Shown here piece by piece: positions 1 through 64,000 of a DNA stretch of 64,000 nucleotides. A program made the position numbers and the translations under genes. The notes below the pieces were generated by a model, which was not told the origin of the DNA, made no database searches, and saw only the letters and a program-made list of their open reading frames with translations. Source of the DNA: Bdellovibrionales bacterium (GTDB taxonomy: Bacteria; Bdellovibrionota; UBA1018); contig JAEUWC010000006.1 of NCBI GenBank assembly GCA_016786465.1, positions 1 through 64,000 on the forward strand. Direction: 5' to 3'. How positions within the stretch are numbered: position 1 is the stretch's first letter; each line of letters opens with the position of its first letter.

Positions 1-1
1 G

Positions 2-3000
2 GGCGGTGCCAACATCACGGGTAACAGCACGATCACTGGCAACACCACCATCACTGGAACCTTGGGAACTGGCGCAGTCACTTCAACCGGCGCCGTCACG
101 GGAACTTCTTTGACTGCAAGCGGTGGTGGAACCATCAGCACCACGGGCGCCACCAACACGGGAACATTGACCGCAACCGGCGCAATCAGCGGTGCATCAG
201 TTGCTGCAACCGGCGCCATCACGGGTGCTTCTTTGACCACAACGGGCGCAATCACGGGTGGCGACATCATCGCGCTTCCTACGGGTGTGGGCTCCGGCCA
301 AACCGGCCGTTTGCAACTTCGTGAATTGGCCGCTGGCGGCACAAATACCGTGGGATTTCGCGCACCTGATACGTTGGGTGCCGATGTCGTTTGGACCCTT
401 CCAAACGCCGACGGAACCAGCGGTTACGCGCTGACCACCAACGGAAGCGGACAACTTCAATGGACTGCGATGTCAGGCGGATCCATCGGGGGTTCAGGCA
501 CCGCAAACCGCATGACCAAGTTTACCGGAGCAACTTCGATCGGTGATTCATCCGTAACTGACGACGGCACGACTGTGACGATCGGATCGACTGCAGGAAT
601 TTCAGTGACCAACAACGCCACCGTTGGCGGTGATTTGGTGGTCAGTGGCGGCGATATCAATTCGGCTGCTGCAACGTTCAACGTCGCTAGCACCAACGCC
701 AATGGAACCGTGAACATCACGGCAACCGGCACAGGAAACGTCAATATCGGAACGGGAACCGGTGCAATCAACTTGCAAGACCAAACCAGCGTGACCGGCA
801 ACCTACAAGTTTCCGGAACGCTGTATGCAAACGGTGGAACGATTTCGACTTTAGGTGGCGCGCTCGGCATTTCGTCTCAGATCAACAACACCATGACGGT
901 TGCATCAACCGGCACAGGCCAAACCGTGATCAGTTCGGGTAGCGGCGGAATTCTACTTTCAAATGCGACGTCAACAGCAGGCGATATCGTTCCAACTTCG
1001 AACAATACTCGCGACCTGGGTTCAGTGGGCGCACGATTCAAAGATGGGTATTTTGCCGGGACTTTGACGTCTGGCCCCGTTTCAGCAACGACGATCTCAG
1101 GAACGACGGGAACTTTTTCAACAGGCTTGGTTGCTCCATCGTTATCCAGCACTGGCGCATTGGCTATTTCATCTGCTGCCGGCGGAAACCTTTCGCTGAA
1201 TTCAGGCACAGGAACAGTTTCATTGACGTCGACAAACCCCGGAGCTTCAGGTGCCGTCGTCCTAAACGCGGCGACACCCACTGGCGTCATTTACTTCCAA
1301 AGCGACAGCGTCACCAAAGCTGGATTGACCAGTAATGGTCTGTGGGCACGTTCGGTTCTTGGAATTAATGGTTCGACTTCGGGTTCTGTGACTTTGGCTG
1401 TCCCAGCCACTGTGGGGGGATTTTTTACTTTCAACCTTCCACAGTACAACGTGACTTGGCCTGCAACGGTCGGAACCAGCGGCTATGCCCTGACCACCGA
1501 CGGAACAACGGGTGCACTTTCTTGGTCACCCATGTCGGGCGGCGGAATCACCAACGGCGCCGGCGCAAACGTGATTCCAAAATCCGACGGCACCAACCTG
1601 GTCGCGTCGATCATGAGCGAATCCGGAACGAACATCAGCGTCACGGGTTCAGTCGACGTTTCAAACTATTACCGCCAAGGCGGTACGACGATCTTGAACA
1701 CCGCTACCGGCGTCACAAACCTTTTCGTTGGAAGATCGGCCGGAACTTTGACGTCAGCAAACATTGGCACAAACAACGTCGCAGCAGGTACAAACGCCTT
1801 GGATAGCACCACGGGCGCCGCCGCAGCTGACAACACCGCTATCGGTTACAACGCAGGTACCGCGGTCACTACGGCATCGAACAGCGTCTTTGTGGGTAGT
1901 CAAGCTGGTCAATCGGTGACGACTTCAAGTTCGAACGTTTACGTCGGCATGCAAGCCGGCCGCGACATGACTGGCGGCGGTAACGTTGCCGTCGGATTCC
2001 AAGCTGGCGTCACTGCTGGCGGCACAGGAAACTCGACCTATATTGGAAAAATGGCGGGTCAACAGGCCACGGGCGTTGGAAACTCTTTCCTGGGTTCTGA
2101 AGCCGGTTTGAATACCACGACAGGCACACAGAACGCTTATTTCGGTGCCTTTTCGGGTCGTAACACCACGGGTTCAAACAACGTTTTCGTCGGTTACAAC
2201 GCGGGTAACGGTACTGCTGCCAGCGCAGGCGCTGGAAACACTTTTGTCGGTACTGCTTCGGGTCAAGCGATCGACGCCGGCAACTCGAACGTCGGTTTGG
2301 GACGAAACACTCTTTTAACTGCCACCAGTTCTAGCGCAAACACTGCACTGGGAACTTTCGCCGGTGATTCGATCACCAGCGGCGGCAACAACACGATGAT
2401 CGGTTACAACAGCGGTAACAACATTGTCGCCGGCACCAACAACGTCATGTTGGGATATCAAGCCGGCCCAACCACTGACCAATCTCAAAAACTTTACATC
2501 GACAACACTGAAACCGACACTCCGCTGGTTTACGGCGAATTCAACAACAACCTTTTGCGTTTCCGCGGTGATACAGAAGTTCGTGGTGTTTCTGGCGTTG
2601 GACGTGAATTTAGAATTTATGACAGCGACAACACCAATCGCATTTCGCTTCGCGCACCCGCCACCGCTTCTTTGACGGCGGACTACACTTTGACCCTTCC
2701 GGTCGACGACGGAACCAGCGGACAAGTTTTGACGACCGACGGTGCAGGTGCATTGTCTTGGACCAGTCCTGGCGGAACTATGGGTGGATCGGGTACAACC
2801 GGTCGCCTTCCAAAGTTCACCGCAGCGACGACTTTGGGCGACAGCGTTCTTTACGAAGCAACTGGAAGAATCGGAATTGGCGCGGCACCAACGACCGACG
2901 CTTTGGAAGTCACAGGCGCAATCAATGCGACTACTTACTATAAACAAGGCGGATTTACCGTCATCAACACAGGAACAGGTACGAACAACGCCTTCTTTGG

Positions 3001-6000
3001 CCGTACAGTGGGTAACACGACGCTGACGGGATCCTTGAACACTGCCGTCGGTGCAAGCTCGGGTTCGGCACTGACGACCGGATCACAGAACACTTTCCTT
3101 GGCGTGGGCGCAGGTGCTGCAGTTACGACTGGCAGTAGCAATTTGCTGATTGGACCTAACGCGGGAACCCTGATTCAGAGCGGCCCAAACAATATCTTGA
3201 TTGGCGTCAACTCGGGTTCTTCGCTTGTGACTGGTGGCGGAAACCTGATGATCGGCGTCGGATCAGGTTCAGCGACAACAGGATCAGGCAACGTATTCTT
3301 GGGTCATAGCAGCGGTTTGGCGATTACTGCAGGAACCGGCAACGTCATGCTTGGACCCAACGCTGGACCTACCGCCAACCAGTCCAACAAGCTTTACATC
3401 AACAATTCGCAAAGCGACACGCCCCTCATCGGCGGAGACTTTTCATCCTTCTGGGCTCAGATCCATGGGGATCTAGAAATTCGTGGCGTGGCATCAACCA
3501 CTCGCGAAGTTCGATTCTATGACAGTGACAACTCAAACCGCATTAACGTGCGCGCGCCTGCAACTGGTTCTTTGACCGCCAACTACACCTTGACCTTACC
3601 AGTCGACGACGGCACCAGCGGCCAAGTCTTGACGACCGACGGAACCGGGGCTCTTTCGTGGACGACCGTTGGCGGCTCGTCAGTCATGACCGAAATTGCT
3701 CCGGCGGCGACCCGCCGAAGCATCATTGCTGGAACTAGCGCAGGTTCAGCGCTGACCGCGTCGACGGGAACGGACAACTTGATCGTGGGCTATAACGCGG
3801 GCAACGCGTTGAATACCGGTAGCTCGAACGTGTTCTTAGGACCGTACGCTGGTATGGCCACCACTTCGGGTGGACAAAACGTCATCATTGGTCAAAACGC
3901 TGGCATCACAATGACTGCGCAAAGCAACGCGGTAATTGTGGGTCAAGGCGCAGGTCAAAGTGCAACTGTTGGCGGAACTTTCGTCGGCCGGGCTGCCGGT
4001 TCGAACAACTCAGGTGGCAATAATACTTTTATTGGTGAAAACGCTGGGTCGGCAAATACTAGCGGTGGTTCTTCGACGCTGATTGGATCCCAAGCCGGCC
4101 TGAACATTACGACGGCCACCAGCACGATCGCTTTGGGATATCAAGCAGGCCGCGGCACGGCAGCGTCGGCGACTGGCGTGGGCAATATGTTCTTGGGGAA
4201 CCAATCCGGATTTTCATTCACTTCCGGATATAGCAATACCGCCGTGGGTCTCGGGACGGCTTACAGTACAACGTCGGGATTCTATAACTCTTACTTTGGC
4301 CGCGAGGCCGGTTACTCAAACGTTACAGGAAACAACAACGCGTTTTTTGGCGCAATCACCGGACAAATGAATACGGGAAGCTTGAACTCGTTCTTCGGAG
4401 CAGGCGCCGGCAGCAGCAACACGGGATCAAACAACACTTACATCGGTTATTCAGCAGGCGCCAATTCGGCGACGGGAACCGGAAACGTCTTCGTTGGTTA
4501 CTACGCTGGTTTGAACGAAACCGGATCCAACAAACTTTATATCACGAATACAAACTCGACGACGCCACTCATCGGCGGAGACTTTTCGACGTTTTTGGCC
4601 CAGATCCATGGCGACACCGAAATTCGCGGTGTTTCGGGTGTCGGTCGCGAACTTCGAATTTATGACAGCGATAACACCAATCGAGTTTCAATCCGCGTAC
4701 CTGCCACCGCGTCTTTGACGGCGAACTACACTTTGACGCTGCCAGTGGACGACGGAACCAGCGGCCAGGTCCTTTCAACGGACGGATCCGGCAATCTTTC
4801 TTGGGCAAGCGCGGGCGGCTCAATCACTTGGAATTCAGGTACAGGAAACCTTTACGGCGCAGGAACTTCGGGCGCGGCGCTGGGCGGTGGAGGAACGCAA
4901 AACACTTTGTTGGGCGGCAACGCAGGTCCTGCGGTTTCTAGCGGTTGGTACAATACTTTGGTGGGTTACAATTCCGGAACCGCGTTGAACACGGGCATTC
5001 AAAACGTCATCGTCGGACATTCAGCTGGCGCTGCATTAACCAGTACGTCAAACAACGTTGTAATCGGTTACCAAGCTATGTCGCAAGCTGCTGGTTCCAA
5101 CACTTCTGTGGCGGTGGGCTATCAGGCAGGCTACAAAAACGATGTTTCTTTGAACACCTTTGTGGGCCCAGGCGCTGGGTACAACACGACCACCGGACAG
5201 TACAATACTTTCCTGGGATATAACGCCGGATACGGTGGAGCAACTTCGACGGGTGCAAGCAACACTTTCATTGGTTCGTCTGCCGGCTATCAAGTGACCA
5301 CAGGCGGCAGCAACACGGCTGTCGGATTTGAAGCTCAACGTGGCCTGACTACTGGTACAGGAAACGCGATGTTCGGTTATTACGCAGGTCGATGGATTGC
5401 TACCGGCTCGAATAACGTGATGATGGGGTACACGGCCGGGGGTAACGGCGGGACGGCTCAAGCCAACAACGTCCTGATTGGGTACGGTGCTGGGTATAAC
5501 AACAATCAAAACAACAACGTTATGGTTGGACCTTTTGCTGGTTATCTGAACACGACCGGAGGTGCTTCTACTTTCGTCGGAAATATGGCGGGATACAACC
5601 AGTCCACCGGCGCTGGTAATACTTTGATCGGGCAGCAAGCTGGCTACTCGATAACAGGAACCAACGAAAACACAATCGTAGGGCAAGCGGCTGGTTTCTG
5701 GATGACCGGAGCCAATAATACATTGTTGGGTAGCGGGGCAGGTTCAAACGCAACATCCGGATCAAATAACGTATTTATTGGACAAAACACTGGCAATAGC
5801 AGCGGTGGCGGCGCCAACAACACCTATGTTGGTACCAATGCCGGCCAAGGCGGATCGGGTTCCAATAACGTCTTCATCGGTTACCAAGCTGGGTACAGTG
5901 AAACCGGATCGAACAAACTTTACATCGATAACAGCAACACTTCGTCACCTTTGATCGGTGGCGACTTCAGCGCCAATACGGTGACCATCAATGGTGGATT

Positions 6001-6460
6001 GACAGTCGCTGCGGGTAACACTTTGACGATTCCTGTCGGAGCGCTGACGGACGGTTCAGTCAATAACGCCGACATCGCCGATTCGACGATCCACCCAAGA
6101 AAACTTGCGGGTGCTCCGGGATCGGTATTGTCATCGGGTCCAACTGCATATGACGGAGTCGCTGACGTGCTGAATATCGGTTCCGCACTTCCAACCGTCG
6201 GCGGTCAAGCTGCAGTCTATTTGGTTCGTTCGTGGTGCAAAGCGGGAACGGATGAAGGCATAGTGATGGGTAAAGTCTTCGTGAAATCTGACGGCACCAA
6301 TTTCCAATACGTCCAAGACCACGCCTATCAAACCGGTAGCGGCATTCTTAGCCACAGCATCAGCCTGGTGGGCGGTATCCCACGCGCTTCCTGCACCGAA
6401 TCATCCGGCATGACCAACACCATGCGTTTTTCGTGGCACGTTATCGCTACTTTCGACTAA
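2..6460 (+). CDS. Giant modular surface fibre / adhesin, 5' end outside the window (MAT-like)
   Basis: The frame is open at base 2, so the true start and any signal or anchor region lie upstream; about 2150 residues are visible. The protein is almost entirely low-complexity Gly/Asn/Thr/Ser sequence. Long runs of a head-type repeat (pattern near GSNNVFVGYNAG, NTAVGYGAG) resemble YadA-head and phage tail-fibre modules. They are separated by spacers of the type LPVDDGTSGQVLTTDG. Three spacers are near-identical 275-bp blocks. A 'DLGSVGARFKDGYF' motif near base 1020 is typical of tail-fibre shafts. The last ~110 residues are non-repetitive and hold two Cys, a likely tip domain. No C-terminal YadA barrel anchor and no endosialidase chaperone domain is visible. 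This matches the architecture of the mosaic adhesive trimer fibres known in Bdellovibrio. Family assignment is inference; the coding call is certain. Confidence 0.85.
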   Translation, partial: GGANITGNSTITGNTTITGTLGTGAVTSTGAVTGTSLTASGGGTISTTGATNTGTLTATGAISGASVAATGAITGASLTTTGAITGGDIIALPTGVGSGQTGRLQLRELAAGGTNTVGFRAPDTLGADVVWTLPNADGTSGYALTTNGSGQLQWTAMSGGSIGGSGTANRMTKFTGATSIGDSSVTDDGTTVTIGSTAGISVTNNATVGGDLVVSGGDINSAAATFNVASTNANGTVNITATGTGNVNIGTGTGAINLQDQTSVTGNLQVSGTLYANGGTISTLGGALGISSQINNTMTVASTGTGQTVISSGSGGILLSNATSTAGDIVPTSNNTRDLGSVGARFKDGYFAGTLTSGPVSATTISGTTGTFSTGLVAPSLSSTGALAISSAAGGNLSLNSGTGTVSLTSTNPGASGAVVLNAATPTGVIYFQSDSVTKAGLTSNGLWARSVLGINGSTSGSVTLAVPATVGGFFTFNLPQYNVTWPATVGTSGYALTTDGTTGALSWSPMSGGGITNGAGANVIPKSDGTNLVASIMSESGTNISVTGSVDVSNYYRQGGTTILNTATGVTNLFVGRSAGTLTSANIGTNNVAAGTNALDSTTGAAAADNTAIGYNAGTAVTTASNSVFVGSQAGQSVTTSSSNVYVGMQAGRDMTGGGNVAVGFQAGVTAGGTGNSTYIGKMAGQQATGVGNSFLGSEAGLNTTTGTQNAYFGAFSGRNTTGSNNVFVGYNAGNGTAASAGAGNTFVGTASGQAIDAGNSNVGLGRNTLLTATSSSANTALGTFAGDSITSGGNNTMIGYNSGNNIVAGTNNVMLGYQAGPTTDQSQKLYIDNTETDTPLVYGEFNNNLLRFRGDTEVRGVSGVGREFRIYDSDNTNRISLRAPATASLTADYTLTLPVDDGTSGQVLTTDGAGALSWTSPGGTMGGSGTTGRLPKFTAATTLGDSVLYEATGRIGIGAAPTTDALEVTGAINATTYYKQGGFTVINTGTGTNNAFFGRTVGNTTLTGSLNTAVGASSGSALTTGSQNTFLGVGAGAAVTTGSSNLLIGPNAGTLIQSGPNNILIGVNSGSSLVTGGGNLMIGVGSGSATTGSGNVFLGHSSGLAITAGTGNVMLGPNAGPTANQSNKLYINNSQSDTPLIGGDFSSFWAQIHGDLEIRGVASTTREVRFYDSDNSNRINVRAPATGSLTANYTLTLPVDDGTSGQVLTTDGTGALSWTTVGGSSVMTEIAPAATRRSIIAGTSAGSALTASTGTDNLIVGYNAGNALNTGSSNVFLGPYAGMATTSGGQNVIIGQNAGITMTAQSNAVIVGQGAGQSATVGGTFVGRAAGSNNSGGNNTFIGENAGSANTSGGSSTLIGSQAGLNITTATSTIALGYQAGRGTAASATGVGNMFLGNQSGFSFTSGYSNTAVGLGTAYSTTSGFYNSYFGREAGYSNVTGNNNAFFGAITGQMNTGSLNSFFGAGAGSSNTGSNNTYIGYSAGANSATGTGNVFVGYYAGLNETGSNKLYITNTNSTTPLIGGDFSTFLAQIHGDTEIRGVSGVGRELRIYDSDNTNRVSIRVPATASLTANYTLTLPVDDGTSGQVLSTDGSGNLSWASAGGSITWNSGTGNLYGAGTSGAALGGGGTQNTLLGGNAGPAVSSGWYNTLVGYNSGTALNTGIQNVIVGHSAGAALTSTSNNVVIGYQAMSQAAGSNTSVAVGYQAGYKNDVSLNTFVGPGAGYNTTTGQYNTFLGYNAGYGGATSTGASNTFIGSSAGYQVTTGGSNTAVGFEAQRGLTTGTGNAMFGYYAGRWIATGSNNVMMGYTAGGNGGTAQANNVLIGYGAGYNNNQNNNVMVGPFAGYLNTTGGASTFVGNMAGYNQSTGAGNTLIGQQAGYSITGTNENTIVGQAAGFWMTGANNTLLGSGAGSNATSGSNNVFIGQNTGNSSGGGANNTYVGTNAGQGGSGSNNVFIGYQAGYSETGSNKLYIDNSNTSSPLIGGDFSANTVTINGGLTVAAGNTLTIPVGALTDGSVNNADIADSTIHPRKLAGAPGSVLSSGPTAYDGVADVLNIGSALPTVGGQAAVYLVRSWCKAGTDEGIVMGKVFVKSDGTNFQYVQDHAYQTGSGILSHSISLVGGIPRASCTESSGMTNTMRFSWHVIATFD
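2489..2763 (+). repeat. Fibre spacer module, copy 1 of 3
   Basis: This in-frame block runs from KLYID to LSWT and carries GDTEVRGVSG, RIYDSDNTNR and LPVDDGTSGQVL. It has exactly the same length as the blocks at 3389 and 4532, which suggests duplication or recombination within the gene. Confidence 0.85.
3389..3663 (+). repeat. Fibre spacer module, copy 2 of 3
   Basis: Same 275-bp layout as copy 1 (KLYINN ... LPVDDGTSGQVL ... LSWT), with more divergence in the first third. Confidence 0.85.
4532..4806 (+). repeat. Fibre spacer module, copy 3 of 3
   Basis: Same 275-bp layout (KLYITN ... RGVSGVGREL ... LPVDDGTSGQVL ... LSWA). A fourth KLYID start at about 5915 leads into the C-terminal region instead of the rest of the module. 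Confidence 0.85.
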
Positions 6461-6494
6461 ATACCCGACCAAGTCTAATTTCTATTACCTGTTA

Positions 6495-6589
6495 AATTTA
6501 GTTCAAACTAAATTCAACACCTATGAGAACTCTCGAGTTCCCGACCAGAAGTTTTTTCTATTAGGTGTGAAATTTACTTGAAGTAAATT
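6495..6589. repeat. 95-bp element with palindromic terminal inverted repeats
   Basis: The left end is a 9-bp perfect hairpin arm pair (AATTTAGTT-CA-AACTAAATT) followed by ACACCTA. The right end is TAGGTGT followed by AATTTACTT-G-AAGTAAATT. The two ends are imperfect inverted copies of each other over about 28 bases. A third small hairpin (GAACT-CTCG-AGTTC) lies between them, followed by a T run. It could be a MITE-like remnant, a bidirectional terminator, or paired operators. Confidence 0.6.
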
Positions 6590-6618
6590 GGATAGCTGTG
6601 AGAAAAAGAAGGCCAGGG

Positions 6619-7977
6619 ATGAAATTTAGGCTAAGGATGGCCTATTTTCGATCTCGGAACCTCCCGATGATCCAACGGCGCCTTTTCCACCCCCTTCAGC
6701 TCGCTCTCCGCAATGACATGGTGTTTCTTTCTGGCCCTCGCGGCGCGGGCAAGTCGCTGCTTGCCCACCAGACGACCCGAACGATGAAAGGGATCTACTA
6801 TTCTTGGGACATTGCTCAGGATCGAAAATCGCTTCTGAATCAGGAACTGCAGGCGGGCCAAAATCTTTGGGTTTTTGACGAACTTCACAAGCTCAAGGGC
6901 TGGGAAAAGTGGTTGGAACAGGTGATGAAAGCCCACCCAAAACAGCGCCAAATTCTGATCGCAGGCAGCAGAAATCTGGTCGTCGAATCTCACCAAAGCA
7001 AGGCGCGACACGCGAAAAGAAAATCCGCGCGCTTAACTCCGGGACTTACCGTCGAACGAAATCAACCCGGCCAGGCTCCGAATTTTCAGCGCCTGCATTA
7101 CTCGCTTCATCCACTTTCCTTGACCGAAGTCCTGGCGATGGATCCACTGCCGCTGTCGCGTTTGGACACTGACCCTAGTGAACTTCCTCCGGGTGCTCCG
7201 ATCCATTTTGGAACCGACACGCGTGCGTTGCAGGAAGCGCTTGTCAATTTGATGACTTTTTCTGGATTCCCTGAACCTTTCGAAAAAGCATCTGAAGGCG
7301 ATGCGAAAAGATGGTCGCAGCTTTATCCCAGTCAGTTGATTCGCGAAGAACTGCAGTCATCCGAAATGATCCAAGATCTAGACCGCGTCGAAATTCTTTT
7401 TGATCGACTTTCGCATTCGGTGGGCGACGTGCTTTCCATCAACGAATTTCGAAGCCAGCTTCAGGTGTCTTTCATTACCGCGCGAAAATGGATCGAAGCG
7501 TTGGAACGCGTGTACGGCGTCTTTCGACTTTACCCACTGGATTCTCCGACGCTGAAATCCGTCAAAAAAGAGGCGAAACTTTATTTCTGGGATTGGACAC
7601 GACCCAGCACCGAAGCAGCGCGATTTGAGAACCTAATGGCCGTCCACCTGCGTCGTTTTTGCGATTGGCAGAACGAACAGGAACCTTTTGGCGCGCGCTT
7701 TGAACTTCGCTATTTCCGAAACGTGCATCGCCACGAAGTGCACTTTGTCGTGGTTCGCGACGGGGCGCCTTGGATCGCCGTTGAAACCACCTTGGAAGAC
7801 CAATGGATCGACCCTAGCTTAAAATACTTTTGCGAAAGGGTGCCCGTGAAGCGTGGCTTCCAAGTCAGTTTGCGCGGGGGGCGGAATCAGTCTTTTGGAC
7901 GCTTTGGCGACGCGGTTCCCGGCGGTGTTCCGATCCAACAGGTCCCTGGCCGGCTTTTCTTGAAGGCGATTCCTTAG
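6619..7977 (+). CDS. AAA ATPase with C-terminal DUF4143-type domain
   Basis: The protein has about 452 residues. Near its N-terminus is a Walker A motif (GPRGAGKS), followed by a Walker B-like segment (LWVFDELHKL) and an ILIAGSRN sensor-like strand, the pattern of the AAA_14/DUF4143 family. The C-terminal half holds the DUF4143-like nuclease-fold region (YFRNVHRHEVHFVVV ... IAVETTLE), where family members usually show E-V-D and E-V/I-K. Here the last Lys is replaced (VETT), so any nuclease activity is doubtful. The ATG at 6619 is preferred because an AGAAGG stretch precedes it; a GTG at 6598 would also be in frame. The 3' end overlaps the converging gene by 113 bp. Cellular role in this family is mostly unknown. 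Confidence 0.8.
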   Translation: MKFRLRMAYFRSRNLPMIQRRLFHPLQLALRNDMVFLSGPRGAGKSLLAHQTTRTMKGIYYSWDIAQDRKSLLNQELQAGQNLWVFDELHKLKGWEKWLEQVMKAHPKQRQILIAGSRNLVVESHQSKARHAKRKSARLTPGLTVERNQPGQAPNFQRLHYSLHPLSLTEVLAMDPLPLSRLDTDPSELPPGAPIHFGTDTRALQEALVNLMTFSGFPEPFEKASEGDAKRWSQLYPSQLIREELQSSEMIQDLDRVEILFDRLSHSVGDVLSINEFRSQLQVSFITARKWIEALERVYGVFRLYPLDSPTLKSVKKEAKLYFWDWTRPSTEAARFENLMAVHLRRFCDWQNEQEPFGARFELRYFRNVHRHEVHFVVVRDGAPWIAVETTLEDQWIDPSLKYFCERVPVKRGFQVSLRGGRNQSFGRFGDAVPGGVPIQQVPGRLFLKAIP

Positions 7978-8899
7978 CCGCTTTTAGAATCCTTGGGTTG
8001 ATGACCCGGGCCGCATCCACCCCATACCGTTTGACCATGGCCTGGATTCGATCCGGGTAAACAGGGCAGCTTAGGCGGCGACCGTACGACTTTTCCAATT
8101 CTGAAATTCGCTTCTGGATCGATTGCGCCATTTCGGCGCTACGGTACTCGTTGCAGTTCATCCCTTCATCCCAAGCGCCCGAGACGTATTTAGCAAGGTC
8201 CAGGGGAATCTTTTCAGTCCAGACGCCCTGATTGCAAGTAAAGTAAATCGAAGCGCGGGGGCCTGTCCCAACTGGCCCCAACAGGTCTTTCCAAAAATGG
8301 TACCCGTCGTAATTTGCCGCTAGATCCGCGTAGGAAAGAACACCGCCCGTCCAAATCCCAAAAATGCTTTTTTCCGAAAAATCCCCGATTTCCAGCGCAT
8401 CCTGAAGGGTTCTTCCGGCCTGATGAACGATCGTATAGTAAGTGTGACCTTCGTCAATAAAGTGACCCAGCTTGTCCGCACCAATCACCCAGCCGTTGTG
8501 ATGAAAATTCCCAGCTAATCCGATCTTGAAAAAGCCGCCCAGCACCAAAGGAAACCGATCAATCAGCGGCAACGTTCCGTAAACGGTTTCTGAAAGGTTC
8601 AAATTCACGCGGTCGACTTTTCCACTGTTGTTGATGAAGTCTTCAATCATACCGACCAAAGGACGCCGAAGTTCTTTTCCCAATTCTTCGTCCAGGTTTT
8701 GCCAATCGCATTTGCCCGTTGATACCCCTTGCGCCTGAACTCGGGTCAGACCCAAGCGAATTCGTTGCTGCATTTCTTGTTGAACCGCTGCCAAGCCGTC
8801 TTGCATTTTTCGGTAGCGCAAAGTGAAGGCGTCAGTTTCGGCAGCTAGAGTCGACGCCGTCAAAAAAATAGCGAAAAAAAATGCGTGCATTCGAACCAT
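7865..8899 (-). CDS. Secreted protein of unknown function
   Basis: The protein has 344 residues with a clear N-terminal signal peptide (MVRMHAFFFAIFLTASTLAA), so it is likely periplasmic. A central motif DKLGHFIDEGHTYY has a metal-site look (two His, Asp, Glu), and there are scattered Cys in FTCNQ, GMNCNE and LSCPVY. The C-terminal ~45 residues are basic and of low complexity; they are the part that overlaps the converging ATPase gene, so the ancestral stop may have been earlier. I do not recognise the family. Confidence 0.75.
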   Translation of the reverse strand: MVRMHAFFFAIFLTASTLAAETDAFTLRYRKMQDGLAAVQQEMQQRIRLGLTRVQAQGVSTGKCDWQNLDEELGKELRRPLVGMIEDFINNSGKVDRVNLNLSETVYGTLPLIDRFPLVLGGFFKIGLAGNFHHNGWVIGADKLGHFIDEGHTYYTIVHQAGRTLQDALEIGDFSEKSIFGIWTGGVLSYADLAANYDGYHFWKDLLGPVGTGPRASIYFTCNQGVWTEKIPLDLAKYVSGAWDEGMNCNEYRSAEMAQSIQKRISELEKSYGRRLSCPVYPDRIQAMVKRYGVDAARVINPRILKAAKESPSRKAGQGPVGSEHRREPRRQSVQKTDSAPRAN

Positions 8900-8976
8900 T
8901 TAGTCAACGTGGGAAGTTGCTGACAAGAAGAAAATAATCCCAGCAATTTCATGAATCCCGACTAGAATGGAATGAA

Positions 8977-10071
8977 GTGGTTCCAGGAAATATTTCTGTC
9001 GCGCATGATGCTTTTTCTTCGAAAAAGTCGGCACGAGTTATTCTCGTGGCCGCCGTGTGCCTTGCTGAAATTTTTACCGCTGCGTCTGCTTTTGCCGATC
9101 CTTCAGCTGAAATCAAAAAACAAGAACCCAAAGCTGAAACCGAAGTCAAAATTCAAAAGCCCTTCAAAGTTTTTTTGGAAGAACGTCCCCCACCGACCAA
9201 GGTCTGGTACGGCACGCTGACCTTGAAGGTTCAGCCACTAGAATCCTTGGTCATTGTCCGAGACGACCAAGGCGCGGAACTGATCCCAGACGCTAAGAAT
9301 CCGACGGTTTATTCAGCAAAAGTTTTGCTTCTTGGAAAGTCCACGACCTTTGAAATCGTTCGTGTCTTCAAAGACGGGCGCCTTCAGACCGTCCAGATCG
9401 AATTCAATTACCCCGAATGGTACGACCCCAACGGCGCCCCCACACCCACGATCGGAAATCTGGAACCCCCGAAAACTAACGTGACGCTAGGACCGACTTC
9501 GCTGGTCTTCACGGAAACGGGATTGGAAAACTTTTCGTCCATCTTGATGACCCTGAAAGTCGCCAACCGTCTGGAAATCATTCCAGGAACTTTGGACCTG
9601 GGCACAAACTTCTTCGTTTCACTTTTTCCGATGACCAAAAGCGATCCGCTTCGGACCCTTCGAACTTTGGGGATCAACGTTCGCGCGGGTACGGCGGTCT
9701 ACAAAAAAGGTCCGGACCGATTTTCTGTGCACCTTGGGGCGTACTACTTAACGACGTTTACTAGCCCTGACTTTGCCTTCAAGGACATGATGGGGCCTCA
9801 GCTGTTCCCCACCTATACCCGGAAATTCCCATGGGGTTCTGTCACGACCTATTTGAAGTATTCGCCGGTCGGCAGCAACGTTTCGATTCGCCCTTTTGAT
9901 AGCCGCGAATTCGCGTTTGGAATCAGTTGGCTACGTCCGTGGAGAAAAAAGGCCGACCTGCTTTTTGCGATCGATTACGCCAATTTTAAAACAGACCTAG
10001 TGAACATCAATAACCAGACGATCTTCTACACTTCAAACAGCATCACTTTTTCGGGTGGAATCGAATTTTAG
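8977..10071 (+). CDS. Outer-membrane beta-barrel protein with N-terminal periplasmic domain
   Basis: The protein has about 364 residues. After an 18-residue lead comes a hydrophobic signal segment ending in ASAFA, then a Lys/Glu/Pro-rich linker. A small beta-rich domain follows (~75-150), then alternating aromatic/hydrophobic strands to the C-terminal GGIEF. A terminal Phe is the usual BAM recognition signal. The start is uncertain: GTG at 8977 is the longest in-frame start, but no strong ribosome site is seen. Ligand or transport substrate cannot be told. It is transcribed divergently from the secreted protein at 7865-8899. Confidence 0.75.
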   Translation: MVPGNISVAHDAFSSKKSARVILVAAVCLAEIFTAASAFADPSAEIKKQEPKAETEVKIQKPFKVFLEERPPPTKVWYGTLTLKVQPLESLVIVRDDQGAELIPDAKNPTVYSAKVLLLGKSTTFEIVRVFKDGRLQTVQIEFNYPEWYDPNGAPTPTIGNLEPPKTNVTLGPTSLVFTETGLENFSSILMTLKVANRLEIIPGTLDLGTNFFVSLFPMTKSDPLRTLRTLGINVRAGTAVYKKGPDRFSVHLGAYYLTTFTSPDFAFKDMMGPQLFPTYTRKFPWGSVTTYLKYSPVGSNVSIRPFDSREFAFGISWLRPWRKKADLLFAIDYANFKTDLVNINNQTIFYTSNSITFSGGIEF

Positions 10072-10173
10072 GTGCCTGACTGCATTAAAAAGCGTCTAGG
10101 CCTGTGTCGGCAATGACACTCTCATCAAACAGTCCAAATATGCCGTAAACTATAGGGTAGAGGGGAATCGCTT

Positions 10174-10452
10174 ATGTCCTTCAAAGAAACGGCAAAATGG
10201 ATCCTGGTTATTGCGCCCTTAGCGCTTACCGCATGTACGGAAGGTCGAATTGCCCGAAAATTTACGAAAGACACAGCGACGATCGAACGTCCGCTGACTC
10301 CGGGAAGAACGATCGCGGCCGGGGGTGGCATCGCTACGGCTCCAGGAATGCAGACGCGTGCCACGCTGGGTGAAACTGCGGGCGCTCCGCACATTTCAAC
10401 CGCACCCGGAATTCAGCTTCGTTCGGGCGTACAGGCTGTCGTCGGACCCTGA
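10174..10452 (+). CDS. Small lipoprotein
   Basis: The 92-residue protein has a lipobox LTAC after a hydrophobic stretch, so the Cys should be lipidated and the protein anchored in a membrane. The mature part holds an imperfect duplication, IATAPGMQTR and ISTAPGIQLR, and no recognised domain. A purine-rich ribosome site (GAGGGGAA) precedes the ATG. Function unknown. Confidence 0.7.
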   Translation: MSFKETAKWILVIAPLALTACTEGRIARKFTKDTATIERPLTPGRTIAAGGGIATAPGMQTRATLGETAGAPHISTAPGIQLRSGVQAVVGP

Positions 10453-10477
10453 TTCGATAATTCGATTCAACGAATCT

Positions 10478-11299
10478 TTACGCAAGAATCTTTTCTTCGC
10501 ATCGCTTGATCCAGTCCGCACCGACGCTTGAATCCGGAGCCCCTGGATCACGATAGGGTTCAGCACGGGTTGACCGCTTCAGTTTTTCGATCCATTCAAC
10601 ACCCAAAGGTTTTTGAATCAGCGCAGGATCGGTCGACGCCAAAGTGGTTTCCGCCTTCGCACCCGTCGTCATTCCGTAACCGACGTGAAAACCCGCTAAA
10701 ACCAAGCCCATTCGCACCGGCGTTGCCGCGCTGTAAGTCGAAAGCAAACAGGGGTGATCCCCCAAAAAAGCACGAAGCCTTCGAAAACCATCCAAGGTCC
10801 AAAGATCCGGGAATACTTTTGGATCATAAAAATCGTAAGCGATTCGATCGGGCTGCGGGCACTTGGCCCAGTTTTCTTGAAAGGGGCCTTCGTGAAGTGT
10901 CCAGGTCCACCCTTCGCCTTGGGCTTCGCGTCGTCGCAAAAGCGTTTCCAATTTTTCCATCCACGGCTTCAAGAACGGAAAATCTTGAACGTGTTCCATT
11001 GCAGTGCGAATGCCGTCTAGGTCCGTTTCAAAGCTGACGATATCTAAGCTTGCGGGCGAAGAAATTTCTTTTCGTTTTTCCAACGCCGCAATCGCGTTAG
11101 CGGCCGTCCCCATCCCCACATCGTAAAAAACCAACGAATTTTGACAATTTTTCAGCGCTTCGACGACTCCCAATTGATCCACATAAAGAAGATTCGCCTC
11201 GCTCCAGGGTCCGATGCGCGAATGCATGGACTGAGCCTGAAGCGGTTCTTCTAGGCTGACTTGCCCGTTTGGAAAAACGACTTTCTTGTGGCGACTCAC
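10478..11299 (-). CDS. MnmC-like SAM-dependent methyltransferase domain protein
   Basis: The protein has 273 residues. A glycine-rich SAM motif (VFYDVGMGTAANAIA), an acidic strand (IVSFETDLDG), the IAYDFYDPKVFPDLW segment and the late 'LLSTYSAATPVRMGLVLAGF' stretch match the methyltransferase domain of MnmC (DUF752). That domain methylates the wobble uridine side chain in tRNA. The oxidoreductase half of bifunctional MnmC is absent. The tRNA role is inference; a related small-molecule or protein methylase is possible. Its ATG overlaps the stop of the upstream PilZ-like gene by four bases, so the two are translationally coupled. Confidence 0.65.
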   Translation of the reverse strand: MSRHKKVVFPNGQVSLEEPLQAQSMHSRIGPWSEANLLYVDQLGVVEALKNCQNSLVFYDVGMGTAANAIAALEKRKEISSPASLDIVSFETDLDGIRTAMEHVQDFPFLKPWMEKLETLLRRREAQGEGWTWTLHEGPFQENWAKCPQPDRIAYDFYDPKVFPDLWTLDGFRRLRAFLGDHPCLLSTYSAATPVRMGLVLAGFHVGYGMTTGAKAETTLASTDPALIQKPLGVEWIEKLKRSTRAEPYRDPGAPDSSVGADWIKRCEEKILA

Positions 11300-11769
11300 G
11301 CCGCTGCGCTAGCTTCGGGCGTGCTTTCCAGGACGTTCTGAAGCCCCTTTAGAATCTGACTGATCGCGCGGCGTTCGATTTCAGACGCCCCAGAAAAATC
11401 GATGACTAGGCGATAAGGGTGTGGATCGCCAGAAATCACTCGCGGACTTAAAACCACATCCGTACACGATGCGATTTTTCCACGAACATAAACAGATTTT
11501 GGAAGCTTGAAATGCAATGCGACTTCCTGACCCACGATGTACTGGGTTTTTGAAAAGACTTTCGCATGCAGTTCCGAGAAGTCGTTTAGAATCATCGTGA
11601 CGCTTTGAAAATCGGAACCCCCGATGCCTTCAGTGGGATTCGTGACTACACGAATCTGCGCGCCCAGGCGTTTCATCACGAATGTTTCCGAGCGCACTTT
11701 TTCAGGTGAACGTCTTTCAATATATCTTCGTTTCTTGAATTGGCCCGATGACCCTGAATAATCCCACAT
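11296..11769 (-). CDS. PilZ-like domain protein
   Basis: The protein has 157 residues. The N-terminus is basic (KKRRYIERRSPEKVRSE) and contains Arg clusters like the RxxxR part of a c-di-GMP site. The body has the PilZ-style strand pattern (FSELHAKVFSKTQYIVGQEVALHFKLP ... VRGKIASC), read in separate segments, and ends in a helix. Binding of c-di-GMP is inferred and the canonical D/NxSxxG is not clearly present (LVIDFSGASE is the nearest). It is coupled to the downstream methyltransferase by an ATGA overlap. Confidence 0.55.
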   Translation of the reverse strand: MWDYSGSSGQFKKRRYIERRSPEKVRSETFVMKRLGAQIRVVTNPTEGIGGSDFQSVTMILNDFSELHAKVFSKTQYIVGQEVALHFKLPKSVYVRGKIASCTDVVLSPRVISGDPHPYRLVIDFSGASEIERRAISQILKGLQNVLESTPEASAAA

Positions 11770-11785
11770 TCTGACCTCCTAGGAA

Positions 11786-12139
11786 CTAGCCGCTTTTCCA
11801 ACCCCGGTATCCACCGTCCATGGAAAACACGTTTTTATAGCCCATTTTCACTAGATTATCGGCAGCTAGTGCCGATCGAAATCCACCGCCACAGTACAAA
11901 ATAATTTCGGCGGAATGATCCGGAATCTTCACTTCGATATCCCGTTCCAGGATTCCACGCCCAAGGTGCACAGCGCCTTCGATGCACCCCGCTTCCCATT
12001 CATGGTCTTCTCGAACGTCGATGAAATGAAACCGATCGCCGCGCGCTAATTTTTTGCGCACTTCGGAAATCGAAATTTCCCGAATCCGCTTCTTCGCGTC
12101 TTCGACAATTTTAAGAAAACCCGGCGAATGATCAGCCAT
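11786..12139 (-). CDS. Rhodanese-like sulfurtransferase domain protein
   Basis: The 117-residue single-domain protein has the standard rhodanese signature: FIDVREDHEWEAGCIEGAVH, then the active-site loop YCGGGFRSA with the persulfide Cys at residue 83, then MGYKNVFSMDGGYRGW. No signal peptide, so cytoplasmic. Its start overlaps the end of the preceding cupredoxin-like gene by 8 bp. The physiological sulfur acceptor is unknown. Confidence 0.9.
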   Translation of the reverse strand: MADHSPGFLKIVEDAKKRIREISISEVRKKLARGDRFHFIDVREDHEWEAGCIEGAVHLGRGILERDIEVKIPDHSAEIILYCGGGFRSALAADNLVKMGYKNVFSMDGGYRGWKSG

Positions 12140-12788
12140 GGAATTCCTTCACAATCAAAGTGCCTTCGGAATCGTTCGAAGGACAGTAAAACCGATACTT
12201 TCCTGGGATCGAAGGCAGAATCCGAATTTCTTCGATCTTTTGACTTTTGATCTGACGACGAACCTGAAAGTCATCCAAAAAGATGCACGTTTTTTCGTTG
12301 GTTGCACCCGTGACAAATAAAGTCGTCGGAATGTCGCGCTTCACGTACAAAGTTTTTGGAAAGAATCCCGCCTTGTTCACAATCAACGACAAGGTCTGTT
12401 CTTTAGGAACCTGAGTCACAATTCCTCCAGCAAGATCTTTGGCTTCTTTTGCGGCGGCTTGCTTTGCGACCTGTTCCATCGCCGCTTTTTCCCGAGCCTC
12501 TTCTGCGTCTCTGCGTTCTTTTTCGACGGCCTTTTCGGCGGCGACCCGTTCTTGAACTTCTTCAGTCGTTTCATTCCAACGACGTCTTGGCGCGAAAAGT
12601 CGACGCCCGACATGGGCCGGCTGTGCGCCTTCGACCGCTAGGTCCGACGCCGCTTCTGCGGACGCTCCGGCCAAAGCGTCCGAAACCGGAGACGCCCCGT
12701 CTTCGGCCAAAGCCATGCCCAAAGGGCTAGTCAGGGCGACCGCCAGTGATAGGACCCAGAATTTTGAAAAAACAGGGTTCGGATGCAT
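12132..12788 (-). CDS. Exported protein with C-terminal cupredoxin-like domain
   Basis: The 218-residue protein has a signal peptide ending near GMALA, then an Ala/Glu/Arg-rich helical linker (~65-120). The C-terminal ~95 residues have the cupredoxin_1/EfeO-like pattern (GFFPKTLYVKRDIPTTLFV, EIRILPSIPGKYRFYC). The usual copper ligands are not all there: a Cys remains in YRFYCPS, but the expected His and Met around it are missing. The domain may be structural or bind metal differently. It is the first gene of a pair with the rhodanese. Confidence 0.65.
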   Translation of the reverse strand: MHPNPVFSKFWVLSLAVALTSPLGMALAEDGASPVSDALAGASAEAASDLAVEGAQPAHVGRRLFAPRRRWNETTEEVQERVAAEKAVEKERRDAEEAREKAAMEQVAKQAAAKEAKDLAGGIVTQVPKEQTLSLIVNKAGFFPKTLYVKRDIPTTLFVTGATNEKTCIFLDDFQVRRQIKSQKIEEIRILPSIPGKYRFYCPSNDSEGTLIVKEFHG

Positions 12789-12858
12789 CCAAGCTTCCTA
12801 TCGGCCACGTGGATGTTTGGGTTTAGCAGGAATTCTAATGTTTTCAGAGGGTTGACAA

Positions 12859-13086
12859 TTAAATGGCGGGTTTCTTTTGCGTTACCAGAATTTCAAAATC
12901 TTCGGGGCTGATCAGGTACGCCGTCACTTCACCGTACTCGCTAATCGCGACCTTGTTTTTATTTCGTGTCACCTCAGAAATGAAGCCCCTGAAATCCCGC
13001 TGCGCATCCGTTGCGGTCCATAACTTGATGTTTCTATTGTCTTCACCAGAACTTGAAATCTGACTTAACAGTTGCGAGTTTTTCAC
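12859..13086 (-). CDS. Orphan Phd/YefM-family antitoxin-like protein
   Basis: The 75-residue protein follows the Phd/YefM N-terminal fold: TATDAQRDFRGFISEVTRN, then a VAISEYGEVTAYLISPEDFEIL segment. Antitoxins of this family bind their own operator and neutralise a partner toxin such as Doc or YoeB. No toxin gene is present on either side, and the protein lacks most of the C-terminal toxin-binding tail (stops ~12 residues after EDFEIL). It starts at GTG. It may be a solitary DNA-binding regulator or a remnant. Confidence 0.7.
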   Translation of the reverse strand: MKNSQLLSQISSSGEDNRNIKLWTATDAQRDFRGFISEVTRNKNKVAISEYGEVTAYLISPEDFEILVTQKKPAI

Positions 13087-13115
13087 AAAAATTCATTCCC
13101 TTATCCGAGTTATAC

Positions 13116-13142
13116 GTACTGTCCGTACTGTGGGTACTTTCG
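13116..13142. promoter_or_regulatory. Three GTAC-centred 9-bp repeats upstream of the antitoxin gene
   Basis: GTACTGTCC, GTACTGTGG and GTACTTTCG lie head to tail 30 bp upstream of the Phd/YefM-like start. YefM-type repressors bind TGTACA-like palindromes, so this is a candidate auto-operator. It could also serve the divergent gene at 13270. Confidence 0.4.
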
Positions 13143-13269
13143 AACCAAGCTTTTGTAATTCTGGCCCTAAAGGCCACCTCTCGCAGCTTAAGATTCCTTT
13201 TCGACACCCCATTGAGATCAAATGCGTCGCGTCATAAAGTGACTGAACTGGATCACACTAGGGGGACGT

Positions 13270-16200
13270 ATGCGGGGATTTTTCAATTCGAGCAGGTATG
13301 GCGTTGCGCTAGTGTCAATTCTTTCACTGACTGGATGCTTCGAAGATCCAACCTTCATCGTCTCGACACAACAACGGCCCGTCGTAGTCGACAACACGAT
13401 TGACCCAACGAAGACCGTCTGCAATCCGTTTCTAGATAACCCGGGACACGTGGGCTCGAGCTTCAAAAATGGAATCGTCGCAAAGCTCTCGTATCTTCCT
13501 GAAGCATCAACGGCCGAATACTACAAAGACTTAGCTTTCTACGCGGCGAACGCAACGTCTGTCGATGCAACGCTGTTCTTCAGCGATCTAAACGTTCCTA
13601 CTCGAAAGTTTGATTTGGGTTTCATCACCGAAAAGAACGAATTTATCGTGAACGAAAAAGGAAACACTCTTTACGAGTATTTTTCGATTCACTTCGAAAG
13701 CCAGATTGCGCTGGAACCCGGCGACGTCGAAGGCCCATATCAGTTTGCGCTTCTATCCGACGATGGAAGCGTGCTGAGCGTTGATACTGGCTCTGGATTT
13801 CAAAAGCTGGTTGATAACGATGGAACGCACCCGACCAAGTTCATGGGCGCTCAGACACCGGTCCAATTGATTCATGGTACTTCGGTACCCATCAAACTGG
13901 ACTACTACCAAGGCCCTAAGTTCCACATTTCAGTAATTCTTCTGTGGCGCCCTTGGCCCGGAACAGGCAGTGGTCAGCCTCCAGTTACCGATCCAGAGCA
14001 AGGGAAGTATGGCAATAGTCGCTACTTTGATTACACCCAAGTTCCTTCGACCAAGAAACAAGCCTACAACGACCTGATTGCCCGCGGCTGGAAAGTCGTT
14101 CCGGATAGTAATTTTCAACTTCCATCTTCCGTGGCTACGAATCCCTGCAGCGCAGTTCCGCCCGTCTTGACCAGCACTTCGGCAATTCCGGCGCTCACCA
14201 ACATTCGCACGCAGCAGGTTCCTTTCGATGTCATCGACATCAGAACAGTCACCACTAAGCTTTTCCAAAATGGAATTCAGATTGCTCAGTCGACTCAGAA
14301 AACTGGTACGTTTAGTTTCGACCTCGTCGAAGGATCGAATACGCTAAGACTCGAAACAACCAACTCGGCCGGCTTCACCTCGACCTTGGATTTAGCACCG
14401 TCAACTTTAGACACGATCGCGCCCACGATCGCCATCCTGAATCCTATTGGCTCCTCGATTTTGACAAGCACCACGATTAGCTTGTCGGGATCATCGAATG
14501 AGCGTCTTTCACTCATCAACGCAAATGGATTGCCATTAAATATTTCTTCGAACGAAACGGGGTTCAACGGAAGTATCGTTGCGCCAGGATTCGGACCGTT
14601 TTCAATCGTGTTTGTCGGTACCGACAAGGCGGGAAACGTGGCAACTCAGACTGTTTCCATCACGATCGTGAACCCAACACCGCCTTCTCTGACGATCAGT
14701 TCACAAGGAACTTCGTATCTTTCAAATACCACCACGATCAATCTATCTGGCGATAGCGATAAGCCTCTTGCTTCCGCTTCGGTCAACGGCGTTACCCTCA
14801 GCCTAGATAGCAGTCGCAAGCATTTCACTGGGACGTACGTAACTCCCGGAAATGGTCTATACACGTTAGTGATTACTGGAACTGACGATCAAGGTCTTCA
14901 GGCCTCTGCGACCATCAAAGTTCGAGTCATGCAGACCCTTTCCTCCATTTTTACGTCCAACCCTTTGCCAAAGCTGAACTTCATTCAAAGCCCAGCTCCA
15001 CCTGCCAGTGGATCCGACTACAAGTTCAATGGCGGTGGTTTTGCGATGAACTATGGACCGCTTTTCTCAAATGGTCCCGCTAGCCCAGGTTGTTCGCAAG
15101 CGAACCAACTGTTTTCTGGCACGACGATTGGAACTGTAAGTTCTGCGCCCTACGCTTCCGCATTTCCTGCAGGCTACCAACCTAAAATCCCGAACGCTTC
15201 AGACGTGATGAGTTTCATGGGCGACCCTGCTGATCCGCTGAACGCAGTGAAGTTGGGCTGGATCTCGGCTTGCCAGGGTTTTGATATCGTTCCTACTTTT
15301 GGAACCTGTTTAGAAAACAGAACCTACTTCAACTACCTGACGGGTACATTTCCGGAAGATATTATTATCAACGCAATTCCAGGCCTAAGTTCGGACTTGC
15401 GCAACTTCCTGCGTCCTCGCCTGAATGTTTGTACAGGCTTCGATACTTCGGGACTGAACTGCGACCAAATCATAAAATTTATCCCGATTTTGGCTAACTT
15501 TGTGATTCCTGGGGCCGCTCTGTTGCTCGACAACGCAATCGCGCAATTCATCCTAAGCGAACTCCTTTGCAAAGACTTGAACTGCGACAATCCGCTTATC
15601 GCGAATGTTCCGCCTCTGGTCCTTCTTTGCCTGAACATCAAACTTCCTTCGCTGCCTGATATTGACCTTCCTGGTATCAGTATCAGTTTTGGTGGAATTG
15701 ACGGATTCGGTGGCGGTACAAGCGCCTATTGGTTCGGGAGTCCGGGCTGCGACCTACGCGGCTGTGCCAGCGACTTTGATTCCGGAGATTCAAACGGTGG
15801 TTTGGGCTTCCAGACCTGCGGTTATTTCAAAGGCATTTGCGGAACAGCAACTGCACAGGGTCAGAACTTTGATTCGACTCAGTTCCCTGAGCTTGCCTTC
15901 AGTAGCTCGCCTTTTGGCGCTGGCGTCGATACGCACCAGATTTCTTGCGATTACTTTACCAGTGATCCTTCGCAAATGACTTATGGTCAGATCTTTGATT
16001 TGGCTCAGTCTAGCGGAAGACGTGTGGCTGACGTTTTCTCTTCGGCGCTGACTTGCGCTTCAGCAGAATCCTTTCCGGGGTTGCCGCAAATTGTTGGGCC
16101 GGAGATTTTCATTTCAAGTCCAACGGCTGGTGCGTCCGTGGCATCGGGATCATCCGTTCAGGTTTCTGGATTGGTGAACAATCGTTTCGCACGAGTACGA

Positions 16201-17433
16201 ATCAATGGAACCGACGTCATGGCAAGTGTTGGAACAAATGGCTTGATCTTCAACAAAAGCGTCACCGTTCCATCCGATGGAATCATCACGATTCAAGCGG
16301 CAGATCGATGGGGGAATATTACGACCAAGTCTGTGACTTTGAATGTGGTTTCATTGTCTGCACAAACTACGGTCTCCGCGGGCGTAGTACTCTCATGCGG
16401 AATCAAAAACGAAGCCCTGTATTGCTGGGGCAACGACAGGGGTTTGCTAGGCAACCAAGGAAATCCTGCCAACGCCTCCCAGTCAACTCCTGTCCCCGTT
16501 ACAGGCATGTCGTCGGGTGTAACCGCCGTCTCGGCGACTAACTTCGCAATCTGTGCGATCAAAACCGGTGCCTTATACTGCTGGGGAAGAAACGATACCT
16601 ATCAATTGGGCCATCCGACTCTGGGTATTACGCTCACAACTCCAACGCTGGTTCCTGGACTTTCAAGCGGAGTAACCGCGATTTCAACAAGTCAAACGGG
16701 TGGCTTTGTGTGCGCAATCAAGAGTGGAGGAGCTTTTTGCTGGGGGAACAATTCCTTCGGTCAGCTCGGAAACGGAACTACCCTAAATACGCCTACTCCG
16801 ACGCAAGTGACTGGTTTAGAAAGTGGCGTCTCCTCAATTTCCGCAGGAACGGAGTTTGGCTGCGCGGTTAAGAATGGAGCCGCATATTGTTGGGGATTCG
16901 GAATTTCAGGACAACTTGGAACGGGCAACAACACATCCAGCTCGGTTCCCGTTCCTGTGCAATTTCTCACGGAAGGGGTCACTCAAATATCTGCGGCCTT
17001 CCGTTTAGCGTGTGCAGTGAAAAGCGGAGCAGTACACTGCTGGGGAACAAATCTACCGTTTGGGTCACTCGGAAACAATTCTGCTACCCCAACGAGCTCA
17101 ACCCCTGTAGCGGTCCAGGGTCTTACTAACCCGGCCCGGCAAGTTGCCGTTGGAAATGCGTTTTTCGCGTGTGCTGCGCTGACTGATGGGACCGCATTCT
17201 GTTGGGGCAATGATAGCAGCGGACAACTTGGCAATGGACTGCCGCTTTCTGCCAGCGGCATTGCAACCCAAGTAACCGGGATCGCGAACGCGACTAGTAT
17301 TGCTGCTGGCGATGCTCATGCGTGCGTGACCAGCGGAACCGAGACCTATTGCTGGGGGTCGGGAGTTAATGGCCAGCTTGGGGCCGGCGCCCTAGTCAGC
17401 AGTCCGACACCTGTCAAAAGCCTGATTCCGTAG
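13270..17433 (+). CDS. Large lipoprotein with PA14-like, Ig-like and RCC1-repeat domains
   Basis: The protein has 1387 residues. The lipobox is LTGC with Cys at residue 23. Residues ~50-235 look like a PA14 carbohydrate-binding domain (YQFALLSDDGSVLSVD, VDNDGTHPT). Two to three Ig-like units follow (VGTDKAGNVATQTVSI; VITGTDDQGLQASATI), then a ~450-residue Cys-containing region of unknown fold. Next is one more Ig-like unit (~930-1030), then seven RCC1-type blades to the C-terminus. Each blade carries a conserved Cys pair ending in (Y/F/H)CWG. It is likely surface-exposed and may bind host glycans or proteins; this is inference. A purine run AGGGGG precedes the ATG. Confidence 0.85.
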   Translation: MRGFFNSSRYGVALVSILSLTGCFEDPTFIVSTQQRPVVVDNTIDPTKTVCNPFLDNPGHVGSSFKNGIVAKLSYLPEASTAEYYKDLAFYAANATSVDATLFFSDLNVPTRKFDLGFITEKNEFIVNEKGNTLYEYFSIHFESQIALEPGDVEGPYQFALLSDDGSVLSVDTGSGFQKLVDNDGTHPTKFMGAQTPVQLIHGTSVPIKLDYYQGPKFHISVILLWRPWPGTGSGQPPVTDPEQGKYGNSRYFDYTQVPSTKKQAYNDLIARGWKVVPDSNFQLPSSVATNPCSAVPPVLTSTSAIPALTNIRTQQVPFDVIDIRTVTTKLFQNGIQIAQSTQKTGTFSFDLVEGSNTLRLETTNSAGFTSTLDLAPSTLDTIAPTIAILNPIGSSILTSTTISLSGSSNERLSLINANGLPLNISSNETGFNGSIVAPGFGPFSIVFVGTDKAGNVATQTVSITIVNPTPPSLTISSQGTSYLSNTTTINLSGDSDKPLASASVNGVTLSLDSSRKHFTGTYVTPGNGLYTLVITGTDDQGLQASATIKVRVMQTLSSIFTSNPLPKLNFIQSPAPPASGSDYKFNGGGFAMNYGPLFSNGPASPGCSQANQLFSGTTIGTVSSAPYASAFPAGYQPKIPNASDVMSFMGDPADPLNAVKLGWISACQGFDIVPTFGTCLENRTYFNYLTGTFPEDIIINAIPGLSSDLRNFLRPRLNVCTGFDTSGLNCDQIIKFIPILANFVIPGAALLLDNAIAQFILSELLCKDLNCDNPLIANVPPLVLLCLNIKLPSLPDIDLPGISISFGGIDGFGGGTSAYWFGSPGCDLRGCASDFDSGDSNGGLGFQTCGYFKGICGTATAQGQNFDSTQFPELAFSSSPFGAGVDTHQISCDYFTSDPSQMTYGQIFDLAQSSGRRVADVFSSALTCASAESFPGLPQIVGPEIFISSPTAGASVASGSSVQVSGLVNNRFARVRINGTDVMASVGTNGLIFNKSVTVPSDGIITIQAADRWGNITTKSVTLNVVSLSAQTTVSAGVVLSCGIKNEALYCWGNDRGLLGNQGNPANASQSTPVPVTGMSSGVTAVSATNFAICAIKTGALYCWGRNDTYQLGHPTLGITLTTPTLVPGLSSGVTAISTSQTGGFVCAIKSGGAFCWGNNSFGQLGNGTTLNTPTPTQVTGLESGVSSISAGTEFGCAVKNGAAYCWGFGISGQLGTGNNTSSSVPVPVQFLTEGVTQISAAFRLACAVKSGAVHCWGTNLPFGSLGNNSATPTSSTPVAVQGLTNPARQVAVGNAFFACAALTDGTAFCWGNDSSGQLGNGLPLSASGIATQVTGIANATSIAAGDAHACVTSGTETYCWGSGVNGQLGAGALVSSPTPVKSLIP
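16370..17430 (+). repeat. Seven RCC1-like repeats with paired Cys
   Basis: The repeat pattern is C-A-I/V-K-x-G-x-x-Y-C-W-G followed by G-Q-L-G, seen seven times, consistent with a seven-bladed propeller. Two Cys per blade are placed to form a disulfide in the exported protein. Confidence 0.8.
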
Positions 17434-17536
17434 TAGTAGTTGGAAAAGTCTAAATATTTCAATTAATTAAGGGGAATTATCCTTTAAGAATTTGTCATAT
17501 TAATTTTGTCTACTATTTGAGATAATAAATACTCCT

Positions 17537-17554
17537 GAATATTGTTAAATATTC
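17537..17554. promoter_or_regulatory. AT-rich palindrome upstream of the giant Ig lipoprotein gene
   Basis: GAATATT-GTTA-AATATTC is a perfect 7-bp inverted repeat 31 bp before the ATG, inside a 140-bp AT-rich intergenic region. It could be an operator or a hairpin in the leader; there is no further support. Confidence 0.3.
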
Positions 17555-17585
17555 AACAATTTCAGCCCGATAGGAAATAGTGGGG

Positions 17586-20500
17586 ATGCATCGGTTTTGG
17601 GTGATTCAAAAATCAGCCTTCTTGGCTTCGGCGTTGGCAGTGCTTTCTGCCTGCGGCGGCGCAAGCCTTTTGACCCAGGCCCCGCTGGTCGTTCCTCCGG
17701 GCCCGCTCAGTTTCTCTTACACTTCTGCAACCGCGACGTACTACGTCGGTTCTTCGATCACTCCGAACACGAACAACCTAACCACGCCTGCGGCTTACAC
17801 GTATTCTTCGACTCCAGCACTTCCCACCGGGCTTTCGATTGATCCGACCACCGGGAACATCATCGGTATCCCACAATCGCTGACCGCGGCCGGCACGTAC
17901 GTGATCACCGCAACCGGACCTGACGTGCAGTTTGCGACCGTGACGATCGACACGCAGCTGGACGTTTTGACCACGGTTCTTTCTTTCGTGAACGCCGGGA
18001 CGACCGCTGCGCCAGTTGGTGTTGCGATTCCCGTCACGCTGACCACGATCGATCCAACGCTTTCGCAATTCACGTTTGGCGGACTTCCCGTCACTTTCGC
18101 CGTCGATAATTCGGCAGGCGGCGATGGAACTTTGGGCGCCGTGACCGACAACCTGGACGGAACCTACACCGTGAATTTCACCGGGATGGTTCTGGGTGAT
18201 GCGACGATCACGGCATCGATCGGTGGCACTGCGATTTTCAGTTCGTGGACTTTCACCGTCGGCGTTGGACCCCCGGCGCAGTTGGCTTTCACGACTCAGC
18301 CTAGCGCATCGACCCAGTCAGCGACCGCATTCGCTTCGCAACCGGTGATCGAACTTCGCGACTTAGCCGGCAACCTGTGCACGACGGCTACCAATAACGT
18401 GACGCTAGCGATCGGAAACAACGCGGGAACACCTGCCGGAGTACTTTCAGGAACGACCACCGTTGCCGCTGTGGGCGGTATCGCGACTTTCGCGGGGCTT
18501 TCAATCGACAAGATCGGCGTGGGGTACACGCTTCGCGCTTCAAGCGGCGCGATTCCGACCAGCGATAGCGCAGCACTGGATATCACGCTTGGGCCGATGA
18601 GCACGACGGTCTCAACTTTCGTTTCGGACGTACCAACAGTTCCTGCAGACGGAGTGACGGTTGCAAACTTAACGGCGACGATCTTGGACGCAGGTGGAAA
18701 CCCGATTACTGGAAAGGACGTTCAGGTTACACCATCGCGCGCTGGTTTCGATATTGTCACCCCAGCCGGAGTCGTTACGACCAACGCATCGGGTGTCGCC
18801 AATTTCACCGTTTCCTCGCTGCTTTTGGGCATCGGCAACTTTACTGCAAACAACACCACCGACTCTTTGACGGTAGCGACAAATCCGGCTGTGACTTTCA
18901 CACCGGGTGGTGTCAGCGCAATGCTTTCCACCGTCGTTCCGTCGACGATGACTCCGACAGCGGATGGTTTGGCGACCACAACCGTGACTGTCACCTTGGT
19001 CGATAATTTTTCAAATCCTGTTCCTGGAAAAACGGTGATCTTGACTTCAAATCGAGGTCCCTTCGACATCATCACCACTGTGGCACCCGTCACGGGAATC
19101 AGCGACGCCTTAGGACAAGTCACCTTCACTATTTCTTCGACGACGGCGGGGAACTCGCAACTCACTGCAACTGACGTGACGGACTCACTCCCTCTAACTA
19201 GTCAACCGACGCTAGCCTTTGCGCCAGGAACTCCAAGCGCAGCAATTTCGACGTTGACTGCGACCCCAACTACGCTTTTTGCGGATGGAGTTTCTACTTC
19301 AACCGCTACCGTTACTTTACTGGACGCATTTTCGAACCCGGTTCCTGGAAAAGTCGTGATGTTGACTTCGACACTGGGAACCGTCACGCCACCCGTTGGA
19401 ATCACAGGCCCCACCGGTGCAGTTTCTTTTTCCATCAGCTCGCTAGCCATCGGAACCGCAATGTTGGCTGCACTCGACTTGACGGATTCGGTAGCGCTGG
19501 CCGCAAACCCAACCCTGACTTTTACCGCAGGACTTCCTGATACACTTGCCTCGACCGTAAGCGTGACTCCAACGACCCAGCTAGCGGACGGACTTACGCC
19601 CTCCATTGTGACCGTGACCCTGAGAGATAATCTGGGCAACGTGGTTCCCGGTAAAACAGTATCCCTTGTAAGCGACCGGGGAATCGACACGATCACACCG
19701 GCCACCGCCGTTACAAACGTAGCCGGTGTCGCGCTCTTTGCGGTTCGATCGACCCTGGTCGGAACTTCCATCTACACGGCGACCGACACCACAGATTCCA
19801 TCGGCATCTTTCAAACGGCGACAGTGACTTACAACGCCGCGGCTGTTGACCCCTTCACTTCCACAATTTCTATATCGCCCGCCACTGCACCAGCTGATGG
19901 CACCTTGATCAACATTACTGTGACCTTGAAAGATGCTTCAGGAAACGTCGTTGCAGGAAAAACGGTGGATGTTACTTCGTCACGTCCACCTTTGACCGAC
20001 ACTATTAGTGCTCCAGCGGTAACCGATGCGCTTGGACAAGCAACTTTCACAGTCAGTTCTTTGGTCGCAGGAACACCCACACTGACCGCAACGGATACTA
20101 CCGATTCCATTACTGTTTTTTCAACTGCAGCACCTGTCTTTACTGCACCGCCTGTCAGTCCAACCCTGTCTAGCGTTGCGATTGTTCCTGGAAGCATTGT
20201 CGCTGATGGAACATTAGCCACAGTGACCGTCACGCTTTTAGATACCCTTTCAAATCCCGTGAATGGAAAAACCGTATCTATCAGCTCTTCTCGTGGCGGC
20301 ACCGACTCGATCAGTATCATCAGCGCGGTCACTGCCGGCGCCGGACAAGCGACCTTCAGTATTTCTTCTTTGATGACGGGTACCGCTTCGATCTCCGCAA
20401 TCGATGTGACCGACTCGATCTCGATCACGACGCCAGGATCAGTATCCTTTACTCCGGGACCAACCAGCGCAACAGTCAGCACGATTTCGGCAACTCCGCT

Positions 20501-23500
20501 GAGCGTAGGTGTTGGAGCATCTACTTCCAACGTCACTGTCACATTGCGAGACGCCAATGGTAACGTGATCCCAGGGGTACCCGTCCAACTGACGTCCACC
20601 GGTGTTGCAACCACCATTACACCTGCCGCCCCGACCAACACAGACGCACTGGGTGTAGTGACCTTTACCGTTTCTTCAGTGACTTTAGGAACGGCAACGC
20701 TGACTGCCACCGAAACCGCAACACCGACGATCATTTCCAGTTCAAATCCGGTCATTACTTTTGTCGTCGGACCGACCGATCCTATTGCTTCAACCGTCGT
20801 AGCCGCACCGATCACGGTCGCAGCAGATGGTGCTACGACTTCGACGATCACCGTGACTTTGAGGGATTCTGTCGGCAATCCGGTCGCGGGAAAAACAGTA
20901 ACTCTAGCGTCGTCTAGAACTTTGGGTCTGGATACCATTGCTCCCGCTTCAGCGGGCAGCGATATTAGCGACGCTGCAGGGGTCGCGACTTTCACAGTAC
21001 TCTCGTCGACCGCGGGAGCGCCTGATTTCTTCGCAACAAACGCCACAGATTCCATCGCAATTACAAATCCAGCGACGGTCACCTTTACGGCCGGTGCAGT
21101 GAGTGCGTCGGTTTCTACATTTACTGCTTCATCGACGACCCTAGCCGGAGACTCAACAGCGACCTCGAATTTAACCGTTACTTTGAAGGACGCGTTTGGA
21201 AACCCCGTTTCTGGAAAAACAGTTTCGGTGACCTCAAGTCGACTGTCGCCTCCTGATACTATCAGTGCTCCAGTCGTCACGAATGCCCTAGGTCAAGCCA
21301 CTTTCACGATCTCTGCAAACTTAGTCGGAACATCGCTACTGACCGCAAACGATGTGACGGATGGATTCCCACTAAGTACCACCATTACGTTGACTTGGGT
21401 TCCAGGCGCTGTGCACGCTGGAAACTCGACCGTCACCGCATCTTTGGGTTCAATTCCTTCGGATGGAATCACCCCCTCGATCATCACGGTTACTTTACGA
21501 GATGCGACCGGAAACGTGGTCCCAGGAAAAACCGTTACAACTTCGTCGTCTCGGGCGGGCAGCGATACCCTAGCACCAGCTTCAGCGGTAACGAACGCAC
21601 TGGGTGTGGCTAACTTCAGTTTGACTTCGCTGGTACCTGGAACGGCCATTATTAGCGCAATTGGGGACTTGATCCCCGTGACTGCGACTGTGTCTGTAGC
21701 TGTCAATCCAGGAATCACCAATGCGATCACTTCGACCGTGACTTCAAGCAGTCCGTTTGTTTTTGCGGATGGTATAGCATTCACAACCGTAACAGTAACT
21801 TGCCGAGACTTACTCGGAAACGTAGTCCCAGGTAGCACCGTCACACTAGCCTCCTCTCGCGGCATAGATATGATTGCGCCAGCCTCTGCCGTCACGAACG
21901 GAGCTGGCGTGGCCAGCTTCCAAGTCAGCTCCCTGGTTTCAGGAGCATCGACTTTTACAGCAACCGACACCACAAGTTCGGTCGTCATCCTTCAAACTGC
22001 TGCAACAACTTTCACGGCTGGAGCACCAACAGCTGCAAATTCGACAGTTCTTGCAACGACTGCGACTACGGTGACCGCAGACGGGGTCACGACCGTTTCA
22101 ATTACCGTCAATCTGAAAGACGCGTCGATGAACAACGTCGCGGGCCAAGTGGTCACGTTGACTTCCGACCGCGGCGCCTTTGACACGATTTCGCCCGCCC
22201 TTGCTGCATCCGACATCAACGGCGATGCTTTCTTTACGGTCAAGTCAGCGGTGGCTGGGACTTCCATTTACAGCGCTGTTTCAAATCCTGGTGCCATTGC
22301 CATTACGGACAATGAAACCGCAACTTATACCCCAGGCTTGACCAGTGCTTCCGTTTCGACGGCAGTCGCATCACCGACTAGCCTCCTTGCTGACGGCGTC
22401 GCGACTTCAACCATCTTGGTGACCATTAAAGATGCTCAGAGCAACGTGAAGCCTGGACAAACGGTAACGATCAGTTCAGATCGTGCTGGTCTGGATACGT
22501 TCCCATCGGGAACGTCGCTCGTGACCAATGCGTCAGGGCAAGTCTCTTTCACAGTTTTGTCGTCGACCGCAGGTCTTTCGACTTACACCATCACAGATAC
22601 GACTGATGGTATTCCGCTTTCTACAAGTCCAACCGTGACCTTCTCTCCAGGCGTCACCGACGCAGGTACTTCTACGGTAGTCGCCGCGCCTGCAACCATC
22701 AAAGCTGACGACACGACGACCGCAACGGTCACCGTTACTCTTCGCGACATCACTAGCAACTTGGTCAGCGGAAAGACCGTAACCCTGGCATCCAACCGGG
22801 TTGAAGACACCATTTCCCCAGCTTCTGCCGTTTCTGACGCCGCGGGTGTCGCAACCTTCACGGTTCGTTCACCGCGCCTAGGCACCGCAACACTGACCGC
22901 TACTGACACGACTTCCGCAGTCGTAGTGACGATGACTGGATCAGTGACCTTCACCGCTTCAAAACTGATCGTCGCGGGCGTAGCGAATCCGATCAACGCC
23001 GATACTTTGACTGACGTTACCGTCACGGCCCAAGACAATTTGGGCAACACCGATACGACTTACACAGGTACGGTTGCTTTCACTTCAAGCGACGCAGCCG
23101 CTACACTTCCGGCGAACTACCTTTTCACCGGCCCCGATGCAGGCGTTCACACGTTTACGATGATGACGAAGTTCATCACTTCGGGCGCGCAGTCGATCAC
23201 GGCTACCGACACTATCGATGCGACAATCACAGGAAGTCAGTCGTTTTCAGTCACCGAAGTCGCACCTAGCGCGTTGACGTATTTCGATGCAGCACCGCTT
23301 TATGTCGTTCTTTCGGCGATCGTTCCAAATACCGTCACGTATAGCGGGGGGTTGGTCACGAACTTCAGCGTTTCACCGGCGCTTCCTGCGGGTCTGACTT
23401 TGAATGCCACAACGGGCGTCATCACAGGAACGCCGACGATCGCTTTGGCTTCGGCGCCTTATACGATTACCGCAACCAACGGCGCTGGTTTCACAACCGC

Positions 23501-25274
23501 CGTATTGAACATTGCCACCAACTTTGCTTGCGGCACTAGCCCGGGCGCAATGACGAATCTGCCTTACGCTGCCGGCGCGGGAACGCCTACAAATCCGTAC
23601 CTGCTTTGCTCGGACATCCAGGTCAACCAGATCGGCTTGAATCCTTCGGACTGGGGCGCAAGCTTCAAAATGATGGGCAACATCGATCTTTCGGCCTACG
23701 ACGCACTGACCGCACCGACGACGCTTGCGCTGATTGGAACTGGAACTTACACGCTTTCGCCGACCACCTTCGTTCCAGGTACGGCATTCACGGGAACTTT
23801 TGACGGAAACGGATTTACGCTTTCAAACTTGATCATTCGCGAAGGCCTGACTTCAAACGCCGCCGGACTTTTCCGCTACACCGACGGCGCAACGATTCAA
23901 AACCTGACTCTTTCTGGAATCGACGTCGAAGGCAGCGCGTTTGTGGGTGGCTTGATCGGCTACGCGAAGCGCACGACGATCACGAACGTTACGGTCGCTG
24001 GTCAAGTTCAAGATACATCTGGGTTTGCCAACACCCAATTCGCCGGCGGCATCGCGGCCTTTTTGGATGGAAGCGGCGCCGGCAATATGTCGTCCGTGAC
24101 CGGTTCGACAGCGAACGTAAACGTCACAGCTAACGACAGCGTGGGCGCTGTCGCAGGACGAAACGATGCCACCAGCGGTGGAACAGCAACGATTGCGACG
24201 ACCAGTTCTTCGGGTAACGTCGCTGCAGTTGCGGCAAGTTCTGGATGGACCTTTGGTGGTCTAGTTGGCCAAAACATCGCGGGTAGCGGCACCGCCACGG
24301 TCACGACTTGTACTTCGAACGCAACCGTCACTTCGTACGGACGATTTACGGGCGGCCTTTTGGGTGCAAACAGCAGCAGCGCTGGCGGCAACGCCACAGT
24401 TTCGGGATCAGCAGCGACCGGGGCAGTTACCGTCACATCCAATGGCGTTCAGCACGTCGGCGGTCTGATCGGAACCAATAGCGGCGCGAATTCCCAAGTC
24501 GTGTCTTCACTTTCAACCAGCACGATCGCAGTCAACGGAACCGCGGTCAGCTTCGTGGGTGGACTGTTGGGAAGCAACACGCCTTCTGCAGCGGGAACAA
24601 CCGCCGTTTCATTGTCCTATGCAACAGGTGGCATCACCATTACGGGCATCAATGCAAGTTCGATCGGAGGACTGGTGGGTCTGAATACCGGAAGCAGCCT
24701 AGGATCCAGCGCGAATATTTCTAGATCTTACTCAACGGGCGCCGTCGGGATTGTCAGCGCGGGCGGAAACAAAGTCGGTGGCTTGATTGGTCAAAACATC
24801 GCAGGATCAGGTGCCGGCGCCGGTACTTCAACCTTGTACCGTTCGTATTCGACAAGCACCGTCACCTTTGGAGCCGGTCCTGCCGCTTCGACCTACGCCG
24901 GCGGCTTTGTAGGTCAGAACATCAACGCGGCAATCACCGACAGCTATGCCCGCGGAAACATCACGACCCCGTCGGGCAGTTCGATCGGCGGTCTGGTCGG
25001 CAGCAACGTAGCGGGCACTTTGACCAATACCTATGCCAGCGGGTCAGTCACGGGAACATCGAACCTAGGTGGCCTGATCGGATCAGACGTAACCGGTGTG
25101 TATACCGCCAATTACTGGGATTCTTCGATCACGGCAACGGGCGTGGGTTCAGGCCCAGTCGCAGGCACGACCGGTCTATCGACCGGAAACATGTACCTGC
25201 AAGCGAATTTCATAGGCTGGGATTTCACCACCATCTGGAATGCTCCAGGCGGGGCTTACTTGATTCTTCAATAA
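17586..25274 (+). CDS. Giant lipoprotein with 14 invasin-like Ig repeats and GLUG repeats
   Basis: The protein has about 2562 residues. The ATG at 17586 is preferred over a GTG at 17580 because AGGAA lies 9 bp upstream of it. The lipobox is LSAC with Cys at residue 23. Order of domains: a putative-Ig (He_PIG) unit; a filamin/invasin-like unit; 14 Ig-like group-1 units of ~104 residues; two more Ig-type units; a C-terminal GLUG region with many GGLVG/GGLIG turns and the closing NYWDSS segment. Such proteins are surface stalks with a distal binding region. It is the longest complete gene in the window and is followed 27 bp later by a barrel protein. Confidence 0.85.
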   Translation: MHRFWVIQKSAFLASALAVLSACGGASLLTQAPLVVPPGPLSFSYTSATATYYVGSSITPNTNNLTTPAAYTYSSTPALPTGLSIDPTTGNIIGIPQSLTAAGTYVITATGPDVQFATVTIDTQLDVLTTVLSFVNAGTTAAPVGVAIPVTLTTIDPTLSQFTFGGLPVTFAVDNSAGGDGTLGAVTDNLDGTYTVNFTGMVLGDATITASIGGTAIFSSWTFTVGVGPPAQLAFTTQPSASTQSATAFASQPVIELRDLAGNLCTTATNNVTLAIGNNAGTPAGVLSGTTTVAAVGGIATFAGLSIDKIGVGYTLRASSGAIPTSDSAALDITLGPMSTTVSTFVSDVPTVPADGVTVANLTATILDAGGNPITGKDVQVTPSRAGFDIVTPAGVVTTNASGVANFTVSSLLLGIGNFTANNTTDSLTVATNPAVTFTPGGVSAMLSTVVPSTMTPTADGLATTTVTVTLVDNFSNPVPGKTVILTSNRGPFDIITTVAPVTGISDALGQVTFTISSTTAGNSQLTATDVTDSLPLTSQPTLAFAPGTPSAAISTLTATPTTLFADGVSTSTATVTLLDAFSNPVPGKVVMLTSTLGTVTPPVGITGPTGAVSFSISSLAIGTAMLAALDLTDSVALAANPTLTFTAGLPDTLASTVSVTPTTQLADGLTPSIVTVTLRDNLGNVVPGKTVSLVSDRGIDTITPATAVTNVAGVALFAVRSTLVGTSIYTATDTTDSIGIFQTATVTYNAAAVDPFTSTISISPATAPADGTLINITVTLKDASGNVVAGKTVDVTSSRPPLTDTISAPAVTDALGQATFTVSSLVAGTPTLTATDTTDSITVFSTAAPVFTAPPVSPTLSSVAIVPGSIVADGTLATVTVTLLDTLSNPVNGKTVSISSSRGGTDSISIISAVTAGAGQATFSISSLMTGTASISAIDVTDSISITTPGSVSFTPGPTSATVSTISATPLSVGVGASTSNVTVTLRDANGNVIPGVPVQLTSTGVATTITPAAPTNTDALGVVTFTVSSVTLGTATLTATETATPTIISSSNPVITFVVGPTDPIASTVVAAPITVAADGATTSTITVTLRDSVGNPVAGKTVTLASSRTLGLDTIAPASAGSDISDAAGVATFTVLSSTAGAPDFFATNATDSIAITNPATVTFTAGAVSASVSTFTASSTTLAGDSTATSNLTVTLKDAFGNPVSGKTVSVTSSRLSPPDTISAPVVTNALGQATFTISANLVGTSLLTANDVTDGFPLSTTITLTWVPGAVHAGNSTVTASLGSIPSDGITPSIITVTLRDATGNVVPGKTVTTSSSRAGSDTLAPASAVTNALGVANFSLTSLVPGTAIISAIGDLIPVTATVSVAVNPGITNAITSTVTSSSPFVFADGIAFTTVTVTCRDLLGNVVPGSTVTLASSRGIDMIAPASAVTNGAGVASFQVSSLVSGASTFTATDTTSSVVILQTAATTFTAGAPTAANSTVLATTATTVTADGVTTVSITVNLKDASMNNVAGQVVTLTSDRGAFDTISPALAASDINGDAFFTVKSAVAGTSIYSAVSNPGAIAITDNETATYTPGLTSASVSTAVASPTSLLADGVATSTILVTIKDAQSNVKPGQTVTISSDRAGLDTFPSGTSLVTNASGQVSFTVLSSTAGLSTYTITDTTDGIPLSTSPTVTFSPGVTDAGTSTVVAAPATIKADDTTTATVTVTLRDITSNLVSGKTVTLASNRVEDTISPASAVSDAAGVATFTVRSPRLGTATLTATDTTSAVVVTMTGSVTFTASKLIVAGVANPINADTLTDVTVTAQDNLGNTDTTYTGTVAFTSSDAAATLPANYLFTGPDAGVHTFTMMTKFITSGAQSITATDTIDATITGSQSFSVTEVAPSALTYFDAAPLYVVLSAIVPNTVTYSGGLVTNFSVSPALPAGLTLNATTGVITGTPTIALASAPYTITATNGAGFTTAVLNIATNFACGTSPGAMTNLPYAAGAGTPTNPYLLCSDIQVNQIGLNPSDWGASFKMMGNIDLSAYDALTAPTTLALIGTGTYTLSPTTFVPGTAFTGTFDGNGFTLSNLIIREGLTSNAAGLFRYTDGATIQNLTLSGIDVEGSAFVGGLIGYAKRTTITNVTVAGQVQDTSGFANTQFAGGIAAFLDGSGAGNMSSVTGSTANVNVTANDSVGAVAGRNDATSGGTATIATTSSSGNVAAVAASSGWTFGGLVGQNIAGSGTATVTTCTSNATVTSYGRFTGGLLGANSSSAGGNATVSGSAATGAVTVTSNGVQHVGGLIGTNSGANSQVVSSLSTSTIAVNGTAVSFVGGLLGSNTPSAAGTTAVSLSYATGGITITGINASSIGGLVGLNTGSSLGSSANISRSYSTGAVGIVSAGGNKVGGLIGQNIAGSGAGAGTSTLYRSYSTSTVTFGAGPAASTYAGGFVGQNINAAITDSYARGNITTPSGSSIGGLVGSNVAGTLTNTYASGSVTGTSNLGGLIGSDVTGVYTANYWDSSITATGVGSGPVAGTTGLSTGNMYLQANFIGWDFTTIWNAPGGAYLILQ
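18590..22950 (+). repeat. Array of 14 invasin-type Ig repeats
   Basis: Units of about 312 bp share ADG-x-(T/S)-x-x-x-x-TVTL-x-D-x-x-GN-x-V-x-GK-TV and (A/S)TFTVSS-x-x-x-GT-x-x-x-TATD-x-TDSI. Copies are diverged at DNA level, so this is an old array rather than a recent expansion. Confidence 0.85.
23860..25110 (+). repeat. GLUG-type repeats at the C-terminal tip
   Basis: About ten units are built around GG(L/F)(I/V/L)G-x-N with Ser/Thr-rich strands between them. GLUG repeats are found in bacterial surface and adhesion proteins. Confidence 0.75.
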
Positions 25275-25301
25275 CCGACCCAGCCGGGTTAGTCTGGATG
25301 T

Positions 25302-26084
25302 ATGCGCATCCTGGCCTTGGCAACCCTTTTGACCACGTCATCTGTGATGGCGGCCGTTCCGTACTACGGAACCAAGGGGCGCGACATTCCTAAAGAACCC
25401 GAAAAAAATGCCCAGTCTGAAAAGATTGTAAAGCCTGCAGCCCCTCCGCCACCCCCGGAAGAAGACGCGGGATTTTCATTGATTCCATCCATCGGAATTC
25501 GTTCAACCCATTACATGCAACCTGGGCTTGTCGACTTGACCCAAACCGGCGCCGTCCTTCAAGTGACGTTCGAAGTTCCTGAAATCTTCAACCGCATCCT
25601 GATCTGGGGAAACGGCCAGTACATGCTGCCGTTTTCGCTACAAAGTTCTCTTTCTTCCACTAGCCCCACCTTCATGCGTGGAAGTCTTTTCGCAGGCTAT
25701 CCGCTTTTGGGGCCCTCGGTTCCACTTCAGATCACTTTTTCTGGCGGCGGCTTTTATCAAAAGTACCAACTTTCACACACGTCTCTGACCGGCCCGGCTG
25801 GATATTCTAGTTTTGGTGCGATGATTTTCCCGGTCTTTAGTTTTGATGTCACCGGTCGTGATCGAATCAGTATCTATCCGTTTTTTTCAAGCTATGGCGG
25901 ATTCGGATCTCTTAGTTTTAGTGCCAATCGCGAAATCGGCGTCAACCTGACTTGGGCAAAATCGCTGCGTTCAGGCAAGCTGCTTCTTTTTATGGCCGAA
26001 TTTTCAGAACTGCGCCTGAATCAAACTTTCGCAGCCCAGGCGAAAGCTCCGGGAATGCAGCTTCAATTCGGCTACGGTTGGTAA
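25302..26084 (+). CDS. Outer-membrane beta-barrel protein
   Basis: The 260-residue protein has a signal peptide (LATLLTTSSVMAA), then a Lys/Pro-rich linker with APPPPPEED. About 200 residues of alternating amphipathic strands end in FGYGW, with the C-terminal Trp typical of outer-membrane proteins. It lies 27 bp after the giant lipoprotein and on the same strand, so the two may be co-transcribed and could act together at the surface. The layout (signal, Pro-rich linker, barrel) resembles the protein at 8977-10071. Confidence 0.75.
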   Translation: MRILALATLLTTSSVMAAVPYYGTKGRDIPKEPEKNAQSEKIVKPAAPPPPPEEDAGFSLIPSIGIRSTHYMQPGLVDLTQTGAVLQVTFEVPEIFNRILIWGNGQYMLPFSLQSSLSSTSPTFMRGSLFAGYPLLGPSVPLQITFSGGGFYQKYQLSHTSLTGPAGYSSFGAMIFPVFSFDVTGRDRISIYPFFSSYGGFGSLSFSANREIGVNLTWAKSLRSGKLLLFMAEFSELRLNQTFAAQAKAPGMQLQFGYGW

Positions 26085-26103
26085 TCCCGGAAACTGGCTT
26101 GGA

Positions 26104-26865
26104 TCACCGGGTTTGAAGGTTGTAATAGATTGATCCTGTTGGATCTGTGAACTGAGCACTTAACCCATAGGTCGACCCAATTTCCCAAGTCAATAATACT
26201 TTCTGAGAAACCAGTTCGCTTAGGATCGCCTTTCCCATAAAGCCGTACGACGTGACTTTCGTTCCAAATTCTAAGTCGTCGAAATAATAGGAAGTCAATT
26301 CGTAGCGAATTTTAAACTGCAAGTCGGGGGTCACAAACTCGATGACCGATTTTTTACCAAACTCGGAATCTGATGTGTGGTCCGAAAACAAAAGCTTCGG
26401 ATCTACAATAACTTCCGCCGTCCAAAGGACTTCCCAACTTGGCTTTGACAATGCTTCAAGCCTAATCGTCACAGGATCTTCCGGAATTGAATGATAAGAC
26501 GGAACAAAAAGGGTGCGGTCTTTTTCCTTCGCAAAGTCTTTGCACCCGGTCGTTTTTCCCGGCGGGCACCAGCGCATCTTCCACGCGGCCAAATCCATGT
26601 CAAAAGCCTTGGTCCAGGTCATGGACTTTTGATCTTGGATTTCCACGGTGAAATCATCGGGAAACCGGATCCCAGCGACCTGCAAATCGAAAAGTTCTTT
26701 GCCGACCATGTCCTGCCAAACCATTTGCTGTCCGCTGATGGACAGGAAAATCGTGTGAGCGGGGCTAACGGAATAATCGACGGCCTTCCAATGTCCTTCG
26801 GTCATGGGATTCGCCCACGCGGAATGGGCAAAAAGTCCAAGTGCAAGAAGCAAGAAAGATGGCAT
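26104..26865 (-). CDS. Secreted protein, three-member paralogous family (copy A)
   Basis: The protein has 253 residues with a signal peptide ending at HSAWA. It shares with the genes at 26912 and 30416 a start block (GHWKAVDYS ... VGKELFD), an IQDQKSMTW-type strand, a KMRWCPPGKTTGCKDF Cys pair, FGKKSVIEFVTPDLQF and ELTSYY, and a GS-x-YGLS C-terminal block. No known domain is recognised. It is probably a periplasmic or secreted beta-rich protein of a lineage-specific family. It faces the barrel gene tail to tail. Confidence 0.75.
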   Translation of the reverse strand: MPSFLLLALGLFAHSAWANPMTEGHWKAVDYSVSPAHTIFLSISGQQMVWQDMVGKELFDLQVAGIRFPDDFTVEIQDQKSMTWTKAFDMDLAAWKMRWCPPGKTTGCKDFAKEKDRTLFVPSYHSIPEDPVTIRLEALSKPSWEVLWTAEVIVDPKLLFSDHTSDSEFGKKSVIEFVTPDLQFKIRYELTSYYFDDLEFGTKVTSYGFMGKAILSELVSQKVLLTWEIGSTYGLSAQFTDPTGSIYYNLQTR

Positions 26866-26911
26866 GAAGCCGTTCTACCTACGGACTTGAACTTCAGAAA
26901 AGCAAATTTTC

Positions 26912-27706
26912 TTAAAGTGTCGTGAAGTTCAGTGTGAATTCGCCGTTTGGGTCTTCAGCGTCGAAGCTTAGGCCGTAGCTGGATTCGAAATCCTGACTAT
27001 AAACCATTTGATTCGATGCAAGATCAATCCAAGTGACCTGCCCGATGAATCCATAATCGTATATAGAAGCACCCATAGATTCTTCGCTGTCCGTATAAAA
27101 AGATGTGACTTCAACCCGAACCTTGAAGGCCAAGTCGGGGCTGATGAATTCGAAGACCGATTTCTTTCCGAAACTGGAATCGGTGGTGTGATCCGCGAAA
27201 AGAGTCGCAGGATCAATGCTGATTTCTTGTTTCCAAAGTTCGGTCCAGTTCTGGGTTCCCATGGCCGCGATTTGAAGTCGGACCGGATCCGAAGGAACAA
27301 AGTGTCCGGTCGGCAAAAAGACGAAAGTTTCGTCCATTTTTTCAAAGTCTTTACAGCCCTTCTTCTTGCCGCGAGGACACCACTGCATTTTCCACGTGAT
27401 CACGTCGACGTCGTACGCCGCATCCCAGGCTAGGGTCGTTGGATTTTGAATTTCGATTGCAAAGACGGTGGGAAATCGGATTTCGGTCGAAAAGCTGGTC
27501 AGAAGTTCTTTGCCCACGACTTCGGTCTGAATCATTTTTTGGGCATCAATAGTCACGTAGACGGTCTTAGAAAAAGATCCCGAATAGTCTTCGTACTTCC
27601 AATTCCCATAGGCCAAGGGGTTGGCCTGTGCAGTGCCCAAAGTAAACGCTGCGGCGAAAAACGAAAAGGCCATTAAATTCAAAAGCTTAAGGCTGAATTT
27701 CGACAT
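26912..27706 (-). CDS. Secreted protein, three-member paralogous family (copy B)
   Basis: The protein has 264 residues with a signal peptide ending at LGTAQA. It aligns by eye with copy A along its full length: YGNWKYEDYSGSF, VVGKELL, KMQWCPRGKKKGCKDF, SIDPATLFADHTTDSSFGKKS, VEVTSFY, and SYGLSFDAEDPNG. It is the direct tandem neighbour of copy A and lies upstream on the same strand, so the two likely form one transcript. Function unknown. Confidence 0.75.
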   Translation of the reverse strand: MSKFSLKLLNLMAFSFFAAAFTLGTAQANPLAYGNWKYEDYSGSFSKTVYVTIDAQKMIQTEVVGKELLTSFSTEIRFPTVFAIEIQNPTTLAWDAAYDVDVITWKMQWCPRGKKKGCKDFEKMDETFVFLPTGHFVPSDPVRLQIAAMGTQNWTELWKQEISIDPATLFADHTTDSSFGKKSVFEFISPDLAFKVRVEVTSFYTDSEESMGASIYDYGFIGQVTWIDLASNQMVYSQDFESSYGLSFDAEDPNGEFTLNFTTL

Positions 27707-27729
27707 AAGTGCGGCAGTTCTATCCTAAG

Positions 27730-28584
27730 ATGACCGAGCCAGTCAAACATCGGATGAGAATATTTGACGCGTTGCGTCTTTTTGTGATACCCGTGGGTCT
27801 GATGGTGATGGCAAAATCCTTAGTCATTTCAACGTGGATTCTTTTGGAAAGCCTTTCGGGCGCTTACGCGCAAGCTCCGGCTCAACCTGCCGGTCCCTCG
27901 CTTCCGACCCCTGCCCCAATGACTTGTACGGAATACGAAAAAACAGTTTCAGACGCTGACTCGTGGGTTCTGTGCAACGTCATCGATACTCGTGTGACTT
28001 CTCGATTCAGTCCGATTGCTGACATTTACATCACACCCGAAGTCGACGGCGAACGCTATGCTGCTGCCTGGATGGGCGCAACGGGCGACCATCCTAGGGT
28101 CACTGAAGTCAGCACCATTCTGGCTCCTGAGAAACTGGATCGTTTTTTCGTTTCAAAAAGATCCTTGGAATTCTTTTTCAAAAGAAAATCCGGCCGCGTC
28201 TATCGCTTTGACCGCTTTTCAGTCAGCGCAGAAGAAGGTCGCAGCGCCTTCGATCCTTTTGCGTATTATTCAAATGCTTCAGCGGAAGACGAAATCGAAG
28301 CGCACCTTCCAAAGACTCGCCTTTTTGGGGGCTTCAAATATCGCAACCCATCCAAGTTCATCGAAGTTCAATGCCGTCAGCAGCCGCCGGCCCACTTTGA
28401 AGACATGATGGCCGTGCTGTACCCGCGCTGCACCAGCGGAATGATCGATTCGGCGCGCGCGCGCGAATGCCAAGCCCACCAGCTTTGGAAAAAATTCACA
28501 GCCTTGAAGCAGATTTCAGACATCCCACAAAAGCGCCTTCAGAAATCGACCATCGCCGGAAAGCGCGTCTGCACTTTGCTTTAA
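27730..28584 (+). CDS. Exported hypothetical protein
   Basis: The protein has about 284 residues from the ATG at 27730; a GTG at 27709 is also in frame. A hydrophobic segment near the N-terminus (LFVIPVGLMVMAKSLVISTW) ends in GAYAQA, a plausible signal peptidase site. The body holds four to five Cys (MTCTEYE, WVLCNV, EVQCRQ, YPRCTS, RVCTLL) and is otherwise unrecognised. It is divergent from copy B with only about 20 bp between them. Confidence 0.65.
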   Translation: MTEPVKHRMRIFDALRLFVIPVGLMVMAKSLVISTWILLESLSGAYAQAPAQPAGPSLPTPAPMTCTEYEKTVSDADSWVLCNVIDTRVTSRFSPIADIYITPEVDGERYAAAWMGATGDHPRVTEVSTILAPEKLDRFFVSKRSLEFFFKRKSGRVYRFDRFSVSAEEGRSAFDPFAYYSNASAEDEIEAHLPKTRLFGGFKYRNPSKFIEVQCRQQPPAHFEDMMAVLYPRCTSGMIDSARARECQAHQLWKKFTALKQISDIPQKRLQKSTIAGKRVCTLL

Positions 28585-28601
28585 AAGGTGCCAGGCACCT
28601 T
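28585..28601. terminator. Perfect palindrome between converging genes, likely bidirectional terminator
   Basis: AAGGTGCC-A-GGCACCTT sits exactly between the two stops (28584 and 28600), flanked by AAAA on the left and TAAA on the right. A GGTGCCTGAC start of similar sequence appears alone after the gene ending at 10071. It may belong to a dispersed palindromic repeat family. Confidence 0.6.
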
Positions 28602-29088
28602 AAAGTGCCTGAACCTGTGAAATGATCACGTAAGCACGATAAGGATCGGCTTTCGCCTTTTTGATGAAAGCGACCGCATCCTTTTGCAAAAGCTTTCCGT
28701 CAGACATCTTTTGGCAAACCAAAGATTCCAAAGGATCCGTGTTTTTATAAATCGATTCGTGCTGTGGCCAAAGATTCGAAGCGTCGTTACTTCCGCCTGC
28801 ACAAAGCGGAATGTAATGATCGATTTTGAATTCACGGCGATCGCGGTTGTTCACCTGAAAACCCAGCTGACTGTCATAGGCAGACATCACGTTGGCCTTG
28901 GTTGCCGAACTGACATTCCTTGAACAGTACCTGATTTTTTCTGGATAACGGATTTCGCTTCCCGACTTGCACAAAGCACCCGGAGTTAACCGAGAATCCG
29001 GGGTATCCGGATAATCATTTGCAGCGAAGGTGACGGAAGAAGAAAGCAAGAGGGCAGACAGGGACCAAAAAACTCGAACAGTTTTCAA
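28600..29088 (-). CDS. Secreted HNH-endonuclease-like protein
   Basis: The 162-residue protein has a signal peptide (LSALLLSSSVTFA). The mature part has an HNH-type core: DH at 90-91 in FKIDHYIPLCAGG, Asn in SNDASNLWPQ, and His at 110. Four Cys suggest disulfides, as expected for an exported enzyme. The likely role is degradation of DNA outside the cytoplasm, for example prey DNA or extracellular DNA; this is inference. It converges on the exported protein at 27730-28584. Confidence 0.75.
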   Translation of the reverse strand: MKTVRVFWSLSALLLSSSVTFAANDYPDTPDSRLTPGALCKSGSEIRYPEKIRYCSRNVSSATKANVMSAYDSQLGFQVNNRDRREFKIDHYIPLCAGGSNDASNLWPQHESIYKNTDPLESLVCQKMSDGKLLQKDAVAFIKKAKADPYRAYVIISQVQAL

Positions 29089-29238
29089 TCAAACCTCCAA
29101 ATAGTCGGGCATTACGGTGCCCGGTAGAAACGCCAAACCTAAAATCTTTGGCTTATACTTGGTTGCTAACTGTCCTTAGCTATGAAGGTTTTCGTCGTAA
29201 ACAGCAAGGAAGGAACTGCGTGATTCGAAAAATGCGCG

Positions 29239-30363
29239 ATGCATCAAAATTCGAAGAATGCTAGTTTCCCTCAAATGGGCTCTATTTTCCGCGTTCTTTT
29301 CATTTTTTCCGCCTTTTTACCGTCCGAATTCGCAAAAGCCGCCACTTATGAACGGATTGCAACTGGACTGGACAACCCATGGGGAATGGCCTTTCTTCCG
29401 GACGGCCGTGCATTGATCACCGAAAAAGAAGGACAGATTCGAATTCTGAAAGATGGAAAAATTCTTCCACAGAAAGTCGAAAACATTCCTGCCGTTTACA
29501 CCACCGGACAGGGTGGTCTTCTGGACGTTCAAGTTCATCCCAAAAATGGCTTCATTTATTTCACTTACGCGAAACCGGATTCGGCGGGCGGCGGAACGGT
29601 TCTGGCGCGGGCGAAACTGGATTCAAGCAACCGCCTTTTCGATCTGCAGGAAATCTTCAAGGCGGTCCCGACGGCAAAGACTGGCGTTCATTTCGGCAGC
29701 CGAATCGCCTTTGACGAAAACGGTTACGTTTACGTCAGCACCGGTGAACGCGGCACAAAACCGAACGCTCAGGATCTTTCGAATCACCTGGGAAAAATCA
29801 TTCGGTTGCATGACGACGGCAAGATTCCTTCAGACAATCCCTTTGTGAAAACGCCTTTAGCGAAGCCGGAAATTTGGTCGTACGGCCACCGAAATGTTCA
29901 GGGACTTTTTTACGATCGATCCAAAAAAACGTTGTACGCGCACGAACACGGCCCACGCGGCGGCGATGAATTGAACAAAATTGAAAAAGGAAAGAACTAC
30001 GGCTGGCCCGTGATTACCTATGGCATCGATTACGATGGCAGCAAGATTTCGGATTTAACGGCAAAAGAAGGAATGGAACAACCGATTCACCAGTGGACGC
30101 CTTCGATTGCTCCTTGTGGACTGACCCGCGTGGGCACGACCGGAAAAACGATTTACCCTGCGTGGCGGGGAAACTTTCTGGTCGGAGCATTGTCGCACCG
30201 ACTGATTTCACGAATCGAAGTCGACGCAGCGGGGAAATTTGTCCGGGAAGAAAAGCTTTTTGAAGGCATCGGACGGGTTCGCTTCGTCACCGAAGCCCCA
30301 GATGGGTCGATTTATTTTGGAACTGAATCGCCAGGCGCGATCTATCGCATTCAAAAGCCCTGA
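29239..30363 (+). CDS. PQQ-dependent aldose (glucose/sorbosone-type) dehydrogenase
   Basis: The protein has 374 residues with a signal region (IFRVLFIFSAFLPSEFAKA), so periplasmic. The six-bladed propeller signatures of soluble aldose sugar dehydrogenases (YliI/GSDH family) are present: GLDNPWGMAFLPDG, GGLLDVQVHP, VHFGSRIAFDENG (PQQ-binding His and Arg), SYGHRNVQGL, HEHGPRGGDELN and KNYGWP. Such enzymes oxidise the C1 of sugars using PQQ. No PQQ biosynthesis genes are in the window. Two ATG starts (29239, 29275) are possible. Confidence 0.9.
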   Translation: MHQNSKNASFPQMGSIFRVLFIFSAFLPSEFAKAATYERIATGLDNPWGMAFLPDGRALITEKEGQIRILKDGKILPQKVENIPAVYTTGQGGLLDVQVHPKNGFIYFTYAKPDSAGGGTVLARAKLDSSNRLFDLQEIFKAVPTAKTGVHFGSRIAFDENGYVYVSTGERGTKPNAQDLSNHLGKIIRLHDDGKIPSDNPFVKTPLAKPEIWSYGHRNVQGLFYDRSKKTLYAHEHGPRGGDELNKIEKGKNYGWPVITYGIDYDGSKISDLTAKEGMEQPIHQWTPSIAPCGLTRVGTTGKTIYPAWRGNFLVGALSHRLISRIEVDAAGKFVREEKLFEGIGRVRFVTEAPDGSIYFGTESPGAIYRIQKP

Positions 30364-30415
30364 CGCTTCGCCATAATACTTGCGTGCTTTGGGTTTTCAG
30401 TCCTAGCATCGGGGC

Positions 30416-31198
30416 ATGCAAATATCTGGAATCGTCCTAGCCGTACTTCTGGGATCAAAATCGCTACTGGCTGCTTCAACGCCCACCACGATCGTTGAAC
30501 CCCTTTTGGAAGGCCATTGGCTGCAGAACGACTATTCATGTTCCTATTCGGATAACTGCAACCAGATTTCCTTTTCGGGCGACCAGATCTTTCGTCGGAC
30601 TCAATTGGGAAAAGAAATTCTGGAAGAAAAGTCGCGCCCCTTCCGCGTGAATGCTTTGTCACAAATTGAAGTTCTGGACGACCAAACGGGCGCCGTTCTG
30701 GAAACCCTGGATTACGCGGTCATTCTTTCGAAAATGAAGATCTGCAAATCACCCAGAAACTGCGTTGAATATAAGCGTATCAGCGCCCCGTTCGAAGTGA
30801 CTGAAGTCAAACTGAAGCGAATCATTTCCTTTCCAAGCGTTACGTTGATCTATGATGACCAGTATGGAAATGAAAGCAAAGACAAGCACCTTTTGGCGCC
30901 GTGGAAGGTCTACACCCGTGAAGTGAAGAAAGGTAAGTTCGGCAAGAAAACTCATTATTCTTGGAACTTCCCTGGGAAGAAGTATCGGCTCGAAGTTGAA
31001 CTGACCAGTTACTACACCAACGGAAATGGAACCAAAGGCAGGAACAGGTTCGACTACTCGTTTCTGGCGGACTTCAAGGTTCTGGACAGCAAATCCAAGC
31101 AGGTTCTGACATCAAGCCGGGAAATTGGCTCACAAGTGGGGGTTTACTGGAGAAATCCAGCAACTGACGAAGGCCTTTATGTTTCGATCGATCCGTAA
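30416..31198 (+). CDS. Secreted protein, three-member paralogous family (copy C)
   Basis: The protein has 260 residues with a signal peptide (ISGIVLAVLLGSKSLLAAS). It shares GHWLQNDYS, LGKEILEEK, KMKICKSPRNCVEYK (two Cys in the same place), GKFGKKTHYSW, ELTSYY and the FDYSFLADFKV block with copies A and B, 3-4 kb away on the other strand. It is the most diverged copy. The stop lies 9 bp from that of map, which converges on it. Confidence 0.75.
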   Translation: MQISGIVLAVLLGSKSLLAASTPTTIVEPLLEGHWLQNDYSCSYSDNCNQISFSGDQIFRRTQLGKEILEEKSRPFRVNALSQIEVLDDQTGAVLETLDYAVILSKMKICKSPRNCVEYKRISAPFEVTEVKLKRIISFPSVTLIYDDQYGNESKDKHLLAPWKVYTREVKKGKFGKKTHYSWNFPGKKYRLEVELTSYYTNGNGTKGRNRFDYSFLADFKVLDSKSKQVLTSSREIGSQVGVYWRNPATDEGLYVSIDP

Positions 31199-31207
31199 TT
31201 TCGCGGA

Positions 31208-31963
31208 CTAGATCTGCGTCAGGATTTGCGGCTTTCCGTCCGTGATCAAGATCGTGTGTTCGTACTGGGCTGACCACTTGCCGTCGCTGGTGACGAATTC
31301 CGTAATTTCAGACCCAGGAATTTCAAGTTCGCGAATCGGTGCGCCGGTTTCATTCACCATCGGTTCAACTGTGATGGTCCCGAACTTGACTAGCTTTGGA
31401 CCTTTTCCCTTTTTTCCGAACGAAGGAACGAAAGGATCTTCGTGAAAGATGCGTCCGATTCCGTGTCCGCCGATTTCTCGGACGGCAAAGAACCCTTTCC
31501 GAGTGACGTACTTATCCACCGCGAAGCCGATATCGCCCGTGCAATTTCCCGCGATGGCCGCTTCGATTCCGGCTTCACGTGCTCCGTAAGCACATTCCAT
31601 CAAGGCCTTCGCGCGTTCTGAAATTTCTCCGACAGGAAACATCGATGAAGTGTCGCCGTGAAATCCGTTCTTGATCACCGTGATGTCGATGTTGATGATG
31701 TCGCCCGCTTTTAAAATTCTTTTTCCAGGAACCCCGTGACAGATCACTTCGTTGATCGATGTGCAAATCGCTTTCGGGTAGCCGTGATAGCCAATGCACG
31801 CGGAAATCGCGTCTTTGGACAGAATGAAATCATTTGCGATCTTGTCCAATTCGTCGGTGGTGATGCCCGCCTTCACAAACTTGCCCGTGTACGCCAGCGC
31901 TTCAGCGGCCAGGCGTCCTGCTTCTTCCATTTTTCGGATGTCGTTTGCAGTCTTTGGGGTCAT
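31208..31963 (-). CDS. map: Methionine aminopeptidase, type I
   Basis: The 251-residue cytoplasmic enzyme removes the initiator Met from new proteins. All metal ligands can be read: HG in VICHGVPG, Asp in INIDIT, Asp in GFHGDTS, His in GGHGIG, Glu in TVEPMV, and Glu in QYEHTI. The size fits the family. It is divergent from lexA, and TGCGTTAA/TGCGTAA boxes begin just before its ATG, so its promoter may lie inside the lexA operator region. Confidence 0.95.
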   Translation of the reverse strand: MTPKTANDIRKMEEAGRLAAEALAYTGKFVKAGITTDELDKIANDFILSKDAISACIGYHGYPKAICTSINEVICHGVPGKRILKAGDIINIDITVIKNGFHGDTSSMFPVGEISERAKALMECAYGAREAGIEAAIAGNCTGDIGFAVDKYVTRKGFFAVREIGGHGIGRIFHEDPFVPSFGKKGKGPKLVKFGTITVEPMVNETGAPIRELEIPGSEITEFVTSDGKWSAQYEHTILITDGKPQILTQI

Positions 31964-32086
31964 GCGTTAAATGCGTAACATATTTTCGCGAAAATCGGTG
32001 TTTCGAAGTTTTTTATAAGTAATTCAAAGACTTAGTCGTGCGTAACTTTTGCGTATATTTTGCGTTGACCTACGCATAACTTACGC
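31963..32086. promoter_or_regulatory. Array of TGCGTA half-sites between map and lexA (candidate LexA operators)
   Basis: TGCGT(T/A)A boxes occur at 31963, 31972, 32039, 32050 and 32061, and inverted copies (TACGCA, TTACGC) at 32071 and 32081. The last five are spaced 10-11 bp, one helical turn. The most proximal ones overlap the -35 and spacer of the lexA promoter. They do not match the TTACN3GTAA box reported for Bdellovibrio LexA. LexA binding is inferred from position. Confidence 0.55.
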
Positions 32087-32092
32087 TTATTC
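32065..32092 (+). promoter_or_regulatory. lexA promoter
   Basis: A -35 box TTGACC and a -10 box TTATTC are separated by 16 bp. Predicted transcription would start at or within a few bases of the ATG at 32100, and no ribosome site is visible, so the mRNA may be leaderless. Confidence 0.5.
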
Positions 32093-32099
32093 TTGTTTT

Positions 32100-32780
32100 A
32101 TGACTCCGAAACAAAAAGAAATGCTCGAATTCATGATCCGGTTCAGTGAAGAAAATGGCTACGCACCTTCACAGGCCGAAATCGCGAAACACTTCGGATT
32201 CAAAAGTTTAGGGACTGTCCAAAACTACCTTGTCCGTCTCGAACGCCAAGGTCTTCTGAAGAAAGAATTGAATGCCCGCCGAGGATCCCAGGTTCTCTCC
32301 ACAGCCCTGCCCTCCAATGGTTTTGATTCAGAAGACGGGTTCAATACTCGGTTCGGGGATTCCCAGCCTCCCCGGCAGGAAAGTTCGCGGGCAGTCCCAC
32401 TCCCTCTTCTAGGCCGTGTGGCCGCAGGCCGTCCTATCGAAGCTGTTCTGAACGCCGAATCGCTCGACGTTCCTGAATCCATGCTTCGGGGTGGCGACAA
32501 TTTTGTCCTTCATGTGAAGGGTGACTCGATGATCGGTGATGGAATCCTTGATGGGGATTACGTCATCGTGAAGCGCCAAACCCAAGCACAAGAAGGCCAA
32601 ACGGTGGTGGCGCTGATCAACAACGAAGCCACTCTCAAGCGCTACCGTCGTAAGGGTTCGCAGATCGAACTCCATTCATCGAATCCGGCCTATCCACCCA
32701 TCGTGGTTCAGCCGAATTCTCAAGAAGGTTCAACATTTAAGATTGAAGGGGTTTTAGTCGGCCTGATCCGGAAGTGCTGA
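32100..32780 (+). CDS. lexA: LexA repressor (SOS regulator), S24 autoprotease
   Basis: The protein has 226 residues from the ATG at 32100; a longer in-frame start at 32049 would read through the operator array and is rejected. The N-terminal winged helix (AEIAKHFGFKSLGTVQNYL) is followed by the self-cleavage site Ala109-Gly110 (GRVAAGRP) and the catalytic dyad Ser143 (KGDSMIGDG) and Lys180 (NEATLKRY). RecA-stimulated cleavage should derepress its targets. It heads the order lexA-imuA-imuB-dnaE2, so it likely controls this mutagenesis cassette and itself. Confidence 0.95.
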   Translation: MTPKQKEMLEFMIRFSEENGYAPSQAEIAKHFGFKSLGTVQNYLVRLERQGLLKKELNARRGSQVLSTALPSNGFDSEDGFNTRFGDSQPPRQESSRAVPLPLLGRVAAGRPIEAVLNAESLDVPESMLRGGDNFVLHVKGDSMIGDGILDGDYVIVKRQTQAQEGQTVVALINNEATLKRYRRKGSQIELHSSNPAYPPIVVQPNSQEGSTFKIEGVLVGLIRKC

Positions 32781-32856
32781 TCACCGAGTAAACCGAAAAA
32801 TGAAGTCCAGTTTGGCGCGCTCGAAAACGGGCTCGCTTTGAACTCGCACGCAAATC

Positions 32857-32887
32857 GGACGAGCAGAAATGCGCTCGTCCCGATTTT
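32857..32887 (+). terminator. Hairpin between lexA and imuA (terminator or attenuator)
   Basis: A perfect 8-bp stem (GGACGAGC / GCTCGTCC) with an 8-base loop is followed by CGATTTT. It lies in the imuA leader. The reverse complement is nearly identical to a hairpin inside the 3' end of imuA. Confidence 0.55.
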
Positions 32888-32903
32888 AAGGGGGGATGTG
32901 TTT

Positions 32904-33557
32904 GTGCAGAATGCTGAAACGGTTGTTTTCAAGAAGCCTAGTTTGACGGATCTGACCCGGATTCAAGGGGTTGCGCTTGCGAATACGCTTCGCAAGGAAT
33001 CCCTTCCTTTCAGCCGGATCGACGGCGGTCTGGAAAAAGGCAAGATCACCGAATGGATCGGGCCCTTGGGTTGCGGCAAATCGGAATTGGTTCTTCAGTT
33101 CTTGAACGAAAACCCCGAAACCCGCTGCGCTTGGATTGAAGAAAAGTTCACAGCCCTTCCTTCCAGCTTTTCGAAACAAGGCACCGACCTGAACCGGTTT
33201 CTTTTCATCGAAACGGGGCCCGAAACCCCCAACAACCTAGGGTGGGCGGCAGCACAGGTCCTTCGTTCCGGAATTTTTCAAGTCATCGTCCTTCATTCCA
33301 ACCGGGTTTCGTCGATCGACCTTCGACGCATTCAGCTTCTGGCTGAAAAGGCTCAGGCCTGCGTCTTGGTTCTTCGCGAAGCCCCTGTCGCACAGTCACG
33401 GGCACAAGACTGGATGATCCAGCAAAGCTGGAAAGTCAGCCGCCTTTTTTCGATTCCACAACTGTATCGACATCACACAGGGGCGAGCGCATTTCGGCTC
33501 GCCCGGGACAAAGCTTCAAGCGCGTCTCGGTTTGCCCGGGACGCAGGGAGGGCTTAG
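32904..33557 (+). CDS. imuA: ImuA, RecA-fold accessory protein of the mutagenesis cassette
   Basis: The protein has about 217 residues from a GTG at 32904, preceded by AAGGGGGG at 8-base spacing. A TTG at 32838 is also in frame but would run through the hairpin. The P-loop-like GPLGCGKSELVLQFL and the LRSGIFQVIVLHSN strand fit the ImuA/SulA-type RecA-like family. ImuA works with ImuB and DnaE2 in error-prone translesion synthesis after DNA damage. The C-terminus carries two 11-residue repeats (SAFRLARDKAS, SASRFARDAGR) made by a 33-bp tandem duplication. imuB starts 3 bp after the stop. Confidence 0.85.
   Translation: MQNAETVVFKKPSLTDLTRIQGVALANTLRKESLPFSRIDGGLEKGKITEWIGPLGCGKSELVLQFLNENPETRCAWIEEKFTALPSSFSKQGTDLNRFLFIETGPETPNNLGWAAAQVLRSGIFQVIVLHSNRVSSIDLRRIQLLAEKAQACVLVLREAPVAQSRAQDWMIQQSWKVSRLFSIPQLYRHHTGASAFRLARDKASSASRFARDAGRA
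33481..33552 (+). repeat. Palindrome plus 33-bp tandem duplication inside the 3' end of imuA
   Basis: GGGCGAGC-GCATTTCG-GCTCGCCC (33481-33504) is an 8-bp perfect stem, almost the reverse complement of the 32857 hairpin. From 33487 a 33-bp unit is repeated once, in frame, adding 11 residues. Confidence 0.7.
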
Positions 33558-33560
33558 CCG

Positions 33561-34921
33561 ATGAAACAGATCTATTGCATTTACCTGACAAAGAAGACTT
33601 CCCAAGAAGAACTGCTGAAGCTGGCTGAAGCCTGTTACCGCTTCACCCCCTTGGTTGCTGTTCGCGCAGAAGAAGCCATTTTCTTGGATATGACCGCAAG
33701 CCTTCATCTTTTTAAGCAAGCGACGCTGGCGCAAAGGCTTCTGATCACGGCTCGACGCTTTGGGCATTCTGTTCGGGTTTCGAACGCGGACGATCCCGGA
33801 ACGGCGTTAGCGTTAGCACGGATGGGATTTCGCGATCCTTCGCAACTTCCCCTGACCGCACTTTCGGATTACGCCAGCCCTTTTCTTCCTTTGCGCATGG
33901 CCGACGCGGTCTTGGGAAAGAAACTAGAAAAATTGATTCTGATTTTGACGGATCTAGGGGTTCTCAAAGTTTCAGATTTTCTAAAGATTCCCGCTTCCGC
34001 CCTGGCTTCGCGTTTTGGGAAAGAAGCTGTCGAAGTGTCCATGAAAATTCAGAAACACTTCTTCGACGCTTGGCCCGCGATTAGTTTCCTGAAAAGATCT
34101 GCGAAGAACTGGATCTTTTCGAAGCCGATACGATGGCACCCTGTTCGGATCTGGAACCTTTGCTTTTTGCCATTCGCGTTCCCTTGGATCGGATGATGGC
34201 ACGCCTGAAGGCGCGAAGCCTTCGCCTGTCTTCTTTTCAACTGACTTTTCAACTTCAGCGACTCTCGGAATTCCGAGCCGCTCGGGATCGAACCTGGTCT
34301 TTGACCCTTCCCGTTCCACAAGGTTCGACCCGGGCGCTTCTTTCGATTCTTCGAGATCGCCTGGAACTTGGCCTGCAAAAAGAACCTTTGGTCGCCCCTG
34401 TGGTTTCTATTCGCGCCGAGTGCCTAGAAACCGCGCCCGGAAACGGTGCCCAGTCGAACTTCTTCCACCGTCAGGTTGAAGAATCGGAAGCCTGGGATGG
34501 ACTGGTTGCACGACTGGTCGACCGTCTGGGCGCGGACCAGGTTTGGATGGCAGAAGAACACGACACACATCGCCCCGAGAATTCGTGGCGGAGGGTACTT
34601 CCGAATTGCTTGCCGAGGCCCGCCGAGGTTTCTGACCCCGCAAAAGCTGTAGGCCCCATGGGACATCCCCGTCGTCCCCTGCGCTTGCTTCCCGACCCCA
34701 AACCCCTTCATCGCGAAGGAAAGATTTTCAAATCAGAAAATCTGGGTCGGGAAGAAGCTTGGGAAATTCAACGGATCGATGGCCCCGAAAAAATCAGCGG
34801 GGATTGGTGGTCGGCTTCACCTTACAGCCGTCAGTATTTTCGCATCACGACTTCAGTGGGTTCTTTGCTTTGGGTTTTTCAAACGCAGTCGGGCTGGTTT
34901 CTGCAGGGGTATTTTGACTGA
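33561..34921 (+). pseudogene. imuB: imuB, interrupted by a -1 frameshift near 34088
   Basis: ImuB is a catalytically dead Y-family polymerase that links ImuA and DnaE2. The first frame (33561-34196) carries LAEACYRFTPLVAVR and the little-finger approach. Homology continues in another frame from about 34088: PEKICEELDLFEADT, then LEPLLFAIRVPLDRMMARL, to the end at 34921. One extra C in TTTCCTG would join both frames. This means a real 1-base deletion or a sequence error. The gene also begins at the middle of the usual protein: the N-terminal ~80 palm residues seen in other ImuB proteins are missing. A GGGAGG ribosome site supports the ATG at 33561. Joined length is about 453 residues. Confidence 0.8.
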
Positions 34922-34959
34922 TCCACGGTGGTTCAAAAGAAAGGAGCGTTGAGTGAAAA

Positions 34960-37900
34960 ATGCAATATTCCGAGCTTTTCTGCAAAACACACTATTCCTT
35001 TTTAACCGGTGCCTCGCATCCGCACGAATTGGTCGAAAGAGCCTCAGAGCTCGGACTCACGGCGCTCGGGATCACCGATCAGAACGGCGTTTACGGACTT
35101 CCAAAAACTTTTTTAGCCATCAAAGATCAGAAGGGAAATTCGAAACTCAGGATGCTTTCCGGATGCTCGCTTACGCTCGAGGGCCACCAGGCCCGCGTGC
35201 GGATCCTTGCCCCAACTCGTGCTTCCTACGGCGTCATGTGCCGTCTGATCACGGCAAGCTTCCCCCGGGGCAAGGAAAATCCAGCTCTTTCTTTTGAAAA
35301 GTGGTCTGAAATTCTGAATCAGTATCCTGCCGGTCGCGACCTGCTTGTTTTTCCCGAAGAAGACTTCGGGCACCCCAAAACCGAATCCGGTAAAACATTT
35401 TCTATCGATGATTTTTACGAACGATTCCAAGATCGACTTTATTTCCCGCTTTCACGCCGGCTGGATGGCCTAGACGCCCGGCGCACAGAACTGGCGCTAG
35501 AAAGATCCAGACGCTACGGACGCCCCATCGTCGCCGTGAATGACGTGGTCTACGCACGTCCGGAAAACCGCGTTCTTCAGGACACGATCACAGCCATTCG
35601 CCACGGCGTTACACTTCGCGAAGCCGGCACGAAGCTTTTTCAAAACGGCGAACGCTATCTAAAGTCACCCGCGCAGATGGCCCGACTTTTTCAGGACCTT
35701 CCAGACGCGATTTCCAAAACTTTGGAAATCACGGATCGCTGCCCCTTTCAGCTTTCCGAACTTCGTTACCGCTACCCTTCAGAATGGATTCCCCAGGGGC
35801 GGACTGCACAAGGCTACCTTCAAGACCTGACCTGGGCGGGTGCCCGGGTTCGATATCCCGGCGGCATTCCTAGCGACGTTGAAAAACAACTTCATCACGA
35901 ACTGAAACTGGTTTCAGAACTGGGATTTGCCGATTACTTTCTGACCATTTGGGAAATCGTCAGCTTCGCTCGCGAAAAGAAGATCCTTTGTCAGGGGCGT
36001 GGAAGCGCGGCGAATTCCATCGTCTGTTACTGCCTGGGAATCACCGCGATCGATCCCGTTCGAATGAATCTTCTTTTTGAACGGTTCATTTCAGCTGAAC
36101 GCGGAGAACCCCCGGACATCGACGTCGATTTCGAAGCTGACCGGCGCGAAGAAGTGATTCAACACATCTACCAAAAGTACGGCCGTGACCGCGCCGGGAT
36201 GGTTTCGGCCGTCATCACGTACCGAAGCAAACTGGCCATCCGAGAAACCACGAAAGTTCTAGAAGTGGACCTGGAATCTGCCAAGTCGGTTCGACGGGCT
36301 CTTCGTGAAAACAAGCCCATCCCGGAAGAATTTCAAAGCCCAAAACTGAAACTGGCCGCAAGAATTTCAGAAGAACTTTACGGAATGCCCAGGCACCTTT
36401 CGATTCATTCCGGGGGGTTTACGCTTTCAGCCGATCCTTTGATTGAAACTGTTCCCGTCGAACCCGCTAGAATGGAAGGTCGCACAATCGTTCAATGGGA
36501 CAAGTACGATCTGGATGCAGTTGGGCTTTTGAAAGTCGACGTTCTTTCACTGGGGATGCTGACAGCGATCCAAAAAACCCTGGAATCCATCCCCGGAAAA
36601 CCCGAACTTTATCAGCTTCCCGCCGACGATCCAGCAACCTATGCCATGATTCAACGCGCGGACACGGTCGGCGTTTTTCAAATCGAATCGCGGGCACAGA
36701 TGGGCATGCTGCCCCGATTGAAACCTAAAACTTTCTACGACCTAGTCGTGCAAGTCGCGATCGTCCGTCCCGGACCCATCGTTGGAAAAATGGTTCATCC
36801 GTACTTGAAACGAAGACGCGGGGAAGAAGCCATCGATCTTCCTCATCCCGCACTGGGTCCGATCCTGGGAAAAACATTGGGTGTGCCGCTTTTTCAAGAA
36901 CAGGTCATGAAGATGGCGGTCACGCTTGCGGGATTCACCCCCGGGGAAGCCGATGAACTTCGTCGCGCCATCGGCGCCTGGCGATCCAGTGGTTCGATCG
37001 AAAAGCTGGGCCACCGCCTGATGGCGGGTCTTTTGAAAAGTGGGCTTTCACAAGAATTCGTCGATCGAATCTTTGCTCAGATCCAGGGATTTGCGGAATA
37101 CGGTTTCCCTGAATCCCACGCCGCTAGCTTTGCTTTACTGGCTTACGCGTCTTCGTACCTGAAATGCCACTATCCAGCCGAATTTCTGTGCGCCTTGATC
37201 AATTCACAGCCCATGGGTTTTTATTCAAACCATTCTTTGGTGGATGATGCCAAAAGACACGGGGTCAAAGTTCTTCCCGTGCACCCCAATCAATCCCTGT
37301 GGGATTGCACGCTCGAAGCTGGCGATCCGAATTCGAAGTCACCAGCGGTCCGGCTGGGATTTCGGGTGGTCAAAGGAATGTCAAAATCTGAAGCGGAATC
37401 GTTGGTTCAAGAACGAAAGCGAAACGGAATCTTTCAGAACCTATCGGATTTTGTCGCAAGAAGTGGTCTAAGGCGTCCACAGCTTCTTTCCCTGGCCATG
37501 GGCGATGCCCTTCACGTCTTTCCTAGCTCGGATGGTCAAGCTCGCGACCGGCGCCACACCCTTTGGGCTGTTCTAGGGATGGCCACTTCGAAGGGATCTG
37601 AAGAAACCGGCGATCTTTTGTCTGGGATCGAACCCGGAACCCAGATTCCACTTTTCGACAAACTGGATGACTACCAGGCCATCCGCCAGGACTACCGCGT
37701 TTTTGGTCTTTCAGTGATGGGACACCCCATGCAAGTCATTCGGCAAATGAATTCCAGAGTTCCTAAATTGACGACACGGGACGCAAAGAATCGGCCGCAA
37801 GGAACGAACCTTTCCATCGCTGGACTTTCGATTGTCCGCCAAAGGCCCCAAACGGCAAAAGGAACCAGCTTTGCAACCCTCGAGGACGAAACGGGATTTC

Positions 37901-38040
37901 TAGACCTGATCCTGCACCCCCAGATCTTTGAAAAGTACGAAGAATTGTACTGGCATCACCCGCTTTTGAAGGTCACCGGTCGGATTCAACGCGACGGAGC
38001 ATCCGTCAGCCTGATTGTCAGAAGATTAGAAGCCGTCTAA
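34960..38040 (+). CDS. dnaE2: Error-prone DNA polymerase III alpha subunit DnaE2 (ImuC)
   Basis: The protein has 1026 residues, the usual DnaE2 length. Domain order: PHP domain at the N-terminus (THYSFLTGASHPHELVERA, LGITDQNGVYG), polymerase C-family palm with the catalytic aspartates in PDIDVDFE (D386, D388, D390), GRGSAANS upstream, fingers, HhH region, and a C-terminal OB fold. It replicates past lesions in the SOS response together with ImuA and ImuB. An AAGGAG site lies 13 bases before the ATG. It is the last gene of the cassette. Confidence 0.95.
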   Translation: MQYSELFCKTHYSFLTGASHPHELVERASELGLTALGITDQNGVYGLPKTFLAIKDQKGNSKLRMLSGCSLTLEGHQARVRILAPTRASYGVMCRLITASFPRGKENPALSFEKWSEILNQYPAGRDLLVFPEEDFGHPKTESGKTFSIDDFYERFQDRLYFPLSRRLDGLDARRTELALERSRRYGRPIVAVNDVVYARPENRVLQDTITAIRHGVTLREAGTKLFQNGERYLKSPAQMARLFQDLPDAISKTLEITDRCPFQLSELRYRYPSEWIPQGRTAQGYLQDLTWAGARVRYPGGIPSDVEKQLHHELKLVSELGFADYFLTIWEIVSFAREKKILCQGRGSAANSIVCYCLGITAIDPVRMNLLFERFISAERGEPPDIDVDFEADRREEVIQHIYQKYGRDRAGMVSAVITYRSKLAIRETTKVLEVDLESAKSVRRALRENKPIPEEFQSPKLKLAARISEELYGMPRHLSIHSGGFTLSADPLIETVPVEPARMEGRTIVQWDKYDLDAVGLLKVDVLSLGMLTAIQKTLESIPGKPELYQLPADDPATYAMIQRADTVGVFQIESRAQMGMLPRLKPKTFYDLVVQVAIVRPGPIVGKMVHPYLKRRRGEEAIDLPHPALGPILGKTLGVPLFQEQVMKMAVTLAGFTPGEADELRRAIGAWRSSGSIEKLGHRLMAGLLKSGLSQEFVDRIFAQIQGFAEYGFPESHAASFALLAYASSYLKCHYPAEFLCALINSQPMGFYSNHSLVDDAKRHGVKVLPVHPNQSLWDCTLEAGDPNSKSPAVRLGFRVVKGMSKSEAESLVQERKRNGIFQNLSDFVARSGLRRPQLLSLAMGDALHVFPSSDGQARDRRHTLWAVLGMATSKGSEETGDLLSGIEPGTQIPLFDKLDDYQAIRQDYRVFGLSVMGHPMQVIRQMNSRVPKLTTRDAKNRPQGTNLSIAGLSIVRQRPQTAKGTSFATLEDETGFLDLILHPQIFEKYEELYWHHPLLKVTGRIQRDGASVSLIVRRLEAV

Positions 38041-38054
38041 GATCGGGGTTCGCG

Positions 38055-39119
38055 ATGAAAATCCAAGCCCTGATCATCACGCACCGGCGCAAAGCCCTGC
38101 TCCAAGTTTCCTTGGATTCCCTTCGAACGGAACTGCCCACCGGATCCGAAGTGCACGTGCTGATCAATGGAACGGATCCTGAAACAGAAACTTTTCTGAA
38201 CGAAACAGCGAAATCCTTTCCTATCCCAATCCTTGTTTCAAAAAACGAAGGCGAACCCAAAAGTCCCGCTGACGCCAGAAATCAAATTTTGAAATCACTG
38301 ACGATTCCAACGGAAATCGGAAAGACTTGGGTTTTGTTTTTAGACGACGACGCTTCGCTGATTCCGGGAAGCTTTCGTGCATTTCAAGAACTTCAAGCAG
38401 CAAACCCAACTGCCCGCGTCTTAGGTGGACCCAACCTCACTCCACCCGATTCAACGCCCTTTGAAACCTGGGTGGGTCAGGCACTTTGCTCTCCGTTTGC
38501 GACCTATCATTCCAACCTTCGCTACCGACAAGGCTACGGAAACCTTCCGGGAAGTGAAACCAATCTGATTCTTTGCTGCCTTTGGGTCGAAGCATCGCTG
38601 GTTGCCGGGAAATCCGTCTTTAAGAACTTCCTGGTCTGCGCCGAAGAAAACGCCTGGCTGATCGAACTGGAAAACGAAAAAATTCCAATTTTTTATTCCG
38701 ATCGCCTGGCTTGCTTTCACCATCGCCGCCCCGATCCCAAATCCTTGTTCCTTCAAATCGTGAAATACGCCAAAGGCCGCGGGCAGGTGATTCGATCCCT
38801 TCGAAGCGCTTCGACGCCCGTGACCTATTGGGTTCCCAGTCTGTGTTTGGCCATTGAAGCCGTGGGCTTTGTGCACTGGATTTTGACCCACGATCCTAGC
38901 TACTTTTGGCTGATTCTGAACGGGATTTACCTGGGACTTTGCTTTGTTTTTTCAGCACTTGAACTTTTGCGCGACATTGAAAGATTTCGACAGCATGGAA
39001 GAAGGAATCGCCTTTACGCCTTAGGTGCTGTTGCAAGTCTTTTTCCCCTGATTCATGCAGGCTATGGACTGGGGTTGATACAAGGGTTTTTCAATTTAGG
39101 ACCGAAACGGTCGCAATGA
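38055..39119 (+). CDS. Family 2 glycosyltransferase with C-terminal membrane segments
   Basis: The 354-residue protein has a GT-A fold: MKIQALIITHRRKALLQVSL at the N-terminus, a DxD-type metal site in VLFLDDDASLIPG, then the acceptor region (CAEENAWLIELEN, the ED/EN-like base). Two or three hydrophobic segments after residue ~255 would anchor it to the membrane. The sugar and acceptor are unknown. It begins 14 bp after dnaE2 and overlaps the next gene by four bases (ATGA). Confidence 0.85.
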   Translation: MKIQALIITHRRKALLQVSLDSLRTELPTGSEVHVLINGTDPETETFLNETAKSFPIPILVSKNEGEPKSPADARNQILKSLTIPTEIGKTWVLFLDDDASLIPGSFRAFQELQAANPTARVLGGPNLTPPDSTPFETWVGQALCSPFATYHSNLRYRQGYGNLPGSETNLILCCLWVEASLVAGKSVFKNFLVCAEENAWLIELENEKIPIFYSDRLACFHHRRPDPKSLFLQIVKYAKGRGQVIRSLRSASTPVTYWVPSLCLAIEAVGFVHWILTHDPSYFWLILNGIYLGLCFVFSALELLRDIERFRQHGRRNRLYALGAVASLFPLIHAGYGLGLIQGFFNLGPKRSQ

Positions 39120-39967
39120 TTCAATTCCTAGGAATCCAAATCCGGATCCAAGATCTTTCAGGTCAAGGGATTGAAGGTCTTCTTCAAGAAGCGATGCGAA
39201 GCTTTCAGTCCAACGATCCCGTTCAAGAAAGTTTTGAAATTCAGATTCTGAAATCCATTCCGGCCGAATTTCCGTTTGGCTTAAGGAAAGTCTTCACTTT
39301 CAGAAAAATCAAAGCCTATGGATTCGGTCCACGGCGCGCTTGCCTCTATCCGGACGGAACCTGGGTTTATCTGAACGGAAGCCAAATCCAAGTCGCTGCC
39401 GATTTTGAAAGGGTTTACAAAACCCTTCAATCAGTATTGGGCGAACGTTTAGAACTTCGCGGCTACCATCGAATTCACGCCGTGGGATTTCAAGAATCAG
39501 ATCAAACCACCGTGATCTGTGCCGCCCCTGGCGCCGGGAAATCCACGATGGCCCTACAAAACTTGAAGCAGGCGGATTTCATTCTTTTGTCAGAAGAATC
39601 CCCACTGATCCATTCGACCGGAAAGATTCTGCCCTTTCCCCTTCCCATCGGAATTCTGGAAGGAAACGAAAAGAAAAGACATGCCTGGAATCTGAAACCT
39701 GAAGCCTGGCGTGACGCCGGTAAAACCCAAATTCTTTTTGCACGGAAAATCCGTCCTCATGCCAAGATCCAAAAAATTTCCCGCTTGCGCGGCATGCTTT
39801 TCCTTTTTCCGAGCGTAGTCGCCGGCTTGGGATTGGTTCAGTTAACTGAAATCTTACTTCGCTACACGCCTACGCTGAACCTGGATCGAATCTTGTACCG
39901 CCGGCTTGCGCTTTGGCTGAAACTTTCATTTTCGAAAAAAGTTCGCTTCGGAAAACTTACGGACTGA
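39116..39967 (+). CDS. HPr kinase-like P-loop protein
   Basis: The protein has 283 residues. The Walker A motif CAAPGAGKSTMALQ lies mid-protein after a beta-rich N-terminal domain, as in HprK/PckA-like kinases. Proteins of this group with no HPr target occur beside polysaccharide and RiPP genes. Coupled by ATGA to the upstream GT2 gene, so it may phosphorylate a sugar or a carrier in the same pathway; that is inference. The last 11 bases overlap the converging pilin gene. Confidence 0.65.
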   Translation: MIQFLGIQIRIQDLSGQGIEGLLQEAMRSFQSNDPVQESFEIQILKSIPAEFPFGLRKVFTFRKIKAYGFGPRRACLYPDGTWVYLNGSQIQVAADFERVYKTLQSVLGERLELRGYHRIHAVGFQESDQTTVICAAPGAGKSTMALQNLKQADFILLSEESPLIHSTGKILPFPLPIGILEGNEKKRHAWNLKPEAWRDAGKTQILFARKIRPHAKIQKISRLRGMLFLFPSVVAGLGLVQLTEILLRYTPTLNLDRILYRRLALWLKLSFSKKVRFGKLTD

Positions 39968-41591
39968 CAGCCCGGGCTTCTAAAGGAAGAATCGAAACCG
40001 GGAACCGGGTCGGAGTAATCACGCTGACAGGGCTTGTGGGCAAGTTCACCGGATCTACCCGATAAACAAAGGTCGAATACGACTTTTGTCCAAAAAGGTT
40101 GCTCGTCGCGCGGTCGATCGCGAAAGCGGCGTCACCGCCCGGAGCAATGAAAAATCCTTTCAATCTAGGCGGGATGACTGGAGAACGGATGGCTGCCAAG
40201 TACTGAACGTCTTCGCTGCCGATTGCGTTCACGTCCATTACCGAACAAGCGAAAGAAGACTGATCTCGAGGGCAACTGAGTTGATAGATATTTGAACGGT
40301 CGCCGCCAAAGCCGTACATTCTCAAGTTTCGATAGTCGACCCCAAAAGACTGAAAGCCCATGGGCAGGGGCCATTCGCGAACATTATCGATTGGAAAGCC
40401 GTCGTCGCCGATCGCATCCATCGTTCCACCCACAGCTGGGTCACAGTCCAAAGGAATTCCTCCGCAGTAGCCGTAGCGTTGCAATGAACCTGCCCGCATC
40501 ACGTAGACGGAATAGGATCGCGGGTGAACCGAAATCGCCTGGATCGCGCCGTAATTTTGGCCGCCCTGAAGGACAACACTGTTGAATACGCGCTGAACAT
40601 TGGGGCTACGCGTGTTGGAAGCAAAACTGGTGCGCCCGCCTCCGGAAACAGGATAAATTCCGCCGCTATTGCTGACATAGTAGCGAATCGGCTCGTCGTC
40701 TTTTGCAATGACTCCGGTCGCTGAGCACATCAGGCGCATGGGATCGGAAATCCCACCCAGTTCCGTAAGCGGCGGGGTCCCGACTGACGAAATATCCATG
40801 ATGCCCGTGACCGTTACACGGATTTTGTCCTGAACCCCTGGGAAGTCGTAAGGCGGAAAATCCGCGGTCTGACTTCCAATGGGGGTCCACGCTCTTTGAT
40901 CGGGACAATAGGGGTGAAAAAAAGTACCTGCATTTCTAGGCGCACCGATCGCCGGCGACGGCCAAGGTGTTTCCAACTGAAGCTTCACGTAAAGTTTAAA
41001 TCCAGGAATCTGTCCCTGAACTTGCTGATCCAAAAAATTCGCCGAGCAATTCAACGCGGTATCCGGCGGACCAGCCAAGTCCACGGCTGTTGCGTTGCTC
41101 CCCACGCATTCACGAAGTCCCAACCGCCAGTTAGTCGGTGCCGTGATTCCGTCCCAAATTTGTGAAGCGTCCGGTGCAACCGCAGGCGCAGGGAAAGTCC
41201 CAATACCCGTGACTAAACTTGAAGCCGCCGAAGTGGCATTACAGACCCCTTGCCCACCGCCCATGTCAAAAAGAAAATTGTAGCGCCACTTTGCATAGAA
41301 GAAACCAGAAACACCCGCAAGATCCGAAGAGTTCGAAAAATTCGGAAAGGTCAGTTTCTGTAACCCTGCATTTGCTGCAGCAATTTCGGACTGCCCCACT
41401 GGGCGGCCAGATACGTATTCGTCCAGCTTGGACTGAACCACTTTCTGGCAAAGCTGTTTTACCGAACCGTACTTGGTCTGCTTCTTCACCGTTACAAAAA
41501 TCGGGTAAATCCCTACGGCAAGGATCGCAACAAGCGCAAAAGCCACCAAGGCTTCGACCAAAGTTTGTCCGGATTGCGACTTAATCGACAT
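39957..41591 (-). CDS. Large prepilin-like protein (pilus tip/minor pilin candidate)
   Basis: The protein has 544 residues from the ATG at 41591; longer upstream starts would run far into the preceding gene. The N-terminus is a class III/IV prepilin: cleavage after Gly in SQSG-QTLVEALVAFAL with Glu at mature position 5, then one hydrophobic helix. The large C-terminal part has several Cys and repeated beta strands (AISVHPRSYSVYVMR, FQSFGVDYRNLRMYG), possibly propeller-like. It is the third gene of the operon and overlaps the second by 11 bp. Confidence 0.8.
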   Translation of the reverse strand: MSIKSQSGQTLVEALVAFALVAILAVGIYPIFVTVKKQTKYGSVKQLCQKVVQSKLDEYVSGRPVGQSEIAAANAGLQKLTFPNFSNSSDLAGVSGFFYAKWRYNFLFDMGGGQGVCNATSAASSLVTGIGTFPAPAVAPDASQIWDGITAPTNWRLGLRECVGSNATAVDLAGPPDTALNCSANFLDQQVQGQIPGFKLYVKLQLETPWPSPAIGAPRNAGTFFHPYCPDQRAWTPIGSQTADFPPYDFPGVQDKIRVTVTGIMDISSVGTPPLTELGGISDPMRLMCSATGVIAKDDEPIRYYVSNSGGIYPVSGGGRTSFASNTRSPNVQRVFNSVVLQGGQNYGAIQAISVHPRSYSVYVMRAGSLQRYGYCGGIPLDCDPAVGGTMDAIGDDGFPIDNVREWPLPMGFQSFGVDYRNLRMYGFGGDRSNIYQLSCPRDQSSFACSVMDVNAIGSEDVQYLAAIRSPVIPPRLKGFFIAPGGDAAFAIDRATSNLFGQKSYSTFVYRVDPVNLPTSPVSVITPTRFPVSILPLEARAVSP

Positions 41592-42681
41592 CGGTCGTAC
41601 CCGCCCCTGCCACAGTTCCGCCACACCCGGCAATCGTCCTGTAAGAACAGCGGGTCGGAATTGAATAGATGTATCCGCGAAGAAACTTTTCCATGATTCC
41701 CAGATCGCGTTCGTCAACCCGACCATCCAGATCGAGATCCGCAATTTCCGCCAAGGGGTCCGCGGTTCCCGGAGCGGGCCCCGCCGGCATTAGACCATCG
41801 CGTTCTCCCGATCGCAGGTAATTTTTAAACAAAACCAAATCCACCGGCCCCACCTGGGGATTGCTTGCGAATGATCCGAAACTTCCGCTGCCCGACCTCA
41901 TGCTTTTGAAATCGCCACCGCGAACATTGGAATCAATCGTGTGATAGGCGTGGCCCCAATCCCAAGAAATCGTATTGCCCGGACTAAAGGGCTGACAGAT
42001 TCCAGCGGCCGCCCCTAGTGCAGTTGCGCAAGGAATCGTGCAATTGTTCACCAGAACAGCGCGCTCGATAATCCGGCGACCCATTACGCTGGTCCACGCT
42101 GTGATCTCGGCATCATGTGAATAACCTCTTTGTGCGTCGGGACGGGTACCGGCAGGAATTCCAGCGATATTCCCTTCAAACGGAATACTGACGATGGGTC
42201 CAAAGCTTACGGGAAAGACTTCTCCGTTAATGGTCACGTCCATGCGTCGGCAGGTCGGCGGACCGCAAGTCATCGTGCAAGAATCAAACAGATTGCTTCC
42301 TGCCGGTGGTGCGCAAACCAAAGGAGCATTTCCCGGAGTATTCGGTGTTTGCCCGCCGACAACCCAAAGTAAAGTTTCAGTGACTCCGCCTTCTGCGTTC
42401 AGCGAAATCAGCGATCCGTCCGTACGCATTTGCGAAAGCTTGTCGTTCAGAAGCGCGGGATCGCAAGCTGCTTCGGACCGATAAATTCGACTGACGTGTT
42501 GAATTGCTGAAGATAAAGCGGCTCGTGCTTCAGAATACTTTCCCTGGCGAATCTGCTGAATCGTGGTTTGCTGAGCGTACTGCAACACGGCCGTCGCAAC
42601 CGTCAGCATGGCGGTACTTAGCACCAGAATCCCCATGATTTGGGCAGCCCCCGATTCCGAGCGAAGAATTCTTACAAACAT
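41581..42681 (-). CDS. Minor pilin (PilX/GspK-like) with dockerin-like calcium loops
   Basis: The protein has about 366 residues from the ATG at 42681, which gives a 10-bp overlap with the upstream gene. The N-terminus SESG-AAQIMGILVLSTAML is prepilin-like but lacks Glu5, as in GspK-type tip proteins. Near the C-terminus a first repeat (GPVDLVLFKNYLRSG) and a second full repeat (ADLDLDGRVDERDLGIMEKFL) match the dockerin/EF-hand F-loop pattern D-x-D-x-D-G-x-V-x-x-x-D. Calcium may stabilise it, or the module may bind a cohesin-like partner. Confidence 0.75.
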   Translation of the reverse strand: MFVRILRSESGAAQIMGILVLSTAMLTVATAVLQYAQQTTIQQIRQGKYSEARAALSSAIQHVSRIYRSEAACDPALLNDKLSQMRTDGSLISLNAEGGVTETLLWVVGGQTPNTPGNAPLVCAPPAGSNLFDSCTMTCGPPTCRRMDVTINGEVFPVSFGPIVSIPFEGNIAGIPAGTRPDAQRGYSHDAEITAWTSVMGRRIIERAVLVNNCTIPCATALGAAAGICQPFSPGNTISWDWGHAYHTIDSNVRGGDFKSMRSGSGSFGSFASNPQVGPVDLVLFKNYLRSGERDGLMPAGPAPGTADPLAEIADLDLDGRVDERDLGIMEKFLRGYIYSIPTRCSYRTIAGCGGTVAGAGTTDVD

Positions 42682-43817
42682 ACGTAAGCCCCCCCGCCAT
42701 TCTGCTGCGTCAACTGATGCGAACAGCATTCAATGAATGCGTTTACATCCTGGGTGGACGGTGGCCCACCACTGCGGATGCAGCTTCCGGTTGGTACGCA
42801 CATCCCTGTCGAGAAACTTCGGTAACCCGAGCAACAGGTCCCTGCGAAATTGGTAGGGTCCTGACCATCGCGAGCGCAAAGGTCAGAACTGAACTTTCCG
42901 AAATGCACGCCGCGAATCGAGGTGTTTTTCAAAACTGTTGTGATCGAAAAGGTCCGATGGATTCCGTTTCCAAACGTCGCTGCATTGTCTTGGGCCGGAT
43001 CGGGAGACCAAGTCTCACTCAATGCCTCAAACTTTGCTTTAGCGCGAATGTCGAAACGAAAACTGGCGACATCACGGCCGACATTGGCGCCGGCTGCATC
43101 GACATTCGATGGGTGCCCGCACCAAACTGAATAAACACCGGGGATGGACCCCATGGTTTGCGGACTTGCTGGATTCGCTGAACAGTCTGTAGGTGCCGCG
43201 GGGTCAAAATCAGGTTTGCAGCGATTGATTTGAATGGATCCCGGTTGGCTGGTTGCCGGTGTACCCGGCGCCGACGGAACTGGCGCAATTAATCGCACTT
43301 CGAAAATACGTTTGCATCCCCTCATCTTCATGGCGCTAAAGGGCGGCCCCCCCGCAGCGCTCACCACGCCTGAACAACCGGGGATCACGGAAGCAGCTGG
43401 ATCGGTTATACTGGGTTCGTTGGAATCTTCTGCCTCGAAAGCGATCAATTGAATCCCAGCGGGGCCGGCGGCAATCGCATCACCCGCAAGGCATCCGCCA
43501 GCCACACAATCTGCTGCGGGCGCTCCTGAGAATGCGCAAGGCGGTGTCGTACCCGATGCCCCGCAGCCGCACGAAATCATTCTTGTCGCTGCGCCCAGCG
43601 AAACTTCCAACGCGTTGATAAATTCCTGCGCACCGGATTCAAGTCGAATCTCGTTCTGCGCTCGTGCTTGTAATGTTGCATTCTGAGAATAAAGCGTCGC
43701 CGTCGTCACCGCGATGATCCCGAAAAGTCCGGTGCTCACCATCAGTTCGACAAGCGTCATCCCCGATTCCGAATGAACCCAACGAAACGATAAAATAGAA
43801 TTAACCCCTTCAATCAT
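42672..43817 (-). CDS. Prepilin-like protein, PilW type
   Basis: The 381-residue protein starts with a type IV prepilin leader: basic start, SESG-MTLVELMVSTGLFGI with Glu5, then a 20-residue hydrophobic helix. The globular part has many Cys (CGCGASGTTPPC, NRCKPDFD, LCARDGQD, CCSGYRS, ECCSHQ), so it is probably disulfide-rich. First gene of the three-gene minor pilin operon. Its promoter must lie in the short space shared with the divergent mannosyltransferase gene, 22 bp away. Confidence 0.85.
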   Translation of the reverse strand: MIEGVNSILSFRWVHSESGMTLVELMVSTGLFGIIAVTTATLYSQNATLQARAQNEIRLESGAQEFINALEVSLGAATRMISCGCGASGTTPPCAFSGAPAADCVAGGCLAGDAIAAGPAGIQLIAFEAEDSNEPSITDPAASVIPGCSGVVSAAGGPPFSAMKMRGCKRIFEVRLIAPVPSAPGTPATSQPGSIQINRCKPDFDPAAPTDCSANPASPQTMGSIPGVYSVWCGHPSNVDAAGANVGRDVASFRFDIRAKAKFEALSETWSPDPAQDNAATFGNGIHRTFSITTVLKNTSIRGVHFGKFSSDLCARDGQDPTNFAGTCCSGYRSFSTGMCVPTGSCIRSGGPPSTQDVNAFIECCSHQLTQQNGGGAYVCL

Positions 43818-43839
43818 TATAGCCTTAATCTAGCCTCAG

Positions 43840-45075
43840 ATGAAGAGCCCCATTCTTCCTAAACAACTGGCCCAAGGTCTGGAAAGACACAGGGACCTAA
43901 TCGAATACGCTTTCTGGTTTTTCATCCCTTGGTTTGGGTTTTTGATCGGAATCCAAAGAATTCAAGGCACCATCTTCGACGAGTATCATTACATTTCAGA
44001 GACTTTTCGCCTTTTTTCGAACAATCAACTTTTGATGAATCACCCCCCCTTGGGCAAGATCTTGATCCGCACGGGGATTCTGATCTTCGGACACAACCCT
44101 TTGGGTTGGCGAATTTCAGCAACAGTTTTTGGTGCCATTTGCGTTACTGCGACCTATGCGATCGCTCGCAAGCTTTACGATTCGAAAAAAGTCGCGCATA
44201 CGGCAGCGTTTCTGACATTCAGCAATGGATTGCTTTGGTCGATGGCTCGTGTGGGAATGCTCGATATTTTCTGCTCGGGATTCTCACTTCTAGCGGTCTG
44301 GAAACTGCTTCCCTTGCGAAACCTAAGCTTCAAGGACCTGGGATGGGGTGCGGTTTTCTTGGGCGCCGCTTGTGCATCAAAGTGGAATGGGGCGCTGGTT
44401 GCTGGGCCCATTTGTGCCGTCATTTTTTACCATTCTTTCCGCGATCAAAACCCAAGGCAATTCCTGAAAACTTTTGCTTGGGCTTCGATCCTACTTTTGG
44501 GCACCTATCTCAGTACGTATTTTCCGCTAATTCTAGCCCGAGCCGATTTTCCGTCGATCTTCTTTGTCGTTCAGAAGCATTCGGACTGGATCGAATCCCA
44601 TGCAAAATTCGCAACTGAACATGATTACATGAGCGCTCCCCACCAATGGCCGACGATCATCCAGCCCATTTGGCTTTACTTTCAAAAGGTCTCGCCGACT
44701 TCATTTCGCGGCGTATTTTGCGTCGGTAATCCCGCACTTTTTTTGCTGGGATTGGTCGCTTTGGGCGCGGGATTCATTCCTAAACTTCGGTCCACTTGGA
44801 ATTCTCGAGACGTCTGGGCCCATCGATTGGCGATTATGCTTTGGTTTTCAGCCTGGGCCGGCTGGTACGTGATTCCAAGACAGATTGAATTCTTTTATTA
44901 TTACCTATTTTCCAGCTTGGTCCTTCCTTGGGTGCTGGCCAAGTTCTTGGAAGTCCGTTGGAAGTGGACGTTAGCCATCGTTTTGATGGGATTTTTCTTT
45001 TATCCCGTCGTTACCGGACTTGAACTGCCGGAAAACTCGATTGGAATTTGGGCTTGGTTGGATCGCTGGACTTAA
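43840..45075 (+). CDS. PMT-family (GT39) protein O-mannosyltransferase-like membrane protein
   Basis: The 411-residue protein is hydrophobic with about nine to ten transmembrane segments. The family signature is present: acidic pair in the first periplasmic loop (TIFDEYHYISE), then MNHPPLGKIL, then WRISATVFG and ARVGMLDIFCSGF. Such enzymes move a sugar from a lipid-linked donor to Ser/Thr of exported proteins or to other acceptors. Placed back to back with the pilin operon, so pilins are possible acceptors; this is inference. Confidence 0.85.
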   Translation: MKSPILPKQLAQGLERHRDLIEYAFWFFIPWFGFLIGIQRIQGTIFDEYHYISETFRLFSNNQLLMNHPPLGKILIRTGILIFGHNPLGWRISATVFGAICVTATYAIARKLYDSKKVAHTAAFLTFSNGLLWSMARVGMLDIFCSGFSLLAVWKLLPLRNLSFKDLGWGAVFLGAACASKWNGALVAGPICAVIFYHSFRDQNPRQFLKTFAWASILLLGTYLSTYFPLILARADFPSIFFVVQKHSDWIESHAKFATEHDYMSAPHQWPTIIQPIWLYFQKVSPTSFRGVFCVGNPALFLLGLVALGAGFIPKLRSTWNSRDVWAHRLAIMLWFSAWAGWYVIPRQIEFFYYYLFSSLVLPWVLAKFLEVRWKWTLAIVLMGFFFYPVVTGLELPENSIGIWAWLDRWT

Positions 45076-45114
45076 CCTAATCATTTCAAAGCCTTAAATG
45101 CGAAATAAACTATT

Positions 45115-45150
45115 TTGAATATCCGACCTAAGTAGTTGTAAAATAGGAGG
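45115..45150 (+). promoter_or_regulatory. Promoter and ribosome site for the Hint-protein gene
   Basis: TTGAAT and TAAAAT boxes are separated by 18 bp (45115-45144), followed directly by AGGAGG at 45145. The AGGAGG lies about 13 bases before the TTG start at 45164, with a second G-rich stretch between. Confidence 0.4.
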
Positions 45151-45163
45151 ATCGGGGGAGCAT

Positions 45164-46294
45164 TTGAAAAAGGGACCTAGGTTGAACTCCATTCTTACGT
45201 TTTGGATCACCTTGGGAACGGCGATTGGAGCCGTTTCACCATTAGCTTTTGCTCAAGATTCCTCGACCACCGTTTCGCCCGGAACCTTAGGAAATCGCCA
45301 ACCCATTAAGACCAGAAATATGGGTCGCTATCGCGGAAACGATAGCGTCGCCGGCGGAAGACGCATGCCATTGGCCTGCCCATCCGGAATGGTCCAAACC
45401 AGTTTTGGTTGTGCACGCGATCGACTCATGGCTGCTCCGATGGGCGGCCCACCGGCAGCGGCTCCCGCTCCTGCACCAGCCCCAGCACCTGCTCCCGCAG
45501 CTCCGGCCCCAGCGCCCGCCGCTGCACCAGCTCCAGCACCGGCACCCGCTGCTGCGCCTGCACCCGCTCCAGCACCTGCGGCTGCTGCTCCGGCCCCAGC
45601 GCCCGCCGCTGCACCAGCACCTGCGGCTGCTCCGGCAGCACCCCCAGCACCGCCTGCGCCTGCGGCACCGTCAGTTGCGTTTGATCCTGGAACGGGATGC
45701 GTTCCAGATCCTTCCATCGGAATGTATTGCCCAACGAGCGATCCAAGTGGTTACGGCGACGGCGGATGTTTCGTTGCTGGAACCCAGATCGAAATGGCAG
45801 ACGGAAGCTTCAAGGCGATCGAGACGATCCAAGAAGGCGAAAAAGTTCGATCTGCTTATGGCAAAATCAACACCGTCATACATCCGTTAGTGATTCAGTA
45901 TACCGGACGGGTCTATGGACTGAACGGAAGCAAAGCCTTCATCACGGCAAACCACCCGATTCTGACCCAACAGGGATGGAAGTCGTTTGATCCTAGTGCC
46001 ACCAAAAAAGAAATTCCAAGTTTGGAAGTGACACTTCTAGCGATTGGCGATTTGCTGATGAAAGCTTCGGGCGAAACTGAAAAACTCAAGTCAGTAAAGT
46101 CCGTTCGAAAATCCATCCAAGTTTATAACATGGAATTGGACGGTGACCACACCTACCGCGCGAATGGTTACGACGTTCACAATAAAGCCGATGCCGGTGG
46201 CAGCGGTGGTGGTGGTGGGTCGGCCTGCTGCAGCGACGTGTACGGTGACGGAAGGGTCATGGATTGCAGCGGTTGCATGTTGAACTTTATGTGA
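45164..46294 (+). CDS. Secreted Pro/Ala-rich protein with Hint (intein-like) domain
   Basis: The protein has 376 residues, TTG start, signal peptide ending at LAFA. Residues ~35-85 form a conserved block (NMGRYRGNDS, ACPSGMVQTSFGCARD) shared with the gene at 46868. Then comes a ~75-residue PAPAPA linker and a Hint domain at ~202-340: it starts with Cys202 (CFVAGTQIEMADG), includes the TANHP block-B-like His, and ends HN at 339-340. The residue after HN is Lys, not Cys/Ser/Thr, so splicing is unlikely but self-cleavage is possible. A 36-residue Gly/Cys-rich tail (ACCSD, DCSGC) follows. The role of the released piece is unknown. Confidence 0.8.
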   Translation: MKKGPRLNSILTFWITLGTAIGAVSPLAFAQDSSTTVSPGTLGNRQPIKTRNMGRYRGNDSVAGGRRMPLACPSGMVQTSFGCARDRLMAAPMGGPPAAAPAPAPAPAPAPAAPAPAPAAAPAPAPAPAAAPAPAPAPAAAAPAPAPAAAPAPAAAPAAPPAPPAPAAPSVAFDPGTGCVPDPSIGMYCPTSDPSGYGDGGCFVAGTQIEMADGSFKAIETIQEGEKVRSAYGKINTVIHPLVIQYTGRVYGLNGSKAFITANHPILTQQGWKSFDPSATKKEIPSLEVTLLAIGDLLMKASGETEKLKSVKSVRKSIQVYNMELDGDHTYRANGYDVHNKADAGGSGGGGGSACCSDVYGDGRVMDCSGCMLNFM

Positions 46295-46301
46295 GGATGA
46301 A

Positions 46302-46850
46302 ATGGACGGCAAAAAGGCAATTATTCTATTAATCGCTTTAGTCGCCGTTGCCGTGGTTGCTCGATCGTTTCGTAAGGGCGGTGGCGCACAGCAGGTAGCC
46401 GCAACCGCTGTGAAGGTTGTCAGTCCCGAAGATAGTCAGACGGTCAAAAAGGTAATCGAAGAAGATAAGCCTTTTCGCTTCAACATTTCCAAGGGAACTC
46501 ACAATCCGGAAATGGGCCAGTTCTTTGTCGTAGCCGCTTCAATTCCAGACGGTTCCCGCCTTCAGTTGGCTTTAGTCGGCTTGCCCAATCAGATTCAAGA
46601 ACCCCGAGGCTTTTTTCAGACCTCGGCAATGATCGTTAAGGGAAAGGTCGCCGTCAGCGGGCGCTTTCACGGTTTCAATCGAAGCCCGCTCCCAAAAGGC
46701 ACTTACACATTGATTTTGACCGAAGCACCTCGCCTCGAGCAGCCTGAAAATTTCAAAAAGTTTCTGAATTCGATTCCTGCCGTTAAGAACCCGGGAAAGA
46801 ACTTCGAATGGGGCCCTAAATTATTCATCACTAAATCCATTACGATTTAG
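46302..46850 (+). CDS. Single-pass membrane protein, partner of the Hint protein
   Basis: The 182-residue protein begins with one hydrophobic helix (AIILLIALVAVAVVA), then an exported domain of ~150 residues with a beta-rich pattern (GQFFVVAASIPDG, LPKGTYTLIL). It starts 7 bp after the Hint gene, so it is surely co-transcribed. Its end (PKGTYTL...NFKKFL) resembles the end of the gene at 47551 (PTGQYSL...AIKKFV). No family recognised. Confidence 0.7.
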   Translation: MDGKKAIILLIALVAVAVVARSFRKGGGAQQVAATAVKVVSPEDSQTVKKVIEEDKPFRFNISKGTHNPEMGQFFVVAASIPDGSRLQLALVGLPNQIQEPRGFFQTSAMIVKGKVAVSGRFHGFNRSPLPKGTYTLILTEAPRLEQPENFKKFLNSIPAVKNPGKNFEWGPKLFITKSITI

Positions 46851-46867
46851 AGAAGATTGGCGGAAAA

Positions 46868-47554
46868 TTGCGCAGCAAGATTGTTTTACTCGCGACTTCC
46901 TCATTCTTTATTTCCTATTCCGCATTGTCCGAGGACCCCGCCAACACGATCAATCCAGGGACAATGAATAACCGTCAGACGCTTAAGACCCGGGACATGG
47001 GTCGCTATCGCGACAATGATGTTGTGACGGGCGGACGTAGGGTCCCAAGGGCGTGTCCATCGGGAATGATCGCCACGAATTTTGGCTGTGTCAGGGATCT
47101 CGGCGGCTCGGCGGGCTCTCCAAGTGGTCCTCCAGCAGCTGCACCCGCACCCGCGCCCGCACCTGCTTACGCTCCCGCTGCTCCAGCGGCACCTGCGCCT
47201 GCAGCTGCACCAGTTCCAGCACCTGCTCCCGCTGCTCCGGCGGCAGCAGCAGCAGCGGCGGCGTCTGCACCAGCTGCTGCACCTGCCCCGGTATCGCCAC
47301 CCGCGCCAGCTGCGGCTCCTGCTTCGGGGCCTTCTTGCCATGACGAAACTCAAGTTGTGACTTGCAGCACACACATGGAAGGTGGAACACCACCCACCTG
47401 TACTATTGGGGATTGCGAATACTGCGGACCAAGCTGCGGAAATTGTCCTCCAAGCGGGGCAAGCTGGGAATGCACCGGGGGCACTGATCCTGTGGAAGTT
47501 CAAGATGATCCAAGCTGCGTCCCCGGAACTACGATTGTGACGGTATGCCCATGA
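46868..47554 (+). CDS. Secreted Pro/Ala-rich protein with Cys-rich C-terminus (Hint paralogue without Hint)
   Basis: The 228-residue protein starts with TTG and has a signal peptide (LLATSSFFISYSALS). The next block (GTMNNRQTLKTRDMGRYRDN, ACPSGMIATNFGCVRD) is clearly the same as in the Hint protein. A Pro/Ala linker of ~65 residues leads to a different C-terminal domain with about ten Cys in 70 residues (HDETQVVTCSTH, GDCEYCGPSCGNCPP). So one conserved N-terminus carries two different effector-like ends in tandem. Confidence 0.75.
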   Translation: MRSKIVLLATSSFFISYSALSEDPANTINPGTMNNRQTLKTRDMGRYRDNDVVTGGRRVPRACPSGMIATNFGCVRDLGGSAGSPSGPPAAAPAPAPAPAYAPAAPAAPAPAAAPVPAPAPAAPAAAAAAAASAPAAAPAPVSPPAPAAAPASGPSCHDETQVVTCSTHMEGGTPPTCTIGDCEYCGPSCGNCPPSGASWECTGGTDPVEVQDDPSCVPGTTIVTVCP

Positions 47555-48141
47555 AGAAGACGTGGTTTGTTTTGATTTGTACCGTCTTTTTAGCGCTGGG
47601 TTCTCGATTCATGGCGCGCGAATGCGTTCTAGGAACTGCGTACGGGCAATCCAATTTTGCCAGAAGCAGTCTGGGCTTTTGGTCCAAGGTTTCACCCAGA
47701 TTCTTTAGCAGTCATTCTGGTTTCACCTGTCCTAAGCAAATTTCCGTACAGGACTGCCAGAAGGCACACGTCAAACTGGTCGATGCCCTGCTCGAAGGTA
47801 AGCCGCTCAGCGAAACCTTGATTCAGATTCGGGATGGCCAGGCCGGAATCTTCATTTACGGGACAAAGAAAGAACTAGGATTGGTTTTCGTAGGTTTTTC
47901 GGGCGATAAAAATCGTGAAACTCAGACACTGGGAATCAACCTGGATCTAAAGAAGTTCGGAACCTATCTGGTACTGGGGAAGCCTAGTTCAGAAAAGTCT
48001 TCGAAGTTCATGGCGGAACTAAGAAAAGACGGAAAATTCCCCACCGGACAGTACTCACTTCGGATTTTCGGAAAGAAGGACTTTAAAGATCCGTTGGCCA
48101 TTAAGAAATTCGTGCTGACACAAGATTCGATCGTTCAATAG
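47551..48141 (+). CDS. Exported protein, partner of the Cys-rich paralogue
   Basis: The protein has about 196 residues from the ATG at 47551, which overlaps the preceding stop as ATGA; an ATG at 47545 is also in frame. The N-terminal hydrophobic stretch (TWFVLICTVFLALGSRFMA) is a signal peptide or anchor. The C-terminal half has the same strand-and-Lys pattern as the protein at 46302. It follows its P/A-rich gene just as the 46302 gene follows the Hint gene, making two two-gene units. It overlaps the converging HTTM gene by 41 bp. Confidence 0.65.
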   Translation: MKKTWFVLICTVFLALGSRFMARECVLGTAYGQSNFARSSLGFWSKVSPRFFSSHSGFTCPKQISVQDCQKAHVKLVDALLEGKPLSETLIQIRDGQAGIFIYGTKKELGLVFVGFSGDKNRETQTLGINLDLKKFGTYLVLGKPSSEKSSKFMAELRKDGKFPTGQYSLRIFGKKDFKDPLAIKKFVLTQDSIVQ

Positions 48142-48952
48142 GCAAATAGACCGTAAAGGCCACCAGCATCGAAAGTGAAAAGAAAGTCAGATTGTCCAAA
48201 ATAATTCCGATGGAAAAGTGAAACGCCATCATCAAAAAGACCATTGAAAGTCGCGTCTTCTTGAACCAAACCAAAATAGGAAACGAAATTTCAGCAACCA
48301 ACGCCGTATAGGTCATCAGCTTGCTGAGAATCCCATTGTAGGTCATGGAAGGCCAAGGCCAGCGACTCCACATAGAATTGTTCAACGCATAGTACATCAG
48401 ATCACCGGTCAACCAAGTCGGATCCTGCGCAAACTTGGCTGGCAAACTAAAGACATAAATCGCGGCGACATTGATTTGCATCAGACGAAGTGGCCAGACA
48501 TCGGGCCAGTCCTTCTTCAAAACGCCTTTCTTAAATTCCAGCGGAAGAAAAAGTGCATAAAAAAGAAGCATTCGAAGAACCAAATCTTCACCGTTACAGA
48601 CAAAACGATTCCGATGGATCATGGAAACTTCTAAAAGAAAAAGTGCAAGGATTGCCGCACGGGTGTAACGACCCCAAAGCAGAAGTACGGACGCCGCTAG
48701 TCCAGCCGCCCAAAATCCCCAAAGAAAAAAGGGATGGTCAAAAACATAGAACAAACCGATTGGGTCCTGATCCGCAAATCGACCTTCGCCGTTGAACGAC
48801 TGAATTCCGTTACTTCCGTAAAAATCGATCCAGTTCGGAGCCAAACCCAAAAAAATAAAAAAGAACAACCCGCCAATAGCCCAACGAAAGTACTTCAAGC
48901 CTTCCGGGTCGATTTTACTGAACCAAATTCGCTCCCAAATCTTCATCGGCAT
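48101..48952 (-). CDS. HTTM-domain membrane protein (vitamin K-dependent carboxylase-like fold)
   Basis: The protein has 283 residues with about seven hydrophobic segments. The HTTM pattern is clear: RIWFSKIDPEGLKYFRWAIG at the N-terminus, DPIGLFYVFDHPFFLWGFW, then MIHRNRFVCNGEDLVLRMLLFYALFLP and a MQINVAAIYVFSLPAKF helix. These bacterial proteins share the transmembrane part of gamma-glutamyl carboxylase; their substrate is unknown. It is the last of three overlapping genes. Confidence 0.8.
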   Translation of the reverse strand: MPMKIWERIWFSKIDPEGLKYFRWAIGGLFFFIFLGLAPNWIDFYGSNGIQSFNGEGRFADQDPIGLFYVFDHPFFLWGFWAAGLAASVLLLWGRYTRAAILALFLLEVSMIHRNRFVCNGEDLVLRMLLFYALFLPLEFKKGVLKKDWPDVWPLRLMQINVAAIYVFSLPAKFAQDPTWLTGDLMYYALNNSMWSRWPWPSMTYNGILSKLMTYTALVAEISFPILVWFKKTRLSMVFLMMAFHFSIGIILDNLTFFSLSMLVAFTVYLPIERSNLVSARIS

Positions 48953-49458
48953 ATGAAAAGCTCCAGAAGCTCAGGTTCGGTTTCCTTGCCTAAGTGATGC
49001 CCCTTTTCTGCGGCGACACGACGATCCAAAATTTCCTGGGTCTGTAAGGTCACTTCGATCGCATAGGTCTTTTCACCCTCGACCATGGGATAGGTTCGGC
49101 AAAGGAAATCCGAATACTGAACCCTTAGATCTTGGCTGCCATAAAGATTTAGCCACCATTTTCCGGCATGAAAATCGAAAATCAACCGATTCCAAAACCC
49201 ACGTTTGCTTTGAAACGGAATCGGCAGAACCCATGTTTTATTGCTTTCCGTTTTTGCGGTGAAGACCAGTTTCCAATTAAACCGATGGGCATAGCTGAAC
49301 ATTTCCCATCGGTTATCTAGACCCACCAGATGTGCGTACCGGCGCAAAATCCACGGAGGATACCCCATTGGATTTCCAAACCATTCGTTGCGATTCATGA
49401 AGACCACGGTGAAAAGGTTCAGGACACAAAAGAAGGAAATCAGTGCCTTTCGTGTCAT
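48943..49458 (-). CDS. Membrane-anchored partner of the HTTM protein
   Basis: The 171-residue protein has one N-terminal hydrophobic helix (ALISFFCVLNLFTVVF) and an exported domain rich in Trp and Tyr (MGYPPWILRRYAHLVGL, RWEMFSYAHR). It overlaps the HTTM gene by 10 bp and the upstream Cys-rich gene by four bases. Proteins of this shape are commonly found beside HTTM genes; the function is unknown. Confidence 0.65.
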   Translation of the reverse strand: MTRKALISFFCVLNLFTVVFMNRNEWFGNPMGYPPWILRRYAHLVGLDNRWEMFSYAHRFNWKLVFTAKTESNKTWVLPIPFQSKRGFWNRLIFDFHAGKWWLNLYGSQDLRVQYSDFLCRTYPMVEGEKTYAIEVTLQTQEILDRRVAAEKGHHLGKETEPELLELFICR

Positions 49459-49922
49459 TTTTTGTTTTTCTTGTCCCAGGCTTCTTTTCGGCGAACGTAT
49501 TCGTTCATGGAAAGCTTGCAGTCATTGTCCAACTTCATCGAAAATTCCTTCATGCAATAAAGCATGGATTCCTTCGATTGCGTTTGCGCTGCTCGCTTGC
49601 AGTCTTCGTCCAAAATCTTTCGGCAATCTTTACGAACCGCAACCCAGTCCGGAAATGTATTTCTCCAGTTTTCGGCAAGCGCAGTCAGTTCAATCCTACA
49701 ACCATCTGAAATCTGTTCTTCAAACTTCGCCATGCACTTCAACCAGCCCTTGCCAACAACCAGGCCAAAACAGAACTTCTTTCCGTCTTCGAAACAGTTT
49801 CCAGGTAGCTTTGTGTTTTCTCCCGGCGTCGAAGGCGCAAGGGGAATATTGGCCGTTTGAGCATGAACGCTGATCGATGCGAAGAAGGCGATGACACACT
49901 GCAAATAGATGGCTTTCATCAT
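49455..49922 (-). CDS. Exported Cys-rich repeat protein (GLG1/FGFR-type Cys-rich repeats)
   Basis: The protein has about 155 residues from the ATG pair at 49919/49922. After the signal peptide (FFASISVHA) there are two to three repeats of the form C-x-x-D-x-x-K-F/x-C ... W-L-K-C-M ... C (NCFEDGKKFC, KDCRKILDEDC, NDCKLSM), which recall the Golgi/FGFR Cys-rich repeat found also in proteobacterial exported proteins. First gene of the three-gene overlapping operon with the HTTM protein. Confidence 0.65.
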   Translation of the reverse strand: MMKAIYLQCVIAFFASISVHAQTANIPLAPSTPGENTKLPGNCFEDGKKFCFGLVVGKGWLKCMAKFEEQISDGCRIELTALAENWRNTFPDWVAVRKDCRKILDEDCKRAAQTQSKESMLYCMKEFSMKLDNDCKLSMNEYVRRKEAWDKKNKK

Positions 49923-49989
49923 CGTTAGTTTAAATCGAAAACGCCCCAATTTCAGTTGATAAAGTCTAGTCTGACTCTAAGATAGTCGT

Positions 49990-50571
49990 ATGACACTGCG
50001 CTTGCTTCACGTTGGGATCGCGATGGGACTTTCCATGGGTTTTTCAGTGCCTGAAGCGAAAGCAGCTCAGGTTTCCGAACTGGGGATCGGATTCAGCCGA
50101 ACCGCCCCGATGGGAATGCAATACGTCGGCTTCCGCGGTGGCTGGTCCTTCTTCACCGAAGCATTGGTCAACGGGACAAGCTTCTTAGGGCCCGCTTACA
50201 AGCTTCACTTCGCAGCCCAGTTTCAAACTTACCCCATCGCAAACCAAACTGGGGTTTCATACAACTTGGCTTCGGTCGTTGCCGGTCTTCACATTCAGAC
50301 GCCTACTGGAAAGCGCGGAACAATGACCGCAGTCAGCCCATTCTTTTCATTGCTGGGCGGCGCTGCTTTTGACTGGCTTAGCCTTTCGGCAACAAACACC
50401 GCCGCAAATTTAGTCGTTTCTGCCGGCGGAGCCCTTCAGGCGATTCCGGGGATCGAATTTCCTTTGACGAATTCCATGGGCCTTGCGGCATCTTTCCCGA
50501 TTCAAGGATTCTTCATGGCTAAGCCGCTGTACGTTTGGAACGGATTACTTCACTTGAGGATCTCTCTATGA
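49990..50571 (+). CDS. Small outer-membrane beta-barrel-like protein
   Basis: The 193-residue protein has a signal peptide ending at PEAKA. The remainder consists of alternating amphipathic strands with aromatic ends (AYKLHFAAQFQTYP, GFFMAKPLYVWNG, LLHLRISL) typical of an 8-strand barrel. The stop overlaps the start of the next lipoprotein gene (ATGA), so the two are coupled. Confidence 0.65.
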   Translation: MTLRLLHVGIAMGLSMGFSVPEAKAAQVSELGIGFSRTAPMGMQYVGFRGGWSFFTEALVNGTSFLGPAYKLHFAAQFQTYPIANQTGVSYNLASVVAGLHIQTPTGKRGTMTAVSPFFSLLGGAAFDWLSLSATNTAANLVVSAGGALQAIPGIEFPLTNSMGLAASFPIQGFFMAKPLYVWNGLLHLRISL

Positions 50572-51119
50572 AAAAGAATTCGACCTTATTTCTGGGAATC
50601 ATCATCGGAGCAATGACGACGGCCATACCGTTTACGTTTTCTAGCTGCGGCCAGCTGAATGCCCCGCTTGGGGTTTTGGGTGAAGCTGACAGCATTCCGG
50701 AACTAAGCCTTCCATTCACAACAGGCTTCACGATCTCAAGCGCGCAACTACAAAGTTCGGCTGGGTTTACGATCGCCCTAGGCGCTGGTGCTGCCCCAAT
50801 TGCTCCTGCAAATGGAATCGTAATTTCTTACGACGGAACGACCATGCTGATTCAGCACAGTAACCGCCTGACTTCGAAACTGACCAACGTCCCAACGCCA
50901 ATCATTCGTGTTGGAGACTACGTAACAACGGGCCAGCAACTTTCGCAGACCACCTTCGGCACGGGTGGCGGATTTACTTTTTCAGTCCTTTTGGATGGAA
51001 AGACGATTTGTCCTTGGAGCTTCCTGACAGCTGCGGCTAGGACCTGCCTTTCGGGGCTTGGGACCGCCTGCAACGCATTCGCTTGGTCGTCGACTTTCGC
51101 GTCGTGCACGCAGAATTAA
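50568..51119 (+). CDS. Lipoprotein with degenerate LytM/M23-like domain
   Basis: The protein has 183 residues from the ATG at 50568. The lipobox is FSSC. Residues ~75-160 follow the M23 plan: IAPANGIVISYDG, TTMLIQHSNRLTSKL, IIRVGDYVTTGQQLS, then GGFTFSVLLDGKTICPWSFL. The zinc-site HxH of the family is replaced (FTFSV where HLHFE is expected), so the domain should not cut peptidoglycan. Inactive LytM proteins such as EnvC and NlpD activate amidases, and that kind of regulatory role is a reasonable guess. It is coupled to the barrel gene. Confidence 0.65.
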   Translation: MKKNSTLFLGIIIGAMTTAIPFTFSSCGQLNAPLGVLGEADSIPELSLPFTTGFTISSAQLQSSAGFTIALGAGAAPIAPANGIVISYDGTTMLIQHSNRLTSKLTNVPTPIIRVGDYVTTGQQLSQTTFGTGGGFTFSVLLDGKTICPWSFLTAAARTCLSGLGTACNAFAWSSTFASCTQN

Positions 51120-51121
51120 GG

Positions 51122-51514
51122 CTAACCCATCGCTTCGGTAACGGTCGTAACAATCGTCTGTAGCCGAAACGGCTTGGCTAAAACGGCCTTAGCGCCACGC
51201 GAAAGCGCTTCTGATTCTGAAATGTCGGCAAAGCCCGTGACCAGTATCACGACCGGCTGATGACCCGTACGCTTCTTGATCCATTCCAAAAGTTCAACGC
51301 CATCGCCACCCGACATTCGAACGTCCGTGATGACAATATCGACATTCGTCTTTTCAATCTGATTTCGCGCTAGGATTCCGTTTTCGGCTTCCAAAATGGT
51401 GCATCCCGCGCGCTTAAAAAGGGTGGATACCACTTCGCGAAGTTCGTTTTCGTCGTCAACGACTAGAATCGTCTTTCCTTTCAATTTGTCGATCGCTTCC
51501 GGGGTCAGAACCAT
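51122..51514 (-). CDS. Single-domain response regulator (CheY-like receiver)
   Basis: The 130-residue receiver has the acidic pocket in ILVVDDEN, the phosphoacceptor Asp in IVITDVRMSGGDG, Thr in LVTGFAD and Lys in AVLAKPF. No output domain is attached. It sits 5 bp after dctM on the same strand, the last gene of the TRAP operon. No kinase is linked here, so its partner must be elsewhere. Confidence 0.9.
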   Translation of the reverse strand: MVLTPEAIDKLKGKTILVVDDENELREVVSTLFKRAGCTILEAENGILARNQIEKTNVDIVITDVRMSGGDGVELLEWIKKRTGHQPVVILVTGFADISESEALSRGAKAVLAKPFRLQTIVTTVTEAMG

Positions 51515-51519
51515 AGGTC

Positions 51520-52965
51520 TTACTTTTTTCCTTCTTCGGCTTCAGAGTCCTTCATTCCATCCATCACTTTTCCCGTCAGCGATTTCAAGCTAGGCATACC
51601 GCCTGCTGTTGCCGCAGGGGTACCTGCCTGCACGCCGTTCCAAGGAAACGATACGGCCAAGGGCTTTCCGTCTCGAAGATTCAGCGCCATTAAAGAAAGC
51701 GTAGGACTGTACATGATCCAAACCAATGCGGCACAAGTGATCCCCAAAGTGGGCATCACTGCCCTTGCGACCTGTGAAAAGGGCTTCTTGAAAACCGCGC
51801 TTGCCACGAAAAGGTTCGTTGCAACCGGTGGCATCAAATACCCAATTTCCATGTTCACCACGAAGACCACACCAAAGTGCAGCGGGTGAATTCCGAACAT
51901 TTCTTGGGCAACAGGAGCCAAAAGCGGAGCGAAAATCAGCGTCGCTGAAATCGAATCCATCAAGGCGCCCAAGACAATCAGAAGGACGTTCGTGATCAGC
52001 ATGAACTGCGCGGGGCTTGGGTTGATCTGCCGAATCAGATTCATGAACTTTTCCTGAACGTTCACCAGCGCCAAGAATTCGTTCAATCCAAAGGCAAGAA
52101 CGATGATCGGAAGAAGCGTGCCCATCAGTGCGCCAGCATCCATCAGTGCGCGAATAACCCCTTTAAGGTCCAGTTCGCCGTAAACCCAAATCACCAGGAA
52201 AAGACTGTACGCAACGGCGACTGCACCCGCTTGTGATGGCGTGTACCAACCTCCGTAAATTCCGCCTAAAACCAGAATCGGAAGAAAACAGGACCAAAGT
52301 CCTTCACGGGCCTTTTCACCCACTTCTTTCCAGGAAAATTTCGGGCGCTTTTCCTTCAGCCCTAAACCTACCCAAAAGCTGTAAACCGCCAACAGCCCAG
52401 CAATCAAGAAAGCTGGGACCAACCCTGCAAGAAAAAGATCGGATGGGTCAACCGCCGAAGCGCCGCTGACACTGATCGCATAAATCAGCATCGAAATGGA
52501 CGGAGGAACCAAGCACCCCAAACTTCCAGCCGTCGTAATCAAGCCCAGCGAAAAATTTTCAGGATACTTGTTCTGGGTCAGTGCAGGAACCATCATCGAA
52601 CCGACAGCGATCAAAGTCACCGGTGAAGACCCTGAAATCGCGGCAAAAAACATACACGCCGCCACAGCTGCAATCGCAAGCCCGCCTGGCATCCACCCTA
52701 GAAGGGCTCGCATCAAATCGACCAGGCGTTTAGCGATTCCGCCAGCGGTCATGATCGCCCCAGACGCCATGAACAAAGGAATCGCCAGAAATTCCTGCTT
52801 GGTCGCCAGATTTTCCATGTGCTGGACCAAAAGACGTAGGTCCTGCCATCCCTTCAGATCCGTAAAGAAAAGAAGGCTTAGACCGGTCATGACCCCAACA
52901 ATGGTGAAGAGCGGTGCACTGATTGCGACAAGCGCCAATAAAACCAGAATCAAGATGATGGTCAT
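51520..52965 (-). CDS. dctM: TRAP transporter large permease DctM
   Basis: The 481-residue protein has about 12 transmembrane segments and the DctM pattern (FLAIPLFMASGAIMTAGGIA, AAISGSSPVTLIAVGSMMVP, LGCLVPPSISMLIYAIS, MDSISATLIFAPLLAPVA). It moves the substrate with a sodium gradient together with DctQ and DctP. A ~75-residue extension after the last helix is unusual. Its ATG overlaps the dctQ stop by four bases. Confidence 0.93.
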   Translation of the reverse strand: MTIILILVLLALVAISAPLFTIVGVMTGLSLLFFTDLKGWQDLRLLVQHMENLATKQEFLAIPLFMASGAIMTAGGIAKRLVDLMRALLGWMPGGLAIAAVAACMFFAAISGSSPVTLIAVGSMMVPALTQNKYPENFSLGLITTAGSLGCLVPPSISMLIYAISVSGASAVDPSDLFLAGLVPAFLIAGLLAVYSFWVGLGLKEKRPKFSWKEVGEKAREGLWSCFLPILVLGGIYGGWYTPSQAGAVAVAYSLFLVIWVYGELDLKGVIRALMDAGALMGTLLPIIVLAFGLNEFLALVNVQEKFMNLIRQINPSPAQFMLITNVLLIVLGALMDSISATLIFAPLLAPVAQEMFGIHPLHFGVVFVVNMEIGYLMPPVATNLFVASAVFKKPFSQVARAVMPTLGITCAALVWIMYSPTLSLMALNLRDGKPLAVSFPWNGVQAGTPAATAGGMPSLKSLTGKVMDGMKDSEAEEGKK

Positions 52966-53765
52966 GCTCCGTCCTCCACAGTTGCCGTGCCCGCCATCGC
53001 ATCAATAGCGTCGACTTGAACTTTCTTGGTCCAGCCCATCGCACGACCGATGAAACGGAATGCCATCACTGCAAACGAATAAGGGATTACGGAATAAACC
53101 AACCACTTGGGCCAGTCGATGGACGGAATCAGTCCTGCGCCCGGACCCGAACGCCAATCCATAAAGTGATCCAAAACGGAAAGCTTTCCCAAAATTGCGA
53201 TAATTGCGCAAAAAATTCCGACGACCCAGCCTTGCACGACTGCGACGTGCGGCCGAAGATTTTTGGGCCAAAGTTTTTCGCCCATTTCCATCTGAAGATG
53301 TTGACCCGTGTAGGTCGCCATCGAAGCCCCTAGAAGTCCGACCCAAAGCAGACAGCTTAAGCCGAAATACGGGGACCAGATCAGACCCGACGGCATGAAC
53401 TTCACGAACAATCCTACGACCAAAATTAAGGCGACTTCTAACGCTAAAGCTTCTCCTAAAAGCCGCCCTAGCTTCTTCTTGGAAGCTGATTTCTTTACGG
53501 CCTTAGAAGAATTGCGGGTCTTCAATGCCCCGAAGCAAAGAACGAAAAGAATCAGTGAAAGGAAAAGCGGCATTCCTTTTTCAAGTTCTTCCGCCGACGT
53601 CTTCAGCGGACCCGACAGAATCACCGACAATCTTCCAGGGGATCTAGAAAAAATTCGATGAACCACGTCGACGAAAACCACTGCCGACATGGCTACGAAT
53701 AGCCAACCCACTGCTCGTTTTTCGAAGGAATACAGCTTTTGGTCGATCGTTTGGATCAATTTCAT
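52962..53765 (-). CDS. dctQ: TRAP transporter small permease DctQ
   Basis: The 267-residue protein has four core transmembrane segments. It is longer than the usual ~160-180 residues because of a Lys-rich insertion after the second segment (SKAVKKSASKKKLG) and added loops. It starts one base after the dctP stop. It forms the membrane complex with DctM. Confidence 0.85.
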   Translation of the reverse strand: MKLIQTIDQKLYSFEKRAVGWLFVAMSAVVFVDVVHRIFSRSPGRLSVILSGPLKTSAEELEKGMPLFLSLILFVLCFGALKTRNSSKAVKKSASKKKLGRLLGEALALEVALILVVGLFVKFMPSGLIWSPYFGLSCLLWVGLLGASMATYTGQHLQMEMGEKLWPKNLRPHVAVVQGWVVGIFCAIIAILGKLSVLDHFMDWRSGPGAGLIPSIDWPKWLVYSVIPYSFAVMAFRFIGRAMGWTKKVQVDAIDAMAGTATVEDGA

Positions 53766-54785
53766 CTATTTACCGCCCCGAATCTTCTTCAGTTCGGCCA
53801 AGGCCGTATCCAAAAGTGCCGATGCATCTTTACCGAAAGTCTTTCGGAAATCTTCATAGACGGGCTTAGTGGCAGTTTCAAAAGCTGCCTTTTCCGCCGC
53901 CGAAAGTTTCTTTACAGCGATTTTTTCGTACTCAAGAATTCCCAAAAGTTCAGGCTGAATCGCGCGGACGGCTTTTCGTCCCTTCACCTGCACCGATCGA
54001 CCTTCGTCGATCAAAATTTTCTGAATGTTTGCCGGAAGTTTTGAATACCATTCTTTGTTAAAGACGATGGCCGCAGGTTGATAAATGTGTTCTGAAATCG
54101 TGACGTGTTTCACGGATTTCTGCCAACCGGCTGCGATCATGTAAAGAAGGGCTTGGTCAAATCCGTCCACGTTTCCGGTCGCCAAGGCCTGCGGAACTTC
54201 CGTCGTTGGAATCGGTACTGCACTGGCGCCCAGGGCCTTGTACATCGCTAAGTGAACTGGGCTTTCCTGAGCCCGCATTTTCCGGCCCTTTAAGTCATCC
54301 GGCTTAGTCATGGCCTTGTCCCGGCTAGCGAACATTCGGTAACCGTTCTCGCTCCAGAATCCCAGAATCAACCCGCGGTCGCTGAAAAACTTTTCGTAGG
54401 GCTTGGTCAGCACCTTGTCGATGATTTTGTCGGCTTCGTCGGTGTTGCGAAAAATGAAAGGCAGTTCAACCAAGTTCACTTCAGGAACCTTGGTCGCTAG
54501 CGCACCAGTGGATGCTCCAACCGCTTGAATCTGCCCACGGCTGACTTTGGTGACCATTTCATTTTCGTCACCCAAAACGCCACCCAGCATGATTTTGACT
54601 TTCACTTTGCCTGCCGTTTTCTTTTCTACGGCTTCCTTGAATTGTTGAAGAAGCGCAGACCAAGGTGAATCGGCCGGAGCCACCGTTCCGATCGTCATGA
54701 TCGTTTCTTGCGACCATGAATTTGGAATGGAGATAGAAAGCGCGACAACCCAAGCGAAAGCCAATCGAGATATTTTGATTTGCAT
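53766..54785 (-). CDS. dctP: TRAP transporter substrate-binding protein DctP
   Basis: The protein has 339 residues from the ATG at 54785; a TTG at 54812 is also in frame. The signal peptide runs to NSWSQ. The DctP core is clear: IGTVAPADSPWSALLQQF, VLGDENEMVTKVSRGQIQ, the carboxylate-binding Arg in LKGRKMRAQE, and TTEVPQALATGNVDGFD. It should capture an organic acid in the periplasm; the substrate cannot be told. First gene of dctPQM-receiver. Confidence 0.95.
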   Translation of the reverse strand: MQIKISRLAFAWVVALSISIPNSWSQETIMTIGTVAPADSPWSALLQQFKEAVEKKTAGKVKVKIMLGGVLGDENEMVTKVSRGQIQAVGASTGALATKVPEVNLVELPFIFRNTDEADKIIDKVLTKPYEKFFSDRGLILGFWSENGYRMFASRDKAMTKPDDLKGRKMRAQESPVHLAMYKALGASAVPIPTTEVPQALATGNVDGFDQALLYMIAAGWQKSVKHVTISEHIYQPAAIVFNKEWYSKLPANIQKILIDEGRSVQVKGRKAVRAIQPELLGILEYEKIAVKKLSAAEKAAFETATKPVYEDFRKTFGKDASALLDTALAELKKIRGGK

Positions 54786-54822
54786 AATGGAAATTCTAAA
54801 CTGCTTTTGCAAATGAATGAAT

Positions 54823-54849
54823 TGTCATTTTTCTGTCATTCGTCTGACA
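54823..54849. promoter_or_regulatory. TGTCATT direct repeats between dctP and the divergent porin
   Basis: TGTCATT occurs twice with 11-bp spacing, followed by an inverted TGACA, in the 89-bp space between the two start codons. A TACAGT box at 54861 could be the porin -10. A shared regulator could act here. Confidence 0.35.
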
Positions 54850-54874
54850 CCGGATTGAAGTACAGTCTTTAGAC

Positions 54875-56050
54875 ATGAAGAAACTTTTGATCGTGTTATT
54901 GGGGTCCAGTATCTCCACGCCGTCGTTCGCTGCAGATTTCAAGCTTTACGGCTTCGTATTGCCGAACTACATCGTATCCGATCAAGCCGTCGATTCGTTC
55001 AGCCAGAACAACCTGAGCGCTTACACCGCTGCCGCGAATCCACTTTTGGCGCAGTCACCCCAAAGGCCGCGAAGCAGCTTCCAAATCGCGCAATCGCGCT
55101 TCGGCTTCGAAGTCCAGCCGGACCCCGCAGTTCAAGGACTTTTGGAATTTGATTTCATTGATTTTACAAAAGCGTCGGCGACGACATCCGCGCTTCCGCG
55201 TGTTCGCCGCGCTTTGATTGATTGGAAGACTTCGGAAAATACGAAGATCCAGTTTGGACAAGATTGGGATCTATTTTCGCCGTTGGGCCCCCACACTTTC
55301 AATTACGTGGGGCATTACTTCGAATCCGGTGATCTGGGATTCATGCGTCAACAAGTGGTGGTGCTACACACCGTGGATGTCTCCGAATTCGGAATCGCGC
55401 TTGGGTTGCAGGCCCAGAATTCCAAGGCACCTGATTCAAACACCGAAATTGGGAACTGGCCGACGTTGGCGCTGCGATGGAAAGTCGCTCCGAAAGGTTC
55501 GGCAGTTTCGCAAGCGGGATTCTCGGCGATCGGAACGGCGCTGCTGGTGGACCGAAACCGAAATGTTCGCAAAGGCGCATTCGGCTTGAATTCGTTTTTT
55601 GAAATGAATCTGACCAGCCATTGGAACTGGAAAACGGAAGCTTACGCCGGACGAAATCTTTTCAACTTAGGACTGCTTTCGCTTTCTTTCGGCGACGCCA
55701 TCCATGACGCATCTGAAGTCGGTTTCTTTTCGACGACGCGCTACGGTTTGAATGAAAAACACTTTGTTTTCGGTGGCCTGGGCTGGGCAAAGATTCCAAA
55801 TCCCTCGACGATGGCAGCGGCGTATACCGGTACAGCTGCAAACGCCCTGCTGGGAACGACGGGCCCTGGAATCGAAAGTAACTTCACGGCGCGTTTGGGT
55901 TATGAATACAAACCCTTGCCCATGCTGACCTGGTTTCTGGAACTGGCCTATCTCAAGACCACCCATCATTATAATGCGGTGGATCTTGCGGTTTCAAACC
56001 GTCAAGCAGCGGCTTTTATTACGAATTCTGGACTTCTGCTAAATTTCTAA
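54875..56050 (+). CDS. DcaP-like outer-membrane porin
   Basis: The 391-residue protein has a signal peptide ending at PSFAA. It opens with DFKLYGFVLPNYIV, then SRFGFEVQPD, a GLLEFDFIDF strand, LPRVRRALIDW, KIQFGQDWDLFSPLGP, and ends LLLNF with terminal Phe. This is the layout of DcaP-type porins, which pass small acids. It is divergent from the TRAP operon and probably supplies its substrate across the outer membrane. Confidence 0.8.
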   Translation: MKKLLIVLLGSSISTPSFAADFKLYGFVLPNYIVSDQAVDSFSQNNLSAYTAAANPLLAQSPQRPRSSFQIAQSRFGFEVQPDPAVQGLLEFDFIDFTKASATTSALPRVRRALIDWKTSENTKIQFGQDWDLFSPLGPHTFNYVGHYFESGDLGFMRQQVVVLHTVDVSEFGIALGLQAQNSKAPDSNTEIGNWPTLALRWKVAPKGSAVSQAGFSAIGTALLVDRNRNVRKGAFGLNSFFEMNLTSHWNWKTEAYAGRNLFNLGLLSLSFGDAIHDASEVGFFSTTRYGLNEKHFVFGGLGWAKIPNPSTMAAAYTGTAANALLGTTGPGIESNFTARLGYEYKPLPMLTWFLELAYLKTTHHYNAVDLAVSNRQAAAFITNSGLLLNF

Positions 56051-56204
56051 ATGGAATAATTGTATATTTGACTCATTGCGTCTGGCGTGATTATGTTCAG
56101 TGACGCGGGCGGATTCAATCGACCTCATTGATGAAGGAAGATTAAGTACCTGACCCCCGCGCGTTACGGAATAACGGCGGCTTACTAAAAGTTTGCGAGA
56201 CGCG

Positions 56205-57920
56205 ATGAAGAAGTTTTTTGAGAAGTTGAGAACTGAAAAAAAGAATCAAGAAGCTCTCAGTAGCTCGCTTAGCCCTAAGCAACCATACCGCCTCGACAAA
56301 TATGTCGAGCCGATTGATTATTTTATCTCAATCGTTTTCGGTGTTGGAATCGTGCTTTTGGTACTTCGACCGACATTTCTTCAAACGCTTGCTATTTTTG
56401 CGCTCGATTCGGTTTTCTTCACGATCTTCCTAAAGTTGGATCTTTGGTACTTCAGAACTTTTCAACCTGGTTCGGAACTCATTCACCCGACACCTATTTG
56501 GCGGCAATTGTCAGACCAGATACTCGAAGAAAAGAAAGAGGAAATTTCCAGCTCATTTGAACGCTTTCTTAAACTGCGTCTACGCTTCATGATTGCCTTG
56601 AACATTTGCAAGGCATTTCCTTCCGTTGTTTTTGGACTCTACCTAATTTCTCCTGAAAAGTTGACCCTCGCCAATATTGGTTTTACTCATTTGGCACTTT
56701 TTCCACTGCATCTTTTTTACGCGGCCGCTACCTATTTGAACTGCATCCGAATCTTTAATCGCGAACGAAAAGAACTCAGCCGGCGAGTTACGCTCGTGTC
56801 CCTCGTCGAAAACACTGCTCCGACTTTCTTTTCGTCGATCAACATTACTCTACTTTCTTTGCTGCTTTCAACGGTGGGACTGCAACTCGTGGTGGCCTAC
56901 AGCCAAGTAACGGTCTTGCCCTCAGAACAATCGGCGTTTTGGCTTGCAATTAATTCAGGTGCGATGTGCTTCATCCTAGCACTAAGACTTTGGTTTCAGG
57001 CACAGACGACGTTCGAAGGTCAACTCAATGAAATTATCGCAGAAATTCGCTCTCGCGGCTTGAGCTCGACAGGAATCCCTGTTGAAACTCCTTCAATAGA
57101 TACCTTTCATAGCTTAGCCAGCGAGATAAACCATCTGTTTAAGCGGATTAGCCAGAATGAAATTGACCTAACCGAAGCAAATTTTAGAAGAGCAGATGCC
57201 GTCAAGTTTGAAACACTTGGAGAAATCACCGCTCTCGTCGCGCATGACCTAAGTGGGCCACTCCATGCCGTCAGATTTTATTCTGACGAAATTTCGGAAA
57301 AATCGGACGATCCCGTCATTAAAAATCTTAGTACTAAGGCTCGATTGAACTCAGACCGTGCCGTCGAACTTCTCCACGCGTTAAAGCTAAGAGTACGGAA
57401 TCCGAACCCTTCTGCCGGGGAAAAATCTATTTCAGTCCTCGAGGCACACCAAATGGTTGTGACGCTTTTGGAAACCCAGTTTAGAGGATCGACTTTAGAC
57501 AAGATCAAGTTTGAGTTTGAGCCAGCATTGGCGAGCGTCTATTGCAGTTTAGCAACTACCGACCTACTGCATGTCCTCGACAACATCTATAGAAACTCAG
57601 TGACTCACTTCATTCGCGATTGCGGCGGAGCAGGCACGGTATTCACTCGCATTGCACAACAAAACAGCAACTCAAAAGTCGTGTTAGCCATCGCAGATGA
57701 CGGGCATGGCTTGAGCGTTAGAGACTTTGAAGAAAAAATTGAATCGGGCCGTGGTCTGGGCCTTAAACTTACCAAGCGCCTCATTGAAAAAAGTGGGGGC
57801 ACATTTGGATTACTAACGGATTCTGCAACCCCAGGGACAACTTTCATTCTAGAACTTCCCCTAGCACAAACAACGGGGAAGCAAGGTACTAACCCGGTTC
57901 TGGAGATTGAAAACCGCTAA
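56205..57920 (+). CDS. Membrane-bound sensor histidine kinase
   Basis: The protein has about 571 residues from the ATG at 56205; a TTG at 56193 is also in frame. Around six hydrophobic segments fill residues ~35-270 with hardly any periplasmic domain, so the signal is likely sensed in the membrane. The H box is LVAHDLSGPLHAV with His347, the N box DNIYRNSVTH, and the ATP lid IADDGHGL ... GRGLGLKLTKRL. The codons (GAG, AGA, CTC more frequent) differ from the surrounding genes. The regulator gene follows one base after the stop, so both form a two-component pair. Confidence 0.88.
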   Translation: MKKFFEKLRTEKKNQEALSSSLSPKQPYRLDKYVEPIDYFISIVFGVGIVLLVLRPTFLQTLAIFALDSVFFTIFLKLDLWYFRTFQPGSELIHPTPIWRQLSDQILEEKKEEISSSFERFLKLRLRFMIALNICKAFPSVVFGLYLISPEKLTLANIGFTHLALFPLHLFYAAATYLNCIRIFNRERKELSRRVTLVSLVENTAPTFFSSINITLLSLLLSTVGLQLVVAYSQVTVLPSEQSAFWLAINSGAMCFILALRLWFQAQTTFEGQLNEIIAEIRSRGLSSTGIPVETPSIDTFHSLASEINHLFKRISQNEIDLTEANFRRADAVKFETLGEITALVAHDLSGPLHAVRFYSDEISEKSDDPVIKNLSTKARLNSDRAVELLHALKLRVRNPNPSAGEKSISVLEAHQMVVTLLETQFRGSTLDKIKFEFEPALASVYCSLATTDLLHVLDNIYRNSVTHFIRDCGGAGTVFTRIAQQNSNSKVVLAIADDGHGLSVRDFEEKIESGRGLGLKLTKRLIEKSGGTFGLLTDSATPGTTFILELPLAQTTGKQGTNPVLEIENR

Positions 57921-57921
57921 A

Positions 57922-58623
57922 ATGTCGAATGATTCTCGAAACCTTATTTGGATCCTTGAAGACGACCCCGAGTGCGTAGAAATCTATAAACACATGCTCG
58001 GTGAAAAGTACGCTCTTGAGATCTTTGGCTTGATTTTGGAATTCAAGGCGGCACTCAAGAACTCAAAAAAAAAGCCTGACCTTCTTGTCACAGACCTTCG
58101 ACTACCTGATGGGAATTTTTTGGACTACTTAACGGGGTCAGACGACCGCTCTCTTCCATCTTGTCCGCTACTGGTCGTATCGTCTTTAGACGACCAATCG
58201 ATGCTTGAAACTGCCTATGCCGAGGGTGCTTTGGATTATTTGATCAAGCCATTCCGGAAGACGGAAGCCCTAGTAAAAATCAGTAGGCACTTAGATTCTG
58301 GAAAAAGTAAAATTGAGAGCTTCGGTTACAGCCTAGATCATTTTAAACATGGGCTTACTAAGAATGGCTCCCTAGTTGTTGGTTTGACACCGAAGGAACA
58401 GCAGATTTTTGCAGTACTTCAATCGCACAATCGCGAAGGAATCACCAAGTCAGATATTGTTCGTATCGCGTGGTCAGGTCAGGTAATGTACGAGAAATCT
58501 TTTGACGTTCACCTGTTCAATCTTCGAAAAAAACTTCGTGAGTACACGAATCTAACTATCCTTCAAATAGCGGGTGGCCGATATCAATTGGCACTATCCG
58601 ATGGGGTGAAGAAGCCCGACTGA
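57922..58623 (+). CDS. OmpR/PhoB-type response regulator
   Basis: The 233-residue protein has a receiver domain with acidic pair (ILEDDPE), phosphoacceptor Asp58 (VTDLRLPDG), and Lys in LIKPF. The C-terminal winged helix has LTPKEQQIFAVLQ, then FDVHLFNLRKKL as recognition helix and GGRYQL as wing. The ATG at 57922 is chosen over a TTG at 57907 inside the kinase gene. The last 30 bases overlap the converging YcaO-like gene. Confidence 0.9.
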   Translation: MSNDSRNLIWILEDDPECVEIYKHMLGEKYALEIFGLILEFKAALKNSKKKPDLLVTDLRLPDGNFLDYLTGSDDRSLPSCPLLVVSSLDDQSMLETAYAEGALDYLIKPFRKTEALVKISRHLDSGKSKIESFGYSLDHFKHGLTKNGSLVVGLTPKEQQIFAVLQSHNREGITKSDIVRIAWSGQVMYEKSFDVHLFNLRKKLREYTNLTILQIAGGRYQLALSDGVKKPD

Positions 58624-59559
58624 TAATAACTGTCCCACAGTATTAAGACCCGGGATCGTAGGACATTCTGAGATCAGTTTCTTAAAAAAAGGACTTTCGT
58701 GATCGTACCCGAAGATTAACGGGATTGCGCGCTGATGCTCAGCTCTCCAAACTTCAATCCGGAAATTTTTTTCCAATTTTTCAGATCCGAGAAACTGGTA
58801 CTCAAAACCATTTTGGATTTTATGACTGAAGAACTCTTTGATCGTCTTATCAAAAGACCATGTGGCATTTCCATTCAACCAATCGAAAATTAATCGAAGC
58901 CCTTCGCGAGTCAGAAACAGGTCTTGTTGGAAATCCGGAGTTGGTAAAACTTTGGAAGGCAAGGGTTCAAGATTGAGGTCATTCAGCATCATCCATCGCT
59001 GAAATGCCTCTTTTTTTGCGCGCACGACACTTCTCTCGGTGGTCTCGTCGCACGCAAAACCAAATACGGGAACGCGCCGAGTAGAAGCAGAGGTTGGAAA
59101 CCCAAAGACTCCAGACACTCCTTGCCCAAAATCATATGCCGACCAGGTCCACTCGGACGATTGCGGAAGACCAACCGCAACGTAGGCATCGTTCAACTTT
59201 CTTGGCGGGATACCCGAGTACCAAGCCCAAAGAACCCTGTGCCGTTCAATCAGTTCAAATCTTGCTCGTTTGCGGGCACTTTCTGCAGTCAGTGCAGCGG
59301 CCACTCCGTTTGAGAATGACCTGCGTGCCGTGGATCCACGACCATGGCTATCAAGAGGTTTATTTCTCTGAACAATCCGTCTTTCTGCAATCTCAATACT
59401 TGAAATAAGGGCCGCCTCTTCCTGTGCAGAACGCAAATCGGAACTACGCGAGAACCCAACGCCCACCAACTCGCTGCCGCAAAAAATTTCGCTTTGACCG
59501 CACAGAACGGAATGCACGCCCCCCTCTTCATGCACGAAGAAATCTGGCTCGTTTGCCAA
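58594..59559 (-). CDS. YcaO-like enzyme
   Basis: The 321-residue protein starts with TTG, 4 bp after the upstream stop. The key block is SFSNGVAAALTAESARKRAR followed by FELIERH (Glu102, Glu105, Arg106). This is the ATP/Mg-binding signature of YcaO proteins (S-N-G-x-A-x-G ... E-x-x-ER). A second YcaO-type helix is ERSVVRAKKEAFQRW. YcaO enzymes activate amide backbones of peptides with ATP to make azolines, thioamides or amidines. The protein is shorter than most (~400) and has no TfuA or E1-like partner in the window. The substrate is unknown. Confidence 0.7.
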   Translation of the reverse strand: MANEPDFFVHEEGGVHSVLCGQSEIFCGSELVGVGFSRSSDLRSAQEEAALISSIEIAERRIVQRNKPLDSHGRGSTARRSFSNGVAAALTAESARKRARFELIERHRVLWAWYSGIPPRKLNDAYVAVGLPQSSEWTWSAYDFGQGVSGVFGFPTSASTRRVPVFGFACDETTERSVVRAKKEAFQRWMMLNDLNLEPLPSKVLPTPDFQQDLFLTREGLRLIFDWLNGNATWSFDKTIKEFFSHKIQNGFEYQFLGSEKLEKNFRIEVWRAEHQRAIPLIFGYDHESPFFKKLISECPTIPGLNTVGQLLSVGLLHPIG

Positions 59560-59563
59560 TGAA

Positions 59564-60214
59564 CTATTTCCTATCTGTAACGACGTGACTGTCCAAAAAA
59601 GCCTGGGTCAACTTGGATGCATCTTCAATGAAAGATATCAGTTCCTCTCGCTTTTCCTTCTCGGAAAAATAGAATTCAGCGATGCCAATATCTTCTTGAA
59701 CATGCCTTTTGTCAGTCTCGACGTGATTGTAAACTGCGGAAATGTCGTCAGTCTTAAGAGAGTTCCCAGGCAAGTACGGAGACATCTGCTCTCCTGCGAC
59801 AACGGTAAATGCCTCAGACCAAATCATATAGCCGACAAAAAACTCTGGTCTCTCTAATGCCGCATTTCGAGCAAACTTCATTAGGCGCACTGCGGCCGGC
59901 GATGGCTCTTTCCCCGTAGAGTTCAACCGCTTCAGGTCGTTTTCAGCCCATAAGTCGTGGCCGATTTCCTCTGCTATTTTTTCTTCCATGAAATTTGCCA
60001 AGCGCAAATCGCCACGACGATTTGCCGCTTCTCGAGCGGATTTGATGTGTGGAATGGATTCACCGAGAATCCACTTAATGTCCGATAAATAACTTTTGAG
60101 CGATTCCTTAGACAACAGCCCGCTCCGAATCGCTTGTATAAAGGCGCTATTGTCAATAACTCGTTGACTAATACGATTTACTGCCTGGGTCAGATCAATT
60201 GATACAGCCGACAT
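59564..60214 (-). CDS. Heme-oxygenase-like diiron oxidase / TENA-PqqC-fold protein
   Basis: The 216-residue all-helical protein has the metal-site pattern of heme-oxygenase-like diiron proteins: EEIGHDLW (Glu83, His86), Glu134 in IWSEAFTVVAGEQ, and the late helix YNHVETDKRHVQE (His164, Asp168, His171). Members carry out oxidative decarboxylation, N-oxygenation or ring chemistry on small molecules or on modified peptides. AGGAAG lies 8 bases before the ATG. It sits between the GNAT and YcaO-like genes, so it probably acts on the same product. Confidence 0.75.
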   Translation of the reverse strand: MSAVSIDLTQAVNRISQRVIDNSAFIQAIRSGLLSKESLKSYLSDIKWILGESIPHIKSAREAANRRGDLRLANFMEEKIAEEIGHDLWAENDLKRLNSTGKEPSPAAVRLMKFARNAALERPEFFVGYMIWSEAFTVVAGEQMSPYLPGNSLKTDDISAVYNHVETDKRHVQEDIGIAEFYFSEKEKREELISFIEDASKLTQAFLDSHVVTDRK

Positions 60215-60244
60215 AGTTCTTGCTTCCTAGTTTCAATTTTTGAT

Positions 60245-60270
60245 TTGAGGCATCCGCGGCTACCTCAAAT
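60245..60270 (-). promoter_or_regulatory. Hairpin between the GNAT and heme-oxygenase-like genes
   Basis: On the minus strand TTTGAGG and CCTCAAA form a 7-bp stem around a 12-base loop with an inner CCGCGG. No T run follows in the minus direction, so it looks like an mRNA processing or attenuation hairpin rather than a strong terminator. Confidence 0.35.
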
Positions 60271-60288
60271 TCTTTCTAAAGATTCAGC

Positions 60289-60321
60289 TTAGGTACAAAT
60301 TTTTGCGTATTTCTTTTTCAT
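60289..60321 (-). CDS. Possible 10-residue leader ORF
   Basis: The reading frame is MKKKYAKICT followed by TAA. Its ATG overlaps the GNAT stop as ATGA, and GGAAAGGGGGG, 5 bases upstream, is the strongest ribosome site in the operon. It is followed by the hairpin. It may be a translational coupling or leader peptide; it is very short for a RiPP precursor. Could be chance. Confidence 0.25.
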   Translation of the reverse strand: MKKKYAKICT

Positions 60322-60998
60322 TGTGCCCCCCTTTCCGCTTCCTTGAATGGAATTTTCGTATTTGTAAAATGTCGGGAAGTAAACGCGTCGTCATTGCGAA
60401 AGGTCTTGGAGAAATTTAGGAGAACACCCCATCGATCGGTCACTTCCATCCCAGTGATCCGATAGCCCAGTTTGGAAACCGACATGAAGCTTGGAATGTT
60501 CATTGGGGAAATCTGACCGTTGATCCGCGCAACGGATTTAGAACTTAAGAATTTTTCAACGCCTCGAAAAAAGGAGATGTACCTTTCACCTGATTGAAAG
60601 TCAGGCAAGATCATTGCAAACCGAACGTAGTAACTGCTCCAATCCGAGATGTTTCCTAGAAAAACGCCCACCAACCGGCCTTCTGAAAATAGACCAAAAA
60701 AGTCTCCCACTAATCGATAGAAGGCTTCTCGTCGCTCAGCAAGGTTAGCTTCGGGATCGTGGCTTACTGTCCTCCCCGAAAAGCACCTTTCAGTATTGTC
60801 CCTAATAAACTGTGATGCCTCTTCATACGAAATGACTTCGATGCGCTCTCCGTTGGGAAGCGCGATCGGAAAAAGTTCGCTCCAGTTAAACTGGAAGACG
60901 ACTTCGGTCATGGATTTCGACGAAGAAGGTTTGGATCCAACGGTTGAAGAAGGGTTCGACGAAATCAAAGGATCGTGAAAGGTCTGAGGCGTGCCCAT
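60318..60998 (-). CDS. GNAT-fold N-acyltransferase-like protein
   Basis: The protein has about 226 residues. The start at 60998 is favoured because GGAGG lies 5 bases upstream of this ATG; the ATG at 61010 lies before that site. GNAT-style elements are visible in the second half: DFFGLFSEGRLVGVFLGN strand pair, then RGVEKFLSSKSVARINGQIS and MNIPSFMSVSKLGYRITGME, which fits the conserved Asn and the late helix-strand. The Q/RxxGxG/A acetyl-CoA loop is weak. It is the first gene of the three-gene operon. Confidence 0.6.
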   Translation of the reverse strand: MGTPQTFHDPLISSNPSSTVGSKPSSSKSMTEVVFQFNWSELFPIALPNGERIEVISYEEASQFIRDNTERCFSGRTVSHDPEANLAERREAFYRLVGDFFGLFSEGRLVGVFLGNISDWSSYYVRFAMILPDFQSGERYISFFRGVEKFLSSKSVARINGQISPMNIPSFMSVSKLGYRITGMEVTDRWGVLLNFSKTFRNDDAFTSRHFTNTKIPFKEAERGAQ

Positions 60999-61147
60999 CG
61001 AATCCTCCATGATTCGGTGAAAGACTTAATCATCCTTCAAGAGCCGCTCCGCACTCAACAACCTAAGAAAACTTAAATCGTTGATGTTGAAAATTTGACG
61101 GACCCGAAAAAGCACTCTGCATTGATTACGTAAGTATTTGTATTTAT

Positions 61148-61178
61148 AAGATATTTTTGCAGGATTTCGGGATGTCAA
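61148..61178 (-). promoter_or_regulatory. Promoter for the GNAT-HO-YcaO operon
   Basis: On the minus strand a perfect TTGACA box (61178-61173) is followed after 19 bp by TATCTT (61153-61148). A long leader of ~140 bases would follow. It lies in the shared space with the divergent helicase gene. Confidence 0.4.
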
Positions 61179-61211
61179 TTTCACTCGGCTGTGTTAGATT
61201 CCCGGCCTCTC

Positions 61212-64000
61212 ATGCTTTTTTATACGCAAATCAAACGTGAATTTACGGCTGCAAGTTGGCGACGCGGACAAACTTACTTCCGCGAAGAACGTGTTCGCGA
61301 CGTCAAGATGGACGGAAATTCAGTGGACGCAAAAGTTCACGGCAGCGAAGAAAACGTCTATCAAACCCACATCGTGATGGCTCGCGGAACGATTCAAAAT
61401 TCCAAGTGTTCGTGCCCGGCCCACCGCGAATACGAAACCCACTGCAAACACGTAGCCGCCGTCGCGATTTGGATTGTCGAAAAAGGCAGCCTTCTACGCG
61501 CTGGAATCATCAGCTTTGAAGACGGCGTCGACGCCAGCGGGGACGAAGTTCAAATCCGAAACGCACAAAAGGCCGCAAACGATACGCGCCTTAGAAAACT
61601 TCTTCTTTCACACCCTGAATTAGCGGCGTCCAGGTTCAGCATTCGACGCGACCTTCGCGCAGGATTCGTTCAAGGCCGCGACATGATGGGTCGTGCCTTT
61701 TCAATTCCCGTGACAATGCAAGAAGCCGGAGCCCTTTTAGAACACGCTCAGACTGAAGATTCTAGCCAATCGAATTCAAAAGCGATCGATGGAGAAGCCG
61801 TCCTTTTCATCAAAGGAATTTTTCAAGCGAAAGCGCTTTCTGCCCTAAGCGTTGAATCCGCGATCCGCTACAAAGATCCCGTCACAAAATCCATGCAGGT
61901 CAATACGCTTCAGTACTTGGCCAAACAGCAGGATCCAGGAATTTGGAAAACAACCCACGGCGTGCTTCTGAAAGTTCCAACCGAAGCCGAACTAAAAGAC
62001 AACGAAACTAGCTTCATTGCGCGATTGGACACGACCAAAGTCATTTATCAGGGACAACAGGCCCTGGAAAACCTAGCCAAGTTTCTTCAACACCCGGAAA
62101 GGGACCGAATCGTTTTCGATGCGAACGTGAACGTCGAACTTCGCGTGGTTCCGTTGAAACTTTCTTCGATGCAAATCGGAGAAAAAGACGAACTGACCAA
62201 GGCCCGTGCCTTGACCTTTGAATTTAAAAACGAAGAAGTCACTTTTTCTTCTGAAGAACTTTCGGAATTAGCCAAGTATGGACGTCTTTCTGCGCAGTAC
62301 GTGTGGAAGGGCGACAAGATCTATAAGTTTGAAACTTCTTTGACCCGCCTTCACCAGTTCGCTAACCGCACGGGTGTTGCCGCCCAAGAAGGTACGGACA
62401 AACCGCTTGCGGTTGATGGGTTCGCCACCATTCATGACGATCGCGAACATCCGCTTCACCCGATTGCGGCCTATCGCTTAAGCCTTGAATTGGGTGTGGA
62501 CAAATTCGTGGTTGACCCCAGCTGGACCGAATTTCACGAATGGCGAAAAAACTTTGAAAAGAAGCGGCTGCCCGCGCTTCCAAAAATTGAATACGGGTTC
62601 GAACTTCGCGAATACCAAACCAACGGATTGAAGTGGCTATGGAGCCTGCATCACCGAGGCCTGGCGGCACTTTTGGCCGATGATATGGGCTTGGGCAAAA
62701 CCCACCAAGCATTGGCCTATTTAAGCAGCATTTACAGCGTACCAAAAGCCAAGCGCGCGGGCGTACCTTCTTCGCTGGTCGTCGCGCCAACTTCGGTCAT
62801 CGCGGCTTGGCTGCAAAAACTGAAGAAATACCCAACCGGTCTGAAGTACCACGTTTATCATGGCGCTGGCCGCAAGCTGCCTCCGAACGATGTCGACATT
62901 GTCCTGACCACCTACGGAATTCTTCACCGCGAACCCGAACTTCGAAATCGCGAATGGCATTCGGTCATGCTGGATGAAGCGCAAGCGATCAAGAATGCGA
63001 CGACCATCAGTGCGCGCGCAGCCCGTGCGTTGAAATGCAAGTTCAGAATCGCGATGACTGGTACGCCTGTTGAAAACCAGGCGACGGATCTTTGGTCGCT
63101 AATGGAATTCTTGCTTCCGGGTTATTTGGGTTCGCTCCCGCGCTTCAAACGCCTTTACGGATTCGGACGCGAACTTCCTTCGGATGTTCAGACCCAGGCG
63201 CTTCGTCGCTTGATTTCTCCGTTCCTGCTTCGCCGTTCAAAGTCCCAGGTTTTGAAGGAATTGCCGGAAAAAACAGAAGAAGTCGTTCAATGCGAAATGA
63301 CACCTGCACAACGCAAGGCGTACCGCATGATCTTGACCAGCGCCGAAGCCGAAAAAGCACGAAGCAACTTGGCCGCCGGTGGAAAGGTCGATTACGCAAA
63401 CGTTCTTTCAGTTCTGACCCGCCTGAAACAGGTTTGCGACCATCCGCGCCTGGCTGATTTGACTAGCGGAAAAATCCGCAAGATCGACGCGGTCAATCCG
63501 TTTGAAAGCGGCAAGTGGGATACGCTGAACGAAATCATAGAAGAAGCGGTCGGTTCGTCGCTGAAAGTTGTTATTTTCACGCAGTACCTGGGGATGATGG
63601 ACCTGATTGGCCAATTCTTGAAAACCAAAGATATCGGTTACACCGAACTTCGGGGCGACACCCAAGATCGTGGTGCGCGCCTAGAAAAATTCGCATCCGA
63701 TCCGAATTGCAAAGTTTTCATCTGCAGCCTTCTGGCCGGCGGTTTGGGAATCGACCTGACTTCGGCCAGCGTTTGTATTCATTACGACCGATGGTGGAAT
63801 CCAGCGAAAGAAAATCAAGCGACCGATCGCTTGCACCGCTTCGGCCAGACCCGCGGCGTTCAGGTTTTCAAACTTCAAGTTCCAGGCAGCGTCGAAGATC
63901 GCATCGCCAGCATCATTCAGTCAAAGACCGAACTTTCAGGCGCGTTGATTGAAGAATCTTCGACCGGATTGAAAGTTTTTTCACGCCAAGAACTTCTGCA
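61212..64000 (+). CDS. SNF2-family helicase with N-terminal SWIM zinc finger, 3' end outside the window
   Basis: About 929 residues are visible and the frame is open at the window edge. The SWIM motif is CSC...HCKH (Cys66, Cys68, Cys78, His80). A middle region of ~350 residues leads to the helicase core: DDMGLGKT with Lys496, LVVAPTSV, LDEAQAIKNA (Asp588, Glu589), MTGTPVENQ, FTQYLGMMD and ATDRLHRFGQ. Such enzymes translocate on duplex DNA and remodel protein-DNA complexes; some bacterial SWIM-SNF2 proteins take part in repair or phage defence. It has the GAA-rich codon style of the older part of the window. Divergent from the GNAT operon. Confidence 0.9.
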   Translation, partial: MLFYTQIKREFTAASWRRGQTYFREERVRDVKMDGNSVDAKVHGSEENVYQTHIVMARGTIQNSKCSCPAHREYETHCKHVAAVAIWIVEKGSLLRAGIISFEDGVDASGDEVQIRNAQKAANDTRLRKLLLSHPELAASRFSIRRDLRAGFVQGRDMMGRAFSIPVTMQEAGALLEHAQTEDSSQSNSKAIDGEAVLFIKGIFQAKALSALSVESAIRYKDPVTKSMQVNTLQYLAKQQDPGIWKTTHGVLLKVPTEAELKDNETSFIARLDTTKVIYQGQQALENLAKFLQHPERDRIVFDANVNVELRVVPLKLSSMQIGEKDELTKARALTFEFKNEEVTFSSEELSELAKYGRLSAQYVWKGDKIYKFETSLTRLHQFANRTGVAAQEGTDKPLAVDGFATIHDDREHPLHPIAAYRLSLELGVDKFVVDPSWTEFHEWRKNFEKKRLPALPKIEYGFELREYQTNGLKWLWSLHHRGLAALLADDMGLGKTHQALAYLSSIYSVPKAKRAGVPSSLVVAPTSVIAAWLQKLKKYPTGLKYHVYHGAGRKLPPNDVDIVLTTYGILHREPELRNREWHSVMLDEAQAIKNATTISARAARALKCKFRIAMTGTPVENQATDLWSLMEFLLPGYLGSLPRFKRLYGFGRELPSDVQTQALRRLISPFLLRRSKSQVLKELPEKTEEVVQCEMTPAQRKAYRMILTSAEAEKARSNLAAGGKVDYANVLSVLTRLKQVCDHPRLADLTSGKIRKIDAVNPFESGKWDTLNEIIEEAVGSSLKVVIFTQYLGMMDLIGQFLKTKDIGYTELRGDTQDRGARLEKFASDPNCKVFICSLLAGGLGIDLTSASVCIHYDRWWNPAKENQATDRLHRFGQTRGVQVFKLQVPGSVEDRIASIIQSKTELSGALIEESSTGLKVFSRQELL

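Follow-up and report, generated by a model that had tools for sequence, protein, structure and literature searches.

What do a YcaO-like, a heme-oxygenase-like (HO-like) and a GNAT-like protein, encoded in one tight operon of a Bdellovibrionales bacterium, act on? The earlier note, made from the DNA alone, proposed that these three genes form a modified-product pathway. They are encoded on the minus strand of the window (the whole stretch of 64,000 nucleotides that was analysed, from a genome of 3.6 Mb), in the order GNAT-like, HO-like, YcaO. The gap of 4 bp that had been reported is correct and separates the HO-like and YcaO genes, and the GNAT and HO-like genes are 103 bp apart. This 103-bp gap contains a conserved 10-codon gene and a hairpin, both missed before, as was the conserved kinase/regulator pair, which is convergent with the YcaO gene and belongs to a conserved block. 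The features of the locus are the following:

56193 to 57920, plus strand: membrane histidine kinase, its N-terminal part with some five hydrophobic segments (HATPase_c 3.8e-12, HisKA 0.0055).
57907 to 58623, plus strand: OmpR-type response regulator, whose gene converges on the YcaO gene and overlaps it (Response_reg 3.2e-12, Trans_reg_C 4.3e-7), kept in related loci.
58594 to 59559, minus strand: standalone YcaO, proposed ATP-dependent cyclodehydratase of residue 9 of the peptide (PF02624, E 6.5e-9; profile and family alignment).
59564 to 60214, minus strand: HO-like diiron oxidase, proposed O2-dependent tailoring enzyme (six invariant ligands, PF14518, PDB 3dde).
60243 to 60270, minus strand: hairpin with a 10-bp stem, between the micro-gene and the HO-like gene (same position in 15/15 loci).
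60289 to 60321, minus strand: micro-gene encoding MKKKYAKICT (10 aa), proposed RiPP precursor, with Cys9 as the presumed cyclisation site (same motif, same place in 14 further loci).
60318 to 61010, minus strand: GNAT-family protein, first gene of the operon (9/11 family members match Acetyltransf_1).
60326 to 60334, minus strand: purine-rich ribosome-binding site of the micro-gene, AAAGGGGGG (AAGG/GGAG-type site before the ATG in 15/15 loci).
61062 to 61076, minus strand: degenerate copy of a direct repeat, TTAAGTTTTCTTAGG (2 mismatches to TTAAN6YTAAC), possible regulator site.

True homologues of the YcaO protein of the window are encoded in 16/369 Bdellovibrionota genomes, representing 16 genera and including Bdellovibrionales bacterium RIFOXYD1_FULL_55_31. 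A block recurs around them, composed of a GNAT gene, the micro-gene, an optional HO-like gene, the YcaO gene and an adjoining membrane histidine kinase gene, mostly with a gene for an OmpR-type regulator that is convergent with the YcaO gene. The YcaO, HO-like and GNAT-like genes are kept together in 8 loci of related genomes, which bears out the shared neighbourhood that the earlier note had proposed to look for. In brief, the variants of the block include G005, where the GNAT is a different, RimJ-type acetyltransferase, G118, where the regulator gene precedes the kinase gene, and G335, where the regulator gene flanks the GNAT gene on its far side. In all loci of sufficient length, the histidine kinase gene adjoins the YcaO gene, and the kinase/regulator pair is more constant across the loci than the HO-like gene. 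No relatives were found on plasmids, no Rfam family matched in the region, and a search of the genome contigs with the HO-like protein gave no match.

Neither a protease, an exporter, an E1-like partner nor an RRE domain was found among the cluster genes examined, and the E1-like/RRE partner and flavin dehydrogenase of a canonical linear azol(in)e cluster are absent among the conserved neighbours. TfuA (PF07812) had no match in any of the 16 genomes, that of the window included whole, and its absence, recorded earlier for the window, thus extends to the complete genome. A separate, canonical-looking linear azol(in)e-type cluster was observed on contig C27.

The micro-gene (ATG AAA AAG AAA TAC GCA AAA ATT TGT ACC TAA) sits between the GNAT and HO-like genes, and its ATG overlaps the GNAT stop codon (ATGA). 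Its consensus, M-[KR]-x-[KRQ]-[FY]-A-x-x-[C/S/T]-x-stop, is present in 15/15 homologous Bdellovibrionota loci with contig coverage. The counterparts at the other loci are MKKKFAQHCL, MKKQFALICF, MKKKFAQISF, MKIKFAAICF, MRKKYAHASM, MKKKFAQLSF, MKKRFAQSCI, MKKKFALLSF, MRRKFALYSF, MKKRYALVTW, MKKRYATLSF, MKKRYATISF, MMKKFAQYCI and, in G129, a peptide of nine residues with a penultimate Thr (MKKYGFVTV). Next to the C-terminal residue, 15/15 peptides carry a Cys, Ser or Thr (residue 9 of the 14 ten-residue peptides being Ser in 7, Cys in 6 and Thr in 1), and these are the residues that YcaO cyclodehydratases heterocyclise. Ala6 is invariant in the ten-residue peptides and encoded by GCA, GCC or GCG, Ser9 is encoded by AGC, TCA or TCT, and the stop codon is TAA or TAG; selection on the micro-gene is thus on the protein and not on the codons.

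The position of the micro-gene is equally constant: in 15/15 loci it is immediately followed by the YcaO gene or by the HO-like/YcaO pair, and in 14 it is immediately preceded by a GNAT-family gene, i.e. wherever a GNAT gene adjoins. A degenerate DNA pattern joining the Shine-Dalgarno site and the motif had 7 matches at these loci and one further match, inside uvrA, across 369 genomes (8 in total), its reversed control gave 0 in the same genomes, and the protein motif occurred 14 times in 259 kb of locus DNA, 14/14 of these being the micro-gene, the motif having been defined from part of the same loci in which it was counted. With this caution, the conservation of the micro-gene appears to be far beyond chance. 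It was absent at 16 loci of other YcaO families in the same phylum. A precursor encoded beside modifying enzymes, as expected of a RiPP, is therefore found here in the form of a micro-gene conserved at 15 loci, and a modified-peptide pathway can be regarded as well supported at the sequence level, because a precursor gene exists and is conserved.

The protein encoded at 58594 scores 36 bits against the Pfam YcaO family (cut-off 25.7) and contains the segments SFSNGVAAAL and FELIERH. Residues E56, E59, R60, E102, E105, R106, E184 and Q187 are invariant in 15 YcaO sequences and N84 is nearly so, which makes up the ATP/Mg pattern (ExxER, NG...ExxER, ExxQ) and upholds the YcaO ATP signature noted earlier, including its E102, E105 and R106. 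Conservation does not extend to the Ser that precedes E56 by four residues, the N-terminal motif of the window protein lacking the Ser of the usual SxxxE, and the window protein is the most divergent of the set. A family profile built from 15 homologues matched TruD (2.6e-9), MJ1094 (5.9e-9) and McbD (1e-4) in the PDB, and also MusD and LynD. The AlphaFold2 model is of low confidence (pLDDT 41), yet McbD and E. coli YcaO make up the nine fold matches that score best; together with the profile matches, this makes a YcaO fold a tentative prediction.

The HO-like protein carries the complete metal pattern attributed to it earlier, its six ligands E83-x2-H86, E134 and H164-x3-D168-x2-H171 being invariant in 9 homologues; in UndA, the ligands are spaced E-x2-H, E, H-x3-D-x2-H. 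The window protein alone matches PF14518 weakly (E 4e-4, under the cut-off), and 5/9 of the homologues match this family, with E down to 8.3e-10. In the PDB, the family profile finds 3dde (2.6e-17), with UndA and CADD much weaker, and fold matches of the AlphaFold2 model are meaningless at its low confidence (pLDDT 48).

The HO-like gene is found in 9 loci and a gene for a B12-binding radical-SAM protein in 5, where it adjoins the GNAT gene, and the two were never found together at one locus (Fisher p 0.0005, relatedness ignored). The earlier proposal thus gains a conserved precursor gene and loses the HO-like enzyme as a universal component, the B12-radical-SAM gene taking its place in 5 loci. 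Genome-wide, no radical-SAM orthologue was found in the HO-type genomes, and among the radical-SAM-type genomes only one close HO-like relative is encoded (in G119), which is unlinked and has lost the metal ligands, as seen on inspection of its translation. Families f1 and f9 each contain both types, and parsimony gives 4-5 changes on YcaO and concatenated trees that are too poorly resolved for counting independent swaps. Residue 7 is Q, K or H in 7/8 ten-residue peptides of the HO type and L, A or T in 5/5 of the radical-SAM type (p 0.005, for an association noticed after the fact); this bias may mark the tailored residue or be due to chance. The diiron oxidase, as an O2-dependent enzyme, and the O2-independent B12-radical-SAM enzyme appear to stand in for each other in acting on one peptide. 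A precedent for such a replacement is provided by AcsF and BchE of chlorophyll synthesis.

The GNAT-like assignment stands at the level of the family, as given above, and the window copy alone has no GNAT match in Pfam. The acetyl-CoA loop (Q/R-x-x-G-x-G/A) is not preserved in this copy, which reads QSGERY, and is degenerate in about half of the GNAT copies. The relatives of the family in the PDB include ribosomal-protein acetyltransferases.

Furthermore, the locus carries candidate regulatory elements. The hairpin has a mean z of -3.7 against dinucleotide shuffles over 15 loci (-1.1 in the window), is followed by a T-run in about six loci, and in the window leaves the next ribosome-binding site uncovered. 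In some loci it may act as a leaky terminator and in others stabilise the mRNA, a role that would be expected if the precursor is made in excess over the enzymes. Upstream of the operon, the exact direct repeat TTAAN6YTAAC is present in 6/12 loci, where 0.09 are expected from shuffles, for a pattern recognised by eye in the same sequences in which it was counted; G335 has a further copy, immediately upstream of its response-regulator gene. The spacing of the repeat suits an OmpR-type regulator, and the regulator of the locus could be the one that binds it.

Taken together, these data make it likely that the locus is a compact cluster for a very small RiPP and that it represents a new family of such peptides, with azoline formation by YcaO at residue 9, oxidative tailoring, GNAT acetylation and two-component control. 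The precursor would be the 10-residue peptide itself, which has no separate long leader and whose basic start, M-K-K-K-[FY]-A, is probably the recognition element. With ATP, the standalone YcaO would close a ring between the penultimate Cys, Ser or Thr and the amide before it, and the product would be a thiazoline or a (methyl)oxazoline. The peptide would then be tailored, by the HO-like diiron oxidase with O2 here and by the B12-radical-SAM enzyme in other species, and the GNAT-like protein would probably acetylate a peptide amine, a step weakened by the degenerate acetyl-CoA loop of the window copy. The adjoining two-component system would control the operon and may sense the product. A more tentative proposal, doubtful but conceivable, is that the whole is a self-contained signalling system, in which the modified 10-mer is sensed by the multi-pass kinase and matured by either of two interchangeable enzymes, HO-like with O2 or radical-SAM without it, matched to residue 7. 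A thiolactone pheromone of the Agr kind was considered and rejected, since the Cys or Ser is penultimate.

It is improbable that the micro-gene is instead a regulatory leader peptide, not a substrate, at which ribosome stalling and the hairpin tune downstream expression. Comparably short leader peptides that sense drugs are known, and the short ORF is followed by a hairpin in 15/15 loci and by a T-run in about six, but the micro-gene comes after the first gene and not before the operon. Most of the hairpins have no T-run and cannot terminate, and that of the window spares the next ribosome-binding site. The Cys, Ser or Thr at residue 9 arises from unrelated codons, which fits an enzyme nucleophile and not codon sensing, and the micro-gene tracks the YcaO family of the window, being missing at other YcaO loci.

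The identity of the residue at this position also bears on the chemistry. A backbone thioamide on the micro-peptide, comparable to that of thiovarsolin or methyl-coenzyme M reductase, would not depend on a Ser, Cys or Thr, whereas one of these is penultimate in 15/15 peptides; the absence of TfuA from 16/16 genomes argues against this route as well. Given a low probability here, it draws on the family profile, which matches the archaeal YcaO MJ1094 almost as well as TruD, and on the thiovarsolin YcaO, which is also accompanied by an HO-like oxidase (PMC6511847). Finally, the enzymes could act on a small molecule or a ribosomal protein, with the micro-gene merely sharing their operon: the annotation of E. 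coli YcaO makes it an accessory factor in the methylthiolation of ribosomal protein S12, and ribosomal-protein acetyltransferases figure among the GNAT relatives noted above. The peptide stays, however, when the HO-like gene is swapped for the radical-SAM enzyme, and it stays in G005 despite the swap to a RimJ-type GNAT; we consider such a substrate very unlikely.

If the locus is indeed a cluster for a very small RiPP, its interest is manifold. Precursors of about 10 codons escape gene annotation, and whole RiPP families can therefore be invisible; the micro-gene has been kept in several families of the Bdellovibrionota, to which predatory bacteria belong and in which the product would be a possible peptide signal; and YcaO would have here a substrate that is poor in leader and of a size open to synthesis.

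No description of the cluster or of its motif was found in the open-licence literature, and the YcaO, HO-like and tiny-precursor components of this probable RiPP cluster are each known elsewhere. The nearest characterised pathway is that of thiovarsolin, composed of VarA, VarY (YcaO), VarT (TfuA) and VarO (HO-like, needed for dehydrogenation), a RiPP cluster that also combines a YcaO with an HO-like enzyme, has no protease of its own and gives N-acetylated products (PMC6511847). It differs in that VarA is a repeating precursor, whereas that of the window has 10 residues, in that VarY works with TfuA to give a thioamide, whereas the window system has no TfuA, and in that the window cluster comes with its own GNAT-like gene and with a linked two-component system. 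With McbD, TruD, LynD and SagD, of linear azol(in)e and cyanobactin pathways, the system shares the YcaO family and the Cys/Ser/Thr target; unlike them, it has no E1-like/ocin-ThiF partner, RRE or flavin dehydrogenase, and its precursor is minimal. An extremely short precursor gene that escapes annotation is also the case of the biarylitides, where it has 5 codons (18 bp) and was missed by automatic annotation (PMC13417212, PMC12951456); these use a cytochrome P450 cross-link, in contrast to the 10-codon precursor and YcaO core enzyme of the window. Thiovarsolin work is cited for HO-like oxidases acting on ribosomal peptides in a 2026 review (PMC13108848). With the HO-like dimetal oxidases UndA and CADD (PMC13108848), the window enzyme shares the six-ligand pattern and profile similarity, and it is set apart from them by its substrate, apparently a ribosomal micro-peptide, and by its apparent replaceability by a B12-radical-SAM enzyme.

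In the window, three minus-strand genes resembling a TRAP transporter (51520-54812), namely a large membrane subunit, a small membrane subunit and a binding protein, lie beside the histidine kinase gene of the module, with a porin-like gene opposite them. This linkage of TRAP-like genes to the module was seen in the window and not elsewhere. The window also encodes a protein with a Hint/pretoxin-Hint type domain (45164-46294).

In the Bdellovibrionota genome G121, the DNA immediately past the radical-SAM gene (L056:4467-6652) carries a second GNAT-like gene together with one for a hybrid histidine kinase/response regulator. An HO-like paralogue that keeps none of the metal ligands (L077:3805-4473) adjoins a serC-like aminotransferase gene in G119, a genome of the radical-SAM type, i.e. 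with a B12-radical-SAM gene in place of the HO-like oxidase gene at the module.

Other YcaO genes of the same family (L010 in G032; L011 in G018) adjoin apparent oligopeptide-binding ABC substrate-binding proteins, and the motif of the 10-codon micro-gene was absent from these loci (searched as L021 and L027). The window's own genome encodes a separate second YcaO cluster (contig C27:39424-42511; =L072:5425-8512), surrounded by glycosyltransferase-like genes and composed of a PqqD-like protein, a Peptidase_S74-domain protein, a YcaO protein and a nitroreductase-family (SagB-like) protein. The Peptidase_S74-domain protein, in which a Gly/Ser linker precedes the C-terminal chaperone domain, is a possible precursor.
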